This document shows positions 1 through 64,000 of a DNA stretch of 64,000 nucleotides, in pieces. The stretch is from the NCBI RefSeq assembly GCF_025465275.1, contig NZ_JAODNK010000025.1:1-64000 (forward strand). Reading direction: 5' to 3'. Numbering within the stretch: position 1 is the stretch's first letter; each line of letters starts with the position of its first letter. Below the pieces are notes generated by a model, which ran no database searches, had not been told where the DNA came from, and saw nothing but the letters and a program-made list of their open reading frames with translations. The translations under genes were made by a program, and so were the position numbers. Source of the stretch: Nocardia sp. Lineage in GTDB: Bacteria > Actinomycetota > Actinomycetes > Mycobacteriales > Mycobacteriaceae.

Positions 1-974
1 TGGTCGGCGGCTCGGGCTGCGGCAAATCGACGCTGCTGAACATGATTGCCGGGCTGGAAACGGTGTCCGAAGGACAGATCATGATCGGCGACCGCTGCGT
101 CAATGATGTAGCGCCAAAAGAGCGCGACATCGCCATGGTGTTCCAGTCCTACGCCCTGTATCCGACCATGACGGTGCGCGAGAACATTTCGTTCGGCCTG
201 GGCATCCGCAAGGTACCGAAAGCGGAACAGAAACAGATCGTCGACCGCGTCGCCACCACCCTGCAGATCACCCACCTGCTGGACCGCAAGCCGGCCCTGC
301 TGTCAGGCGGACAACGGCAGCGCGTCGCCATGGGCCGCGCCATCGCACGCGATCCGTCGCTGTTCCTGTTCGACGAACCGCTGTCCAACCTGGACGCCAA
401 GCTGCGGGTGAGCACCCGATCGCAGATCGCGGCGCTGCAAAAGCGGCTCGGGACGACCACGGTATATGTCACCCATGACCAGGTCGAGGCAATGACCATG
501 GGCCATCGGGTAGCGGTGCTCAAGGATGGCAAGTTGCAGCAGATCGCGGCTCCGCGTGAGCTTTACGACGATCCGGTGAATACATTTGTCGCCGGGTTCA
601 TCGGGTCGCCCGGGATGAATTTGCTCACCGCACCGGTGCGGGACGGGGCTGCCGAGTTGAACGATTTGCGGATTCCGGTGCCACACAGTGTGTCCGGCGA
701 TCAGGTTGTGGTGGGGATTCGCCCGGAATCGTGGGAAGTGACTACGGATCCGGAGAATTCGCTGGCCGTCGAAGTGGAGCTGCTCGAGGAGTTGGGGTCG
801 GAATCATTCCTCTACTCGCACGGCGTGGATGACGAATGGTCCAGCCGCACCGGGAGAATCGTCGCTCGGGTGGATCGACGGTTTCAGGTTGCGCTGGGGG
901 ATAGGTTGCGACTTGCACCCAAGCAAGAAGAGGTGTTCTTTTTCGATGCGGTCAGCGAGCTTCGAGTTTGGTAA
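1..974 (+). CDS. ABC transporter ATP-binding protein (sugar/UgpC-MsmX type), 5' truncated by window edge
   Basis: Open from the window start in frame: VGGSGCGKSTLLN (Walker A), LSGGQRQRVAMGRAIARDPSLFLFDEPLSNLDAKLR signature/Walker B, C-terminal OB-like region. Confidence 0.93.
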   Translation, partial: VGGSGCGKSTLLNMIAGLETVSEGQIMIGDRCVNDVAPKERDIAMVFQSYALYPTMTVRENISFGLGIRKVPKAEQKQIVDRVATTLQITHLLDRKPALLSGGQRQRVAMGRAIARDPSLFLFDEPLSNLDAKLRVSTRSQIAALQKRLGTTTVYVTHDQVEAMTMGHRVAVLKDGKLQQIAAPRELYDDPVNTFVAGFIGSPGMNLLTAPVRDGAAELNDLRIPVPHSVSGDQVVVGIRPESWEVTTDPENSLAVEVELLEELGSESFLYSHGVDDEWSSRTGRIVARVDRRFQVALGDRLRLAPKQEEVFFFDAVSELRVW

Positions 975-1063
975 GGAATAGGAACAAATCGAGAATCTGA
1001 ATATTGTTATATCACAACAGTATTCGCCTTTCCGGGTCTGTTCTCCGGCGGTAGAATAGAAGC

Positions 1064-2160
1064 ATGAATCCGGGGGGAGAGACCACAATAGTATCGAGTG
1101 CACACGCACTCGATACGGCGGTGGAGTCCCTTCTGGACGCCTCCCTCCTGCCGTTGCTCGATGACGAATTCATCGCGGTGATGCGGGACGTCGAGACGAG
1201 TATGCGGAAGCTCGAAGCGGTCAAGCACCGCTTCGTCACCGAAACCTGCACCCGCTCTTTGCCCGCCCGCGCCGGATCAGCGTCACCGGTCAAGTTCCTG
1301 GAACAAACCCTGCGGTTGAGCCACGCCGATGCCGCCTCCCGGGTGAACGCCGCCAAGCAATTGAGCCCGCAACCCGCCCCCGGTGGGGAGCTGGACCCGG
1401 AGTTGGCGTATGTCGCGCAAGCCCAACGCGACGGGGACATTTCGGTTGATCACGTACGCCGGATCGCGCAGATCCTCAAGCGCATCCCCTGCGCCGCCGA
1501 CCCGGGCCAGAAAGACCTGGCGCAGGACGTGCTGACCACCTACGCGCGCACCGGGAGCCCGGACAAGATCCTCGACCTCGGGGAAACCATCCTGGCGCAC
1601 ATCGATCCGGACGGCACCCTCACTCAGGACAAAGACCGTGAGCGCATGCGCGGGCTCACCCTCGGACGTAAAAGCGCCGATGGCATGTCCCCGTTGATCG
1701 GGGAATCACCCCACCGCCGCGGGAGGTGCTGGAGCCGTTGTTCGCGAAGTTCGCCCGCCCCGGCATGTGCAACCCCGACGACCCACACAGCCCGAAAGTC
1801 GCCGACCGCACCCTCGATGTGAAGAAACTGCACGCCGCCGCCGAACGCGACACCCGCACGGCCGCGCAACGCAATCATGATGCGCTGCTGGCACTGCGTT
1901 TCGAGATCGACCGCACCAAGCTCGGCTCGCACCGGGGGTTGCCTATCGAGGCGATCATCACCCTGCGCCTCGAGGACGTCGAACGCGGCACCGGCCACTA
2001 CGAGCGGTCGCTCGGGCCGACCACGGAGGTCGCCTACAACGCCCTGCACTTTCGCCTCGGCCCTGCTATGCCCGAGACCGAACGGCTTACCGCGCAGCTC
2101 CGCCCGGAGGGCGCCGACATGTTCAGCCTCTGGGAGACGCTGACGCATGCCGACAATCCC
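1064..2160 (+). pseudogene. DUF222 / 13E12-repeat HNH family protein, frameshifted and lacking the C-terminal HNH
   Basis: ORF 1064..1822 reads a DUF222-like N-terminus to ...GRKSADGMSPLIGE; homologous reading continues in another frame from ~1726 (LEPLFAKFARPGMCNPDDP...); no HNH motif before the opposite-strand gene. Confidence 0.75.
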
Positions 2161-2178
2161 CATTCGGGAAGTACCCCT

Positions 2179-2703
2179 CTAGGGCAGTGGCTGTGCTTGC
2201 TCCAGGATTGCATCCACCGTCTGTTCGACGGTGAGATCCGCACTGTCGAGCCACAATCCGATGCGCGGCGTGGTGGTGCGTAGTCCGGTGTCCAGGTCCG
2301 TGACGGTGAACGGCCCGTACGCCTTCTTGTCCCGGCCGGCTTCTCGCGCGGCGACCGCGTCGGGGCGCGGGGCCAGGACCACCACATACCTTGGGCGCGT
2401 GCGGATCCGGTCGACGAAGTACGGCAGGAAATCGCCCAGCACCACGTCCTGCACGACAGCGGTGAAGCCCTCGGCGGCGTAGGCGTCGGCAGTCTGCGCG
2501 GCCAGCCGGTGGCGCAGGCGCAACTGTTCGAGCGCCTGCTCCGGTGGCTCCGGGCGCATGTCCTCGCGGCCGTTCACCACAAAACGGCGGAAGGCGTCAC
2601 CGCGCACATGCGCTGAGCGGGGCAGTCGCTCCGCCAGCGCCTGTGCGACAGTCGATTTCCCGGCGGCCTGGATGCCGGTGATCAGGTAGACGGCTGCGGT
2701 CAC
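2179..2703 (-). CDS. AAA-type small kinase / phosphotransferase
   Basis: VYLITGIQAAGKSTVAQALAERL P-loop near N-terminus; ATGA overlap with upstream peptidase gene. Confidence 0.8.
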   Translation of the reverse strand: MTAAVYLITGIQAAGKSTVAQALAERLPRSAHVRGDAFRRFVVNGREDMRPEPPEQALEQLRLRHRLAAQTADAYAAEGFTAVVQDVVLGDFLPYFVDRIRTRPRYVVVLAPRPDAVAAREAGRDKKAYGPFTVTDLDTGLRTTTPRIGLWLDSADLTVEQTVDAILEQAQPLP

Positions 2704-4682
2704 CAGATCTTCACGCGCTCTGCGGGATCCAGGTAGAGCTCGTCACCCGGCTTCACGTCGAAGGCCTCGTGGAAGCTGTCGAGGTTGCGGACGACGCCAT
2801 TGCAGCGGAACTCCGGCGGGGAGTGCGGGTCGACGGCCAGGCGGCGGATGGCCTCCTCCTGGCGGGCCTTGGTGCGCCAGACCTGCGCCCAGCCGAAGAA
2901 GACGCGCTGCAAACCGGTGAGACCGTCGAGGGTGGGAGCTTCCTTGTCCTCCAGGGAGATCCGGTACGCCTCCAGGGCAATGGTCAGGCCGCCCAGGTCG
3001 CCGATGTTCTCGCCGATGGTGAACTCGCCGTTGACCTTGTGATCATCGGAGAGGTCCTTGGGGGAGAACTGGTTGTACTGATCGATGAGAGCCTTTGTGC
3101 GCTTACCGAATTCGCTGCGATCGGATTCGGTCCACCAGTCGATCATATTGCCGTCGCCGTCGTACTTCGAACCCTGATCGTCGAAGCCGTGACCGATCTC
3201 GTGGCCGATGACCGCACCGATACCACCGTAATTGGCGGCATCGTCCGCATTCATATCGAAGAACGGGGGCTGCAGAATGGCTGCGGGGAAGACGATTTCG
3301 TTCATGCCGGGGTTGTAGTAGGCATTGACCGTCTGCGGGGTCATGAACCATTCGGCGCGATCCACCGGGCCGCCGAGCTTGTCCAGGTCGCGGTCGTTCT
3401 CCGCGGCGTAACCCTGGCGGTAGTTGCCCACCAGATCGGCCGGGTCGACAACGATCGCCGAGTAGTCGCGCCACTCGTCCGGGTAGCCGATCTTCGGGGT
3501 GAACTTCTCCAGCTTGGTGAGTGCGGCCTGCCGGGTGTCGGCGCCCATCCACTCCAGATCGGAGATATTGCGGCGGTACGCCTCCTGCAGATTCTCCACC
3601 AGTTCGACCATGCGGGCCTTCGCGGCCGGCGGGAAGTGGCGCTCCACATACAGTTTGCCGACGGCCTCGCCCAGCAGTTCCTGCACCAGGGACACGCCGC
3701 GCTTCCAGCGCTCACGGTTCTCCGGGGCGCCGGTGAGGGTGCGGCCGTAGAAGTCGAAGCTCGCTTCGACCAGATCGTCGGTCAGGTAGGAGGCGCGGGC
3801 CTTCACCACCCGCCAGGCCGCCCACGCCTTCCAATCCTCCAGGGACTCCAGCGCCCAGGCCTGCGCGAAGGTGCGCAGGTAGTCCGGCTGGCGCACCACC
3901 AATTCGGCGAAGAGTTCACTACCCGAACGGTCGACGCCCTCGGCGAGGGCGGAAGTCCAGGCGGTCCAGTCGAATTCGGGGTGCTCGGCGGCGAGCGCGT
4001 CGAAAGTGGTGAGGTTGTAGCTCTTTTCGGCGTCGCGGCGGCGCACCACGTCCCAGTGCCCGGCGGCCAGCTTCTTCTCCAGCTCGAAGACGCGCTGCGC
4101 GTCGTAGTCCACACCGGCCAGCTCGAACATGCGGCGGATGTGCGCGACGTACTTGTCGCGGATCTCCGCGTACTCGTCCTTGTGGTAGTACGACTCGTCC
4201 GGCAGGCCGATGCCGGACTGGCTGGTGTGCACCAGGTAGCGGTTCGAATCCTTGTCGTCGGTGTCGACGTAGAAGGCGATCGGGCCACCGACGCCGTGGC
4301 GCTGCAGACGGCCGATGAGGGCGGCGAATTCGCTAGGATCGCTGACCTGGGCGACTGCGGCCAGCTCGTCCGCGATCGGGGTCAGACCGGCGGCCGCGAT
4401 GGCGGCCTCGTCCATATAGCTGTTGTACAGGTCGCCGACCTTGCGGCCCTCGCTGCCGGGCGCGGCATCGGAGGCAGCCGCCTCCTGGATGATCTGCTGC
4501 ACGTCCAGCTCCGCCTGGTCGTAGAGCTTGCGGAACGCACCGTCCACGGCCCTGTCCGACGGTATGTCGTATTTATCCAGCCATTCGCCATTGACGTGCG
4601 CGAACAGGTCGTCCTGCACCCGCACGCCCTCGTTACGGAAGGTCAGGTCGATACCGGAGGAGTTGTTCAGCTGCGAAGTCAC
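2700..4682 (-). CDS. M13 family zinc metallopeptidase (neprilysin/Zmp1-like)
   Basis: HEIGHGFDDQGSKYDGDGN zinc motif, ENIGDLGGL, C-terminal CNGVVRNLDSFHEAFDVKPGD; start taken as GTG (VTSQLNNSSG). Confidence 0.92.
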   Translation of the reverse strand: MTSQLNNSSGIDLTFRNEGVRVQDDLFAHVNGEWLDKYDIPSDRAVDGAFRKLYDQAELDVQQIIQEAAASDAAPGSEGRKVGDLYNSYMDEAAIAAAGLTPIADELAAVAQVSDPSEFAALIGRLQRHGVGGPIAFYVDTDDKDSNRYLVHTSQSGIGLPDESYYHKDEYAEIRDKYVAHIRRMFELAGVDYDAQRVFELEKKLAAGHWDVVRRRDAEKSYNLTTFDALAAEHPEFDWTAWTSALAEGVDRSGSELFAELVVRQPDYLRTFAQAWALESLEDWKAWAAWRVVKARASYLTDDLVEASFDFYGRTLTGAPENRERWKRGVSLVQELLGEAVGKLYVERHFPPAAKARMVELVENLQEAYRRNISDLEWMGADTRQAALTKLEKFTPKIGYPDEWRDYSAIVVDPADLVGNYRQGYAAENDRDLDKLGGPVDRAEWFMTPQTVNAYYNPGMNEIVFPAAILQPPFFDMNADDAANYGGIGAVIGHEIGHGFDDQGSKYDGDGNMIDWWTESDRSEFGKRTKALIDQYNQFSPKDLSDDHKVNGEFTIGENIGDLGGLTIALEAYRISLEDKEAPTLDGLTGLQRVFFGWAQVWRTKARQEEAIRRLAVDPHSPPEFRCNGVVRNLDSFHEAFDVKPGDELYLDPAERVKIW

Positions 4683-4852
4683 GATGCTGAGTTTAATTGC
4701 CTCCGCTTCGCTCCGGCGGGTTCGCGGCCCTGTCACCCGGTTCTTCCCTCCTCCGCTCCTCCGCTTCGCTCCCCCGCTCCAAGGCACAGGCCTATGGAGC
4801 CGCAGTCCAGAACCGGGCGGGCCACGAACTTGGGGCGGGGGGTTACCCGGAT

Positions 4853-5257
4853 TCACGCATTCAGCGCGATCCGGTCGAACTCGCCGTCGCGGACGCCGGC
4901 TACGAAGGCGGCCCATTCTCCAGGGGTGTAGACGAGGGAGATTTCACCGTGACGGAGGATGGCGCCGCCGTCGAGGGACGGGTGCGCGGTGAGGGGGGAG
5001 GGGTCGGTGGGATGGGACTGCACGGTGGCGAGGAAGGACATCCAGTCGGCGGCGGTGACGGTGATCACGGGCTCGGGTCGGCCGCAATGCGCCGGGTTTC
5101 GCCGGAACTTGCTGTCGCGGATGAGCACCGCATCACCATCGAAACGGACCTCTACACACTGATTTCCATTATTGGTTCGGGTAGAGGTGAACCAGTCGGT
5201 CGAATCCGGCCGAAACTGCGCGGTATTTAACATGGGCTGCATTTTACCGTCTCGCAT
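4853..5257 (-). CDS. DUF397 domain-containing protein (two DUF397-like repeats)
   Basis: CVEVRF..AVLIRDSK and GEISLVYTPGEWAAFVAGVRDGEFD motifs; adjacent to XRE/DUF5753 gene as usual in actinomycetes. Confidence 0.85.
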   Translation of the reverse strand: MRDGKMQPMLNTAQFRPDSTDWFTSTRTNNGNQCVEVRFDGDAVLIRDSKFRRNPAHCGRPEPVITVTAADWMSFLATVQSHPTDPSPLTAHPSLDGGAILRHGEISLVYTPGEWAAFVAGVRDGEFDRIALNA

Positions 5258-5264
5258 GTGTCTC

Positions 5265-6116
5265 CTACCCTTGCGAATAACTCTTGATCATGTCCAAAGA
5301 TTCTGCACGACTGAGAGATTGGTCGAGTGCACGCACAAATGCGAAACCCAGATCGCGAATCTGATCCGGATCCTCCACCGGCCCACCGAAAACCGCACTC
5401 TCGGCCCAGCCGAAGGTGGGCAGCGATTCCGAAGTGAAATCCAGCAGATGGAAACTGGCGCCGCCGAGCATGGCGCCCCGCGGGGCGGCGAACGGAATCA
5501 CCCGCACCGTCAGCGAATCCAGGTCGTCGAGCAGCATGGCCAGGTGCTCGAGTTGCCCGCGCAGGACTTTCGGGCCGCCGATCTGCTGCAGCAGGGAGGC
5601 CTCGCCGATGACGGCGGTGAGCTCCAGGCGATCGGCGTCGCGCAGCCGCTCCTGCCGTCGCATGCGCACGGCCACAAGCTGTTCCACCTGCACGGGACGG
5701 ATCATGACATCGGCGCTGATGAGCGCCCGGGTGTACTCCTCGATCTGCAGCAGGCCGGGGACCACGAGACTGTCGTAACTGCGGATGCTGTCGGCACCGA
5801 ATTCCATACCGTAGTAGCGCTGCAACTCGGGGCCGATGAGCGCGGAAGCCTTTGCCCACCAGCCGCGTTCCTTGCTGGCGGCCAGCAGTTCGAGCAACTC
5901 CGCGTGCTCTTCGCCGTCCACCTCGAGCAGTGCCAGCACCGGTTCGATGGTGCTGGCGGTGAGGACCCTGCGGCCCTTTTCCACATGCGACCAATTGGCC
6001 GGCGTGAAGCCGACCCGCTTGGCGAAGGTCGCCGAATCGAAGCCGCGCTGCTCACGCAGCTCCCGTAGGCGGAGAACCAGCTCCCACCGAGCGACGGTGG
6101 GCGAGACGGGTGCCAT
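5265..6116 (-). CDS. XRE family helix-turn-helix regulator with DUF5753-like domain
   Basis: LRELREQRGFDSATFAKRVGFTPANWSHVEKGRR HTH; long C-terminal domain RYYGMEFGADSIRSYDSLVVPGLLQ. Confidence 0.88.
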   Translation of the reverse strand: MAPVSPTVARWELVLRLRELREQRGFDSATFAKRVGFTPANWSHVEKGRRVLTASTIEPVLALLEVDGEEHAELLELLAASKERGWWAKASALIGPELQRYYGMEFGADSIRSYDSLVVPGLLQIEEYTRALISADVMIRPVQVEQLVAVRMRRQERLRDADRLELTAVIGEASLLQQIGGPKVLRGQLEHLAMLLDDLDSLTVRVIPFAAPRGAMLGGASFHLLDFTSESLPTFGWAESAVFGGPVEDPDQIRDLGFAFVRALDQSLSRAESLDMIKSYSQG

Positions 6117-6205
6117 GCCTGCTGATGCTACGCCTGAAACACACCGGCGTGTGACTATTGTCATACCGATTGCGGGAGAATAGGGTCGGTAGCAGGAGGT
6201 TCGCC

Positions 6206-6679
6206 ATGAGCGCGCTGGACCCGTCCTCGTACACCGCCACCCAGGAGGCGCTGGCCCGTTGCCGGTGCTACCGCAAGGAGCACGGCCTCTACGGGATCGT
6301 CGATTCGGCGCTGGGCCGGATCATGCTCGAAATCGGTTCGGTCGGGGCCGTCACCATGCCTGCCGACTTCGGCGCGCAGGTGCGCGACCACCTGCGGGCC
6401 CGCCACCGCTGCGGGCCTGTCATCGGGCATCCGCGGTCCGGGCGGTGGACCTTTCTGACCGGGCCGACCGACGACTCCTACCTCGATATAGCCCTGTTCT
6501 CGGACCTGTTCCGGGACTGCGCGGCCGTCGCGCTGCCCGGTAGCCACATCGTGCTGCCGTCACCGACGGACGAGCACACCGGCTACCGATCCTGGGTTTG
6601 CCCGCCGGACAGCGACTTTCGGCCGGAGCTCGCGGAAGTCGTCGCCGCTACCCGCGAGTGCCGGCCCGTCCAGCACTGA
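6206..6679 (+). CDS. hypothetical protein divergent from XRE/DUF397 pair
   Basis: ORF with RBS aggaggt ~6 nt upstream of ATG 6206. Confidence 0.7.
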   Translation: MSALDPSSYTATQEALARCRCYRKEHGLYGIVDSALGRIMLEIGSVGAVTMPADFGAQVRDHLRARHRCGPVIGHPRSGRWTFLTGPTDDSYLDIALFSDLFRDCAAVALPGSHIVLPSPTDEHTGYRSWVCPPDSDFRPELAEVVAATRECRPVQH

Positions 6680-6715
6680 GAACGGGCCTGATTCCAGGAC
6701 CGAGCCCCGCCGCGA

Positions 6716-7225
6716 TCAGTTCGTGGGAGCCGGAACGGGTGTCAGCGTGACGCTGTACTTGTCCTCGATCTTCTGATTCCAGTCCTGCTGGCACTGATCG
6801 ATCTTGGACTGGTCGTTCTTCGCATCCCTGACGCAGGTGAGGAAGTCGCTGCCGCCGTTGTCCTTGAAGAAGTTCCAGCCGATCACCCCGACCACAATGG
6901 CGATGATGAGGCCGAGTAGGCCGAGGATGACACCGGTGAGGGCCATTCCACCGCCGCCGCTGGAACCATTGCGCGACTTCACCATGGCGATCACGCCGAG
7001 AATGAGAGCGAACAAGCCGAACCCGATGCCGCCGAGCACTGTCCACGAGCTGAGCAGCGCGAGAATGCCGAGGATCAGCGCGGTGATCGCCAGGCCCTTG
7101 CTCTTCGGGGACTCCTGCCAATACTGCGGGCCACCGGGCGGCGGATAACCGCCGGGCGGCTGGCCGGGGTACTGGCCGTAATTGCCGGGGGGCGGGTTAT
7201 TGCCCGGAGGCGGGTACTGCGACAT
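6716..7225 (-). CDS. DUF4190-like small membrane protein with Pro/Gly-rich N-terminus
   Basis: MSQYPPPGNNPPPG..., two hydrophobic segments with GLAITALILGILAL. Confidence 0.75.
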   Translation of the reverse strand: MSQYPPPGNNPPPGNYGQYPGQPPGGYPPPGGPQYWQESPKSKGLAITALILGILALLSSWTVLGGIGFGLFALILGVIAMVKSRNGSSGGGGMALTGVILGLLGLIIAIVVGVIGWNFFKDNGGSDFLTCVRDAKNDQSKIDQCQQDWNQKIEDKYSVTLTPVPAPTN

Positions 7226-7341
7226 GGGCGGGCCCTTTCGTCGGTGCTGCTCCCGGTATCGCCGACAGGAGAACCGGCAAGGCGCGGGGAGGCGGAGCCG
7301 TAACGTGCCCGGTTCGCCGGAATTTAGTCTGTCAGGAGATG

Positions 7342-8121
7342 CTATTGCCCGCCCAGACGCGCGTGCATCTCCCACACCAAAATTTCCGACGGCAGGCTCG
7401 CGGTCACCCGCTGACCACCGCTGCGTGCCAGCCGCACCGCGTCACCCTCGTACAGGGTGCCGACACCCTCCACCTCGACCTCACCGCGCGCAATGAATAC
7501 GTGCAGGTAAGGGGCTTCCGGCAACCGCACCTCCGGCGCCTCGCCAGGACCGGGCATCCGGGCCACGTGCAGCGCCGAATGACTGCTGCCGATACCGATG
7601 GCCGTCCGATCGCGATAACGCGGCAGGCCCGAGGCCACCGTCACCAGCGAGCCGCCGGACAGCTCGTCGTCGATCTCCAGCTGCTGATAGCCGGGATCCA
7701 GGCCGGGCTCGTCCGGAACCACCCACATCTGAACGAAATGCACCGGCTCGTCATGCTCGGGGCCGGCGCTGAATCGCCACGAATCGTTCTTCTCCGAATG
7801 CAGGATGCCCGCACCCGCACTCATCCGCTGCGCCAGACCGGGATAGATCACCCCGTTGTGCCCGAGCGAATCCTGATGCACCAGGCTGCCGCTCAGTACC
7901 CAGGTGATGATCTCCATATCGCGATGCGGATGCGTTTCGAATCCTTCACCGGGCAGCACGATGTCTTCGTTGTTCACGAGCAATAAGCCGTGATGGGTGT
8001 TGTCGGGATCGTAATGTTCCCCGAACGAGAACGAATGCTTCGAATCCAGCCACGCCACACGCGTTTTCATGCGGTCACCGCCACGATGGACATGGATCTG
8101 TGGTGTCGTGAGCGTGGACAC
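7342..8121 (-). CDS. pirin family protein
   Basis: HPHRDMEIITWVLSGSLVHQDSLGHNGVI...QRMSAGAGILHSE pirin cupin motifs. Confidence 0.9.
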   Translation of the reverse strand: MSTLTTPQIHVHRGGDRMKTRVAWLDSKHSFSFGEHYDPDNTHHGLLLVNNEDIVLPGEGFETHPHRDMEIITWVLSGSLVHQDSLGHNGVIYPGLAQRMSAGAGILHSEKNDSWRFSAGPEHDEPVHFVQMWVVPDEPGLDPGYQQLEIDDELSGGSLVTVASGLPRYRDRTAIGIGSSHSALHVARMPGPGEAPEVRLPEAPYLHVFIARGEVEVEGVGTLYEGDAVRLARSGGQRVTASLPSEILVWEMHARLGGQ

Positions 8122-8347
8122 CGCCGAACTCCTCTCACCGGCGAGCACCGATCGGAATCCAGAGTAGAGGCACATTCCGTGACCCAACCTGAACTCCCGG
8201 TAAATATTCTAACGTGAGAGCAACGCCGCTCTGCACGCCACCGACCAGGCACTTCGCTTATGCGAGATATCGAGCACCCCGCCGACGGGGTTCGATCGGC
8301 GACCGTATCATGATGTGCCGCAGCGAAACCGGAGGGAGACCAGGGGG

Positions 8348-8818
8348 ATGCGACCCGACGTACTCGCGGGCATCGAACGCGAACTCCGACAACAGGCCAA
8401 TGCCGAGGGGATCACCCACTTCGTGGTGGGCGTGGCCGTGTTCCGGAATGGAAAACTACTGGTCGTGCGGCGTGTCGCGGACGATTATCACGGCGGCATG
8501 TACGAACTCCCGGGTGGCGGCGTCGAATCCGGGGAGAGCTTCGCTGAATGCGTCGAACGAGAACTCTTCGAGGAGACAGGCCTGCGTATCCAGCGCATCA
8601 CGGACGTACTCGGCGGATTCGACTACGCCACCCGCACCAAATCCCGAGTACGGAAATACAGCTTCGTAGTCGAGACCGAAGCCGGGGACGTGTTGCTCTC
8701 GCCCGGTGAACACGATCAATTCCAGTGGATCGACGCCGACAGTCTGGACAACCTGCCCATGGCGGACGATATGCGCGCCGCCGTTTTCGCGCTCGTCACC
8801 ACGCACCCCGCCAGGTGA
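8348..8818 (+). CDS. NUDIX hydrolase
   Basis: Nudix box GGGVESGESFAECVERELFEETGL. Confidence 0.9.
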   Translation: MRPDVLAGIERELRQQANAEGITHFVVGVAVFRNGKLLVVRRVADDYHGGMYELPGGGVESGESFAECVERELFEETGLRIQRITDVLGGFDYATRTKSRVRKYSFVVETEAGDVLLSPGEHDQFQWIDADSLDNLPMADDMRAAVFALVTTHPAR

Positions 8819-10242
8819 GCGAACCCGAGACTCGACACGCACAAGACAACACACCGGCGGAGACCCCGCGCCCCGCAGCCACACCCGGCCTTGCCGCCAC
8901 CCCGCGCAAGGGCGTGCGCACCGCGCTGGCGTCCGCACGTGGCGCCCTGCGCGAGAGCCCGGGCGTGCTCCGGCTGAGCGCCGTGCGGCTCAGCGGGCAG
9001 TTCGGCGACGGCATGTTCCAGGCGGCGCTGTCCGGCGCGATTCTGTTCAATCCCGAGCGGGAGACGGATCCGCTGGCTATCGCGGGCGGATTCGCGGCGC
9101 TGCTGCTGCCGTATTCGATCATCGGGCCGTACGCGGGGGCGCTGCTCGACCGCTGGGATCGGCGCACGGTGCTGCTCATCGCCAATGTGCTGCGCGGAGT
9201 GCTCATCGCGCTCGCCGCGATCAGCCTGCTGAGCGGGATGCCGGATACGCCGATCCTGCTGCTCGCGCTGTCCGTGGTCGGGGTGTCGCGATTCGTCGGG
9301 GCGGGCGTGTCGGCATCCCTGCCGCGGGTGCTCGCACAGCAGCGGCTCGTGGCCATGAACTCGATCCTCGCGACGGTCGCCTCCGGCTGCGCCATTCTCG
9401 GAGCGGGAGTGGCCTTCGGGCTCATCACGGTGATCGGGGCGGGGGACTTCGCGTCCGCGGTGGCGGTCGCACTCAGTGCCTGTGGATCGATCGTCGGGGC
9501 GTGTGCCGCGGCCGGATTCCGGCGGCACGCACTCGGGCCCGATCCCGGCGCAGGCAGTGCTGAACCGAGCCGGGAGAGCTCGCTGCGGGCCATTGCGGCG
9601 GGTTTGCGATCCGGGGCCACCGCGGCCTGGCGGTCGCGGGAAGTCACCACGGCCATGATCGGCATCGGCGCGCACCGCATGGTGTTCGGCGCCGACACGC
9701 TGCTGATGGTGCTGGTGCTCAGGCGCGGCGCGGGGACCGGGCATCACATTGCGAAATTCAGTGCGGCCATCACCGCGACCGGGGCCGGCATGCTGGTCGC
9801 AGCTGTGGTTGCGCCGGTGCTCATTCCGCGGCTCGGGCGGGCGCGCACGATCGTGGCGGGGCTGCTCACCGCCATTGTCGTGCAGCTCACGCTGGTCACC
9901 CCCATCACCCTCGCGACCGGGACGGATGAGCGGCGGGCCGAACTGCTGCTGCTGGCGGCGGCGTTCCTGCTCGGACTCGCGGGGCAGACCATCAAACTCA
10001 CCGGCGACGCGGCCATGCAGATCGAGATCGACGATCTGCACCGCGGGCAGGTATTCGCCTTGCAGGACACAATCTTCAATATCACCTATGTGGTGGCATT
10101 GGCGGGCACCGCGCTGTGGATTCCGGCGGACGGCCGGTCACCGGCCGTAGTGATCGCCGCGGCCGGGGTGTACTGCTGTGGGATTGCCGCCATAGCGCTA
10201 ATATCGGCTCGATCACAACCGGCCGACAACCGGTTTCGCTGA
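8815..10242 (+). CDS. MFS transporter
   Basis: Multiple TM helices, PYSIIGPYAGALLDRWDRRTVLL; GTGA overlap with upstream NUDIX gene. Confidence 0.85.
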   Translation: MSEPETRHAQDNTPAETPRPAATPGLAATPRKGVRTALASARGALRESPGVLRLSAVRLSGQFGDGMFQAALSGAILFNPERETDPLAIAGGFAALLLPYSIIGPYAGALLDRWDRRTVLLIANVLRGVLIALAAISLLSGMPDTPILLLALSVVGVSRFVGAGVSASLPRVLAQQRLVAMNSILATVASGCAILGAGVAFGLITVIGAGDFASAVAVALSACGSIVGACAAAGFRRHALGPDPGAGSAEPSRESSLRAIAAGLRSGATAAWRSREVTTAMIGIGAHRMVFGADTLLMVLVLRRGAGTGHHIAKFSAAITATGAGMLVAAVVAPVLIPRLGRARTIVAGLLTAIVVQLTLVTPITLATGTDERRAELLLLAAAFLLGLAGQTIKLTGDAAMQIEIDDLHRGQVFALQDTIFNITYVVALAGTALWIPADGRSPAVVIAAAGVYCCGIAAIALISARSQPADNRFR

Positions 10243-10318
10243 GCTCGGGCCATGGCCCGGCGGGTTACGGTGGGGGCCATTCGATCTCGCCCGGCCCGGA
10301 CGAGGAGACACACACCGC

Positions 10319-11914
10319 ATGGGATTCCGTCCGACCGATGTCCTGATCCTGTCCGGTGCGCTGACCGTGGGTGCGATCCTGCTCCCCGCCGCGCCCGCCG
10401 GTGCGACGGAGCCATGGGCGCCGCCGCCCATGAACATCTGCGGGGAAACAGGATTCGACCCACTGGCGCGGGAGTCCAAACCGGATACCGCACAGCCGCA
10501 ACCCGATCCGACCATTCGCATCCAGGTGCCGGTACCGCAGCTCACCACGGTGCCGGTGCCCGGGCCCAAGCCGGACAAAACCCGGATCGACCCGGTCGCG
10601 CTGCCGGAGGATCCGTGCGCCGCGCCCTGCCCGGATATTCGCAGCAGCCCCAAGCCGGCGGAAACCACACCGCCGGAGGGCAATCCGACCGGTGAGCCCG
10701 CCACCCCCGGCGGGCCCGACGCCTCCAGCAGCGCACCGCCGACCACTCCGAACGCCGGCGGCGACGGACCGCGCCCGGCGCCACAGATCGAACTGCAGCC
10801 GGACACCGAACCCATCCCGATTCCGGTACCGGGTGGCGAACCGCCCGAACCGCAGGCCCCGCCGGCCGTGGATGTGCAGCCGCCCGCCGCCGCACCCGTG
10901 GCCGCGGCGGTCACCCCGCGCGATGTGAAATCGGTGCAGCTGGTCAATCAGATCACCGGGCACGGTTCGGTCAACCGCACCGATACCCGCTGGTCGGTGG
11001 ACGGCACCGACCTCGGCCTGATCTGGGAGAACAAGCCCGGCCAGGTGGCGGTCGTCTTCGGAGACACCTTCGGCAAGGGCTGGAGCCCCATCGGCGCGGG
11101 CACCGGCGACCAGGACTGGCGCAGCAACACCATCGCCTACAGCAGCAATCACGATCTCGCAGGCGGGCTGATCCTCGATAATTTCGCCCAGGACAGCCGC
11201 TGCCACGCCGCCGAGATCCTGGACAGCCGCAAGATCAAGAACTTCGAGATCACCACCATTCCGACCTCCGGCTTCGCCGTCGGCGACCGGCAGTACATGA
11301 CCTATATGTCGGTCAATCGGTGGAGCAAGATCCCGGGCATGTGGTGGACCAACAACGGCGGCATCGCCTGGTCCGACGACAATGGCAGCACCTGGACCAA
11401 ATCCCAATGGGCCCGCTGGGACAACCTGTTCGGGCTCGGGCGCTTCCAGGTCGCGACCATGGTGCCGCACGGCGACTACGTCTACATGTTCGGAACACCC
11501 AACGGGCGCATGGGCGTCATCGGCCTCGCCCGCGTGCCCGCGACGCAGGTGCTGAACAAGACCGCCTACCAGTACTGGGTCGACGGGAACTGGGTCGCCG
11601 CCGACGGGGCCAACGAATTGCTCGCCACCCCAATTGTTTCCGGCACCGCCAGCGAACTGTCGCTGCGCTACGACCAGGACACCGGGCAGTGGCAGATGGT
11701 GTACCTGGACCTGCAGCGGCATCAGATCGTGCTGCGGACCGCCGCGGAACCGCAAGGGACATGGACGGATCCGGTCAAGCTCATCGATATCGACGACTAT
11801 CCGACGGCGTACGGCGGCTTCATGCATCCGTGGTCGACCGGTAAGGATCTGTACTTCACCATGTCGGCCTGGAACAGCTACAACGTGTACCTCATGCACG
11901 CGTCACTGAAGTGA
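10319..11914 (+). CDS. secreted DUF4185 domain-containing protein
   Basis: N-terminal signal-like segment, Pro-rich linker, then DLGLIWEN...VFGDTFG...DWRSNTIAYSSN. Confidence 0.82.
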   Translation: MGFRPTDVLILSGALTVGAILLPAAPAGATEPWAPPPMNICGETGFDPLARESKPDTAQPQPDPTIRIQVPVPQLTTVPVPGPKPDKTRIDPVALPEDPCAAPCPDIRSSPKPAETTPPEGNPTGEPATPGGPDASSSAPPTTPNAGGDGPRPAPQIELQPDTEPIPIPVPGGEPPEPQAPPAVDVQPPAAAPVAAAVTPRDVKSVQLVNQITGHGSVNRTDTRWSVDGTDLGLIWENKPGQVAVVFGDTFGKGWSPIGAGTGDQDWRSNTIAYSSNHDLAGGLILDNFAQDSRCHAAEILDSRKIKNFEITTIPTSGFAVGDRQYMTYMSVNRWSKIPGMWWTNNGGIAWSDDNGSTWTKSQWARWDNLFGLGRFQVATMVPHGDYVYMFGTPNGRMGVIGLARVPATQVLNKTAYQYWVDGNWVAADGANELLATPIVSGTASELSLRYDQDTGQWQMVYLDLQRHQIVLRTAAEPQGTWTDPVKLIDIDDYPTAYGGFMHPWSTGKDLYFTMSAWNSYNVYLMHASLK

Positions 11915-12764
11915 TCCGGCGGAAGCGCAGCGCCTGACCGGGCCGGGCCTGTGCCACCGCGTCCACATCGGCGTCGACCACCACGCCGATCACCGGATAG
12001 CCGCCGGTGATCGGATGATCGGCCAGGAAAACCACCGGCTGGCCGCTCGGCGGGACCTGGATCGAACCCAGAGCCATACCCTCCGTGGGTAATTCGCCGG
12101 AATTGGCGCGTTGTAAGACAGGACCCGTACGGCGGTCCAGGCGGGTGCCCACGCGGTCGGTATCGGAGGATACGGTCCATTCGCCTTCGAACAGTGCGGG
12201 CACATTCGCGAACCAGTCGTCACGCGGGCCGGGCAGCACCCGGATCGTCAACCGGCCCGCGCGCGGGGGCACTACCGGAGCCACATCCACGATCGGATGG
12301 ACACGTGGCGGGATGCCCACGGGCAGTTGATCTCCCGGCCGCAGGGGCTCGGGGCCGATACCCGACAGGGTGTCCCGGCTTCGCGAACCGAGCACGAGTG
12401 GGACGTCGATGCCGCCGCGCACTGCCACGTAGCTGCGCAGGCCCGACAATGCCCAGCCCAGCCGAAGCCGCTGCCCCTCTTCGATTTCCAGCACACTCGC
12501 CGCACCCATCGGACGGCCGTCCACAGTCGCCGGCGCGGACGCACCGGTCACCGCCACCGTGAGATGGCGTTGCGCGAGCAACTCCAGACCACCGAACAAT
12601 GCCTCGATTCCGGCTGCGCCCTCCGGATTTCCGACCAGTCGGTTCGCCAACCGCAGGGAGGCGCGATCCGCCGCGCCCGCGATACCGACACCGGAATCGA
12701 ACCAGCCGGGACGACCCAGATCCTGGATGGTCGCCAGCGGGCCGACCCGCTCGACCCGGATCAC
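11892..12764 (-). CDS. pxpC: 5-oxoprolinase subunit C (biotin-dependent carboxyltransferase-like)
   Basis: IRVERVGPLATIQDLGRPGWFDSGVGIAGAADRASLRLANRLVGN. Confidence 0.9.
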   Translation of the reverse strand: MIRVERVGPLATIQDLGRPGWFDSGVGIAGAADRASLRLANRLVGNPEGAAGIEALFGGLELLAQRHLTVAVTGASAPATVDGRPMGAASVLEIEEGQRLRLGWALSGLRSYVAVRGGIDVPLVLGSRSRDTLSGIGPEPLRPGDQLPVGIPPRVHPIVDVAPVVPPRAGRLTIRVLPGPRDDWFANVPALFEGEWTVSSDTDRVGTRLDRRTGPVLQRANSGELPTEGMALGSIQVPPSGQPVVFLADHPITGGYPVIGVVVDADVDAVAQARPGQALRFRRITSVTRA

Positions 12765-12882
12765 GGAAGATCACCACTACCAGCAGGATTCGAGCGCCGG
12801 TGTGCACTACGGAGCAGCACGCCGCTACACATGGACACCGGGTCCCGGCGAAACTCGCAGACAGACAGGCCGATCCACATCC

Positions 12883-13614
12883 TCATCCACGCTCCTCGAC
12901 GTCCACGAACTGCACTCGGGCGCCGGCACGGACTACCGCGGGCGGATCACGATCTACATCCCACATCGACAGGTCCGTCGTGCCGATGAGCTGCCAGCCG
13001 CCGGGACTGCGGCGCGGGTACACCGCCGAATAGCCGCCCGCCAATGCGACCGCACCGCGCGGAATGGCGGTGCGGGACTGGGTGCGGCGGGGGACCGTCA
13101 GGCGGCCGTCGGGGGATTCGAGGTAGCCGAAGCCGGGGGCGAATCCCACGAAGGCGCAACGCCATACGATGCCGGTGTGCTCGGCGATCACCTCGGCCGG
13201 AGTCAGACCCAGCAGGCGCGCGACATCGGGCAGATCCGCACCGTCGTAGCGGACGGGAATCTCGACAGGTTCATCCCGGAAGCCATCACCACCCACCGCA
13301 TCGTCCGGACGATCCGCAGCATCCGGCAACCAGCCGGGAAGCCGGCGCGCGCCCGCCGCCACCCGCGCCTCGGATTCCAGGCGTGTCAGCAGCGAATTCA
13401 ACTGCTGCCGCACCGCTTCCGCAGCGGCGGGAGAGGACAGCGTCACCAGTACGGTCGCCGCGGCGGGCAGCACATCCACCACACCCGCAGGCCGCGCGCG
13501 CAGGGCCACCACCAGTTCCGCAATCATGCCGTGCTGTGGCGGAATCACCAGCAGCGCACAATCACCCGCCGAGCGAACCTCACCGGAGAGCGACACGGAC
13601 TCCGAATCAGTCAT
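12883..13614 (-). CDS. pxpB: 5-oxoprolinase subunit B (KipI/allophanate hydrolase subunit 1)
   Basis: FVGFAPGFGYL...PRRTQSRTAIPRGAVALAGGYSAVYPRRSPGGWQLIG. Confidence 0.9.
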   Translation of the reverse strand: MTDSESVSLSGEVRSAGDCALLVIPPQHGMIAELVVALRARPAGVVDVLPAAATVLVTLSSPAAAEAVRQQLNSLLTRLESEARVAAGARRLPGWLPDAADRPDDAVGGDGFRDEPVEIPVRYDGADLPDVARLLGLTPAEVIAEHTGIVWRCAFVGFAPGFGYLESPDGRLTVPRRTQSRTAIPRGAVALAGGYSAVYPRRSPGGWQLIGTTDLSMWDVDRDPPAVVRAGARVQFVDVEERG

Positions 13615-13888
13615 GACGGGCCTCTCGCGCGAAGTCCTCCACTGTAATACCGTCTGCGTCCACAGCAGCCCGAATGCGCGGGCCGTCTCCATGACGACGA
13701 GCAGTCGCCGTGCATGTAGCAGGCCACCGGTCGGGGTCGGCAGTAGTCATCACATGACCCTCACGCAAGGGCCTGCAAAGGAATGCCGCTTTCGTCACGA
13801 GCAGCGCGGATGCGACGGACCGGACTTTTTCCGTCCTCGAGAAGTCGACCCGTGCGTAGCAGGCAACAAGTTGGTTCGGGTCGGCAGT
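13607..13888 (-). repeat. Two diverged tandem copies of the pxpA 3' end in the pxpA-pxpB spacer
   Basis: Unit starts (gtcat) at ~13890, 13746, 13610 (periods ~144 and ~136); minus-strand readings RIRAAFDEDGIPLQAFA* / RIRAARDESGIPLQALA* / RIRAAVDADGITVEDFA. Confidence 0.85.
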
Positions 13889-13904
13889 GGTCATGGCCGG
13901 CCTC

Positions 13905-14657
13905 TCATGCGAAGGCCTGCAAGGGAATGCCGTCCTCGTCGAAAGCAGCGCGGATGCGGCGGGCCATTTCTACGGCGGCGGGGGAGTCGCCGTGGACGCA
14001 GATGCTGGCGGCGGAGACGGGCACGGTGCTGCCGTCCACGGTGCGGGCCTTGCCGGTGCGGGCAATCGAAAGGGCCTGGGCGACTGCCTCGTCCGCGTGC
14101 AGGACGGCGCCGGGGAGGCCGCGGGGGGCGAGCAGGCCGTCGGGGGTGTAGGCGCGGTCGGCGAAACCCTCACCGGAGAAGGGGGTTCCGGCTGCTTGCG
14201 CGGCCTGCTCCATTTCGGTGCCTGCCGGGCCCAATAGGGCCAGGCGGGAATCGAATTCGCGCATAGCCGCGACGATCGCGTCCGCCAGGGCACGGTCCAC
14301 GGCGGCGGCGTGGTAGAGCGCGCCGTGCGGTTTCACATAGCGGACCCGGTCACCGGCGGCGCGGGCGAAAGCGTCGAGACTGCCTATTTGGTAGAGGGTT
14401 TCGTCGCGCAGCGCGGCGGCGGGGACGGCGAGGGCGCGGCGGCCGAAACCCGCAAGGTCCCGGTAGCCGACGTGTGCGCCGATGCGGACACCCCCCTCGA
14501 CGGCGAGCGCACAGGTGCGGCGCATGATCGACGGGTCGCCGGCGTGGAAGCCACACGCGATATTGGCGCTGGTGACCACCTCGAGCATGGCGGCGTCGTC
14601 ACCCATGCGGTACGCGCCGAAACCCTCGCCCAGATCGCTGTTCAGGTCCACCGTCAT
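13905..14657 (-). CDS. pxpA: 5-oxoprolinase subunit A (LamB/YcsF family)
   Basis: MTVDLNSDLGEGFGAYRMGDDAAMLEVVTSANIACGFHAGDP. Confidence 0.95.
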   Translation of the reverse strand: MTVDLNSDLGEGFGAYRMGDDAAMLEVVTSANIACGFHAGDPSIMRRTCALAVEGGVRIGAHVGYRDLAGFGRRALAVPAAALRDETLYQIGSLDAFARAAGDRVRYVKPHGALYHAAAVDRALADAIVAAMREFDSRLALLGPAGTEMEQAAQAAGTPFSGEGFADRAYTPDGLLAPRGLPGAVLHADEAVAQALSIARTGKARTVDGSTVPVSAASICVHGDSPAAVEMARRIRAAFDEDGIPLQAFA

Positions 14658-14735
14658 GGGTCCGATTGTAGAAGTGACTCGAGTCACTTCGGAGAATCCG
14701 GAGATGTCACCACCGGCCAGTACGCTCGAAAAATC

Positions 14736-15563
14736 ATGGCCACCTATTTCGATCCGAAGGCCTGGTCACCTTTGCGGGCGGTGGACCTGGGCATGGACCT
14801 GGGGAAACGCCTGTTCGACCAGACCTGGGTCGATCAGTGGGCGAGCTTTACCACCGCCTGGATCGAACCTGTCACCGACTTCGGGGTCGGGACCGTCACC
14901 GCGCTCATGCCCGATGTGCTCATGACACTGCTGTCCGAAGGCATTCTCAGCCAGTTCGGCGGGCAGGAGGTGAGCGCCACCTTCCTCGGGCACGATCTGC
15001 GGGCCACGCTGCACACGCTCAAGGTGCGGCGGCGCGGCGCGAATTTCCAGACCAAAACCGTTCTCACCGGGCTTTATTGGAATCAGCATCCGGTCGAGGA
15101 ACTGACCGTCATCGCACACGGGGTGCGGCTGGTGCCGGGGGTGCCGACCAAACTGCGGGCGCAGCAGCTCGACGTCACCGGGGTGATTTCCCTTGCGGCG
15201 CTGCTGGAATGGTTGAACAGCTGGCAGCGGGACTGGGAATTGTCGCCCGCGCCTGACGGGCTCATTCTGGCGCGGCATCGGCGCAGGCGGGTACGCGCGC
15301 TCGTCGATGCGGATATCACCGACAATGTTCTGACGATCGCCGTGCAGAGCGCGCATTGGCGTGGGATGCGCGCGCCGCGGCGGATGACGATGCTGAAGCC
15401 GATTCCGCTGTCGGACTTGCCTAGTAAGGCGCGGATCGTCAGCACGCAGCGGGTGGGGGAGCACGTCTGCTTCGCCGCCGACCTACCCGGATTGACGGGG
15501 TCGTTCGACCTGGCACAGATCCGGTCGGCGATTGTCGCCGGGACCACGCTGATCATCTTCTGA
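14736..15563 (+). CDS. hypothetical protein, possibly DUF2993/LmeA-like
   Basis: Intact ORF MATYFDPKAWSPLRAVDLGMDLGKRLF..., no diagnostic motif read. Confidence 0.65.
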   Translation: MATYFDPKAWSPLRAVDLGMDLGKRLFDQTWVDQWASFTTAWIEPVTDFGVGTVTALMPDVLMTLLSEGILSQFGGQEVSATFLGHDLRATLHTLKVRRRGANFQTKTVLTGLYWNQHPVEELTVIAHGVRLVPGVPTKLRAQQLDVTGVISLAALLEWLNSWQRDWELSPAPDGLILARHRRRRVRALVDADITDNVLTIAVQSAHWRGMRAPRRMTMLKPIPLSDLPSKARIVSTQRVGEHVCFAADLPGLTGSFDLAQIRSAIVAGTTLIIF

Positions 15564-15597
15564 CCGCATAACGAGGGCCTTCGGCCGAGCCGGGCGT

Positions 15598-17088
<1,491 letters not shown>

Positions 17089-17278
17089 GTCCTTATTATC
17101 CCGGCGCTGCTGCGAATCCTGCGGCCCGTATCAAAGGTAACGACTGATTTCGTACCGTCGGGGTAACTCACCGGGTACGGGCTAACGCAACCAACTATCT
17201 CACCGCCAGCCCGCGACGCTAGGTGCGCGGCACCTGGCAACCGGCAGAAGTCTCGGGGAGGCGGGATATGCTGGCGCG

Positions 17279-17815
17279 GTGTCTCCGGCCGATCGCGCGA
17301 ACAGTCGACGCCGCCAGCCCCGGCGCCGTGGTTCGGCCGGTAGTGCGGCGAAACCTCGCATGCGCACGGTTCGGGAGACCTCCGCCGGTGGACTCGTCGT
17401 CGACGGGTTGGACGGTCCCAGCGAGAAGCGCTGTGCCGCACTGATCGGTCGCACCGATCGGCGCGGGAGATTGCTGTGGTCGCTACCCAAGGGACACATC
17501 GAAGAGGGCGAAACCGCCGAACAGACTGCGATCCGCGAGGTCGCCGAGGAGACCGGCATCAATGGCAGCGTGGTCGCCGAACTGGGCAGCATCGACTACT
17601 GGTTCGTCACCGAGGGCCGGCGGGTACACAAGACCGTGCACCACTATCTGATGCGATTTCTCGACGGCGAACTGTCCGATGCCGACGTGGAGGTCACCAA
17701 GGTGGCCTGGGTTCCCTTGAGCGAACTCGATTCCCGGCTCGCCTACGCTGACGAACGGAGGCTGGCGGAGGTCGCGAACCGGCTGATCGACCGGATGGAG
17801 AACGGCAGACAATGA
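17279..17815 (+). CDS. NUDIX hydrolase (MutT4-like, Rv3908 position)
   Basis: [25 protein letters not shown] Nudix box; synteny with pcnA and DUF6049. Confidence 0.9.
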
Positions 17816-20343
17816 CGCGTGCGGGGTCTGGGCGTCCTGGGCAAGACACCGCGGCGCTGCACCGCTGGATCCTGTCGTTCGTCGCGGTGGTGGTTGCCGT
17901 GCTGACGGTATGTCCGTCCGCTGCGACGGCACAGCCGTCCGGCAGCGGCTCCGGTGCGGCGCCGACCGGACCGAAATTCCTGAAACTGTCCCTTGATTCG
18001 GTGACGCCGACGGCGATCACCGCCAGTAGCGACCCCTATTTCGTGGTGTCCGGCACCATCACCAATATCGGTGACCGGCCGGTCGACGATGTCAGCGTGC
18101 GGATTCAGCGCGCCGCCGCCGTCACCAACCCGAGTGGGTTGCGGTCGACGCTGCGCCTGGACCAGAACAGCTATGACGTCGCGGGCGAATTCCAGGATGT
18201 CGCAGACCGTTTGGACACCGGACAGCGAAAGCAGTTCAGCCTCACCGTCGCCCTGCACTCGGCGGCCGAATTACCCAGCGGGATCTCCTCGATCGATATC
18301 AGCGCGCCCGGCATCTATCCGCTGCTGCTGAACGTCAACGGCGCACCCAGCTACGGCGGTCAGGCGCGACTCGACGACGCCCGCTTCCTGCTGCCCGTGC
18401 TCGGCGTGCCCATCGCCACCCCCGACCCGATGAAACGCACTGTCACACCGACCGTTCCGGCCGTCCCGGACGCGCCGCCGGTCGCCACCACCATGCTGTG
18501 GCCGCTGGCCGACCGGCCTCGCCTGGTCGCCGGCGCGACGGGCTCCGTACAGGGCGAAGCCCTGCTCACCGATGACGATCTGGCGTCCTCGCTCGCCAGC
18601 GGCGGGCGACTCGACCAATTGCTGTCCGCGCTGGAAACCGCGCTCAAACCCGATGGCGGGCACGACCACAAACTCACCAGCGCACTGTGCCTGGCCATCG
18701 ATCCGGACCTGCTGCTCACCGTCTCCGATATGACGGACGACTACCGGGTGCTGGCCAGTCCCTCCGATCCGGACGGCACCACCCGGGCCGGCACCGGCGC
18801 GCACGCCGCCAAGGCCTGGCTGGACCGGCTGCGCACGCTCGCACCCTCGATGTGCGTGGTGGCGCTGCCGTTCGCGCAGGTCGACCCCACCGCGCTGGCT
18901 CAGGTCGGGGACGAGACCCTCTCGGATCGGGCCCTCAACGCACCTGCCGACCTGGTGGATTCGCTGCTGTCGGTGAAATCCGTACGCGGCGTGGCCCTGC
19001 CGGATTCCGGAACCCTCGACGCCGACGGCGCGGGCCTGCTCGCACACCACGGCTACACCACCGCCGTGCTCGCCGACAATGCCGTGGCGGCCTCCGACGG
19101 GCGCAGCAATATCTCCAGCGCCAAAAGCCCGAGCGGCGCAATCGAATCGGTGAATCCGGACATGGTGCGGCTGTCGGGGATCACCCTGCCCACCGCCGGC
19201 GATGTGCCCAACGGCCCCGAACTGCATGCCGCCACCTTCGATATCTGGTCGGCCACCGCACTCGCCGCCATCGGCTCGCATCCGCCGACACCGCCGTTCA
19301 CCCCGGACCGGGTCCGCTACGACGTCACCAACGACTCCCGCGCCGCCCGGCTGCAGGACGCACTCGGCGCGGTCTCCTGGACGGCGCTGAACCCGCAGGC
19401 CGGACGGCCACGGTCCGCGGTGCTCATGCCGCCGCAGCAGTGGGGCGCGAACCGGGACGAGGCCACCGCGCTGCTCGGACAGCTCGACCTGCTCTTCCGC
19501 AACAATCTGGCCGCACCGCGCTCGTTCGCCGAACTGCTGGCGCAGCAACCGGATCCGCAGCCGTACGACCTCGACTACCTGCCCGCCGCCGCGGACGAGG
19601 CCGTGCCCGACCACTTCGCCGAACCGGTCCGGCAGCAGGCGCACAACATCACCGAGCTCATGGGCGCCCTGGTCGACCAGCCGCAGCAGGAACTCACCCC
19701 GCGCACCTTCCTCACCCCGCTGCGTGACGACCTCATCCGGGTGCTGACCACCTCCGACCGGCGCGCCGGCGCCGCCGCGGCCGACACCACCGCACAGCGC
19801 CGCCTCGACCAGACCGCGCGCACCATCGACGACCTGTTCCATTCGGTGACCGTGCTGCCACCCGGCGGCGTCTACACCCTCGCCTCCGAACAGAGCCCGC
19901 TGCTGCTGGTCGCCCGCAACGATCTGCCGGTCGCCATCCGCATCAAATTCCGCATCGACGCACCCACCGAGACAAATATCAAAGACATCGGCGAACAACA
20001 GCTCCCGGCCAAGGGCACCCGGTCCTTCCAGATCCCGACCGAAGTGTCCGACAGCCGAAACCTGGTGATACCCATCGCGCTTACCACACCCGACGGGACC
20101 CCGCTCGGCAATGCCGTATCGGTATCCGTGCGGTCCAACGCCTACGGTCGAGTGTTGGCGATAATTACCGCGTGCGCCGGAGCACTGCTGCTCCTGCTGG
20201 CAGGTCGCCGGCTCTGGCACCGCTTCCGCGGGCAGTCGGATCCGGCGGACGAAGGCTTCGATCCGGAGAGACGACGCCGGGTGAACAAGTACCTGCGCGC
20301 GCGGAAACGCAAGCTGCGAGACGAGAACCAGGAGGCACGGTGA
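17812..20343 (+). CDS. DUF6049 family secreted/membrane protein (Rv3909-like)
   Basis: Signal-like N-terminus, C-terminal [27 protein letters not shown], conserved position upstream of murJ. Confidence 0.85.
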
Positions 20344-23300
20344 GCGAGTACGGCGGACCGCGCTCGACCGGCCGACCCGACGGCAGTGACGGCCCGCCCG
20401 CGCGCCGGGCACCGTCGGCGCCCTGGGAGCGTGGTGCGCCCGCACCGCAGCGCCCGGCACCGCAGGGTCCGCATCCGGCACCGCAGGGTCCGCGTCCGGT
20501 ACCACAGGGACCGCGCAGTGGCGGCTTTCCGCCGGTGCCACAGGGAAATCCGCCGGGGGCACCCCGTCGTCCGCTACCCGGTCAACCGTCCGGTCCGCTG
20601 CCGGTGCGGGGACCGCGCCCGGGCGAATCCGGGCCCATCATGCAGCGGCCACCCGCACCCGGACAGCCGCCGCGACAGCCGCAACCGCCGCGCCCGGCGG
20701 GGCCCCCGCGCGGAAACGCCTACGTTCCCGAAGAAGACCGATACCACTGGGGACACGGCAACCCGGCCGATCCCAATCGGGCTCCCGGAATCGGGCCACG
20801 GCCCACCCCGCGCGACGGAATGCGCTACCCGGAGTCGAATCCGGTGCCGCGGCACTCGCAACCTGTGCCCCTGCAGTCGCGCGGCGGGCCGACGACGCGG
20901 GAACAGCAGCAGGTCGAGAAGGCCGAGAACTCGAACGCCCGATTGGTCCGGGACTCCGGATCCATCGCCATCGCGACCCTGGTCAGCCGCATCACCGGCT
21001 TCGGCAAACAGCTGCTGCTGCTGACCGTGCTCGGGCCGGCCATCGCCAGCGCCTTCACCGTCGCCAGCACCATCCCGACCATGATCTCCGAACTGCTGCT
21101 CGGCGCGGTCCTCACCGCCATCGTGGTGCCCACCCTGGTGCGCGCCGAGAAAGAGGACCCCGACGGCGGCAGCGCCTTCGTCCGGCGGCTGTTCACCGCC
21201 GCAATGACCGTGCTGGGTATCGGCACCACTCTGGCCCTCGTACTCGCACCCGTACTGACCACCCACGTCTTTCTCTCGAACGACGGCAAGGTCAATACCG
21301 CGCTCACCACCGCACTGACCTTCCTGCTGCTGCCCGCCGTGTTCTTCTACGGCACCTCGGCGCTGATGATGGCCATCCTGAATACCCACGGTGTGTTCAA
21401 ACCCGGTGCGTGGGCGCCGGTATTGAACAACCTCGTGGTCCTCACGGTTCTCATCGCCTACCGGCTCACACCCGGTGAGATCAGCCTGAATCCCGTCCGC
21501 ATGGGCGATACGAAACTGCTGGTCCTCGGCATCGGCGTGACCGTCGGCGTCGCGGTCCAGGTGATCAGCCTGATGCCCGCCATCCGCCGCGAAGGCATCG
21601 ACCTGCGACCGCTGTGGGGCGTGGACGCCCGGCTCAGGCAGTTCGGCGGCATGGCCGGGGCGATCATGCTGTACGTGCTGATCAGCCAGATCGGCTGGAC
21701 CTTCGCGACCCGCGTCTCCTCACACGTCGATGTCGCCGGTCCCGCCATCTACCAAAATGCCTGGCTGCTCCTGCAATTGCCGTACGGCGTACTCGGCGTG
21801 ACGCTGCTGACCGCGATCATGCCGCGGTTGAGCCGCAATGCCGCCGCCGACGACACACCCGCCGTGGTCGACGATCTCGGCACCGCCACCCGGCTCACCA
21901 TGATCGCGCTCATCCCGGTCGTCACCTTCCTGACCTTCGCCGGACCGCAGATCGGCCGCGCCCTCTACGGCTACGGGCACTTCGGGCCCGGCCAGGCCGG
22001 ACGCCTCGGCGAGGCCGTCTCCTGGTCCGCGTTCACGCTGATCCCGTACGCGCTGGTACTGATCCACCTGCGCGTGTTCTACGCCCGCGAGCAGGCCTGG
22101 ACGCCGACCTGGATCATCCTCGGCATCACCAGCGTGAAGATCGCGCTGTCGGCGCTCGCGCCGGTCGTCGTCGACGAACGCCACGTGGTGATCGCGCTCG
22201 GTGTCGCCAACGGCCTCGGCTTCGTCTCCGGCGCCGTCATCGGTGGCTGGCTGCTGCACCGCAGCCTCGGCGATCTGCGCATGGCCAATGTCGGGCACAC
22301 CATCACCCGGGTGGTGGGGGCCTCGCTGGCCGGTGGTGTGGTCATGTGGACCGCCGACAAAGTCATAGGACTGCACCGGCTTTCGGAGTCGTTCGGCGGC
22401 ATCGGATCACTCGTCCGCGTCGCGCTCACGGCAATCATCATGTTCGGCGTCGCCTTCGGCCTCATGCGGCTGGCCGGGATCCCCGAAATCGTCGCCATCA
22501 CGGTGGCGATCTCGCGGCGCCTCGGCTTCACCCCGCCCGCGCCGGACATGGATCTCGACGGCGGGCCGATCGACGGCATCCACGCAACAACGCTGCTCCC
22601 GAAGCCGGATCTGCGCGCCGCGCCGTACTACTACCGGTTCGACCCATACCTCGACGCGCAGACGATGGTGCTGCCCGTTATCCGACCCGATGCGGTTGAC
22701 ATCACCGGCAAGGGTGAGTTCCCGTACCCTGTTCGGCAGAGAAGCGCAAGCGCCGCATCCGGTGTTCCAGACGACTATGAGAGGCCGGATGAGGGCTCTC
22801 GCGCGGCCTCGGACGACGGCGTCTACCAGGCACCGGGTTCGGCCCAGACACATCGGTCTCCGACATACCAGGGCGAAGGAGGAACCAGGGTGAGCGACGA
22901 CGCGGTGAGCGGCGTCCCGGCCGCCGAATCCGCAGCGGCCGCGGGCGGTGGGCTCTCCACGGATGCGCCCCCGACTCCGGACAAGAAGATCGGAAAGCAG
23001 AGCGGCAAAGCCGATTCCGCCGACCGATCTTCCGGACGCGGCGACCGAGGCGAACCGGACGACCTACCGGACGAAGGTGGCGCAGGCCCCGAAACCGGTG
23101 TCTACGAGGCGATCTCTCCTCAGATGCCGCCCATGCGGGTGGAGGCGACCAAGCGTATTCAGCGCGGTCCCAAACTGCTGCCCGGCGCCTCCGTCGCGGG
23201 CGGCCGCTACCGGTTGCTCGCCGGCCACGGCGGTGCGCGCGGCCTGAAGTTCTGGCAGGCACTGGATGTGAAGCTCGACCGCGAGGTCGCGCTCACCTTC

Positions 23301-24692
23301 GTCGACGCCGACCAGCAGGCCGCCGAGAATTCCGGACACGATGGGCCGCAGGCGATCCTGTCCCGCACCCTGAGACTCGGGCGCATCAACTCGCCCGGCC
23401 TCGCCCGCGTGCTCGACGTGGTCCGCGGCTCCTCCGGCGGCATCGTCGTCGCCGAATGGACGCCCGGCCGCTCGCTCAAGGAGATGGCGGACACCGTGCC
23501 GTCCCCGATAGGAGCGGCGCGCGCCATCCGGGCGCTCGCGGCGGCAGCCGAACTCGCACACCGCGGCGGCGGCTCGCTGTCCATCGATCACCCGGATCGG
23601 GTGCGCATCAGCGCTTCCGGTGACGCGGTGCTCGCCTTCCCCGGCACCCTCGGTGATTCCGACGCGCAATCGGACGTCCGCGGGCTCGGGGCCATGCTGT
23701 ACGCGCTCATCACGGCGCACTGGCCGATTCGCGTCGGCGGCGTCACCGGCACCGCGGCGACCATCGGCGGACTGCCGCTGGCCGATTTCGGGCCGGACGG
23801 AACTCCGGTGGAGCCCAGGACCATTCGGCCCGAGGTGCCCTTCGAGATCTCCGCGGTCGCGGTGCGCTCGCTGGAATCCAATAAGGGTGTACGCACCGCC
23901 GCCACCGTCCAGCACGTGCTGGAGCAGGCGTCGGTCGTCGACCAGAAGACCGACCTCATCCCGGTGCTGCGCCTGGGCCAGCGGCCGCCCTCGGCACCGG
24001 ACGAGACCCTGGCCGATCCGGAACTGCTCGCCGCCGAGAAGGAACGCTCGCAGCGGATGATGTGGATCCTGGTCGGACTCGGCGTGCTGGCCTCGCTGGT
24101 GGTCGGCGTCATCATCTGGTGGCTGCTGAGCGTGTTCGCGCCCGGCAGTTCCGAAGCGCCGCTGAACGAACAGCGCAATATCGGTCTCACCACGTCCAGC
24201 CCGATACCCACCTCACCGGGTGCTCCCGCGCCGACCGGCGCTGCGGCGCAGGGTGTTCCGGTACCGGTCACCGGCGCCATGGTGTTCTCGCCCGAGGGCA
24301 CCCCGGACGGTGTGGGCAGCATCGGGGCCGTGCTGGACAACAACCCCGTCACCGTGTGGCGGACCGACGCGTACTTCCAGCAGTTCCCCGCCCTCAAGAA
24401 GGGGGTGGGGATCATGACGACGCTCGGCAGCCCCAGCAAGCTCACCAAGGTGATCATCGATTCGCCGACACCGGGAACCGTGGTCGAGATCCGCACCTCG
24501 CCCACGGCCGCGCCGACCCTCGATCAGACCCAGCTCATCGGGTCGGCGACGCTCGGCAACGGGACCACCGAGATCGCGGTGCAGGCCGACCAGCCCGCCC
24601 GCTACGTGCTGGTGTGGATCACCGCGCTCGCTCAGAACGGTGGGCAATACCAGACGTCCATCGGTGAAGTGCGCTACGAGGCCGCGCCCTAG
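20340..24692 (+). CDS. murJ: MurJ/MviN lipid II flippase fused to C-terminal pseudokinase and extracellular domain (Rv3910-like)
   Basis: NARLVRDSGSIAIATLVSRITGFGKQLLL ... many TM helices, then degenerate kinase fold (GGRYRLLAGHGGARGLKFWQALDVKLDREVALT), single TM, C-terminal domain; GTGA overlap. Confidence 0.92.
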   Translation: MSEYGGPRSTGRPDGSDGPPARRAPSAPWERGAPAPQRPAPQGPHPAPQGPRPVPQGPRSGGFPPVPQGNPPGAPRRPLPGQPSGPLPVRGPRPGESGPIMQRPPAPGQPPRQPQPPRPAGPPRGNAYVPEEDRYHWGHGNPADPNRAPGIGPRPTPRDGMRYPESNPVPRHSQPVPLQSRGGPTTREQQQVEKAENSNARLVRDSGSIAIATLVSRITGFGKQLLLLTVLGPAIASAFTVASTIPTMISELLLGAVLTAIVVPTLVRAEKEDPDGGSAFVRRLFTAAMTVLGIGTTLALVLAPVLTTHVFLSNDGKVNTALTTALTFLLLPAVFFYGTSALMMAILNTHGVFKPGAWAPVLNNLVVLTVLIAYRLTPGEISLNPVRMGDTKLLVLGIGVTVGVAVQVISLMPAIRREGIDLRPLWGVDARLRQFGGMAGAIMLYVLISQIGWTFATRVSSHVDVAGPAIYQNAWLLLQLPYGVLGVTLLTAIMPRLSRNAAADDTPAVVDDLGTATRLTMIALIPVVTFLTFAGPQIGRALYGYGHFGPGQAGRLGEAVSWSAFTLIPYALVLIHLRVFYAREQAWTPTWIILGITSVKIALSALAPVVVDERHVVIALGVANGLGFVSGAVIGGWLLHRSLGDLRMANVGHTITRVVGASLAGGVVMWTADKVIGLHRLSESFGGIGSLVRVALTAIIMFGVAFGLMRLAGIPEIVAITVAISRRLGFTPPAPDMDLDGGPIDGIHATTLLPKPDLRAAPYYYRFDPYLDAQTMVLPVIRPDAVDITGKGEFPYPVRQRSASAASGVPDDYERPDEGSRAASDDGVYQAPGSAQTHRSPTYQGEGGTRVSDDAVSGVPAAESAAAAGGGLSTDAPPTPDKKIGKQSGKADSADRSSGRGDRGEPDDLPDEGGAGPETGVYEAISPQMPPMRVEATKRIQRGPKLLPGASVAGGRYRLLAGHGGARGLKFWQALDVKLDREVALTFVDADQQAAENSGHDGPQAILSRTLRLGRINSPGLARVLDVVRGSSGGIVVAEWTPGRSLKEMADTVPSPIGAARAIRALAAAAELAHRGGGSLSIDHPDRVRISASGDAVLAFPGTLGDSDAQSDVRGLGAMLYALITAHWPIRVGGVTGTAATIGGLPLADFGPDGTPVEPRTIRPEVPFEISAVAVRSLESNKGVRTAATVQHVLEQASVVDQKTDLIPVLRLGQRPPSAPDETLADPELLAAEKERSQRMMWILVGLGVLASLVVGVIIWWLLSVFAPGSSEAPLNEQRNIGLTTSSPIPTSPGAPAPTGAAAQGVPVPVTGAMVFSPEGTPDGVGSIGAVLDNNPVTVWRTDAYFQQFPALKKGVGIMTTLGSPSKLTKVIIDSPTPGTVVEIRTSPTAAPTLDQTQLIGSATLGNGTTEIAVQADQPARYVLVWITALAQNGGQYQTSIGEVRYEAAP

Positions 24693-24862
24693 TTCCGAGG
24701 CCGTGCCGTGACCTCCGGCCTCGGAACCAGCGTGTCCGGTTCGCCCGAAAAAGCCCGCTAGCTGCGCTTTTATTGCCCAAACCATTGCTACCGAATCGTT
24801 ATCTTCGATATGATCTTGCGTACTCTCTGCAGGTTTCAGGAGTTGCAGGTTCAGGAGTTGCA

Positions 24863-25489
24863 TTGTCAACTGCGAAGCAATACGAGGTAGCGACCGAGCC
24901 GACCACTCGGTCCACAGCGACGGCTGTCCGGACCCGGCTGCCAAGAGTCGCCGAGGCCACCGATCGCGCTCTCCTAGCCGCCCACGCCACCGGCGAGCGG
25001 CACGCCTTCGCCGAACTATTACGGCGCCATCGCGATCACCTCTGGCAGACCGCCATGCGCGCCTCCTACACGCCCGAGGACGCCGCCGACTCGCTGCAGG
25101 ACGCCCTGCTCTCCGCCCACCGCGGCGCCGGCGCCTTCCGCGGCGACGCCGAGGTACGCAGCTGGTTGCACCGCATCGTGGTGAACGCCTGCCTCGATCG
25201 CATCCGTCGCAACAAACTGCGGCGCACGGTACCGTTATCGGACGAGTCGTTGCTCGAACCCCTTTATGCCCGCGACGATTTCGCGAGCCTGGAGGCCGGA
25301 CTTGTCATCGACGCAGCATTGTTCACGCTGCCCGCCGAACAGCGCACCGCGCTCGTCGCCGTGGAGCTCGAAGAACTGTCGATCGCGGAAGCCGCAGCGC
25401 TGCTCGGAGTTCCGGCCGGAACCATCAAGAGCCGGTGCGCCCGCGGCCGGCGACGACTCGAAGAACATCTGCACTCGATGAACACCTGA
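24863..25489 (+). CDS. sigM: ECF RNA polymerase sigma factor SigM
   Basis: RHRDHLWQTAMRASYTPEDAADSLQDALLSAHR region 2, LPAEQRTALVAVELEELSIAEAAALLGVPAGTIKSRCARGRRRL region 4. Confidence 0.92.
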   Translation: MSTAKQYEVATEPTTRSTATAVRTRLPRVAEATDRALLAAHATGERHAFAELLRRHRDHLWQTAMRASYTPEDAADSLQDALLSAHRGAGAFRGDAEVRSWLHRIVVNACLDRIRRNKLRRTVPLSDESLLEPLYARDDFASLEAGLVIDAALFTLPAEQRTALVAVELEELSIAEAAALLGVPAGTIKSRCARGRRRLEEHLHSMNT

Positions 25490-25595
25490 ATCCGCTGCGA
25501 AGCAAGCAGGATAGCGGGAACCGGATTGCACTCCGGTGCGTCAAAAACTAAGACAGGTCTGCGAATTCCCATATCGGGTCCGATCTGGAGGGGCG

Positions 25596-26516
25596 ATGAA
25601 CGAGGACTACGCAGGAGGACCAGTGGCAGCAGGGACGATTCCCCGGCCGCCGTACTCCTCCGAGCTGCTCGCCGATCTGCACGCCGGGAACGTCCCGGCA
25701 GACCTGTCCGCCCAGCTGTGGACGCAGGTCCGCCGCGATCCGGACGCCATGCACTACCTGCGCTCCCTGGACCAGGTGAACACCCGCCTGCGCGACCTCG
25801 GCCGCGACGAGCACATCGCACACCCCATGCCCATCGCCATCACCGCACGCCTGGAACTAATGATCGACAATCTCGCCGCCACCGACCTGGACGCCAGCGA
25901 TCGAGTGGCCACCGTGCACCGCCTCCCGGTGCCCCGCCAATCCACCCATCCCGCACCGCCTTCCACCGCACCCATGCCGGTGCTGAACGGTTCGGCCATC
26001 TTCGATACCGGGCGGCTGGACCCCCGCGATCTCGACGACCTCGTCCCCGAGGAGTCCGAGCCGGAGTTCGATCTCACGCCCGGGCCCGCCCCGGCGACCG
26101 AGCGGTTCTCCAATCGGCTCCGCTGGCTCACCGCGGCCGCGGCCACCGCAGCCATCACCGCGGGAGCCGTGGTGGCCGTGGATGCCGTACAGACCCGCAC
26201 CGGGGCGCCCACTGCCGCGCAGCCCACCGCCGATATACCGCTGGCGGCGGACCTTCCTCCCACTGTGGTGCTCGCCGCCATGGGCCACCATGACATCAGC
26301 GGGCCACTCGCAAGCGGCACCGCGCTATCGAGCTGCTTGCAGGCCGCCGGCCTCGAGCGCTCGGTACTCGGGTCGCGTAGCGTCGTCTACGGCGGCAAGC
26401 AGGCCGTTCTCGTGCTGCTCGCGGGCCCGCACGCGCCGCAGATCACAGCCGCCGTGCTCGACAACGGCTGCGGACCGGGGAACCCGCAGGTACTGGCCAG
26501 CGCCGATATCGGCTGA
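25596..26516 (+). CDS. putative anti-sigma-M factor
   Basis: Follows sigM; single [24 protein letters not shown]; extracytoplasmic tail. Confidence 0.8.
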
Positions 26517-26646
26517 CGGCCGGCCGTTGCTCCCATCCACCGGTGTGGATGGGAGCGCCACCGCCTACCCCGGGCCCCCTGGGAACAACAGCGTTTACGC
26601 TGTGGTTGACCGACATGCCTGTTTCACAACTGCCTCGGAGGACCCT

Positions 26647-27645
26647 TTGAGTACCGCTGTTCGCGACCTGATCATCGTCGGTTCCGGACCGGCCGGATAC
26701 ACGGCGGCTGTGTACGCGGCGCGTGCGGAACTCCAGCCGATCCTCTTCGAAGGCACCCAGTTCGGTGGCGCCCTCATGACCACCACCGAGGTCGAGAACT
26801 TCCCCGGCTTCCGCGGCGGCATCATGGGCCCGGATCTGATGGAGGAGATGCGCGAGCAGGCCAAGCGATTCGGCGCGGATATCCGCACCGAGGACGTGGA
26901 CGAGCTCGACCTCTCCGGTCCGATCAAGAAGGTCACCGTCGGCGATGAGGTATTCGAGGCGTACGCCGTGATCCTCGCCATGGGTTCGGCGGCCCGCTAC
27001 CTGAACATCCCCGGTGAGCAGGAACTGCTCGGCCGCGGTGTCAGCGCCTGCGCCACCTGCGACGGCTTCTTCTTCAAGGGCCAGGACATCGTGGTGGTCG
27101 GCGGCGGCGACTCGGCCATGGAGGAGGCCACCTTCCTCACCAAGTTCGCCTCCAGCGTCACCATCATCCACCGCCGCGAGGAATTCCGGGCCTCCCGCAT
27201 CATGCTGGAGCGCGCCAAGGCCAACGACAAGATCCGTTTCCTGCTGAACACCGAAGTGACTGCGGTGCACGGTGATTCGGCTGTCACCAACCTGAGCATT
27301 CGCGACACCCGCACCGGCGAGACCTCGCAGCTGCCGGCCACCGGCCTGTTCGTCGCCATCGGCCACGACCCGCGCAGCGAACTGGTGCGCGGCCAGGTCG
27401 AGTTGGACGGCGAGGGCTACGTCCAGGTCGACGGCCAGTCCACCTACACCTCGCTGCCGGGCGTCTTCGCCGCCGGCGACCTCGTCGACCACACCTACCG
27501 GCAGGCCATCACCGCGGCCGGGACCGGCTGCCGCTCGGCCATCGACGCCGAACGCTGGCTCGCCGACCAGGGCGACATCACCAGCAACACACTCGATCAC
27601 GCCGGTCACTCGGTGGAATCGAACACTGCGGTAATCAGTAACTAG
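26647..27645 (+). CDS. trxB: thioredoxin-disulfide reductase
   Basis: [27 protein letters not shown] redox motif. Confidence 0.97.
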
Positions 27646-27656
27646 AAGGAGTCACC

Positions 27657-27995
27657 ATGTCGGACGCCAAGACCACCGCCACGAAGACCGTCACCGACGC
27701 CACCTTCGCCCAGGACGTGCTGGCCAGCGAGAAGCCCGTCCTGGTCGACTTCTGGGCCTCCTGGTGCGGCCCGTGCAAGATGGTCGCCCCGGTGCTCGAA
27801 GAGATCGCCGCCACCCACTCCGACAGCCTGACCATCGCCAAGGTCGACGCGGACGCGAATCCGGAGGCCTCGAAGGACTACGGCATTCTGTCGTTGCCTA
27901 CCATGGTGCTGTTCCAAGGGGGCAAGGAGATCAAGCGGATCGTCGGCGCAAAGGGCAAAGCGGCCCTTCTGCGCGAACTCGAGGGTGTTATCTGA
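27657..27995 (+). CDS. trxA: thioredoxin
   Basis: VDFWASWCGPCKMVAPVLEEIA. Confidence 0.97.
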   Translation: MSDAKTTATKTVTDATFAQDVLASEKPVLVDFWASWCGPCKMVAPVLEEIAATHSDSLTIAKVDADANPEASKDYGILSLPTMVLFQGGKEIKRIVGAKGKAALLRELEGVI

Positions 27996-28139
27996 CGACG
28001 CGCCGTACGATGCCTGCACTCGACAGTTGCCGAAATCTGGTCCGGGTCTGAGAGAATCGACCAGCGCTCCGGTCATGCGAAGGTGTGAACTTTTGCATGA
28101 GTGGGTACCCGGGTTGGCGGAAGGAAAGGGCTCTTACGC

Positions 28140-29336
28140 ATGCACCGACTTCGTCACGGCGATACTGGACCAGCCGTAGCTGAGATTCGGAGCACCCTCG
28201 CAAGTCTCGGATTCCTGCACTCTCACCCGAATGCCGAGCCCGGCAACGGTAGTGGCGAGTACTGGAAGAACGTAGAAGCCACCTTCGACCACGACCTCGA
28301 CTCCGCGGTCCGCGCGTTTCAGCAGCATCGCGGCCTGCTCGTCGACGGCGTGGTCGGTCCGGCGACGTACCGGGCCCTCAAGGAAGCCTCCTATCGACTC
28401 GGCGCCCGCACGCTCATCTATCAGCTGTCGGCGCCGCTGTACGGCGATGATGTCGCCACCCTGCAGCGCCGCCTGCAGGATCTCGGTTTCTACGTGGGCC
28501 GGGTGGACGGGTTCTTCGGACCGCACACCCACGAGGGGCTCACCTCGTTCCAGCGCGAGATCGGCCTGGCCGGCGACGGCATCTGTGGTCCGGACACGCT
28601 CCGGTCCCTGGAACTGCTGGGAGCCCGTGTCACCGGCGGTAATCCGCATCGCATCGCCGAGGAAGAAGTGGTGCACCGGGCCGGGCCGCAGCTCACCGGC
28701 AAGCGCATCGTCATCGATCCGGGCCTGGGCGGTCCCGACAAGGGCGCACCGGTGCCCAGCGAATTCGGTGACGTGTACGAATCGGAGATCCTCTGGGATC
28801 TGGCCAGCCGGCTCGAGGGCCGTATGGCCGCCACCGGTATGGAGACGTTCCTGTCCCGGCCGTGGGGTGCGAATCCCTCCGATGCCGAAAGAGCCGAGAC
28901 GTCAAATACTTTCGACGCGGATCTGATGATCTCGCTGCGCTGCGCGGGCAACCCGAGCACCTCGGCGAGCGGGGTGGCGAGCTTCCACTTCGGCAATTCG
29001 CACGGGTCCACCTCGATGATCGGGCAGGTGCTGGCCGGTTTCATCCAGCGTGAGATCGTGGCGCGGACCTCATTGCAGGACTGCCGGACCCACGCCCGCA
29101 CCTGGGATCTGCTGCGCCTCACGAAGATGCCGACCGTACAGGTAGATATCGGCTACCTGACAAGCGATTACGACTCGACGGTGCTCACCAATCCGCGCAT
29201 GCGGGACGTGATCGCCGAAGCCATCCTCATCTCGGTGAAGCGGCTGTACCTGCTCGGCCAGGACGATCAGCCGACCGGTACGTACACCTTCGCCGAACTG
29301 CTCGCCGAGGAAATGGCCGCGGCCGAGCGCATCTGA
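28140..29336 (+). CDS. cwlM: N-acetylmuramoyl-L-alanine amidase fold regulator CwlM
   Basis: Two peptidoglycan-binding repeats plus amidase-3 fold (IVIDPGLGGPDKGA...), position after trxA. Confidence 0.92.
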   Translation: MHRLRHGDTGPAVAEIRSTLASLGFLHSHPNAEPGNGSGEYWKNVEATFDHDLDSAVRAFQQHRGLLVDGVVGPATYRALKEASYRLGARTLIYQLSAPLYGDDVATLQRRLQDLGFYVGRVDGFFGPHTHEGLTSFQREIGLAGDGICGPDTLRSLELLGARVTGGNPHRIAEEEVVHRAGPQLTGKRIVIDPGLGGPDKGAPVPSEFGDVYESEILWDLASRLEGRMAATGMETFLSRPWGANPSDAERAETSNTFDADLMISLRCAGNPSTSASGVASFHFGNSHGSTSMIGQVLAGFIQREIVARTSLQDCRTHARTWDLLRLTKMPTVQVDIGYLTSDYDSTVLTNPRMRDVIAEAILISVKRLYLLGQDDQPTGTYTFAELLAEEMAAAERI

Positions 29337-29352
29337 GTCGCCCTTCGAACCG

Positions 29353-29395
29353 AAAAACCCCGTCCTCCCGAATACCTCGGGACGACGGGGTTTTC
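29353..29395 (+). terminator. Rho-independent terminator after cwlM
   Basis: aaaaaccccgtcctcccgaatacctcgggacgacggggtttttc inverted repeat with flanking A/T runs. Confidence 0.85.
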
Positions 29396-29411
29396 TACTG
29401 TCCGGACCCGA

Positions 29412-30182
29412 TCAGAGGGTGATCAGGCGGTTCGGCATGGTCATCGCCGCGGTCGCGAGCAGCTGATCCAGCGCGCGCTCCACGTCTTCCTTCCAGAGGT
29501 GGTCGCTGTCCAGTTCCAAGCGCAGGCGCGGGAAACGGTGATGCGGGGCAACCACTTTGAAACCGACCTCCTCCAGGAAATCGGCATCGATCATGCAGGT
29601 CTCCGGCGTGCACACGGACGCAGGCGACGGCTTGGAGGACGTACGCGGGGAAGCGGGCGCGATCCGCTCCATGAACATCATGGACCCGAGATCCGCCATC
29701 GAGGTGGACGACGGATCCGAGCGAATCCCGAAGGACTCGATGGCTCGCACACCACGACGCACCAGATCGCCCACCACGGCCTGAATCAGCTGCTGGGCTA
29801 CATCATTTGTCTGATACGGAAATTCGGCCCCCAGCGTGGTCAGCAGGACCGCATCCGGGCTCACCGGGGAGGTGGGGAACAGTCCGGCGCGCGGTGACGA
29901 GCTCGGCGGCGAATACAGCGCGCAGCCGGCCGGCTGACCGTCGATCAGCGCGATCTGCCCACACGAGCCCCACTCCAGGAGCACGGTGGACAGCCAGGCC
30001 TCCTTTTCGAAGACCGGGTCACTGAATTCACGGGAGTCCGCAGCCACCGCCGGATCGAGCTCCCAGAACACGCACCGCCGGGCATGTGCCGGAAGTTTGT
30101 CGAGTCCGCCGAGGGTTAGTGCGGTAACGCTGGTCGACACCGCTCTGCTCAGCCTCCAGCTGTCCGATTCATCCACACTCAC
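29412..30182 (-). CDS. GNAT-like acetyltransferase (Rv3916c position)
   Basis: QIALIDGQPAGCALYSPPS... conserved location between cwlM and parB. Confidence 0.75.
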   Translation of the reverse strand: MSVDESDSWRLSRAVSTSVTALTLGGLDKLPAHARRCVFWELDPAVAADSREFSDPVFEKEAWLSTVLLEWGSCGQIALIDGQPAGCALYSPPSSSPRAGLFPTSPVSPDAVLLTTLGAEFPYQTNDVAQQLIQAVVGDLVRRGVRAIESFGIRSDPSSTSMADLGSMMFMERIAPASPRTSSKPSPASVCTPETCMIDADFLEEVGFKVVAPHHRFPRLRLELDSDHLWKEDVERALDQLLATAAMTMPNRLITL

Positions 30183-30358
30183 GCCGCATCAATATCTGCT
30201 CGCCAGCAAGAATAAGCGATCAAAGCAACACGCCTCTCCGGGCCTAGAAAACTCCGGCGTCACTGTGACGTTTCAGCCCCAACCCTCGGGTAGGGGCCCC
30301 GAACCTCGGAAATTCTGCTCCGAGAGCTCGGGGGTGGGGGTAGGGCCCCGATTTCGCT

Positions 30359-31375
30359 CTAAGGCTTGGACTGCTCCATCATGCTGACGATCCGCTCCAG
30401 ATCATCGATGGAACCGAACTCGACCGTGATCTTGCCCTTGCGTTTGCCGAGCGCCACCGTGACGCGAGTGTCGAAGGATTCCGACAGTCGCTCTGCCACA
30501 TCCTGCAGCCCCGGCATCTGAATCGGTTTGCGCTTGGCCGCCGGGGGAGTGGCCGCGGCATCCGGGTTCCGATTGGCCAGAGTGACAGCCTCTTCGGTGG
30601 CCCGGACCGACATACCCTCGGCCACGATCCGTGCGGCCAGCGCTTCCTGTGCTTCGGCTCCGGCCTCCAGCGCGAGCACCGCGCGGGCATGCCCGGCGGA
30701 AAGTACGCCGGCCGCCACCCGCCGCTGCACCGGAATCGGAAGTTTCAGCAGGCGAATCATATTCGTCACGACCGGTCGGGAACGGCCGATTCGCGAAGCC
30801 AGTTCCTCGTGGGTGACGCCGAACTCCTCCAGCAATTGCTGATAGGCGGCCGCCTCTTCGAGAGGATTCAACTGCACGCGATGGATGTTCTCCAGCAACG
30901 CATCCCGCAGCAGCGACTCGTCCGCGGTCTCTCGGACGATGGCCGGGATGGCGGGCAGGCCCGCCTCCTGGCTTGCACGCCAACGCCGCTCGCCCATGAT
31001 GAGCTGATACTTCGGGGTCGGCAGGCTCTCCACCTGACGCACCACGATCGGCTGCATGAGGCCGAACTCCTTGATGGAGTGCACCAGTTCGGCGAGCGCC
31101 TCGTCCTCGAAAACCTGACGCGGCTGCTTCGGATTCGGCACGATCTGGTCGTGCGGAATCTCCCGGTACACCGCACCCGCATCGGCCGCGTCGGCGCCGT
31201 CGACCGGATCCGGAACCCGGTGCAGGAAGGCCGAAGCCGGCTGCGGTCCGATCGGGTCCACGCCGATGACGACATTGGCGGCAGCGCTGCCGAGTCCGCC
31301 CGGTGTGGCTGCGGGCCCGGTAGGGATCAGCGCGGCCAGACCGCGTCCCAGTCCACCCTTCTTCGCCTGACTCAT
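30359..31375 (-). CDS. parB: chromosome partitioning protein ParB
   Basis: [40 protein letters not shown]. Confidence 0.97.
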
Positions 31376-31420
31376 CGGTCTACTGACCCCTCTCGTTGTT
31401 CACCGCAGCCGAAATTGTCA

Positions 31421-32443
31421 TTACACACCCGATCCCGTATCGGGTAGCAATGCGGGCTCCTGACGCGCCGAGCGGGAAGCCATCTCACGTCCCGCGTCCA
31501 GGTAACTCATGGCGCCACGTGAACCCGGGTCGTAGTCGAGCACGGTCATGCCGTAACCCGGGGCCTCGGAAACCTTCACACTGCGGGGGATCACGGCCTT
31601 CAGCACGGTGTCACCGAAGTGGTTGCGCACCTCCTCCGCCACCTGATCGGCGAGCTTGGTGCGGCCGTCGTACATGGTGAGAACAACGGTGGAGACATGC
31701 AATTCAGGGTTGAGATGTGACTGCACCAGACCGATATTGCGCATCAGCTGACCCACGCCCTCCAGCGCGTAGTACTCACACTGAATGGGGATCAGCACCT
31801 CCTTCGCCGCGACGAGCGCATTGACGGTGAGCAATCCGAGCGACGGCGGGCAGTCGATCATGACGTAGTCGATGTCGTATCCGGCGAGATTGGCTTCCTG
31901 AATGGCCGTCTTCAACCGGCCCTCGCGGGCGACCATCGAGACGAGTTCGATCTCCGCGCCGGCCAGATCAATGGTGGCGGGGATGCACATGAGGCGCTCA
32001 TTGTGCGGGCTCTGCTGGATGGCGTCCCGCACCGTGCACTCACCGATGAGCAGTTCGTAGCTCGACGGAATACCGGAGTGGTGGGGGATACCCAGCGCGG
32101 TGCTGGCATTGCCCTGCGGATCGAGATCGACGACCAGCACCCGCATACCCTGAATCGCCAGTGCGGCGGCCAGATTCACGGTCGTGGTGGTTTTGCCGAC
32201 GCCGCCCTTCTGGTTGGCGATGGTGATGACCCGCTGCTCCTTGGGGCGCTGCACCTCCGAGTTCTTGCTGGGATGCAAGACCTGGCTGGCGCGCTGCGCT
32301 TCGGCGGCAATGGGCGTCTCGGTGGGGGAGATGTTCCCGAACGGGGTGCGGCTGAACTCCTCCGCGTCGAAGGTCCCGGTATCGAGCATGCCGGGCACTC
32401 GGGACGTTGTTTCCCGTGAAACATTCGCCGGACCGTTGGACAT
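31421..32443 (-). CDS. parA: chromosome partitioning ATPase ParA
   Basis: ITIANQKGGVGKTTTTVNLAAALA deviant Walker A. Confidence 0.97.
   Translation of the reverse strand: MSNGPANVSRETTSRVPGMLDTGTFDAEEFSRTPFGNISPTETPIAAEAQRASQVLHPSKNSEVQRPKEQRVITIANQKGGVGKTTTTVNLAAALAIQGMRVLVVDLDPQGNASTALGIPHHSGIPSSYELLIGECTVRDAIQQSPHNERLMCIPATIDLAGAEIELVSMVAREGRLKTAIQEANLAGYDIDYVMIDCPPSLGLLTVNALVAAKEVLIPIQCEYYALEGVGQLMRNIGLVQSHLNPELHVSTVVLTMYDGRTKLADQVAEEVRNHFGDTVLKAVIPRSVKVSEAPGYGMTVLDYDPGSRGAMSYLDAGREMASRSARQEPALLPDTGSGV
32408..32423 (+). promoter_or_regulatory. parS site
   Basis: TGTTTCCCGTGAAACA, one mismatch to TGTTTCACGTGAAACA, inside parA 5' end. Confidence 0.85.
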
Positions 32444-32769
32444 ACAGGCTCCTAACCCCGAGAACTCAAAGACACGTGGCCGAGCGTGGCAGCAGGATCG
32501 ACAGCAGGCCGACCGCGCCACACTGCGTTGTCACCGAGATGGTGCGAGGTACGAGATCGATACCCATTCGAAGCCGTTCCCGACTGCCGGGCAGTCGATT
32601 TGGAGCCGCTGCCGGGCACCGCGGTCTGCGCTCACACTCGACGTTCACTAGCTTGCCAGTACGGGACACAATACGGAAGTTGAACGGCAATGAACTCCAT
32701 CCGACACGCTGAAACCGCCGGGCAATCAGCAGATTTCGCACTCGGCCGCACCGGGCGGGGCTGGGCGCA

Positions 32770-32785
32770 TGTTTCCCGTGAAACA
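32770..32785 (+). promoter_or_regulatory. parS site
   Basis: TGTTTCCCGTGAAACA upstream of parA. Confidence 0.85.
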
Positions 32786-32992
32786 ACACGGCGCAGCCGG
32801 GGACGGAAAGCACGAAGCGGGCGAGACGGCGGGGCTGCCGTCTCGCCCGCTTCGACTCGGGGCGGGGGTGCGACTACTGCGCCGAGAGACTGCCGAGCAG
32901 ACCGCTGAGGGGGTTGCTCCCGGAGAAACCGGTGCCACCTGGAGTAGTGGGCTGGTTCGTCACTGTGACGGCAATTTTGAACGATCTATATT

Positions 32993-33712
32993 TCAATTAT
33001 TCCGGGCGCGCGATTTACGGCGTTCGCTCCGGGGGAGACGCTCGGCGCTGATCACCATCGTGGGGGTCTCCAGGACACCGACTCCGCATTCGAGGACCTC
33101 GGCATGGCCCGCGCCCGCCTTGGTGAGATCGGCGCGATCGCGTTCCAATTCCTCGATCGCGCTGATGCCCTTGAGCGCCAGCATTCGCCCGTGATCGTGG
33201 ATCAGCGGCATGGACCAACCGGCCAGCCGCGCCAGGGGAGCGACCGCGCGGGAGGTGACCACATCCGCGCCGCCCGCTTCCTTCTTCACGCCCGCCTGTT
33301 CGGCCCGGCCGCGGACGACGGTGATATCGAGTCCGGCGGCTTCGATGAACTCGGCCAGGAAAACGGTGCGGCGAAGCAGCGGCTCCACCAAGGTGATTCG
33401 AAGATCCGGGCGGGCGATGGCGAGGGGGATGCCGGGCAGGCCCGCACCGCTGCCGACATCGACCACGGTCGCGCCCTGGGGGATGAGCTCACCGATCACC
33501 GCGCAATTGAGGATGTGCCGATCCCACAGCCGGGGCACCTCACGCGGACCGATCAGGCCGCGCTCCACACCCGCGCCCGCGAGGGCGGTGTAGTAGCGGC
33601 GGGCCAGCTCCAGCCGGTTCCCGAAGACCACCGTCGCAGCGGCGGGCGGTTCCGGCTCAGTTGGCATTGCTGCCTGATCGGTCATCTCGGTGCCAGGTTC
33701 CACGTGAAACAT
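32993..33712 (-). CDS. rsmG: 16S rRNA (guanine527-N7)-methyltransferase
   Basis: [33 protein letters not shown]. Confidence 0.95.
33696..33711 (+). promoter_or_regulatory. parS site (two mismatches)
   Basis: GGTTCCACGTGAAACA overlapping rsmG start. Confidence 0.75.
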
Positions 33713-33812
33713 CCTTCCGAACTGATGACGAACAATCGGGCCGTCTTACAAATGACAAGGGTAGGGCCCCCGGTCTGATCGACGCGGGGGCCCTGCCTCA
33801 ACAGTGTGCGTG

Positions 33813-34388
33813 TCACGCGGGGAGAACGACGACCCGTCGGCTCGGCTCCACGCCTTCGCTCTCGCTGATGACGCCGTCGACGGCGGCCACCGCGTCGTGC
33901 ACGATCTTGCGCTCGAACGGAGTCATGGGGGTGAGCGCCTCACGCTCCCCGGACTCCAGCACCCGCTTGGCCGCCTCGGTGCCGAGCGCACTCAGCTCCT
34001 CGCGACGGCCGGCCCGCCAGCCCGCGACATCCAGCATGAGACGGCTGCGCACGCCGGTCGACTGCTGCACGGCCAGCCGGGTCAGCTCCTGTAGCGCGTC
34101 CAGCACCTCGCCGCGACGGCCCACCAGTTTGTCCAGATCCTTGCCACCGTCGATGCTCACGATGGCGCGATCGCCGTCGACGTCGAGATCGATATCGCCG
34201 TCGAAGTCGAGGACATCGAGCAACTGCTCCAGGTAGTCGCCCGCGATCTCACCCTCTTCGATGAGTGCTTCTTCGGCATCCACCACGGTCTCGGTCGATG
34301 CCTCCGCCGCTGCCTCATCAACAGATCCAGCCGGTGCCGCCGTCGCAGCAGTCACAGTGGGGTCCCCTCCGTCTGTTTCAACAGTCAT
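33813..34388 (-). CDS. Jag/KhpB family R3H RNA-binding protein
   Basis: KH-like LDKLVGRRGEVLDALQELTRLAVQ, R3H region REALTPMTPFERKIVHDAV. Confidence 0.9.
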   Translation of the reverse strand: MTVETDGGDPTVTAATAAPAGSVDEAAAEASTETVVDAEEALIEEGEIAGDYLEQLLDVLDFDGDIDLDVDGDRAIVSIDGGKDLDKLVGRRGEVLDALQELTRLAVQQSTGVRSRLMLDVAGWRAGRREELSALGTEAAKRVLESGEREALTPMTPFERKIVHDAVAAVDGVISESEGVEPSRRVVVLPA

Positions 34389-34435
34389 TGTTGTTCCTTC
34401 ATCTGGAGTTGTCGGCGCAGGGCGCCACGAGAAGA

Positions 34436-35533
34436 TCAGCGGCGCCGCTTCTGGTTGGCGCGACCACGGTTGCCGGACCGCTTCTTGGCCTGATTCGAGT
34501 TCGGCTTCGACTGATTCGAGTTCGGCTTGGAGCCGTTCTGCGCGGACTGCGGCGCATCGGACTTCGCCATATCGACCCCGTTGGAGTCGACCACGGGCGC
34601 GTCCTCGACAGCCGTCTTCTTACGCGTATCGACCGGCCTGGCACCCGGCTTCGGCGCATTCTGCGCGCGACGCTCCAGGGCAATGTTCTTCTTCTCGTCG
34701 TCTTCCTTCTCCATACGACCGAAGACGAGATGCTGCTGCGCGTAGGTCCAGATGTTGTTGGAGACCCAGTAGAGCAGGATGGCGATCGGCAGGAACGGAC
34801 CACCGACGATGACGCCCAGCGGGAACACGTACAGCGCCAGCTTGTTCATCATGGCGGCCTGCGGGTTGGCGGCGGCCGCCTCGCTCTGCCGCTGCACCGA
34901 GGCGCGCGCGTTGAAGTGCGTCGCCAGTCCGGCGATGATCATCAGCGGGATGGAGACGGCCGCGATGGCCACCTTGCTGGGCACGCCGCCGTACTGGGCG
35001 AACGACTCCAGCACATTCGCCTTCTCGGTCATGAAGCCCGAGAGGGGAGCGCCGAAAAGCCGTGCCGTAAGGAAGGATTGAACGTCGCCCGCGCTGAAGA
35101 TGTAGTTCGCGGTGTGCGCATTCTGCTCCGGCGTCATGCCGATCTGACCGATACCGGTACCGGTGCGGTTGAACGAGCGCAGCACATGGAACAGGCCGAG
35201 GAAGACCGGCACCTGCAGCAGCACGGGCAGGCAGCCCATGAGCGGGTTGAAGCCGTGATCCTTCTGCAGCTTCTGCATCTCGACCGTCATCTGCTGACGG
35301 TCGTTCTTGTACTTCTTCTGCAGTTCCTTGATCTGCGGCTGCAGCTCCTGCATCTGCTTCGTGGTGCGGACCTGCTTGACGAACGGCTTGTACAGCACCA
35401 ACCGCAGCGTGAATACGAGGAACACCACCGACAGCGCCCAGGCGAACCCGCTGTCCTTGCCGAGCACGAACCCGAAGGCTTGGTGCCAGAACCACAGAAT
35501 GGCCGACACCGGGTAGTAGATGAAATCGAGCAC
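34436..35533 (-). CDS. yidC: membrane protein insertase YidC
   Basis: [16 protein letters not shown]..., [19 protein letters not shown]. Confidence 0.95.
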
Positions 35534-35537
35534 GGCG

Positions 35538-35864
35538 TTATGTACTCCCGTCGTTCGTATCGCCGGTCACCGCGGACGATGACCCTTCATAGGCTGCTGC
35601 CGCGTGCCGGTGTCGTGAAGCACGTTCCGGTACGGGGTCCCACCCACCAGGGTGCCAGGGCGCGCATTTCGCAAGACGCACGGCTGCCAGTCCGAGTCCG
35701 ACGAACAGACCGCGCGTGCGCAGTGCGGTGACCGCGTACTCGCTACACGTGGGAGTGAAGCGACATGTCGGCATGCGGGTGGGGGAGATGTAGGTCCGAT
35801 ACAGCTCGATGAGGAATATCAGAGCTTTGGCCGGTAAGCGGGCCGCCGCGCGCAGCGCGTTCAT
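35538..35864 (-). CDS. yidD: membrane protein insertion efficiency factor YidD
   Basis: [35 protein letters not shown]. Confidence 0.93.
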
Positions 35865-36265
35865 GACTCGCTTGATTCACTGGAAGCCACAGAATCGGCC
35901 AGGGTGCCGAGTTTGCGCAGCCCACCACGAATCTGCCGTTCGAGCTCGGCGGAGGAGGCGGCCGCGGCGCCCGGCAGGGCGCGCAGCACGATATCCGTGC
36001 AGTCGGGCAGTTCCGCCGCGACGCCTGCACAGATATGACGCAGGCGGCGGGCCACCCGGTGGCGAACCACCGCGTTACCCACCGCCTTGCTGACGATCAA
36101 GCCGAAACGCGGACCGCCCACCCGTATGGATGGTTGCGGCCCGCTGGACTGATCGTCGTGTAGCAGTACGTGCACAACGAGATCCCGCTTCCCGATCCGC
36201 CGGCCCTGGCGCACCGTCCGGGAAAAGTCGGTACGCCGGTGCAGCCGATACGGCTCAGGCAGCAC
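35861..36265 (-). CDS. rnpA: ribonuclease P protein component
   Basis: HRRTDFSRTVRQGRRIG...GNAVVRHRVARRLRHIC. Confidence 0.95.
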   Translation of the reverse strand: MLPEPYRLHRRTDFSRTVRQGRRIGKRDLVVHVLLHDDQSSGPQPSIRVGGPRFGLIVSKAVGNAVVRHRVARRLRHICAGVAAELPDCTDIVLRALPGAAAASSAELERQIRGGLRKLGTLADSVASSESSES

Positions 36266-36333
36266 CGATGCGTCCGGCGCAGTGCGGGTGGAGAAGAGAA
36301 CGGAAGTCGTTCATAGAGCCGTGCATGGGACCC

Positions 36334-36371
36334 CACGGCGAGCCGTGCTTACGCCGCCACGGCGAGCCGTG
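36334..36371. repeat. 24-bp tandem repeat of a CACGGCGAGCCGTG hairpin in the rpmH-rnpA spacer
   Basis: CACGGCGAGCCGTG at 36334-36347 and 36358-36371; each self-complementary (CACGGC/GCCGTG). Confidence 0.85.
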
Positions 36372-36399
36372 AACAAGCCGCCGCATCCGGGGTTCCGAA

Positions 36400-36543
36400 T
36401 CAGGCAGTCAGCTTGTCGCGGCCCTTGCCACGACGCGCCGACACGATGGCGCGACCCGCACGGGTACGCATCCGGAGACGGAAGCCGTGGACGCGCGCCC
36501 GACGACGGTTGTTCGGCTGGAACGTCCGCTTGCCCTTGGCCAC
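36400..36543 (-). CDS. rpmH: 50S ribosomal protein L34 (47 aa, GTG start; absent from the supplied ORF track)
   Basis: Minus-strand translation [47 protein letters not shown]. Confidence 0.97.
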
Positions 36544-36995
36544 GGTCAACACTCCTCATAGGTGGGGGCGTCGGTTGACGCCCGAAGTTTTTCGGTGAAA
36601 CGGTGTTGCAACGCGACGAATCAGATCCATCGGTGCAAATACCCTTGTCGGCACGGGCAGCACACAGCCGCCACCGCACCATAGGGTGACTGTAGAAGGG
36701 TACTGATCTGCTGGACGAGGGTCAAACTCGGGGGTAGGGACCGGACAACTGATCTCGTAAGGTCCGGGTAACTCCCGGGGTACCCCCAAAATCGGTTCGG
36801 CTCCCACCCGGCGGCACGCGTGCCCAGGTGTCAACGGCTCCCCAGCTGTGCGCCAAAGTTCCGGGGAGGCGGAATGGTGTACGGTCCTTGGCAGACGTCA
36901 CCCGACCTAGCGTGTAGTTGCCAGCTGATTGCTGAAGAACCGCAGGTCTACGTCCGTTTGGGGGGATTCGACGGGATGCGACACGCATCCCCAGG

Positions 36996-37027
36996 TTGTC
37001 CACATCTGTGGATAATTGTGTGGAAAC
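36996..37027. promoter_or_regulatory. DnaA box cluster upstream of dnaA
   Basis: TTGTCCACA (36996-37004), TGTGGATAA (37007-37015), TGTGGAAAC (37019-37027). Confidence 0.9.
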
Positions 37028-37147
37028 ACCCTTGGAGTGGCATATTCGTGTGGCTGACGGTCCTCGTCGTCGCCCGGTTACCTGGGGGAATCGAGCAGTC
37101 GCCGCCCGTCTGCTCCAATCGACATTGCTCCGGGGAGGACTACGTTC

Positions 37148-39049
37148 GTGGACGACGAGCAGAATGTGCTGACAGCTGTCTGGCCCGAGGTGATCGCCGA
37201 ACTCGCGAGCGGCTCGGCCGACGGCGAGATCCAGCCGGTCAGCAAGGCGCACAAAGCATGGCTCGGCATCATCGAACCGATCACCTTCGCACAGGGATTC
37301 GCCCTGCTCTCGGTACCCGGAACCATGGCGCAGGAGGTGGTGGAACGCGATCTGCGCGAGCCCATTCTGCGGTCCCTGGCCCGCCGTGGACTCCAGGTGG
37401 AGGGCCTCGGTGTCCGGATCAGGGCACAGCAGAATTCCCCGGTCGACCGGTCGCCGAACGCACCCCGCCATGCCCGCATGACCTCCCGCCCGGAACGCCC
37501 GCGCGAGCCCGATCGGGCGCAGCTGGGCTACCAGCCCGCACCCCCCGCGCAGCCGCCGGCCGAGCGTCCACAGCAGCACTACCAGGAGCGGCCCGAGTAT
37601 TCACAGCCGCGCTACGCACCCGCGCAGGACTACCCCTCGGAGTACACCGAGCGCGATGCTTATCCACCTGTGGAATTCGGACAGCCACAGATGGCCGAAC
37701 AGTTGCCGGCACCGCAGCCGGAGCCGCAGCAGCCTCCTCGCCGGCGCGAGAACCACCGGCCACCGGCCATGCCGCCCGGGCAGGAATCGCTGTTCTCGCC
37801 GGAGCCCACCCCGCAATTCCAGGAACCACAGCCCACTCCGCAGTTCCAGGAGCAGCAGCAGTTCCAGGAACCGCAGCCCGAGCCCATGCCGGCGCAGCCC
37901 ACCCGCCGGCCGGTGGACGAGGACCGGGATCGGGACGACGAGCCGGTGGTCAATGCTCGCAACTCGTGGCCGACGTATTTCAACAAGTCGCCCGAGCGGG
38001 AGGCGCCGCAGCCGTCCTCGGCCAACAGCCTGAACGCCAAGTACACCTTCGAGACCTTCGTCATCGGCGCCTCGAACCGGTTCGCGCATGCGGCCGCGGT
38101 CGCCATCGCGGAGGCTCCGGCCCGCGCTTACAACCCGCTGTTCGTTTGGGGCGCTTCAGGTTTGGGCAAAACGCACCTGCTGCACGCGGCCGGTCACTAT
38201 GCCCAGCGGCTGTTCCCCGGCATGCGGGTGAAGTACGTATCCACCGAGGAATTCACCAACGACTTCATCAACTCGCTGCGCGACGACCGGAAGGTGGCGT
38301 TCAAGCGCCGCTACCGGGAGACCGACATCCTGCTGGTGGACGACATCCAGTTCATCGAGGGTAAGGAAGGTATCCAGGAGGAGTTCTTCCACACCTTCAA
38401 CACCCTGCACAACGCCAACAAGCAAATCGTGGTGTCCTCGGACCGGCCGCCCAAGCAGCTGGCCACCCTGGAGGAGCGGCTGCGCACCCGCTTCGAATGG
38501 GGCCTCATCACCGATGTGCAGCCGCCCGAGCTGGAGACGCGGATCGCGATTCTGCGTAAGAAGGCCCGGATGGATCGCCTGGATGTGCCGCACGACGTCA
38601 TGGAGCTCATCGCCACGCGGGTGGAGCGCAATATCCGCGAGCTGGAGGGTGCGCTCATCCGGGTGACGGCGTTCGCCTCGCTCAACGGGCAGCCGCTGGA
38701 CCTGTCGCTGGCCGAGGTGGTGCTGCGGGATCTCATGCCCGACGCCGCCACCATGGAGATCACGGCGTCCACGATCATGGCCGTGACCGCGGAGTACTTC
38801 AACACCACGCTCGAGGAACTGACCGGTCCCGGTAAGGCCCGGCCGCTGGCGCAGGCCCGGCAGATCGCCATGTACCTGTGCCGCGAACTGACCGACCTAT
38901 CCCTGCCCAAGATCGGCCAGGCCTTCGGCCGTGACCACACGACGGTCATGTACGCCGACAAGAAGGTGCGCAAGGAGATGACCGAGCGCCGGCGGGTGTA
39001 CGACCAGGTTCAGGAACTCACAGCCCGAATTAAACAGCGCTCGCGCTGA
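37148..39049 (+). CDS. dnaA: chromosomal replication initiator DnaA
   Basis: [52 protein letters not shown]. Confidence 0.98.
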
Positions 39050-39059
39050 TCCACAACTA

Positions 39060-39099
39060 ACAGACCCCCACGTCTCCTGACGTGGGGGTCTGCTGTTTT
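39060..39099 (+). terminator. dnaA terminator
   Basis: CAGACCCCCACG-tctcctga-CGTGGGGGTCTG followed by ctgtttt. Confidence 0.85.
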
Positions 39100-39857
39100 C
39101 GGGGCTGTGGATTCCTCGAGTAAACGTTGTGGAATCCTCGAGGAAACTCCTAGTTGTCCACCGGTTCGCTCACAGGGCTCTACTAACAGGGGTGCACAAC
39201 TAGTAGTGCACAGTTCCCACAGGTTGATTCATCCTCGAGGTCTGACCTGCGCGGATGGGAGTTGTGCCCTGTGGATTCCTCGAGGAGTCCCATGGGAGTC
39301 CTCGAGGAAACTGGCAGTTGTCCACCGTTTTGCCCCCATGTGCGCAGGTGCCCCGGAAACCGTGGAGCAACTCGAGGATGACTCGAGGATGAATGTGGAA
39401 ACTGGCAGTGACTCCACAGCCATCGGCTGTTCATCCTCGAGACACCCTCGAGACATCCACACGCCGCCACACCCTCCGAGCTGCAGAAAGGGGGGAAGTC
39501 CACAGATTCCACACCGCCTACTACTACTTCATTTCTCTCTAATTAGAATTCTCTTTTAAAACAGGTGTGTGGAAAGTCGGGTGGGGAGCGAACAGATCGC
39601 TGGGATCGCTCCCCGGCTTCATGAACAAGCTAGAGACGCCTGGACGACAAGGGCCGAGCCGCGAACCGGGAAGTCCCGAGTCCTGAGCCGCGACGGGCTG
39701 TCCTACGAAATCGGACAGTCGGACCCTCCGACCCGGCGCGCGCAGATCGCGGGTACGGTTTGATGTCGGCCCCCTGTGCGAGACTGCATGGGTTCCAGGG
39801 GGAAGTAGCCCCTGAAGAATTCAGTTCACTTACTGCTGGGAGAGGACAGACCGGGCG
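39100..39857. other. oriC: oriC (dnaA-dnaN intergenic region)
   Basis: Multiple DnaA boxes (TTGTCCACC 39154-39162 and 39318-39326, TTCCACACC 39507-39515, others), AT-rich block 39527-39563, nine CTCGAG palindromes. Confidence 0.93.
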
Positions 39858-41027
39858 ATGGAGCTTGCAAGCATGAAGTTTCGAGTCGCTCGCGAGGACT
39901 TCGCCGAATCCGTAGCTTGGGTGGCCCGCAGCCTGCCGTCGCGGCCTCCGGTGCCTGTGCTCGGCGGTGTGCTCCTCGTGGCCGATGAAGATGGTCTTAC
40001 CGTGTCCGGCTTCGACTACGAGGTCTCCGCGCAGATGCGGGTGGCCGCCGAGGTCGCCGGACCCGGGCAGGTGCTGGTCTCGGGCCGCCTCCTGGCCGAT
40101 ATCACCAAATCACTGCCCAACAAGCCGGTCGATGTTTCGGTGGACGGCACGCGGGTGCTGATCGCCTGTGGCAGTGCGAAGTTCTCGCTGCCGACCATGC
40201 CGGTCGAGGATTATCCCCAGCTTCCCGAACTTCCTCCCCAGACCGGTGAGCTCTCCGTGGATCTGTTCTCCGAGGCTGTCGGTCAGGTCGCCGTGGCCGC
40301 GGGTCGCGATGACACGCTGCCCATGCTCACCGGCATCCGGGTCGAGATCGAGGGCCCGAAGGTGGTGCTCGCCGCGACCGACCGTTTCCGGCTGGCCGTA
40401 CGTGAGCTGGAGTGGAATCCGGGTCGTGCGGATGTGGAGACCGCGGTACTGGTCCCGGCTCGCACCCTGTCCGAGGCGGGTAAGACGCTCGGCTCCTCCG
40501 ACAAGCCGGTGCAGCTGGCGTTCGGTACCGGTTCCGACGGCCTGCTGGGCATTGTGAACGGCGGTCGCCGAACCACCACGCGCCTGCTCGATGCCGAATT
40601 CCCCAAGTTCCGGCAATTGCTCCCCAAGGAGCACACCTCCATCGCGACGCTCTCGGTGAGCCAGCTGGTCGAGGCCATCAAGCGTGTGGCCCTGGTGGCC
40701 GAGCGCGGCGCCCAGGTGCGAATGGAGTTCTCCGAGGAGGGCCTGCTGCTCTCCGCCGGCGGTGACGATGCCGGTCGCGCCGAGGAGTGGCTGGAGGCCG
40801 ACTTCCGCGGTGAATCGCTGACCATCGCCTTCAACCCGGGTTACCTGGTGGACGGTCTGGGCGCGCTGCGCACCGATAAGGTCACCTTCGGTTTCACCAC
40901 CCCCAGCCGTCCGGCCGTATTCGTGCCGACGCCGGAAGAGGATCCGGCGCAGCTGGATTCGGGTGCCTTCGCGGCGCTGGCCAGTAATTACATCTACCTG
41001 TTGATGCCGGTGCGGTTGCCGGGCTGA
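39858..41027 (+). CDS. dnaN: DNA polymerase III beta sliding clamp
   Basis: [18 protein letters not shown]-terminal [10 protein letters not shown]. Confidence 0.98.
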
Positions 41028-41176
41028 TTCCAGCGCGGGTCGGCGGAGCACTGTGCACAGTGTTGGCAAACCTGTGAAAAACTCGGCACACGTAGAGGGT
41101 TCGCCTCTCGGTGCCGGGTTTTTTGCACTGCACGGGGGAGTTGTCCCCAGGTCGAAGGGAACGGTGGACTGACCGG

Positions 41177-42349
41177 ATGTACGTGCGGACCCTGTCGCTG
41201 CGCGATTTCCGGTCCTGGGAGGCCGCCGAGCTCGAATTACCACCGGGTCGAACGGTTTTCCTGGGTTCCAACGGCAACGGCAAGACGAATCTGATCGAGG
41301 CCGTCGGCTATCTGTCCACACTCGGTTCCCACCGGGTGTCGGCCGATGCCCCGCTCATCCGGCTGGGTGCGCAGCGCGCCCGGATCGGCGCGACCGTGGT
41401 GAATACCGGTCGTGAGTTGCGGGTGGATATGGAGCTCAATCAGGGCTCCGCGAATCGTGCGCAGATCAATCGTTCGCCGGTGCGGCGGCCACGCGAGATT
41501 CTGGGGATTCTGCAGACGGTGTTGTTCGCGCCGGAGGATCTGGCGCTGGTGCGCGGCGACCCGTCCGAGCGCCGTCGGTTCCTGGACGAGCTGGCCACCG
41601 CGCAATTGCCGCGGCTGGCCGGTGTGCGCGCGGATTACGACAAGGTGCTGCGGCAGCGTTCAGCGCTGTTGAAAACCGCTGGGCGGCATGCGCGTTCCGG
41701 GTCGCGCGGTGCGGAGTTGAGCACCCTCGATGTGTGGGACGGGCATCTCGCGGCGCACGGCGCGGTGCTGCTGGCGCATCGGCTGCAATTGGTCCACGAA
41801 CTTTATCCACATCTTGCACAGGCCTATGGATCGATTGCGCCGGAGTCGCGACCTGCGTCGATCGCCTACCGAAGTGGTTATCTGCCTGTGGAATTCCAGG
41901 ATCCGGCGCGGACACCGGAGCCCGGTGACGACGAGGCGCTGGAAGCGATTCTGCTGCGCGAGTTGGGGAATGCGCGCCAGAAGGAATTGGAACGCGGGGT
42001 GTGTCTGGTCGGTCCGCATCGTGACGATCTGGAACTGATGCTGGGCTCCGCCCCCGCCAAGGGTTTCTCCAGTCACGGCGAGTCCTGGTCGTTCGCACTG
42101 GCTTTGCGTCTCGGCGCGTTCGAGCTGCTGCGGACGGCGGGCACCGATCCGGTGCTGATTCTCGATGATGTGTTCGCTGAACTGGATCGCCGTCGCCGTG
42201 CCGCGCTGGCGGCCGTGGCCGCCGGGGCCGAGCAGGTATTGATCACGGCCGCGGTGGCGGAGGACGTGCCGGCGGAGCTGGCGGCGACGCCGCTGCGGGT
42301 AGAGACCACCGGCGAGGCCGATCAGCGGGTGTCCCGAATCGCGGAGTAG
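41177..42349 (+). CDS. recF: DNA replication/repair protein RecF
   Basis: [58 protein letters not shown]. Confidence 0.97.
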
Positions 42350-42496
42350 CCGATCGGCTGGTGGCGCGAGTGCGACATCACGGCCTCGCCGAGCGTGTCT
42401 GTCGGCAGGATGCGGCAGAATCGCCGGGAACGAACCGATGATCTCCACAGCAGGTGATTTCCGAGTGGACCACCGCGCCGACGAAGGGATGAGTGC

Positions 42497-43099
42497 ATGG
42501 CCGATCAGTCGCCAGCCGCCGATCCCGGCCGTCCGGCCGCAGCCGTGCCCGGTGCGCCCGGCGCCGCCGGTCCCGAATCCGAGCTGCGCGGTGTGGATCT
42601 GGCCCGTCGAGCGCTGGAGGAGGCGCGCGCCGCCGCTCGTGCCGCCGGTAAGTCCGTCGGCCAGGGTCGTGCGTCACCGCGTACCGGCGGGGTGCGGGCA
42701 CTCCGGGGCCGCCGCCGCGGCTGGTCCGGTTCGGGGCCCGACGAGCGTGATCCGCAATTGCTCGGCGCACTGACCGGAAAGCTGGCCAAGGGGCGCGGCT
42801 GGTCCGGCAAGGTCGCCGAGGGCATGGTGTTCGGCCAGTGGGCCAAGGTGGTGGGGGAGGACATCGCCTCCCATGCGCAGCCGGTGTCGCTGGAGAACAA
42901 TGTGCTGAGCATCCAGGCGGAGTCGACCGCGTGGGCGACGCAGCTGCGGATGTTCCAGTCGCAGATTCTGGCCAAGATCGCCGCTGCGGTGGGGCACGGG
43001 ATCGTCACGCAGTTGCGTATCAACGGCCCGATCGCGCCGAGTTGGCGCAAGGGTGAGCGTCACGTGAAGGGACGCGGTCCGCGCGACACGTACGGGTAA
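42497..43099 (+). CDS. DciA-family (DUF721) protein
   Basis: Position recF-gyr[45 protein letters not shown]. Confidence 0.9.
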
Positions 43100-43147
43100 C
43101 CGCTCGGAATCGCTTGTGCGGCAACCCCGCTGTCCTGGTCAGCTGAC

Positions 43148-43163
43148 CGTTTCACGTGGAACA
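43148..43163 (+). promoter_or_regulatory. parS site (two mismatches)
   Basis: CGTTTCACGTGGAACA upstream of gyrB. Confidence 0.7.
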
Positions 43164-43397
43164 TCGCCGAAAACGGCGGGCCCGGCAAACTGTGCGCGAC
43201 GTCTCCGCAACTCGATCTTCGCGCACTTCGTCGCTAACTCGTCGTTCGGCCCGCTCGATAGCCCGCTGAAGCTCTCCGGACCCCCGTCACCCATGACCGG
43301 ACATATTGCTGGTCGATTTCACGCACCTACGGCGCACACAGGGGTGTCATAGGTGCATTCTGTGTCGGTCGTACCAGTAGGATGTAGGAGTAACTAG

Positions 43398-45575
<2,178 letters not shown>

Positions 45576-45581
45576 CGGAGC

Positions 45582-45616
45582 CAGGGGTTAGGGGTTCGAT
45601 TCCCCTGACCCCCACC
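45582..45616 (+). other. tRNA T-arm-like hairpin in gyrB-gyrA spacer
   Basis: GGGGTTAGGGG-TTCGATT-CCCCTGACCCC (11-bp stem with one T-G wobble, T-loop sequence) + CACC; 25 nt (45582-45606) identical to tRNA-Ala 49590-49614. Confidence 0.85.
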
Positions 45617-45660
45617 TGCGTCGAGTACCTCCCCAAAAGACTTCCTACGGAGACCAATTC

Positions 45661-48174
<2,514 letters not shown>

Positions 48175-48218
48175 TTTCACCCCAGCAGCGGCGGCACAAC
48201 GGATCGAAGGATTCACCA

Positions 48219-49172
48219 TTGACCAATCAGCCGAATGACCAGCGTGGTCATGCCAATGGCGTGACCGAGAGAATCGCTCCGTCTCCGATTCCGCCGCGGC
48301 CTATTCCGCGACCGGGTTCGGGAAACGAGGGCGGTGTGCCGCAATCCAACGAGATGCCGGACAACTCCGGCGATTTCGCGCCGGAGGCCACCGGGCGAAT
48401 GAGCGATCCGACGGAGGTGACCGCCCCCGAAGGCGTGGACGGTCAGTCCGGTGGCTCGCCCTACCAGGACGGCGGGTGGTCGCAGCTGCCGCAGCGGGAA
48501 CCGCAGTCCAACCTGTACCGGCCGGGTCAGGCCCCCACCACCGGCAGGCCCGGCAGTGTGGGCCTGAACGCCGGTGTCTCCAATGCGCGCACCACCGCCG
48601 ATCTGGCGGCCAAGGCGGCACGCAAGGAGGCCGCCATGGTGAAGTCCGTCGGCATCGACGGACCCACCCGCAGCATCGCCCGGCCGGAACTGGTGAAGGA
48701 TCTGCCGGATCTGTCGGAGATGCGGCACCCGCTGCCCCCGCCGGAGCCCATTCCGCCGTCCGGTCCGGTATCGCCGTCCGCTCCGGCGGCGGTGGCCGCC
48801 GCGGCCGCCAGCGGTGAGCCGCTGCGGGCGACCGTGCAGGTGCGCCATATCGACCCGTGGTCCACGTTGAAGGTGTCGCTGGTCATCAGCGTCGCCCTGT
48901 TCTTCGTGTGGATGCTGGCGGTCGGCCTGCTGTACCTGGTGCTCGAGGGCATGGGTGTGTGGGGCCGGCTCAACAGCACCTTCACCGACATGGTGTCGGA
49001 CAGCTCCTCCTCGGGGCTGATCGATGCCGGCACGGTGTTCGGCTACGCGAGTGTCATCGGTCTCATCAATGTGGTGTTGCTGACAGCACTTTCGACGGTC
49101 GGCGTGTTCGTCTACAACCAGTGCACCGATCTGGTCGGCGGCATTCAGGTGACCCTGTCGGACCCCGACTAG
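48219..49172 (+). CDS. DUF3566 domain-containing membrane protein
   Basis: Downstream of gyrA; two TM segments, [35 protein letters not shown]. Confidence 0.9.
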
Positions 49173-49295
49173 AGGTTCTTCGAAACGGCTGGTCCCGCCT
49201 GTGATTTCAGGACGGTGACCAGCCGTTTTGCGTATCCGCGCTTCCTTCGGGTAATCTTCAGCCTCGGTTCGGGTGACACATTCGGACCAGGATGA

Positions 49296-49369
49296 GGGCC
49301 TATAGCTCAGGCGGTTAGAGCGCTTCGCTGATAACGAAGAGGTCGGAGGTTCAAGTCCTCCTAGGCCCA
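49296..49369 (+). tRNA. tRNA-Ile(GAT)
   Basis: gggcctatagctcaggcggttagagcgcttcgctgataacgaagaggtcggaggttcaagtcctcctaggccca cloverleaf, anticodon GAT. Confidence 0.97.
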
Positions 49370-49398
49370 CTCCCGAACATCACAGTAGGGTGGGATTC

Positions 49399-49509
49399 AT
49401 GCTGAAACTTCTCCTGACTATCGGCTTTGCCGCCGCGGTGATCTTCGGAATCAGCAAGCTGCGCCAGCGAAGCGATGCGGACCTCTGGCACGAGGTCACC
49501 ACTCGCTGA
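49399..49509 (+). CDS. DLW-39 family small protein (36 aa)
   Basis: MLKLLLTIGFAAAVIFGISKLRQRSDADLWHEVTTR* between tRNA-Ile and tRNA-Ala. Confidence 0.88.
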   Translation: MLKLLLTIGFAAAVIFGISKLRQRSDADLWHEVTTR

Positions 49510-49549
49510 TCCTCTCCGGGATCCTGTGGAGACACAGACATCCCGGCCG

Positions 49550-49622
49550 GGGGCCTTAGCTCAATTGGCAGAGCACTGCCTTTGCAAGGCAGGGGTTAGG
49601 GGTTCGATTCCCCTAGGCTCCA
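49550..49622 (+). tRNA. tRNA-Ala(TGC)
   Basis: ggggccttagctcaattggcagagcactgcctttgcaaggcaggggttaggggttcgattcccctaggctcca cloverleaf. Confidence 0.97.
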
Positions 49623-49763
49623 CAACTTCCGGCGCAGGTCAGAGAGTGTTTCTCGCTCTCCGGCCTGTTCCTATCCACATCCTCTATCCACATACGTGGA
49701 CAGAGGGGCAGCGGTCCACAGTGAATCTGAGGGGATTCGACGCAGACCTAAGAGGTTTTCGTC

Positions 49764-51299
49764 ATGTCGGCACCCACCGCCACCACTCCCAAGCGCACCC
49801 GTAAGCGCAAGGCCCCAACCGCCCGCGTCTATGTCCGCAGCGACAAGACGATCGGTTACCAGATCCGCTACCGCATCGAGCGCGACGGCAAGGTGACTGA
49901 AGCATCTCAGATGTTCGACGACCTCCCCGCGGCTACCCGATGGGCGAAGCTGCTCGCCGAGGTCGGCCCGGCGTCGGCTGAGAAGATCCTCGCTGCTCAA
50001 CTCCAAATCGCTGCGACACCGACGATCACGATCGGCGATTACCTCCGGCAGCGCGTCGGTACGTTGACCGGCATCGAGAAGGCCACCGGCCGAAAGTACC
50101 TGCGGTACATAGCGAACGATATCGACGGATTCCTTGTCGACGGCGAAACGTCGATGGGTAGCCTGCCTCTCGACGCCTACGACGAAGACCTCGATGCCGC
50201 GTGGGTGATGTATCTGCAATTCGAGGCGTGCAACAAGCCCGGTCGGCGACCAGGCAACTCGCCCAAGACAATCCGCAATAAGCATGGCTTTGTAAGCGAA
50301 GCCCTGGCCGCGGCGGCGCGGCGTCGGCCGAACCCGCTCGTGCCGTACAACCCCTGCGCGTACACGCGCCTGCCTAAGGTTTATCCGAAGGAACTCGACT
50401 ACTTCACCTCGGCTGAGTACGAACTATTCGAGGCGCTGCTCGCTCCACAGTGGCGGGTACTGCTCGAATTCGCCGTGATGTCCATGGCCAGGCCTGGCGA
50501 GATCTACGCCCTGACGGTCGGCGACGTGAACCGCGAGACCGGCGCAGTCAGAATTACAAAGGCATGGAAGTACGACGACGGCAGACTCTTGCTCGGCGCA
50601 CCGAAATCCCTGCGTGGCGTGCGGACCGTGTATGTACCGCTGGAGACGATCGCGCGCCTCGACCTCGACCGCCCCGCTGACAAGCTTCTGTTCTCCACAG
50701 GCAAGGGCACCCCGCTCTCGGTGCACGACGTCGCTAAGCGCATGTGGGGACCGGCATTACGCCGTCTGGAAGCGCTCACACGCGACGGAAAGAATCCCGG
50801 CGGCATCTACCTGTTCGGCAACCTCGCGCATTGGGAGGGCGAGAGCCCAGCCCAATTGCTCGCCCGGTTCGGCACGGACGTTGTCGAGAAGCTGCTCGCG
50901 AAGACGATCACGCCGTACACAACCCGCCACACCGGAATCAGCTGGAGATTGCAAGACGGAACACCGATTTGGGTCGTGAGCCGCGACGCCGGCCACGAAT
51001 CCCAAGCCACCACAGACAAGCGATACGGCCATATCGACAGCAGCGCATCGGTCGCCGCCGCGCAGACCGCCGCCGAACGCCTGCCCAGCCTGCGGCGAGG
51101 CGTAGTCGACCTCGACCTCGCGCGCCGCCGCCGCGAGGTGCGTGCCGGGCGGCTCGGCGAAATCGACGCCGTCGCTGACGGATTCGAGGCGGTCTGGATG
51201 TCCGCCGAGGGTCGCATCGAATCCGAAGTGTTCGACGACTACGAGGTCGCCGTCGACCATGTCGCTCGGCACGAGACGGGCGAGGCGCTCGCCGCATGA
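49764..51299 (+). CDS. Tyrosine recombinase / phage integrase
   Basis: MARPGEIYALTVGDV...YTTRHTGISWRLQDGTPIWVVSRDAGHESQATTDKRYGHID catalytic residues. Confidence 0.93.
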   Translation: MSAPTATTPKRTRKRKAPTARVYVRSDKTIGYQIRYRIERDGKVTEASQMFDDLPAATRWAKLLAEVGPASAEKILAAQLQIAATPTITIGDYLRQRVGTLTGIEKATGRKYLRYIANDIDGFLVDGETSMGSLPLDAYDEDLDAAWVMYLQFEACNKPGRRPGNSPKTIRNKHGFVSEALAAAARRRPNPLVPYNPCAYTRLPKVYPKELDYFTSAEYELFEALLAPQWRVLLEFAVMSMARPGEIYALTVGDVNRETGAVRITKAWKYDDGRLLLGAPKSLRGVRTVYVPLETIARLDLDRPADKLLFSTGKGTPLSVHDVAKRMWGPALRRLEALTRDGKNPGGIYLFGNLAHWEGESPAQLLARFGTDVVEKLLAKTITPYTTRHTGISWRLQDGTPIWVVSRDAGHESQATTDKRYGHIDSSASVAAAQTAAERLPSLRRGVVDLDLARRRREVRAGRLGEIDAVADGFEAVWMSAEGRIESEVFDDYEVAVDHVARHETGEALAA

Positions 51300-51304
51300 T
51301 TCCC

Positions 51305-51343
51305 GCCGCCGGGGTCCGAACCACTCGGACCCCGGCGGCGCTT
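51305..51343 (+). terminator. Terminator after integrase
   Basis: GCCGCCGGGGTCCGA-accac-TCGGACCCCGGCGGC (15-bp perfect stem) then gctttc. Confidence 0.85.
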
Positions 51344-51382
51344 TCTATTTCATTACCTGCTCACACCTGAAATGAAATCAAA

Positions 51383-51991
51383 ATGTCTGCTGGTAGCACC
51401 TGCATTTTCCCGGTTGGCGCCGATGTCTGTGGCGTTCCGGTTACCCCGCGCCCCGGCCCTGGCCGTCCCCGAACCTATTGCGACAACCCGCAACACACCG
51501 CGCTTGGCAAGCACCGTTACGAGCAGCGCGTCGCGAAGGCCCGCGCCGCGGCCGAGCAGCCGCCCGCCACGGTCGCAGAACGTGTAGCCGTACTCGGCGC
51601 CGCGGTCGCTCGAATCGAACGACTCAAGGGTGAACTCGTCGCCGAGCTCGCCGACGCCGAGGAGCTCGTCGCCGACCTCGCAGACAGTGAACAGAATCTC
51701 GCGGACCTGGACCGTGTCGAAACCATCGCCCTTGCTCGCGTGCGCCAAGCAGAGGCCGCGCGGCAGGCATCAGACGTCATAGCTGAGATTGCCCGCGAGG
51801 ATGCCGCACAGGCCCAGCGGAACACAGCCGAGGTTCGAAACGAGGCCTCCGACGCCGTCTCTCGGATGCGAACGGACTGCGATCGTGAAGTCGCACGGGT
51901 GCTCGCAGTCGCCGATGCCGAGATCACCCGAGCCACGACGGCCCAAGTCCTCGCCAAAGATCGTCCGCGGCGGCGGATCTCAGCGGTTTAG
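51383..51991 (+). CDS. Coiled-coil, Ala/Glu-rich DNA-binding-like protein (KfrA-like)
   Basis: N-terminal C..PV.PRPGPGRPRTYCDNPQHTA Cys/His motif, then heptad-rich coiled coil. Confidence 0.6.
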   Translation: MSAGSTCIFPVGADVCGVPVTPRPGPGRPRTYCDNPQHTALGKHRYEQRVAKARAAAEQPPATVAERVAVLGAAVARIERLKGELVAELADAEELVADLADSEQNLADLDRVETIALARVRQAEAARQASDVIAEIAREDAAQAQRNTAEVRNEASDAVSRMRTDCDREVARVLAVADAEITRATTAQVLAKDRPRRRISAV

Positions 51992-52767
51992 TCGACGTCC
52001 TCGCGGCGGCCGGCGGCGGTGACGAGGCCGACCCCCGCGAGCAGCAGCAGACCGGGCACACCCCAAACGAGCATGACAGTCGGGAAGTACGCCTCAAGAG
52101 CGTCACTGTCCGTGAGGAGAAATGCGGCGCCAGTGACCGAGATTCCGATGCCGACAATACCGATGCCTAACAGCCCTGCCGTGGTGAGGCGTGGCGATTC
52201 GGGATCGCGCAGGCTGACCAGAGCCGCCGTGAAGACAATCACGCCACCTACGAAAGGCCAAGCCAGGTACAGCCAGGTCAAGGCCTCCGATCCCGGATCG
52301 TGCAGGTCCATCATGTCGTCGACCTCGACTCGCGACACATCACCGAGCAGCCACACCAACCACGCTGCTGTTCCCATGGCGAGGTTGACGGCCGCCCACA
52401 AATTCGCTGCGGCGACTTCGACCGAACGGCTAGCGGATACGAACCGCACTGCGGTGCGCGCCTGCCGGTGTGTGTCGAGTGCACGCTGAATCCGTTCGCG
52501 GACCCGTCGGTCTTGGAAGATCACCGGCAGGCATATTTTACCGAGCGTCCACCACGCGGCACCGGCGAGCAGGACATGCCATAGATCGGTCACGTTGGCG
52601 ACGGTGGACACACGAGGATCTATCGCCTCGTCAACGATGTTGAGGCGCACAACGAACGCCACCGCTATTGCACACAGACCGATAGTCAGTACAGGTGCGC
52701 GGCGACCACGAACGCTAATCAGGCGGCCAAGGACGACCGCCACCAGAGGAACCAAACCCACGAACAT
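51988..52767 (-). CDS. Polytopic (~6-7 TM) membrane protein, possibly MAB_1171c-like
   Basis: Hydrophobic segments; pattern R.RAPVLTIGLCAIAVAFVVRLN..VDEAID...VANVTDLWHVLLAGAAWW; downstream of XRE gene on same strand. Confidence 0.6.
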   Translation of the reverse strand: MFVGLVPLVAVVLGRLISVRGRRAPVLTIGLCAIAVAFVVRLNIVDEAIDPRVSTVANVTDLWHVLLAGAAWWTLGKICLPVIFQDRRVRERIQRALDTHRQARTAVRFVSASRSVEVAAANLWAAVNLAMGTAAWLVWLLGDVSRVEVDDMMDLHDPGSEALTWLYLAWPFVGGVIVFTAALVSLRDPESPRLTTAGLLGIGIVGIGISVTGAAFLLTDSDALEAYFPTVMLVWGVPGLLLLAGVGLVTAAGRREDVD

Positions 52768-52819
52768 GACCGGATGTTACGAGTACCCACCGACATTCGT
52801 GATGAAACTGGTTGATGCA

Positions 52820-53110
52820 TCACATACCGAGCTGTCTGCGTAGCTCTCGACCGGGGGAGGGTTGCGGGTAGTCACCGGTTGCCAAGCGGCGCAGAACCTC
52901 ATCGAGAAGCTCGCCAGGCGGGATGTTTAGTGCCGTAGACGCCTCGATCAGATCTGCGATCGAGGCCTCACGCAAGCCGTCCTCTGTCCGCTGGTACGTG
53001 TTGCGGCCCCAGCCCAATCTTGCCCAAAATTGGGCTCTGGACAACTCGGCCGCCTCCCGGCGGACGCTGAGCGCCTTCCCAAAAGCCCTGTTTACGTTGC
53101 CCCGATCCAT
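52820..53110 (-). CDS. XRE-family HTH regulator
   Basis: LSRAQFWARLGWGRNTYQRTEDGLREASIADLIEASTALNIPPGEL. Confidence 0.8.
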   Translation of the reverse strand: MDRGNVNRAFGKALSVRREAAELSRAQFWARLGWGRNTYQRTEDGLREASIADLIEASTALNIPPGELLDEVLRRLATGDYPQPSPGRELRRQLGM

Positions 53111-53264
53111 GAGATCAGGCTATCTCATGGGTTGATCTTGCCGCGCCCAGATCTGGGCCGTAAGGTTTGCGGTGCGTTGACTCGGCGGGGTGAAGGGCAG
53201 CACGCAGGGTTCGGCGACTCCATCGGGAACGGAGCCGCAGCGCGGTAACTCAGGTGGAGGACCA

Positions 53265-53519
53265 GTGAAATACGCGATGCCGGAAGATGATTCAGCCGAT
53301 GACGATCTGCGCCCAATGGGGCGGGGGCTGTTCCGATCTTCGGGGCGCGCAATTTGGCAAGCGCGAAGCGATCAACGTACCGAGGAACTGACCGACCTGC
53401 TGGCGAGCGTGATCCGGATGCCGGCCTCGCGGTTCATCCTTGAGGTTCAGGCCCGAGGGCACGACCCGGTGCGAGTGCTGAACGAACTAACCCCCGAGTT
53501 CCAGCGCCTTTTTCAGTAG
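53265..53519 (+). CDS. hypothetical protein
   Basis: GTG start after ggtggaggacca RBS region; 33-nt convergent overlap with repressor gene. Confidence 0.55.
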   Translation: MKYAMPEDDSADDDLRPMGRGLFRSSGRAIWQARSDQRTEELTDLLASVIRMPASRFILEVQARGHDPVRVLNELTPEFQRLFQ

Positions 53520-53771
53520 TTCTCCAAGCTCGACCCCCAATGCGGTGCTGATCCGCAGCATCTGCGGCATTCGCATGGATGACTGCCCGGTCTCGAACCG
53601 GCCGATGGTCTTCTTGCTGATACCTGTTCGCTCTGCGAGTTCGTCTTGCGTCATCTTGTTTCGCTCGGCTCGCATGACCATGATCGCCTTGCCTAACGCC
53701 AGATCTAGCTTGCGCGCGGCCTCATCCATGTCGTCGTCCCGGTCGCCGGGGTCGGCGGCTGATGTTTTCAT
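53487..53771 (-). CDS. XRE-family phage repressor candidate
   Basis: MTQDELAERTGISKKTIGRFETGQSSMRMPQMLRISTALGVELGELL, divergent from Cro-like gene. Confidence 0.8.
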   Translation of the reverse strand: MKTSAADPGDRDDDMDEAARKLDLALGKAIMVMRAERNKMTQDELAERTGISKKTIGRFETGQSSMRMPQMLRISTALGVELGELLKKALELGG

Positions 53772-53817
53772 GTGTCCATTTAAGGGCCAAATCTGACCAT
53801 TGCACAAGTGTGGCCGT

Positions 53818-53910
53818 CAGGACACTCTTTTGTCCTGCTGGTTGCCGGGAGGTCTCTGGGCAGTCCTTCTATGGGACATCTTCGGCTTGCAAAGGGACAA
53901 TTCTGTCCCT
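53818..53910. promoter_or_regulatory. Repressor/Cro operator region
   Basis: CAGGACA-ctcttt-TGTCCTG (53818-53837) and AGGGACA-attc-TGTCCCT (53893-53910) plus half-sites. Confidence 0.75.
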
Positions 53911-53922
53911 AATGTGGTCAAC

Positions 53923-54150
53923 ATGTTCCCTATCAACACGGCTACCGCGGCAACCGTTCGCGACGCCATCGCGCAGGCCGAGCGGACCGAGGTATCCGTC
54001 GCCAAGGGCGCACATATCACCCCGTCGACATGGCAGCGGCGTATCCATGGCAGAACCTCCTTTACCGTGAACGACCTGAGCCGGATCTCTGCCGACCTCG
54101 GTGTGAAGATCGGCGACTTGGTCGACACCATCGCGGACAAGCTGCGATGA
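53923..54150 (+). CDS. Cro-like HTH protein
   Basis: MFPINTATAATVRDAIAQAERTEVSVAKGAHITPSTWQRRIHGRTSFTVNDLSRISADLGVKIGDLV. Confidence 0.75.
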   Translation: MFPINTATAATVRDAIAQAERTEVSVAKGAHITPSTWQRRIHGRTSFTVNDLSRISADLGVKIGDLVDTIADKLR

Positions 54151-54389
54151 CCTCCACCGATGAGCTGCGGCTCTACACCCTGAGTGAGACCGCCGAACGT
54201 CTTCACGTCACCGTGGATTGGCTTACGAAGCGTGTTCGCGCTCGGCGTCTGCCCGCGCGCAAAAGCGGGCGTGACTGGACATTCTCGGCAGCCGATATCC
54301 GGGCCGCGATCGAGGCCATGGCGGTACCCGCGACATACGAAACCCTCACCGAGGCAACGGAAGTTAGCCGAGGGGGTGCCGACCGATGA
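54147..54389 (+). CDS. Excisionase/MerR-type HTH protein
   Basis: LYTLSETAERLHVTVDWLTKRVRARRLPARKSGRDWTFSAADIRAAIEA. Confidence 0.8.
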   Translation: MTSTDELRLYTLSETAERLHVTVDWLTKRVRARRLPARKSGRDWTFSAADIRAAIEAMAVPATYETLTEATEVSRGGADR

Positions 54390-54712
54390 TCGCCCCTACT
54401 GCTGAGTACGAAACGTTCTCACTCGAAGAGGCTTGTGCGCTCACGGGCGCGCCATCGCCCGATTGGATGTCTCGCTTGCTCAACGCTGGTGAGCTGACGG
54501 GAATCCTTTCGGGCACGTCGTGGCGGATGACGCATAGCGACATGGCTCAGGTTGTTGCCCACATGCGCGGAGTCGCTGAACGGCATGTCGCCGAACGCGC
54601 AGCCAGACGCGCAATCCAACACCCAGAACCCGCGCAGAACATGCCGCCTAACGCCGCCGGACTGTCAGCACGCAGCGCGTCCCGCCTTCGCCGCCGCGCC
54701 GCCACCCCCTGA
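54386..54712 (+). CDS. HTH-like hypothetical phage protein
   Basis: YETFSLEEACALTGAPSPDWMSRLLNAGELTGI; ATGA overlap with upstream gene. Confidence 0.6.
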   Translation: MIAPTAEYETFSLEEACALTGAPSPDWMSRLLNAGELTGILSGTSWRMTHSDMAQVVAHMRGVAERHVAERAARRAIQHPEPAQNMPPNAAGLSARSASRLRRRAATP

Positions 54713-54852
54713 TTTTCCGCGGTGCGGCGCGCGTCGATGTCGCACAGCGGATCGCGTGACCGGCTGGAGGGACCGCCGGGCGACCCCCTCACGCCCAGCT
54801 CCACCGATCACGCACCACATCAAAACGCACGAAGCCGATTGGAGGACAACAC

Positions 54853-55044
54853 ATGATCACCGTGCTCGCCGTTGCCGCGCTGTGGTCGCTCGTCTCAGTG
54901 GCCGTACTTCCCGCGCTGTTGCTCGCCTTCTTCCGGCCGGCACCCGAAGCGTCGCGAAACCTTCGCAGCATGTCGGCCGTTTCGACCAGCCTGCTCGCCC
55001 TCGTCGTCCTGACGCTCGGCGCGCTCTGGGTGGTCTGGCCATGA
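54853..55044 (+). CDS. small two-TM membrane protein
   Basis: MITVLAVAALWSLVSVAVLPALLLAFF...SLLALVVLTLGALWVVWP; RBS gagg upstream. Confidence 0.55.
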   Translation: MITVLAVAALWSLVSVAVLPALLLAFFRPAPEASRNLRSMSAVSTSLLALVVLTLGALWVVWP

Positions 55045-55343
55045 CCGCAAACGCAGCGACGCCCGGCGCGAACCATTCCGCGCCGGGCGCCATCCAAACC
55101 GCTACCTCAACTCCGCGCGCCGAGGTGCAACTCGTCGCGCACGAAGCAACGAACGGAATCCTACCTATGACAAGCACACTCGCCGCCGCTATGGCGGCCG
55201 AGATGCACGACGCCGCCGTAATTCGGCTGCGCGAGGAGTCATCCGCCGCCCTGTTCCGTGGCGATCTCGACATCGCGGCCGGCCTTGAGAAGGCCGCCGA
55301 CGATCTCGACGCCGCCCAGGACCAGATCGGCGGTACCCCATGA
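55041..55343 (+). CDS. hypothetical phage protein
   Basis: ATGA-coupled ORF. Confidence 0.5.
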   Translation: MTANAATPGANHSAPGAIQTATSTPRAEVQLVAHEATNGILPMTSTLAAAMAAEMHDAAVIRLREESSAALFRGDLDIAAGLEKAADDLDAAQDQIGGTP

Positions 55344-55546
55344 GCGAGACAGCCGAGGTAATCGCTGACCTCTGCGACCGGGTGCACACGTTGTACGCCG
55401 AGCTGGATATCGCACACGCGAAAGCTGCGGCCGAGTCCGGAGCGGTACTGGATTTCGCGGACGAGCTCGCTGCCGCTGACAACACCGAATTCTCACCTGC
55501 GGTGGCCGCTGGTCGACTGCGCTGCCTCGTCCGGGGGCAGTGGTGA
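55340..55546 (+). CDS. hypothetical phage protein
   Basis: ATGA-coupled ORF MSETAEVIADLCDRVHTLYAELDIAHAKAA. Confidence 0.5.
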   Translation: MSETAEVIADLCDRVHTLYAELDIAHAKAAAESGAVLDFADELAAADNTEFSPAVAAGRLRCLVRGQW

Positions 55547-55548
55547 CC

Positions 55549-55863
55549 ATGTCCGCAGTGGTGCTGATCAGCGCCAGCCTCCTAATACTCGCCCTCGCCG
55601 TCGCCGCGCTCGTGGACCTGCTGATGAATACACCTCTGCCGGTGTGGATCTCGTGCCCGAACTGCGACGGGCGCGGCGTGATGGACCGCGACATCAGCGA
55701 CCCGCACACCTGCAGCGCATGTCAGGGCTGGGGGCGGGTGCAGGACGTCGACACGGCGCATGACCTGGCCGAGGAACCTGCGCAACTGTTCCCGTCGCGA
55801 CTACGGCGCCAGGTGTGCCGCGCGTGTAGCGCTCTGCGCACCCTGACGAGAGGCAACCAGTGA
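55549..55863 (+). CDS. TM-anchored DnaJ-type zinc-finger-like protein
   Basis: N-terminal TM then CPNCDGRGVMDRDISDPHTCSACQGWG. Confidence 0.6.
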   Translation: MSAVVLISASLLILALAVAALVDLLMNTPLPVWISCPNCDGRGVMDRDISDPHTCSACQGWGRVQDVDTAHDLAEEPAQLFPSRLRRQVCRACSALRTLTRGNQ

Positions 55864-56108
55864 TGTTCCATCATATGACCGCAGCCGATTTCGACCAGAT
55901 GCACGCCGGCACCCGCGACACTGTCGACGACCTGATCAAGAACCTGATTTTGGTTGGTAAGCGCTGCTCGTGCGGCGAGCCGATCGACTCGCAACGCCAC
56001 ATGACCACCATCGTGGGCTACCTCGGCAGTCAGTACAACGCGGCTGATTTAGCGCTGTTGCTCGCCGAAGCCCTGACGCGTCTCGCCCTCGCGCAGGGGG
56101 CGCTATGA
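55863..56108 (+). CDS. hypothetical phage protein with CSCG motif
   Basis: Coupled ORF MFHHMTAADFDQMHAGTRDTVDDL. Confidence 0.5.
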   Translation: MFHHMTAADFDQMHAGTRDTVDDLIKNLILVGKRCSCGEPIDSQRHMTTIVGYLGSQYNAADLALLLAEALTRLALAQGAL

Positions 56109-56380
56109 GGTGGGAGGACCGCGCTGCGTGCGCCGGATTCCCAACCGAGTGCTTCTTTGTGGACGGCCGAAATAGCGACCCCGAACGTCAGGCATCGGTG
56201 CGGGTCGCGGTGCGCGTGTGCGTCAACTGCGACGTGCGCAAAGAATGCGCACGTCTCGCGCAGAGCATCGCTGCGCGACAAGGTGTTTGGGGCGGAGTCG
56301 ACCTCGGCGGCGGGCAGCGCGTCCCGCCGAACTCACTGAAGCTATTGGACCTTGTGGCCGGGGTGGAGGCCGCCGCGTGA
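56105..56380 (+). CDS. Phage-encoded WhiB-family Fe-S regulator
   Basis: WEDRAACAGFPTECFF...RVCVNCDVRKECARLAQSIAARQGVWGGVDL: Cys pattern and G(V/I)WGG turn. Confidence 0.85.
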   Translation: MRWEDRAACAGFPTECFFVDGRNSDPERQASVRVAVRVCVNCDVRKECARLAQSIAARQGVWGGVDLGGGQRVPPNSLKLLDLVAGVEAAA

Positions 56381-57210
56381 CCGCGCCGACTGTGCCCGGC
56401 GTGTATGCCGGTGTGCCCGAGCACGTTTACCACGGCGATCTCGGGTCGCTGTCCTCGAGCGGCGCCCGCCGCCTGCTCGAACTCGCCCCCAAGGAGTGGC
56501 TGTACGAGCGTGACCACCCGGAAACGCGCGAGCCCACACCCGAGATGGAAATGGGTACCGACGTTCACACCGACGTTCTGGGCGTCGGCCCCCGTCGAGT
56601 CGAGATCAAGGCACCAGACTTCAAGAAACCTGCAGATCAGAAGCGCCGCAAGGAAATCCGGGCCCGCGGGGAAATCCCGCTACTCACACGCCAGATCGCC
56701 ACTGTCGAGGCTATGGCCGAAGCAGTGCTCACCGACGCCGACGCCGGTCCGTTGCTGGCGTCCGGAGTTCCCGAACTCAGCGCGTACGGCCGCGATCCGA
56801 TCACCGGCGTAATGATGCGCGCCCGGACCGATTGGGTCCACGAGCGCAGCGGCGGCCGGATCGGAATCGACCTCAAGACGTGCGACTCGTCGAGCCCGGC
56901 CGATTTCGCCGCCGAGGTGCGCCGCTGGTCGTACCACGTTCAACAGGCCTGGTATGAGCAGGTTTTCGCCGAGGCCGGCCAACCGCTCGACGCGTTCGTG
57001 TTCGTCGCCGTCGCCAAACGCCGCCCGCACCTGGTAGCCGTGCACGAGCTCAAGCCGCGCGTCGTCGACCTCGGTCGCGACATCGCCCGCCGTGCCCTCG
57101 ACAAGTACGCGCGATGCATCGAGCACAACGAATGGCCCGGCCACGGCCGCGGCTTCCATCAAATCGACCTCCCTGATTGGGAATTCAAGAAGGAGCTGTA
57201 CCGATCGTGA
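56377..57210 (+). CDS. PD-(D/E)XK exonuclease-like (RecE/Exo VIII type)
   Basis: LSSSGARRLLELAPKEWLYERD, MGTDVHTDVLG, IGIDLKTCDSSSPADFAAEVRRWSYHVQQAWYEQ; adjacent to recT. Confidence 0.82.
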   Translation: MTAPTVPGVYAGVPEHVYHGDLGSLSSSGARRLLELAPKEWLYERDHPETREPTPEMEMGTDVHTDVLGVGPRRVEIKAPDFKKPADQKRRKEIRARGEIPLLTRQIATVEAMAEAVLTDADAGPLLASGVPELSAYGRDPITGVMMRARTDWVHERSGGRIGIDLKTCDSSSPADFAAEVRRWSYHVQQAWYEQVFAEAGQPLDAFVFVAVAKRRPHLVAVHELKPRVVDLGRDIARRALDKYARCIEHNEWPGHGRGFHQIDLPDWEFKKELYRS

Positions 57211-58274
57211 CTACCGCAATCGCTATCGCCGAACCTGTCGACGCCGCCTACGTTCCGGCCACACTGGACCCGCTCGATGCCCTGGTGCGCTACACGCAGA
57301 TGCTCGCCGTTGCGAAGGAATTCGCCGAGTACATCTGCATGACGCCGATGGTCCCGGCCATCTACCAGGGCAAGCCCAAGCACGCGACCGTCGCAATCCT
57401 GCACGGTGCCGAACTCGGATTGAACCCGCTGCAATCGCTGCAACAGATCTTCACAGTCCATGGGATGCCCGCGATCTACGCGCGGACCATGGTCGCTCTG
57501 CTCAAGGCAAAGGGCCACCGATTCAAGACGGTCGAGGCCGGACCCGACCGGGTCATCATCACCGGCACCTCGCGCGACGGCCGCGACACCGAAACGAGCG
57601 AGTGGACGATCGAGCGCGCCGACCGGGCGGGCTATATCCCGAAGCTCGACCCCGAGACCGGCGAGTACGTCAAGAACAGCAACGGCAAGCAGGCCGGGAA
57701 TACCAAGTACCTCACCGAGCCCGAAAACATGCTGTGGGCCAAGGCTGCGGCGACTGTGTGCCGTCGCCTCGCGCCTGACGTGCTGCTCGGGATCTCGCGC
57801 ACCGTCGAGGACCTCGAAAGCGAGCCCGAGCCGATCCATGTGCAGTCCGAGCGAGTATTGCCCGCCGAGGTGCTCGCCGCGAGTGCGCCGGCCGATCCTG
57901 TCGCGGCGGTGCAGACCTGGACGCCGCCCGCTGAGCCCGCAGAATCGAGCGTGAAACCGGAATCCGAGCAGGTCACGGACTCGGCTAAGGCCTCTCCCGA
58001 GGTGCCCACCGAGAAGCCGTCTACCCGCATCCAGCAGCGGAAGATCGCGCGCCTGTTCAACGAGCGGGGCGTCGAGGACGACGCCGTGAAGCTGGTCGCC
58101 GCCGGCACTTTCCTCGGCCGCGAGATCACCTCGGCGGACGCCATCACCTTCGACGAGGCGATTCGGCTGCTCGCTCACCTTGAGGAGCTGCCGATCGCGC
58201 TCGACAGCGTTGCCGAAGCAACGGGCGACTGGGCCAGCGATCGAGCCGACCTCGAGGGCGGTGAACAGCAGTGA
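57207..58274 (+). CDS. RecT-family single-strand annealing recombinase
   Basis: HATVAILHGAELGLNPLQSLQQIFTVHGMPAIYARTMVALLKAKGH...ENMLWAKAAATVCRRLAPDVLLGI. Confidence 0.82.
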   Translation: MTTAIAIAEPVDAAYVPATLDPLDALVRYTQMLAVAKEFAEYICMTPMVPAIYQGKPKHATVAILHGAELGLNPLQSLQQIFTVHGMPAIYARTMVALLKAKGHRFKTVEAGPDRVIITGTSRDGRDTETSEWTIERADRAGYIPKLDPETGEYVKNSNGKQAGNTKYLTEPENMLWAKAAATVCRRLAPDVLLGISRTVEDLESEPEPIHVQSERVLPAEVLAASAPADPVAAVQTWTPPAEPAESSVKPESEQVTDSAKASPEVPTEKPSTRIQQRKIARLFNERGVEDDAVKLVAAGTFLGREITSADAITFDEAIRLLAHLEELPIALDSVAEATGDWASDRADLEGGEQQ

Positions 58275-58606
58275 GCGCGCAGATTCCGCCGATGAGCGAC
58301 GACGAGGCGCGCGCACCGGCGAGCCTCTGGGAAGTCGGTTTCGAGTACCTCGTCGATTCCATGCGCACCCAGGCCACGTACACCGACCGTGCGCACGCGG
58401 CGCAAACGGCGCTCATGTTCTTCACTGCTGCGCAATCGCGCGCCCTGCTGGACCTCGGCGCGCTCGTTGCCGAGCAGCGCAAAGCGAATGTGATCGCAGC
58501 GTTCGAGGCTCGAGTCATCAAGGACGACGCCGAGTACATCCAAGCCCGCGAAACCGTGCGTGCGGTTCTCGGCCTCGATACCAATTCGACAGGACGGCCC
58601 GAATGA
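58271..58606 (+). CDS. hypothetical phage protein
   Basis: ORF between recT and clamp-like gene, start/stop overlaps. Confidence 0.5.
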   Translation: MSAQIPPMSDDEARAPASLWEVGFEYLVDSMRTQATYTDRAHAAQTALMFFTAAQSRALLDLGALVAEQRKANVIAAFEARVIKDDAEYIQARETVRAVLGLDTNSTGRPE

Positions 58607-59343
58607 ATACGACCATCACCGTCGGTACCGCCGACTTGCGCCAGGCCCTCGTTGCCGTCCGGCCGCATGCGTGCAGTGACAAGGACTTTCCGGAGATCAA
58701 CCGCATTCGGCTGACCGTCGGCACCGGGCACGTCACGGTGTCCGCGACCGACCGATTTACTGCGGCGCTCGCGGATGTGTCCGTGTGGGATCACGACGGC
58801 GAGCCCGTCGAAATCGTCGAGCTGCTGCGCGATGACGTGGCGAAGCTCCTGTCGATCTTCGGTGCCCCCGGCAAGGATTCCAGCGACGAAGGTCCGCAAT
58901 ACCTGCTGCGACTCAAGATCGGCGTCGACCAGGTGGAGGCCGTCGACTGCTCGGGGCTCGATGTCGGCGTCGGCCGCGAGTACCTGTTTCCGCGCCTCGC
59001 CACCGAGGATGCGCTCAACGTGGTGCCCCAGCTGATCGAGCGCGCCCATTTCGGTCAGCTCGTCATGGTCAACGACATCACAGATCTGACTGTCAGCGGC
59101 GACCACCTCGCCCGCTGGAAGGACGCCGCGAAAGCGTACGGCGAGCGGCTCACTGTCGAGACTCGCCAGGGCCTCTCGACGCGCTCGACAACGGTATTCA
59201 TCCGGTGCGGCGAGTCGTTCCTCGGCGCGATGGTTTCGCAGCCGCTGCTCGATGAGGACAAGGACAAGGCCCGCGGGTACGCCGATCGCTGGAGCGCACG
59301 CCTGCCCGAGATCGCCGCCGCCGCACCAGTTTCCAGCACCTAG
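58603..59343 (+). CDS. DnaN-like sliding clamp (short phage form)
   Basis: VTVSATDRFTAALADVSVW resembles clamp [12 protein letters not shown]; overall strand pattern clamp-like. Confidence 0.7.
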   Translation: MNTTITVGTADLRQALVAVRPHACSDKDFPEINRIRLTVGTGHVTVSATDRFTAALADVSVWDHDGEPVEIVELLRDDVAKLLSIFGAPGKDSSDEGPQYLLRLKIGVDQVEAVDCSGLDVGVGREYLFPRLATEDALNVVPQLIERAHFGQLVMVNDITDLTVSGDHLARWKDAAKAYGERLTVETRQGLSTRSTTVFIRCGESFLGAMVSQPLLDEDKDKARGYADRWSARLPEIAAAAPVSST

Positions 59344-59435
59344 GCCCTCGACCGTGATTCGCGCCGGACGTTCAGCGTGAGCGTCCGGCGGCGACCCGAA
59401 CTCGGGATTGCCTCAATACGAAAGGAGGACGGCAG

Positions 59436-60371
59436 ATGGCACGTATCCGGACTATTAAGCCCGAGTTCTGGGACTCGCCCGGCATCGAAACCATGCATCC
59501 GTTCTCGCGGTTGCTGTTCGTCGCCATGTGGAACTGGGCCGACGACTGCGGCCGAGGCAAGGCCGAGGCCCGCGAACTCATGGGTTTCGCATTCCCTCGC
59601 GACGAAGACATGACGCTCGCGGTGTTTCGTGGGTACCTCGGCGAAGTCCGCCGAGTCTTCGGAGTGCATTTCTACAAGGTCGCCGGACGCTCGTATTACG
59701 CCATCCCGTCCTGGGACAACCACCAGAAGATCGACAAGCGCTCTGGTGCACGGTGGCCCGGGCCCGAGGAGGGCGACGAGTACGAACCGGCTACGAACCG
59801 CCCAAGCAGCTCAGAATCTGCGCAGGTGGAGGTCGATTCGGAGAGTCTCGCCGAGCCCTCGGCGGAACCCGCCGAGTCTGCGCCGAGCCCTCGGCGGATG
59901 CCGGGCGCTGGAACAGGGGAACAGGGGAACAGGGGAACAGATAAAGAACAGCCCCCCTCACCCCCCGCGGCCACCTCACTTGCGCTCGTGCCCGCGAAAC
60001 CGAGCGGGGGCAAACAGATCGCGCAGCGGCTCAACGCAACCGCGCGCAGCGCACCAGCGCATCAGATCGCGGTCGCGTTCAACGACAGCCTCGATACGCC
60101 GATCGAATCGGGCCTACTCGCGAAGGTCGGCATCGAAATCGACAACTGCCTCCGCGCCGGGATACCGCCGCTCGCCATCGCGGCCGGCCTCAAAGCCTGG
60201 ACTGCCTCGGACTCGTGGAGTCCCACGCAGATACCGAATTTCGTGCACAAGGCCACCAACGCACGAGGCCGGCCCGGTCGATCCAAACCCACCGAAAGGG
60301 CAGTCGACGCCATGACCGCCGCCGAGGAACTTCTACGGGAGGTGACAACCCATGGACATCGCAGCCAGTGA
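59436..60371 (+). CDS. Phage replication initiator / replisome organizer-like
   Basis: MARIRTIKPEFWDSPGIETMHPFSRLLFVAMWNWADDCGRGKA; RBS gaaaggagg upstream. Confidence 0.75.
   Translation: MARIRTIKPEFWDSPGIETMHPFSRLLFVAMWNWADDCGRGKAEARELMGFAFPRDEDMTLAVFRGYLGEVRRVFGVHFYKVAGRSYYAIPSWDNHQKIDKRSGARWPGPEEGDEYEPATNRPSSSESAQVEVDSESLAEPSAEPAESAPSPRRMPGAGTGEQGNRGTDKEQPPSPPAATSLALVPAKPSGGKQIAQRLNATARSAPAHQIAVAFNDSLDTPIESGLLAKVGIEIDNCLRAGIPPLAIAAGLKAWTASDSWSPTQIPNFVHKATNARGRPGRSKPTERAVDAMTAAEELLREVTTHGHRSQ
59912..59940 (+). repeat. 8-bp tandem iterons AACAGGGG x3.6 inside initiator gene
   Basis: aacaggggaacaggggaacaggggaacag. Confidence 0.9.
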
Positions 60372-60876
60372 GGCCGCCATCCGCGCCGCCGCCGCGGCCT
60401 GGTCCCGCGCCCGCATCTACGACGACAAGCTCGGCGACGCCGACAAGGCCAGACTCGCCGCATGGGCCGAGAGCATTGAGCGCTGGGAGCTGGACGCGCC
60501 GGACCTGGTCGAGGGCGTTATGCGCTACTACGAGAGCAACACCGAGGGCCGCACGATGGGCATCGGCGATCTGCTGCACCATGCGCGCGAGCACCGGCGC
60601 CAGCGGGCCGAGCGCGAAAAGGCCGCCCAGAGCGGCGATGCCACCTCGCTGCCCGCTGGGACCGGTCAATATGCGGGACTGCCGATCAGCGCAACTGGCG
60701 CGCCCGTCAGGGCTGCCTACGACGTTGCGGGCGCCGTGGACCGCCAATGCCCGAATTGCGATGCCGCAATAGGCGACCCGTGCACCTCGGCGGCCGGCCT
60801 CGGGCAACGCATTCCGTGCCTGGCCCGCATAACCGGTCGCTCGGCCGCTGTGCACGTCGTAGGACACCGATCATGA
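60352..60876 (+). CDS. phage zinc-binding protein, probable replication accessory
   Basis: C-terminal CPNCDAAIGDPCTSAAGLGQRIPCLARI Cys motif. Confidence 0.6.
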   Translation: MDIAASEAAIRAAAAAWSRARIYDDKLGDADKARLAAWAESIERWELDAPDLVEGVMRYYESNTEGRTMGIGDLLHHAREHRRQRAEREKAAQSGDATSLPAGTGQYAGLPISATGAPVRAAYDVAGAVDRQCPNCDAAIGDPCTSAAGLGQRIPCLARITGRSAAVHVVGHRS

Positions 60877-61286
60877 CCGCCGCCATCCTCGAACTGCCCT
60901 GGACAGCACCGCCGCTCACGCTCAACCAGCGGCGCGCGACGAAGGGCGCGATGTTCGCGCACGCCCGGACGGTGGCTGAGGTCCGCGGTACGGTTCACCG
61001 CCTCGCACAGGGCGCCCAGCTGCCGCGCGATCTCGCACACGTCACGGTGCAGCTGCACTATCGGCCGCGCGACAACCGCCGACGCGATACCGACAACCTT
61101 GTTGCCACCCTCAAACCGGCCTGCGATGGGCTCGCCGCCGGTACGGCGAAGTATCCCGGGTATGGCCTTGTCGCAGACGACATCCCGCGATTCATGGCGA
61201 AGCCGGAGCCGATCATTCACCCCGCAGAGCGCGGCAAGGTCGGCGCGCTGTGGCTTGAGATCACCTGGGATACCGAGGAGGCGTGA
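60873..61286 (+). CDS. RusA-like Holliday junction resolvase
   Basis: RRRDTDNLVATLKPACDGLAAG...YGLVADD RusA DxDN-type motif. Confidence 0.82.
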   Translation: MTAAILELPWTAPPLTLNQRRATKGAMFAHARTVAEVRGTVHRLAQGAQLPRDLAHVTVQLHYRPRDNRRRDTDNLVATLKPACDGLAAGTAKYPGYGLVADDIPRFMAKPEPIIHPAERGKVGALWLEITWDTEEA

Positions 61287-61288
61287 TC

Positions 61289-61954
61289 ATGGCCGACACC
61301 GACCACTTGTTTCTCAATCGCGCCGACATCAGCGCGCTTCAGGAGTTGCTCCGCCGAATACCGGCGCTCGCCGAGGATTTGGCCGTGACCGAGACCAAGC
61401 AGGGCCGCGTGAGCAAGTCCGGACTCGGCTCGGTACGTCGCGGCCGGCACCGCACCGCCCTGCCGATGCACCTCGGCGCGTACGAGGCCGCGGAGTTCCT
61501 GCGGAACTCGCTCGGGACGTGGATACGCCTGGTGTGCGAGCAGCGGGCCGTCGAACTGCCCGCGGTCGACAACCTGATCGGCGCCGCGCGGTGGCTGAAC
61601 CGGCACGTCTACTCGCTCGCGATGACACCCGGCGCCGAGGCCGCGCTCGACGATATCGAGGCCGCCGTCGCGGAATGCAAGTACATGATCGACCTGCCGC
61701 CCGAGGACTCGATCGTTATTGACCCAGCGCGGCTCGCCGCGGCCAACTCGAGCATTCTCACGGCCTACCAGGTCGAGAAGATCGCGACCCAGCTCGGCGA
61801 GATCGGCAAGGGCTTGAACCGAGATCGCGTGCGATATCTGGCCAAGCACGGCCTGAAGGACTGTGGGCGAGACGGAGATACGCGGTTCTACAGGTTGGGC
61901 GACGTGCTCGTCTCGCACGTACAGCACAAGGTCAGAGGGAAGGGGACCGCATGA
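61289..61954 (+). CDS. hypothetical phage protein
   Basis: Intact ORF in polycistronic run. Confidence 0.55.
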   Translation: MADTDHLFLNRADISALQELLRRIPALAEDLAVTETKQGRVSKSGLGSVRRGRHRTALPMHLGAYEAAEFLRNSLGTWIRLVCEQRAVELPAVDNLIGAARWLNRHVYSLAMTPGAEAALDDIEAAVAECKYMIDLPPEDSIVIDPARLAAANSSILTAYQVEKIATQLGEIGKGLNRDRVRYLAKHGLKDCGRDGDTRFYRLGDVLVSHVQHKVRGKGTA

Positions 61955-62310
61955 CCGAGAACCGGCCACCCATCGCAAGCGAGCACTACCTACGCCTGCG
62001 GATTCTCGCGAAGCTGGGTTGCACCGGCCTGGCCCCGACGATCACCCTTGAGGACGCTGTCGCGCTGCAGGCCCTGCTGAATGCGTGGCTGTGGGCGGAC
62101 CCAGTTCAAGCGCGCGAGTGCTACGTAACCGTATCCGGGCCGATGGTGCGGACGCTGTGGACGGGCGTGCAGTACGGCGTGAACCGCCTCGCGATCCCAC
62201 TGGACATGCCCCCGGACGATGCGGAAAAGATGTCCGACATGCTCGGCGAGGCGGCCGAATTCGCGAGGATGACGAACAGGCCGGACGGAATGGGAGAATC
62301 GGCCATATGA
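61951..62310 (+). CDS. hypothetical phage protein
   Basis: ATGA-coupled ORF. Confidence 0.5.
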   Translation: MTENRPPIASEHYLRLRILAKLGCTGLAPTITLEDAVALQALLNAWLWADPVQARECYVTVSGPMVRTLWTGVQYGVNRLAIPLDMPPDDAEKMSDMLGEAAEFARMTNRPDGMGESAI

Positions 62311-62768
62311 GGATCTGGGACCAGGTGCGTGCGTATCTGCCTGCGCGACTTCGCGCGTCCCAGATCGAGCCGCAGGTAGATTCCAACCGCATCGACTTCA
62401 TCGAGGCCCACCTCGATGAGGACTCGATGGCTCTGTTTGGGCAGCGGCGCTGGCCCGAGGAGGGAATTGCGCACCCAAGAACAGGCGAACGCATCTACCA
62501 AGATGTCAGTTCTACCGCGCCCAACGAGGCCTCCATCCGTGTCCGTCTGGGCAATGGAGGAGTCGAAACAATCACCGAGGCCGACGATCCGGAGACGTAC
62601 CTGGAGATCGTCAACGCCCTGCCGTTCGCGGACGGAGTCGAGCGCGAACTCCGGCACTACGTTGCTTTTCGTTGCGTGCTCGACTACGTGCGTGCGCCGG
62701 AGAACGCTAAGAACCGCGCGGTGATGGAGGACCAGTTGCTGCGCCCGATCGCCTACATCTGGCGCTAA
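62307..62768 (+). CDS. DUF6221-like protein
   Basis: IDFIEAHLDEDSMALFG ... ENAKNRAVMEDQLLRPIAYIWR. Confidence 0.65.
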   Translation: MRIWDQVRAYLPARLRASQIEPQVDSNRIDFIEAHLDEDSMALFGQRRWPEEGIAHPRTGERIYQDVSSTAPNEASIRVRLGNGGVETITEADDPETYLEIVNALPFADGVERELRHYVAFRCVLDYVRAPENAKNRAVMEDQLLRPIAYIWR

Positions 62769-62842
62769 CCGAGCGCAATAACAGCCTCGACAGCGCGCCC
62801 TGCTTGACAACCGTTGTCCCTGCATGTGTTCTTAGTCTGAGC

Positions 62843-62876
62843 AAGGAGTGCACCCAAGATCGGGTAGCACTCCTTT
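62843..62876 (+). terminator. Rho-independent terminator at end of early operon
   Basis: AAGGAGTGC...GCACTCCTTTTT stem-loop. Confidence 0.8.
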
Positions 62877-62920
62877 TTCGTTCCCATAGGCCTGCAGCGC
62901 GTTCACACCCGCCGCGCCCC

Positions 62921-63046
62921 TTGTCCCTCGTAGTCCAGCGGCCGAAGACGGCGCGCGTGTCCGGTGCGAGGCCGGCCTGCCCATGGGTTGGGGCAGGCGA
63001 ATAGTCCCCATCGCGCAGGCACGGGTTCGAATCCCGTCGAGGGCAA
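62921..63046 (+). other. Aberrant tRNA-like element (T-arm, acceptor and D-arm present, ~50 nt excess sequence)
   Basis: TTGTCCCTCG....CGAGGGCAA acceptor-like pairing; ACGGGTTCGAATCCCGT T-arm; GCCTGCCC/GGGCAGGC internal hairpin. Confidence 0.5.
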
Positions 63047-63075
63047 CCCATCTCGCCATCTGATGAAGGAGCACC

Positions 63076-63177
63076 ATGGTTACTACTCTGTCCGCTGCTG
63101 CCCATTCCGTTGACTGGTCGCTCATCGGCCGCGCTGTGCTCAACCTCGGCGCTGCGCTGCTCGGCGCGATCCTGTGA
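63076..63177 (+). CDS. 33-aa hydrophobic small protein
   Basis: gaaggagcacc RBS then MVTTLSAAAHSVDWSLIGRAVLNLGAALLGAIL*. Confidence 0.5.
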   Translation: MVTTLSAAAHSVDWSLIGRAVLNLGAALLGAIL

Positions 63178-63257
63178 CGCTGCATCACCCGATTCTCGTT
63201 CTGCCGCTCTGGTGGCCGAACGTGCTGGACTGCTGGACCTTCGGGCCTCGGTACTGA
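63174..63257 (+). CDS. 27-aa overlapping small ORF
   Basis: GTGA overlap; VTLHHPILVLPLWWPNVLDCWTFGPRY*. Confidence 0.35.
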   Translation: MTLHHPILVLPLWWPNVLDCWTFGPRY

Positions 63258-63261
63258 CCCA

Positions 63262-63600
63262 ATGAGTCGGGCACGCCTGCGCGTCTGCTGCGTCGCGGGC
63301 TGCCCGCAGCTACAGGCCGCGCCACGATGCGGCAGCCACCAGGCCGCCGAGGAGCGACACCGGCAGCTGACCACACCCACGAAGGTGACCCGCGACCACG
63401 CCGAGCGACAGCGACGCGCGGCCGCGGTGCGAGATCATCGCGAGCGGCATGGCGATTGGTGTCCCGGCTGGCAACGGCCGGGGCACACGTCGACGGACCT
63501 CACGGCCGACCACCGGCGGGCAATCGCCGCCGGCGGGCGACCCGACGGTCCACTCGGCGTACTGTGCCGAAAATGTAACTCGCGCAAGCATATTCGATGA
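63262..63600 (+). CDS. HNH endonuclease
   Basis: CCVAGCPQL..., WCPGWQRPGHTSTDLTADHRRAIAAGG...LGVLCRKCNSRKHIR. Confidence 0.82.
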   Translation: MSRARLRVCCVAGCPQLQAAPRCGSHQAAEERHRQLTTPTKVTRDHAERQRRAAAVRDHRERHGDWCPGWQRPGHTSTDLTADHRRAIAAGGRPDGPLGVLCRKCNSRKHIR

Positions 63601-63788
63601 ACGCAGTCAAGTGTTTGCTGAAGGAATGCCGAAAACTAGCGAAGTCCGACATCGCTTCCCTTCGGCTACGCGAACTACCCAGGGGGGGTACCCCTTTGGG
63701 CCCCAGACCGCCACCTACGGGGAGGGCACTCGGGGGTTTGGAGGGTTCAAAGGCTCCGGACCGAGCGGTCCAGTCCGGCGGCCGAACC

Positions 63789-63811
63789 ATAGCGAAGTCA
63801 GACTTCGCTAT
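63789..63811. repeat. Perfect 11-bp inverted repeat, with a related copy at 63637-63657
   Basis: ATAGCGAAGTC-a-GACTTCGCTAT; ctAGCGAAGTCcGACatcgctt. Confidence 0.8.
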
Positions 63812-63929
63812 CGCGCAACCATCCGGTTAACCTTGGTGCTCAACGGATCTCGCCCTCGTCCATGCCGAACGGTTACCCCTCACCCTCGGACCCGGTAGCC
63901 TCAGGCATTGCCTGAACGAGGGGGATGCC

Positions 63930-64000
63930 TTGGGTGCATCGAAACAGCCGCGGATGATCATCGCCGTGGCCGCGGCCGTCGTAGTGGCTGCCGGCCTAGC
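63930..64000 (+). CDS. start of a signal-/TM-containing protein, truncated by window end
   Basis: TTG start LGASKQPRMIIAVAAAVVVAAGL. Confidence 0.4.
   Translation, partial: MGASKQPRMIIAVAAAVVVAAGL

Follow-up and report, generated by a model that had tools for sequence, protein, structure and literature searches.

The CTCGAG array at the replication origin of Nocardia, a probable target cluster of a C5-cytosine methyltransferase

The dnaA–dnaN gap and its CTCGAG array

The window (i.e., the whole 64-kb stretch of Nocardia DNA that was analysed) carries dnaA and dnaN, separated by a gap of 808 bp (dnaA stop at 39049, dnaN start at 39858). All nine CTCGAG palindromes of the array, numbered here as sites 1 to 9, lie within this gap, along with several DnaA boxes and a probable unwinding element. 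The features of the region are the following:

37148–39049, forward strand: dnaA, 633 aa (TIGR00362, 482.6 bits, above the cut-off)
39066–39093, forward strand: terminator-like hairpin CCCCCACGTC...GACGTGGGGG, 3' of dnaA, read from the sequence
39106–39114, reverse strand: DnaA-like box GAATCCACA, its centre 7.5 bp 5' of site 1
39115–39120: CTCGAG site 1, directly 3' of a TGTGGATTC box; homologous site in 81 of 87 Nocardia
39137–39142: CTCGAG site 2, CCTCGAGG; kept in 84 of 87 Nocardia
39154–39162, forward strand: DnaA box TTGTCCACC, 18.5 bp (centre to centre) 3' of site 2; a conserved block in the Nocardia alignment
39234–39239: CTCGAG site 3, CCTCGAGG; in some Nocardia only, 45 bp from the next site
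39270–39278, reverse strand: DnaA-like box GAATCCACA, its centre 7.5 bp 5' of site 4
39279–39284: CTCGAG site 4, CCTCGAGG, directly 3' of a TGTGGATTC box; kept in 86 of 87 Nocardia
39301–39306: CTCGAG site 5, CCTCGAGG; kept in 87 of 87 Nocardia
39318–39326, forward strand: DnaA box TTGTCCACC, 18.5 bp 3' of site 5; from the box search and the Nocardia alignment
39371–39376: CTCGAG site 6, CTCGAGGA; kept in 86 of 87 Nocardia
39382–39387: CTCGAG site 7, CTCGAGGA, 11 bp from site 6; kept in 77 of 87 Nocardia
39436–39441: CTCGAG site 8; kept in 81 of 87 Nocardia
39447–39452: CTCGAG site 9, 11 bp from site 8 and immediately 5' of the DnaA-like box ACATCCACA
39453–39461, forward strand: DnaA-like box ACATCCACA, last of an a–b–c tandem that begins at sites 8 and 9
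39496–39504, forward strand: weak DnaA box AAGTCCACA, adjoining the unwinding region
39518–39563, forward strand: probable unwinding element, CTACTACTACTT followed by AT-rich DNA, recognised from its sequence and conserved across genera
39858–41027, forward strand: dnaN (TIGR00663, 335.7 bits)

The nine sites are those that an earlier note on this DNA had pointed out, and their successive spacings are as it described (22, 97, 45, 22, 70, 11, 54 and 11 bp), six of the eight being at most 1 bp off a multiple of 11. Four of the sites are indeed the full palindrome CCTCGAGG, while the count of forward-strand TCCTCGAG motifs has to be lowered from seven to six, the site at 39447 reading CCCTCGAG. 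The same note had judged this density to be far above chance, and Markov models of the gap agree, with nine CTCGAG observed for 0.4 (order 1) to 0.7 (order 2) expected, i.e., more than ten times the expectation; across 2000 simulations of the gap, the maximum was 4–5 and nine was never reached. Over any stretch of 340 bp, no other 6-mer of the whole window is as clustered as CTCGAG. Since the window-wide count shows no enrichment (34 CTCGAG for 29.4 expected), it is the clustering at the origin that is unusual, and both the simulations and the window counts rule out chance or base composition as the cause of the array.

At the dnaN-proximal end of the boxes, the CTACTACTACTT sequence (39518–39529 and homologous positions), lying by the AT-rich stretch, is kept throughout the family and resembles the DnaA-trio, an element described in Bacillus.

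Conservation, restriction to the origin and register with DnaA boxes

A genome-wide scan, which the earlier note had itself named as a check, finds CTCGAG nowhere else as dense as at the origin. Across the 9.67-Mb genome, TCCTCGAG occurs 850 times (both strands), and the 11-bp pair CTCGAG-N5-CTCGAG is found twice, both times in this origin; looser CTCGAG pairs outside oriC are near the level of the reversed control and mostly codon-spaced. Among 301 genomes of the family, triple CTCGAG at a pitch of 11–12 bp are located at the oriC of array-bearing genera, with few isolated exceptions. The near-control level of the non-oriC pairs and the essentially oriC-only triples led us to reject a transcription-factor regulon with arrays elsewhere. 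Clustering of the target palindrome in oriC and not elsewhere, as observed here, is one of the traits of a methylation-marked origin of the Dam/GATC kind.

Three viral contigs bear 11-bp triples devoid of any origin-like context, and a viral or plasmid iteron was rejected on this ground. At the end of one viral contig (L289, 9744–10205), dense CTCGAG at a pitch of 11–12 bp are embedded in T-rich DNA, which by its look is an unrelated tandem repeat. As for TCCTCGAGGA, a literature search returned no papers with a visible link to the subject.

The array is conserved in close relatives, a comparison that had likewise been proposed beforehand. From a sample of 100 Nocardia genomes, 87 have a complete dnaA–dnaN gap in the fetched stretch, and all 87 harbour 4–12 CTCGAG in oriC, while ten further Nocardia, mostly without the dnaA end in the fetched stretch, have 2–4 in the 1000 bp before dnaN. 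When the 87 gaps are aligned, seven homologous CTCGAG sites prove to be retained in 77–87 of the genomes, the CTCGAG columns average 1.89 bits vs. 1.10 for the rest of oriC, and gains and losses of sites keep to 11- or 22-bp steps. Lost sites were also inspected for deamination decay, which might have revealed the methylated cytosine, but CTCAAG turned up just twice at homologous positions in the 87 Nocardia, which does not suffice.

Beyond Nocardia, arrays are present in the genera g10, g15, g20, g23 (Rhodococcus) and g27, as well as in one of the five g22 genomes, most other genera having 0–1 CTCGAG at oriC and g6 having 0–4. The number and pitch of the sites differ between genera. Rhodococcus-type genera have arrays at a pitch of 11–12 bp, and Rhodococcus features a second (distal) array near dnaA, with a pitch of about 12 bp (11–14), in which CTCGAG alone is kept and the flanks are variable; these distal arrays are devoid of DnaA-box features and of the TCC half, and lie far from DnaA boxes. 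One g10 genome (G256, L229) has nine extra CTCGAG at a pitch of 13–15 bp in the first ~120 bp of its array, vs. 11–12 bp elsewhere.

The CTCGAG sites were said to interleave with DnaA boxes and to form a helically phased array of their own. The interleaving is real, with the boxes at 39154–39162 and 39318–39326 lying among the sites, and so is the 11-bp register, for which sharing with the DnaA boxes is a better description than an independent array. Using boxes with at most one mismatch, and measuring from each box, in its own orientation, to the CTCGAG centres, we found distances that peak at −7.5, −18.5, −29.5 and −40.5 bp, which become −11, −22, −33 and −44 bp when the sites are treated as boxes of the variant sequence NNRTCC-TCG. 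The best fit over seven genera has a period of 11, an R of 0.56 and a phase of −0.1 bp, a result that 20,000 random shifts per genus never equalled. This phase agrees with the prediction for CTCGAG in a DnaA-box slot, homologous regions being non-independent samples. Read by eye, the tandem slots a, b and c by the unwinding region are occupied by CTCGAG or by DnaA-box-like sequence depending on the genus, the last slot before the unwinding region is box-like nearly always, and at the homologous slots the origins of Gordonia and Mycobacterium carry DnaA boxes in tandem, spaced by 11 bp. A change of DnaA specificity was considered and rejected: the HTH recognition region of DnaA is almost the same in genera with and without an array, and its recognition helix has no array-linked change.

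The methyltransferase and its restriction-like neighbour

Clusters of CTCGAG at this place are not new. Blow et al. 2016 (PMC4752239, Fig 6), who screened 230 methylomes for clustered motifs of orphan methyltransferases, describe in their main text CTCGAG clusters at the dnaA terminus of Nocardiaceae, between dnaA and the polymerase gene, report that Nocardia has an orphan methyltransferase with CTCGAG as its recognition sequence, with which the clusters correlate, and draw the comparison with Dam. The opinion that this is not an established oriC element is therefore overturned, the cluster having been on record since 2016, and the core finding is not ours. That main text contains nothing on Rhodococcus, spacing, Vsr or SeqA, and the later literature, as far as an incomplete coverage of articles and no supplements goes, adds nothing on CTCGAG origin clusters. 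What appears to be new are the DnaA register, the Vsr partner, the 11/12-bp pitch and a connection with the loss of a restriction-like gene, to which we add a candidate enzyme in this genome, with a probable origin in a restriction system.

This candidate is a C5-cytosine methyltransferase of the PF00145 family (G000:C82:3189–4376, reverse strand; TIGR00675 above the cut-off), followed 53 bp downstream by a gene for a Vsr repair endonuclease. Belonging to the C5-cytosine family, it is not an N6-adenine methyltransferase like Dam itself. Profile searches of this genome for the methyltransferase families PF02384, PF01555 and PF07669 returned no match, which rules out these adenine or N4-cytosine enzymes, and a second PF00145 gene (C72:77801–79015) is not distributed among genomes like the C82 enzyme.

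Among the genomes whose oriC counts are known, 51 have an orthologue of the C82 enzyme (72–100% identity), and 37 of these have at least four sites, while the 31 genomes devoid of an orthologue all have 0–1 sites (Fisher p = 5.5e-12 for enzyme vs. array, computed without phylogenetic correction, so that the relatedness of the genera makes independence overstated). The association extends to the interior of a genus: of the five genomes of g22, G177 alone carries the enzyme and it alone carries an array (10 sites), the four others lacking both. The one exception to this co-occurrence is G113, which has an array but in which no orthologue was found, its assembly being 66% complete. Conversely, 14 genomes combine the enzyme with fewer than four sites, and the enzyme is thus not sufficient for an array. 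The C82 enzyme is probably the methyltransferase acting on the CTCGAG array; we further infer that Blow et al. described this same enzyme and that CTCGAG is its methylation target in this strain.

Two genomes deserve a comment of their own. In G177, the dnaA–dnaN gap (L204) reaches 1232 bp, about twice that of its relatives, alongside the array and the methyltransferase; a horizontal gain of the latter is possible, because it is not near tyrA, unlike in many other genomes. In G109 (L443, 4775–5890), a methyltransferase that is 43–46% identical is likewise followed by Vsr, in a genus without a CTCGAG array, and its specificity may differ.

In 17 genomes (g16, g20, g26, g28, g31, most g6 and one g23; loci L435, L436, L439–L442, L446, L450, L451, L457, L458, L465, L467 and L474–L477), a gene of ~280 aa adjoins the methyltransferase, sitting between it and Vsr wherever both were seen. 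Its product contains VDVAKGRKRLDVK...VSIKTYSF and has no match in Pfam, NCBIfam or PADLOC. As its distant homologues directly follow N-6 methylases on plasmids, the gene likely encodes a restriction endonuclease, and the protein is a candidate for a new family of such enzymes. No restriction endonuclease gene lies beside the C82 methyltransferase at its locus in this genome, which hence does not have the arrangement of a Type II restriction-modification system (i.e., an endonuclease adjoining the methyltransferase), and most other array-bearing genomes are likewise without a restriction-like gene beside the methyltransferase.

Genomes with the restriction-like gene have 0–9 sites (median 1), vs. 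0–17 (median 9) for those without it. In the tree of the methyltransferase, the branching mirrors the genera approximately, with the carriers of the restriction-like gene scattered over it, a pattern consistent with several losses of this gene. Arrays can predate the loss, since the gene coexists with 4–9 sites in g20 and in one g23 genome (G178), and loss alone does not yield an array, since two g6 genomes (G234 and G291; L478 and L438) have neither the gene at the locus nor any CTCGAG at oriC. With a restriction-like gene retained in some relatives, mostly those with few sites, the system looks domesticated, and the methyltransferase probably derives from a restriction system.

Interpretation and comparison with known systems

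The array is real, conserved, functional-looking and already recorded as a methyltransferase-linked origin cluster. We regard it as likely that it serves as the origin target cluster of the C5-cytosine methyltransferase and its Vsr partner, and that its methylation state gates the assembly of the DnaA oligomer. Briefly, the conserved methyltransferase, partnered by Vsr, would methylate the CTCGAG palindromes in oriC; replication would turn all sites hemimethylated together, hence marking the origin as “just replicated”, and remethylation would restore it. An effect of methylation on initiation is what we infer here, and the DnaA oligomer would be its most likely target, because the sites follow the DnaA boxes in their 11-bp register and fall where related origins have DnaA boxes. 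Gating might be direct, through 5-methylcytosine at the TCCTCGAG positions in DnaA slots, or might pass through a protein reading hemimethylated DNA. The direct route cannot cover every site, given that the distal Rhodococcus arrays have no DnaA-box features, and for the same reason a reader or a cooperative binder is favoured at these arrays.

The earlier note had suggested a cooperative array for an origin-binding factor, possibly methylation-sensitive; the functional look and the methylation-sensitive option are retained, but a dedicated protein is not needed to account for the conservation. In its strict form, i.e., CTCGAG as the operator of a separate cooperative origin-binding protein with one-turn spacing, methylation being secondary, we find this explanation rather unlikely. 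It would suit the strict CTCGAG core, free flanks and maintained 11–14 bp pitch of the distal Rhodococcus arrays, as well as the one-turn tandem spacing, which is typical for oligomerising dimers. However, an operator independent of methylation would not predict that enzyme and array co-occur, even inside one genus, and the genome has no further arrays that would suggest an autoregulated regulator.

The register raises another reading, in which CTCGAG are low-affinity DnaA boxes (TTGTCC-TCG for TTGTCC-ACA) and methylation is irrelevant. In favour of such boxes, the sites occupy positions in the DnaA-box register and interchange with box-like sequence at homologous slots, and E. coli provides a precedent, with cooperative weak-site DnaA arrays and an atypical palindromic AGATCT (PMC4285127). 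Yet the sites do not qualify as matches to TTRTCCACA (1–2 mismatches at most), with TCCTCG for TCCACA and free flanks in Rhodococcus, the TCC half is missing from the distal arrays, the DnaA recognition region is nearly identical with or without an array, showing no matching change, and the tie to the methyltransferase is left unexplained, which altogether makes this reading very unlikely in our view. Finally, the variable number and pitch of sites between genera and the 14 genomes with the enzyme and few sites could be taken as signs of a by-product with no role in initiation, whether spread in tolerant intergenic DNA or a relic of the restriction system. This we hold to be extremely improbable, considering the conservation of the CTCGAG columns (1.89 vs. 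1.10 bits) and of seven sites in 77–87 of 87 Nocardia, the gains that hold the 11/22-bp step and the fact that restriction would select for avoidance rather than clustering.

Within the preferred reading of a methylation-gated origin, a more specific scenario may be offered tentatively, as a possibility that we would not yet bet on: in Nocardia and Rhodococcus, a restriction-modification system would have been domesticated into an origin licensing mark, the endonuclease being lost and the methyltransferase and Vsr kept, each CTCGAG would have taken the place of one DnaA box within the 11-bp register, and cytosine methylation would directly control the growth of the DnaA filament. Such a system, if real, would amount to an independently evolved equivalent of Dam/SeqA based on cytosine methylation, and the genomes with and without the endonuclease-like gene would form a natural series from defence system to housekeeping regulator. 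The guard against double origin firing is poorly understood in the Mycobacterium–Nocardia group, SeqA/Dam control belonging to proteobacteria. Were the origins of Nocardia and Rhodococcus marked by methylation, these genera would have a once-per-cycle mechanism open to testing, its enzyme and sites already named; if confirmed, it would also rank among the few cases of 5-methylcytosine in bacterial replication control.

Among known systems, E. coli Dcm-Vsr shares with the present one a C5-cytosine methyltransferase adjoined by Vsr; the Dcm sites (CCWGG) are not known to form origin arrays. Dam, GATC and SeqA at the E. coli oriC offer the likeness of a short oriC-enriched palindrome, a solitary methyltransferase (apparently so here, no restriction gene lying beside the C82 enzyme) and the logic of a hemimethylated origin, but the enzyme here is of the C5-cytosine family (Dam being an N6-adenine methyltransferase), the site has 6 bp and there is a Vsr partner; we know of no SeqA-like reader for the CTCGAG system. 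The nearest precedents in E. coli are SeqA sequestration (PMC13076061) and the arrays of weak DnaA sites (PMC4285127). The latter, as low-affinity sites guiding the DnaA oligomer, resemble the CTCGAG array, which differs in that CTCGAG deviates at box positions 7 and 9 and that the core alone is kept in the distal arrays. The clusters of TTAA in Arthrobacter and of CATG/CTAG in Haloarchaea, as presented in the main text of Blow et al. 2016 (PMC4752239), likewise combine an origin target cluster with a methyltransferase, which is an orphan there, though with different motifs, enzymes and lineages. Closest of all are the Nocardiaceae clusters of the same main text, which agree with ours in motif, place (dnaA terminus), taxon and correlation with a methyltransferase, and to which the present analysis adds the Vsr partner, the restriction-like gene, the 11/12-bp pitch and the DnaA register.
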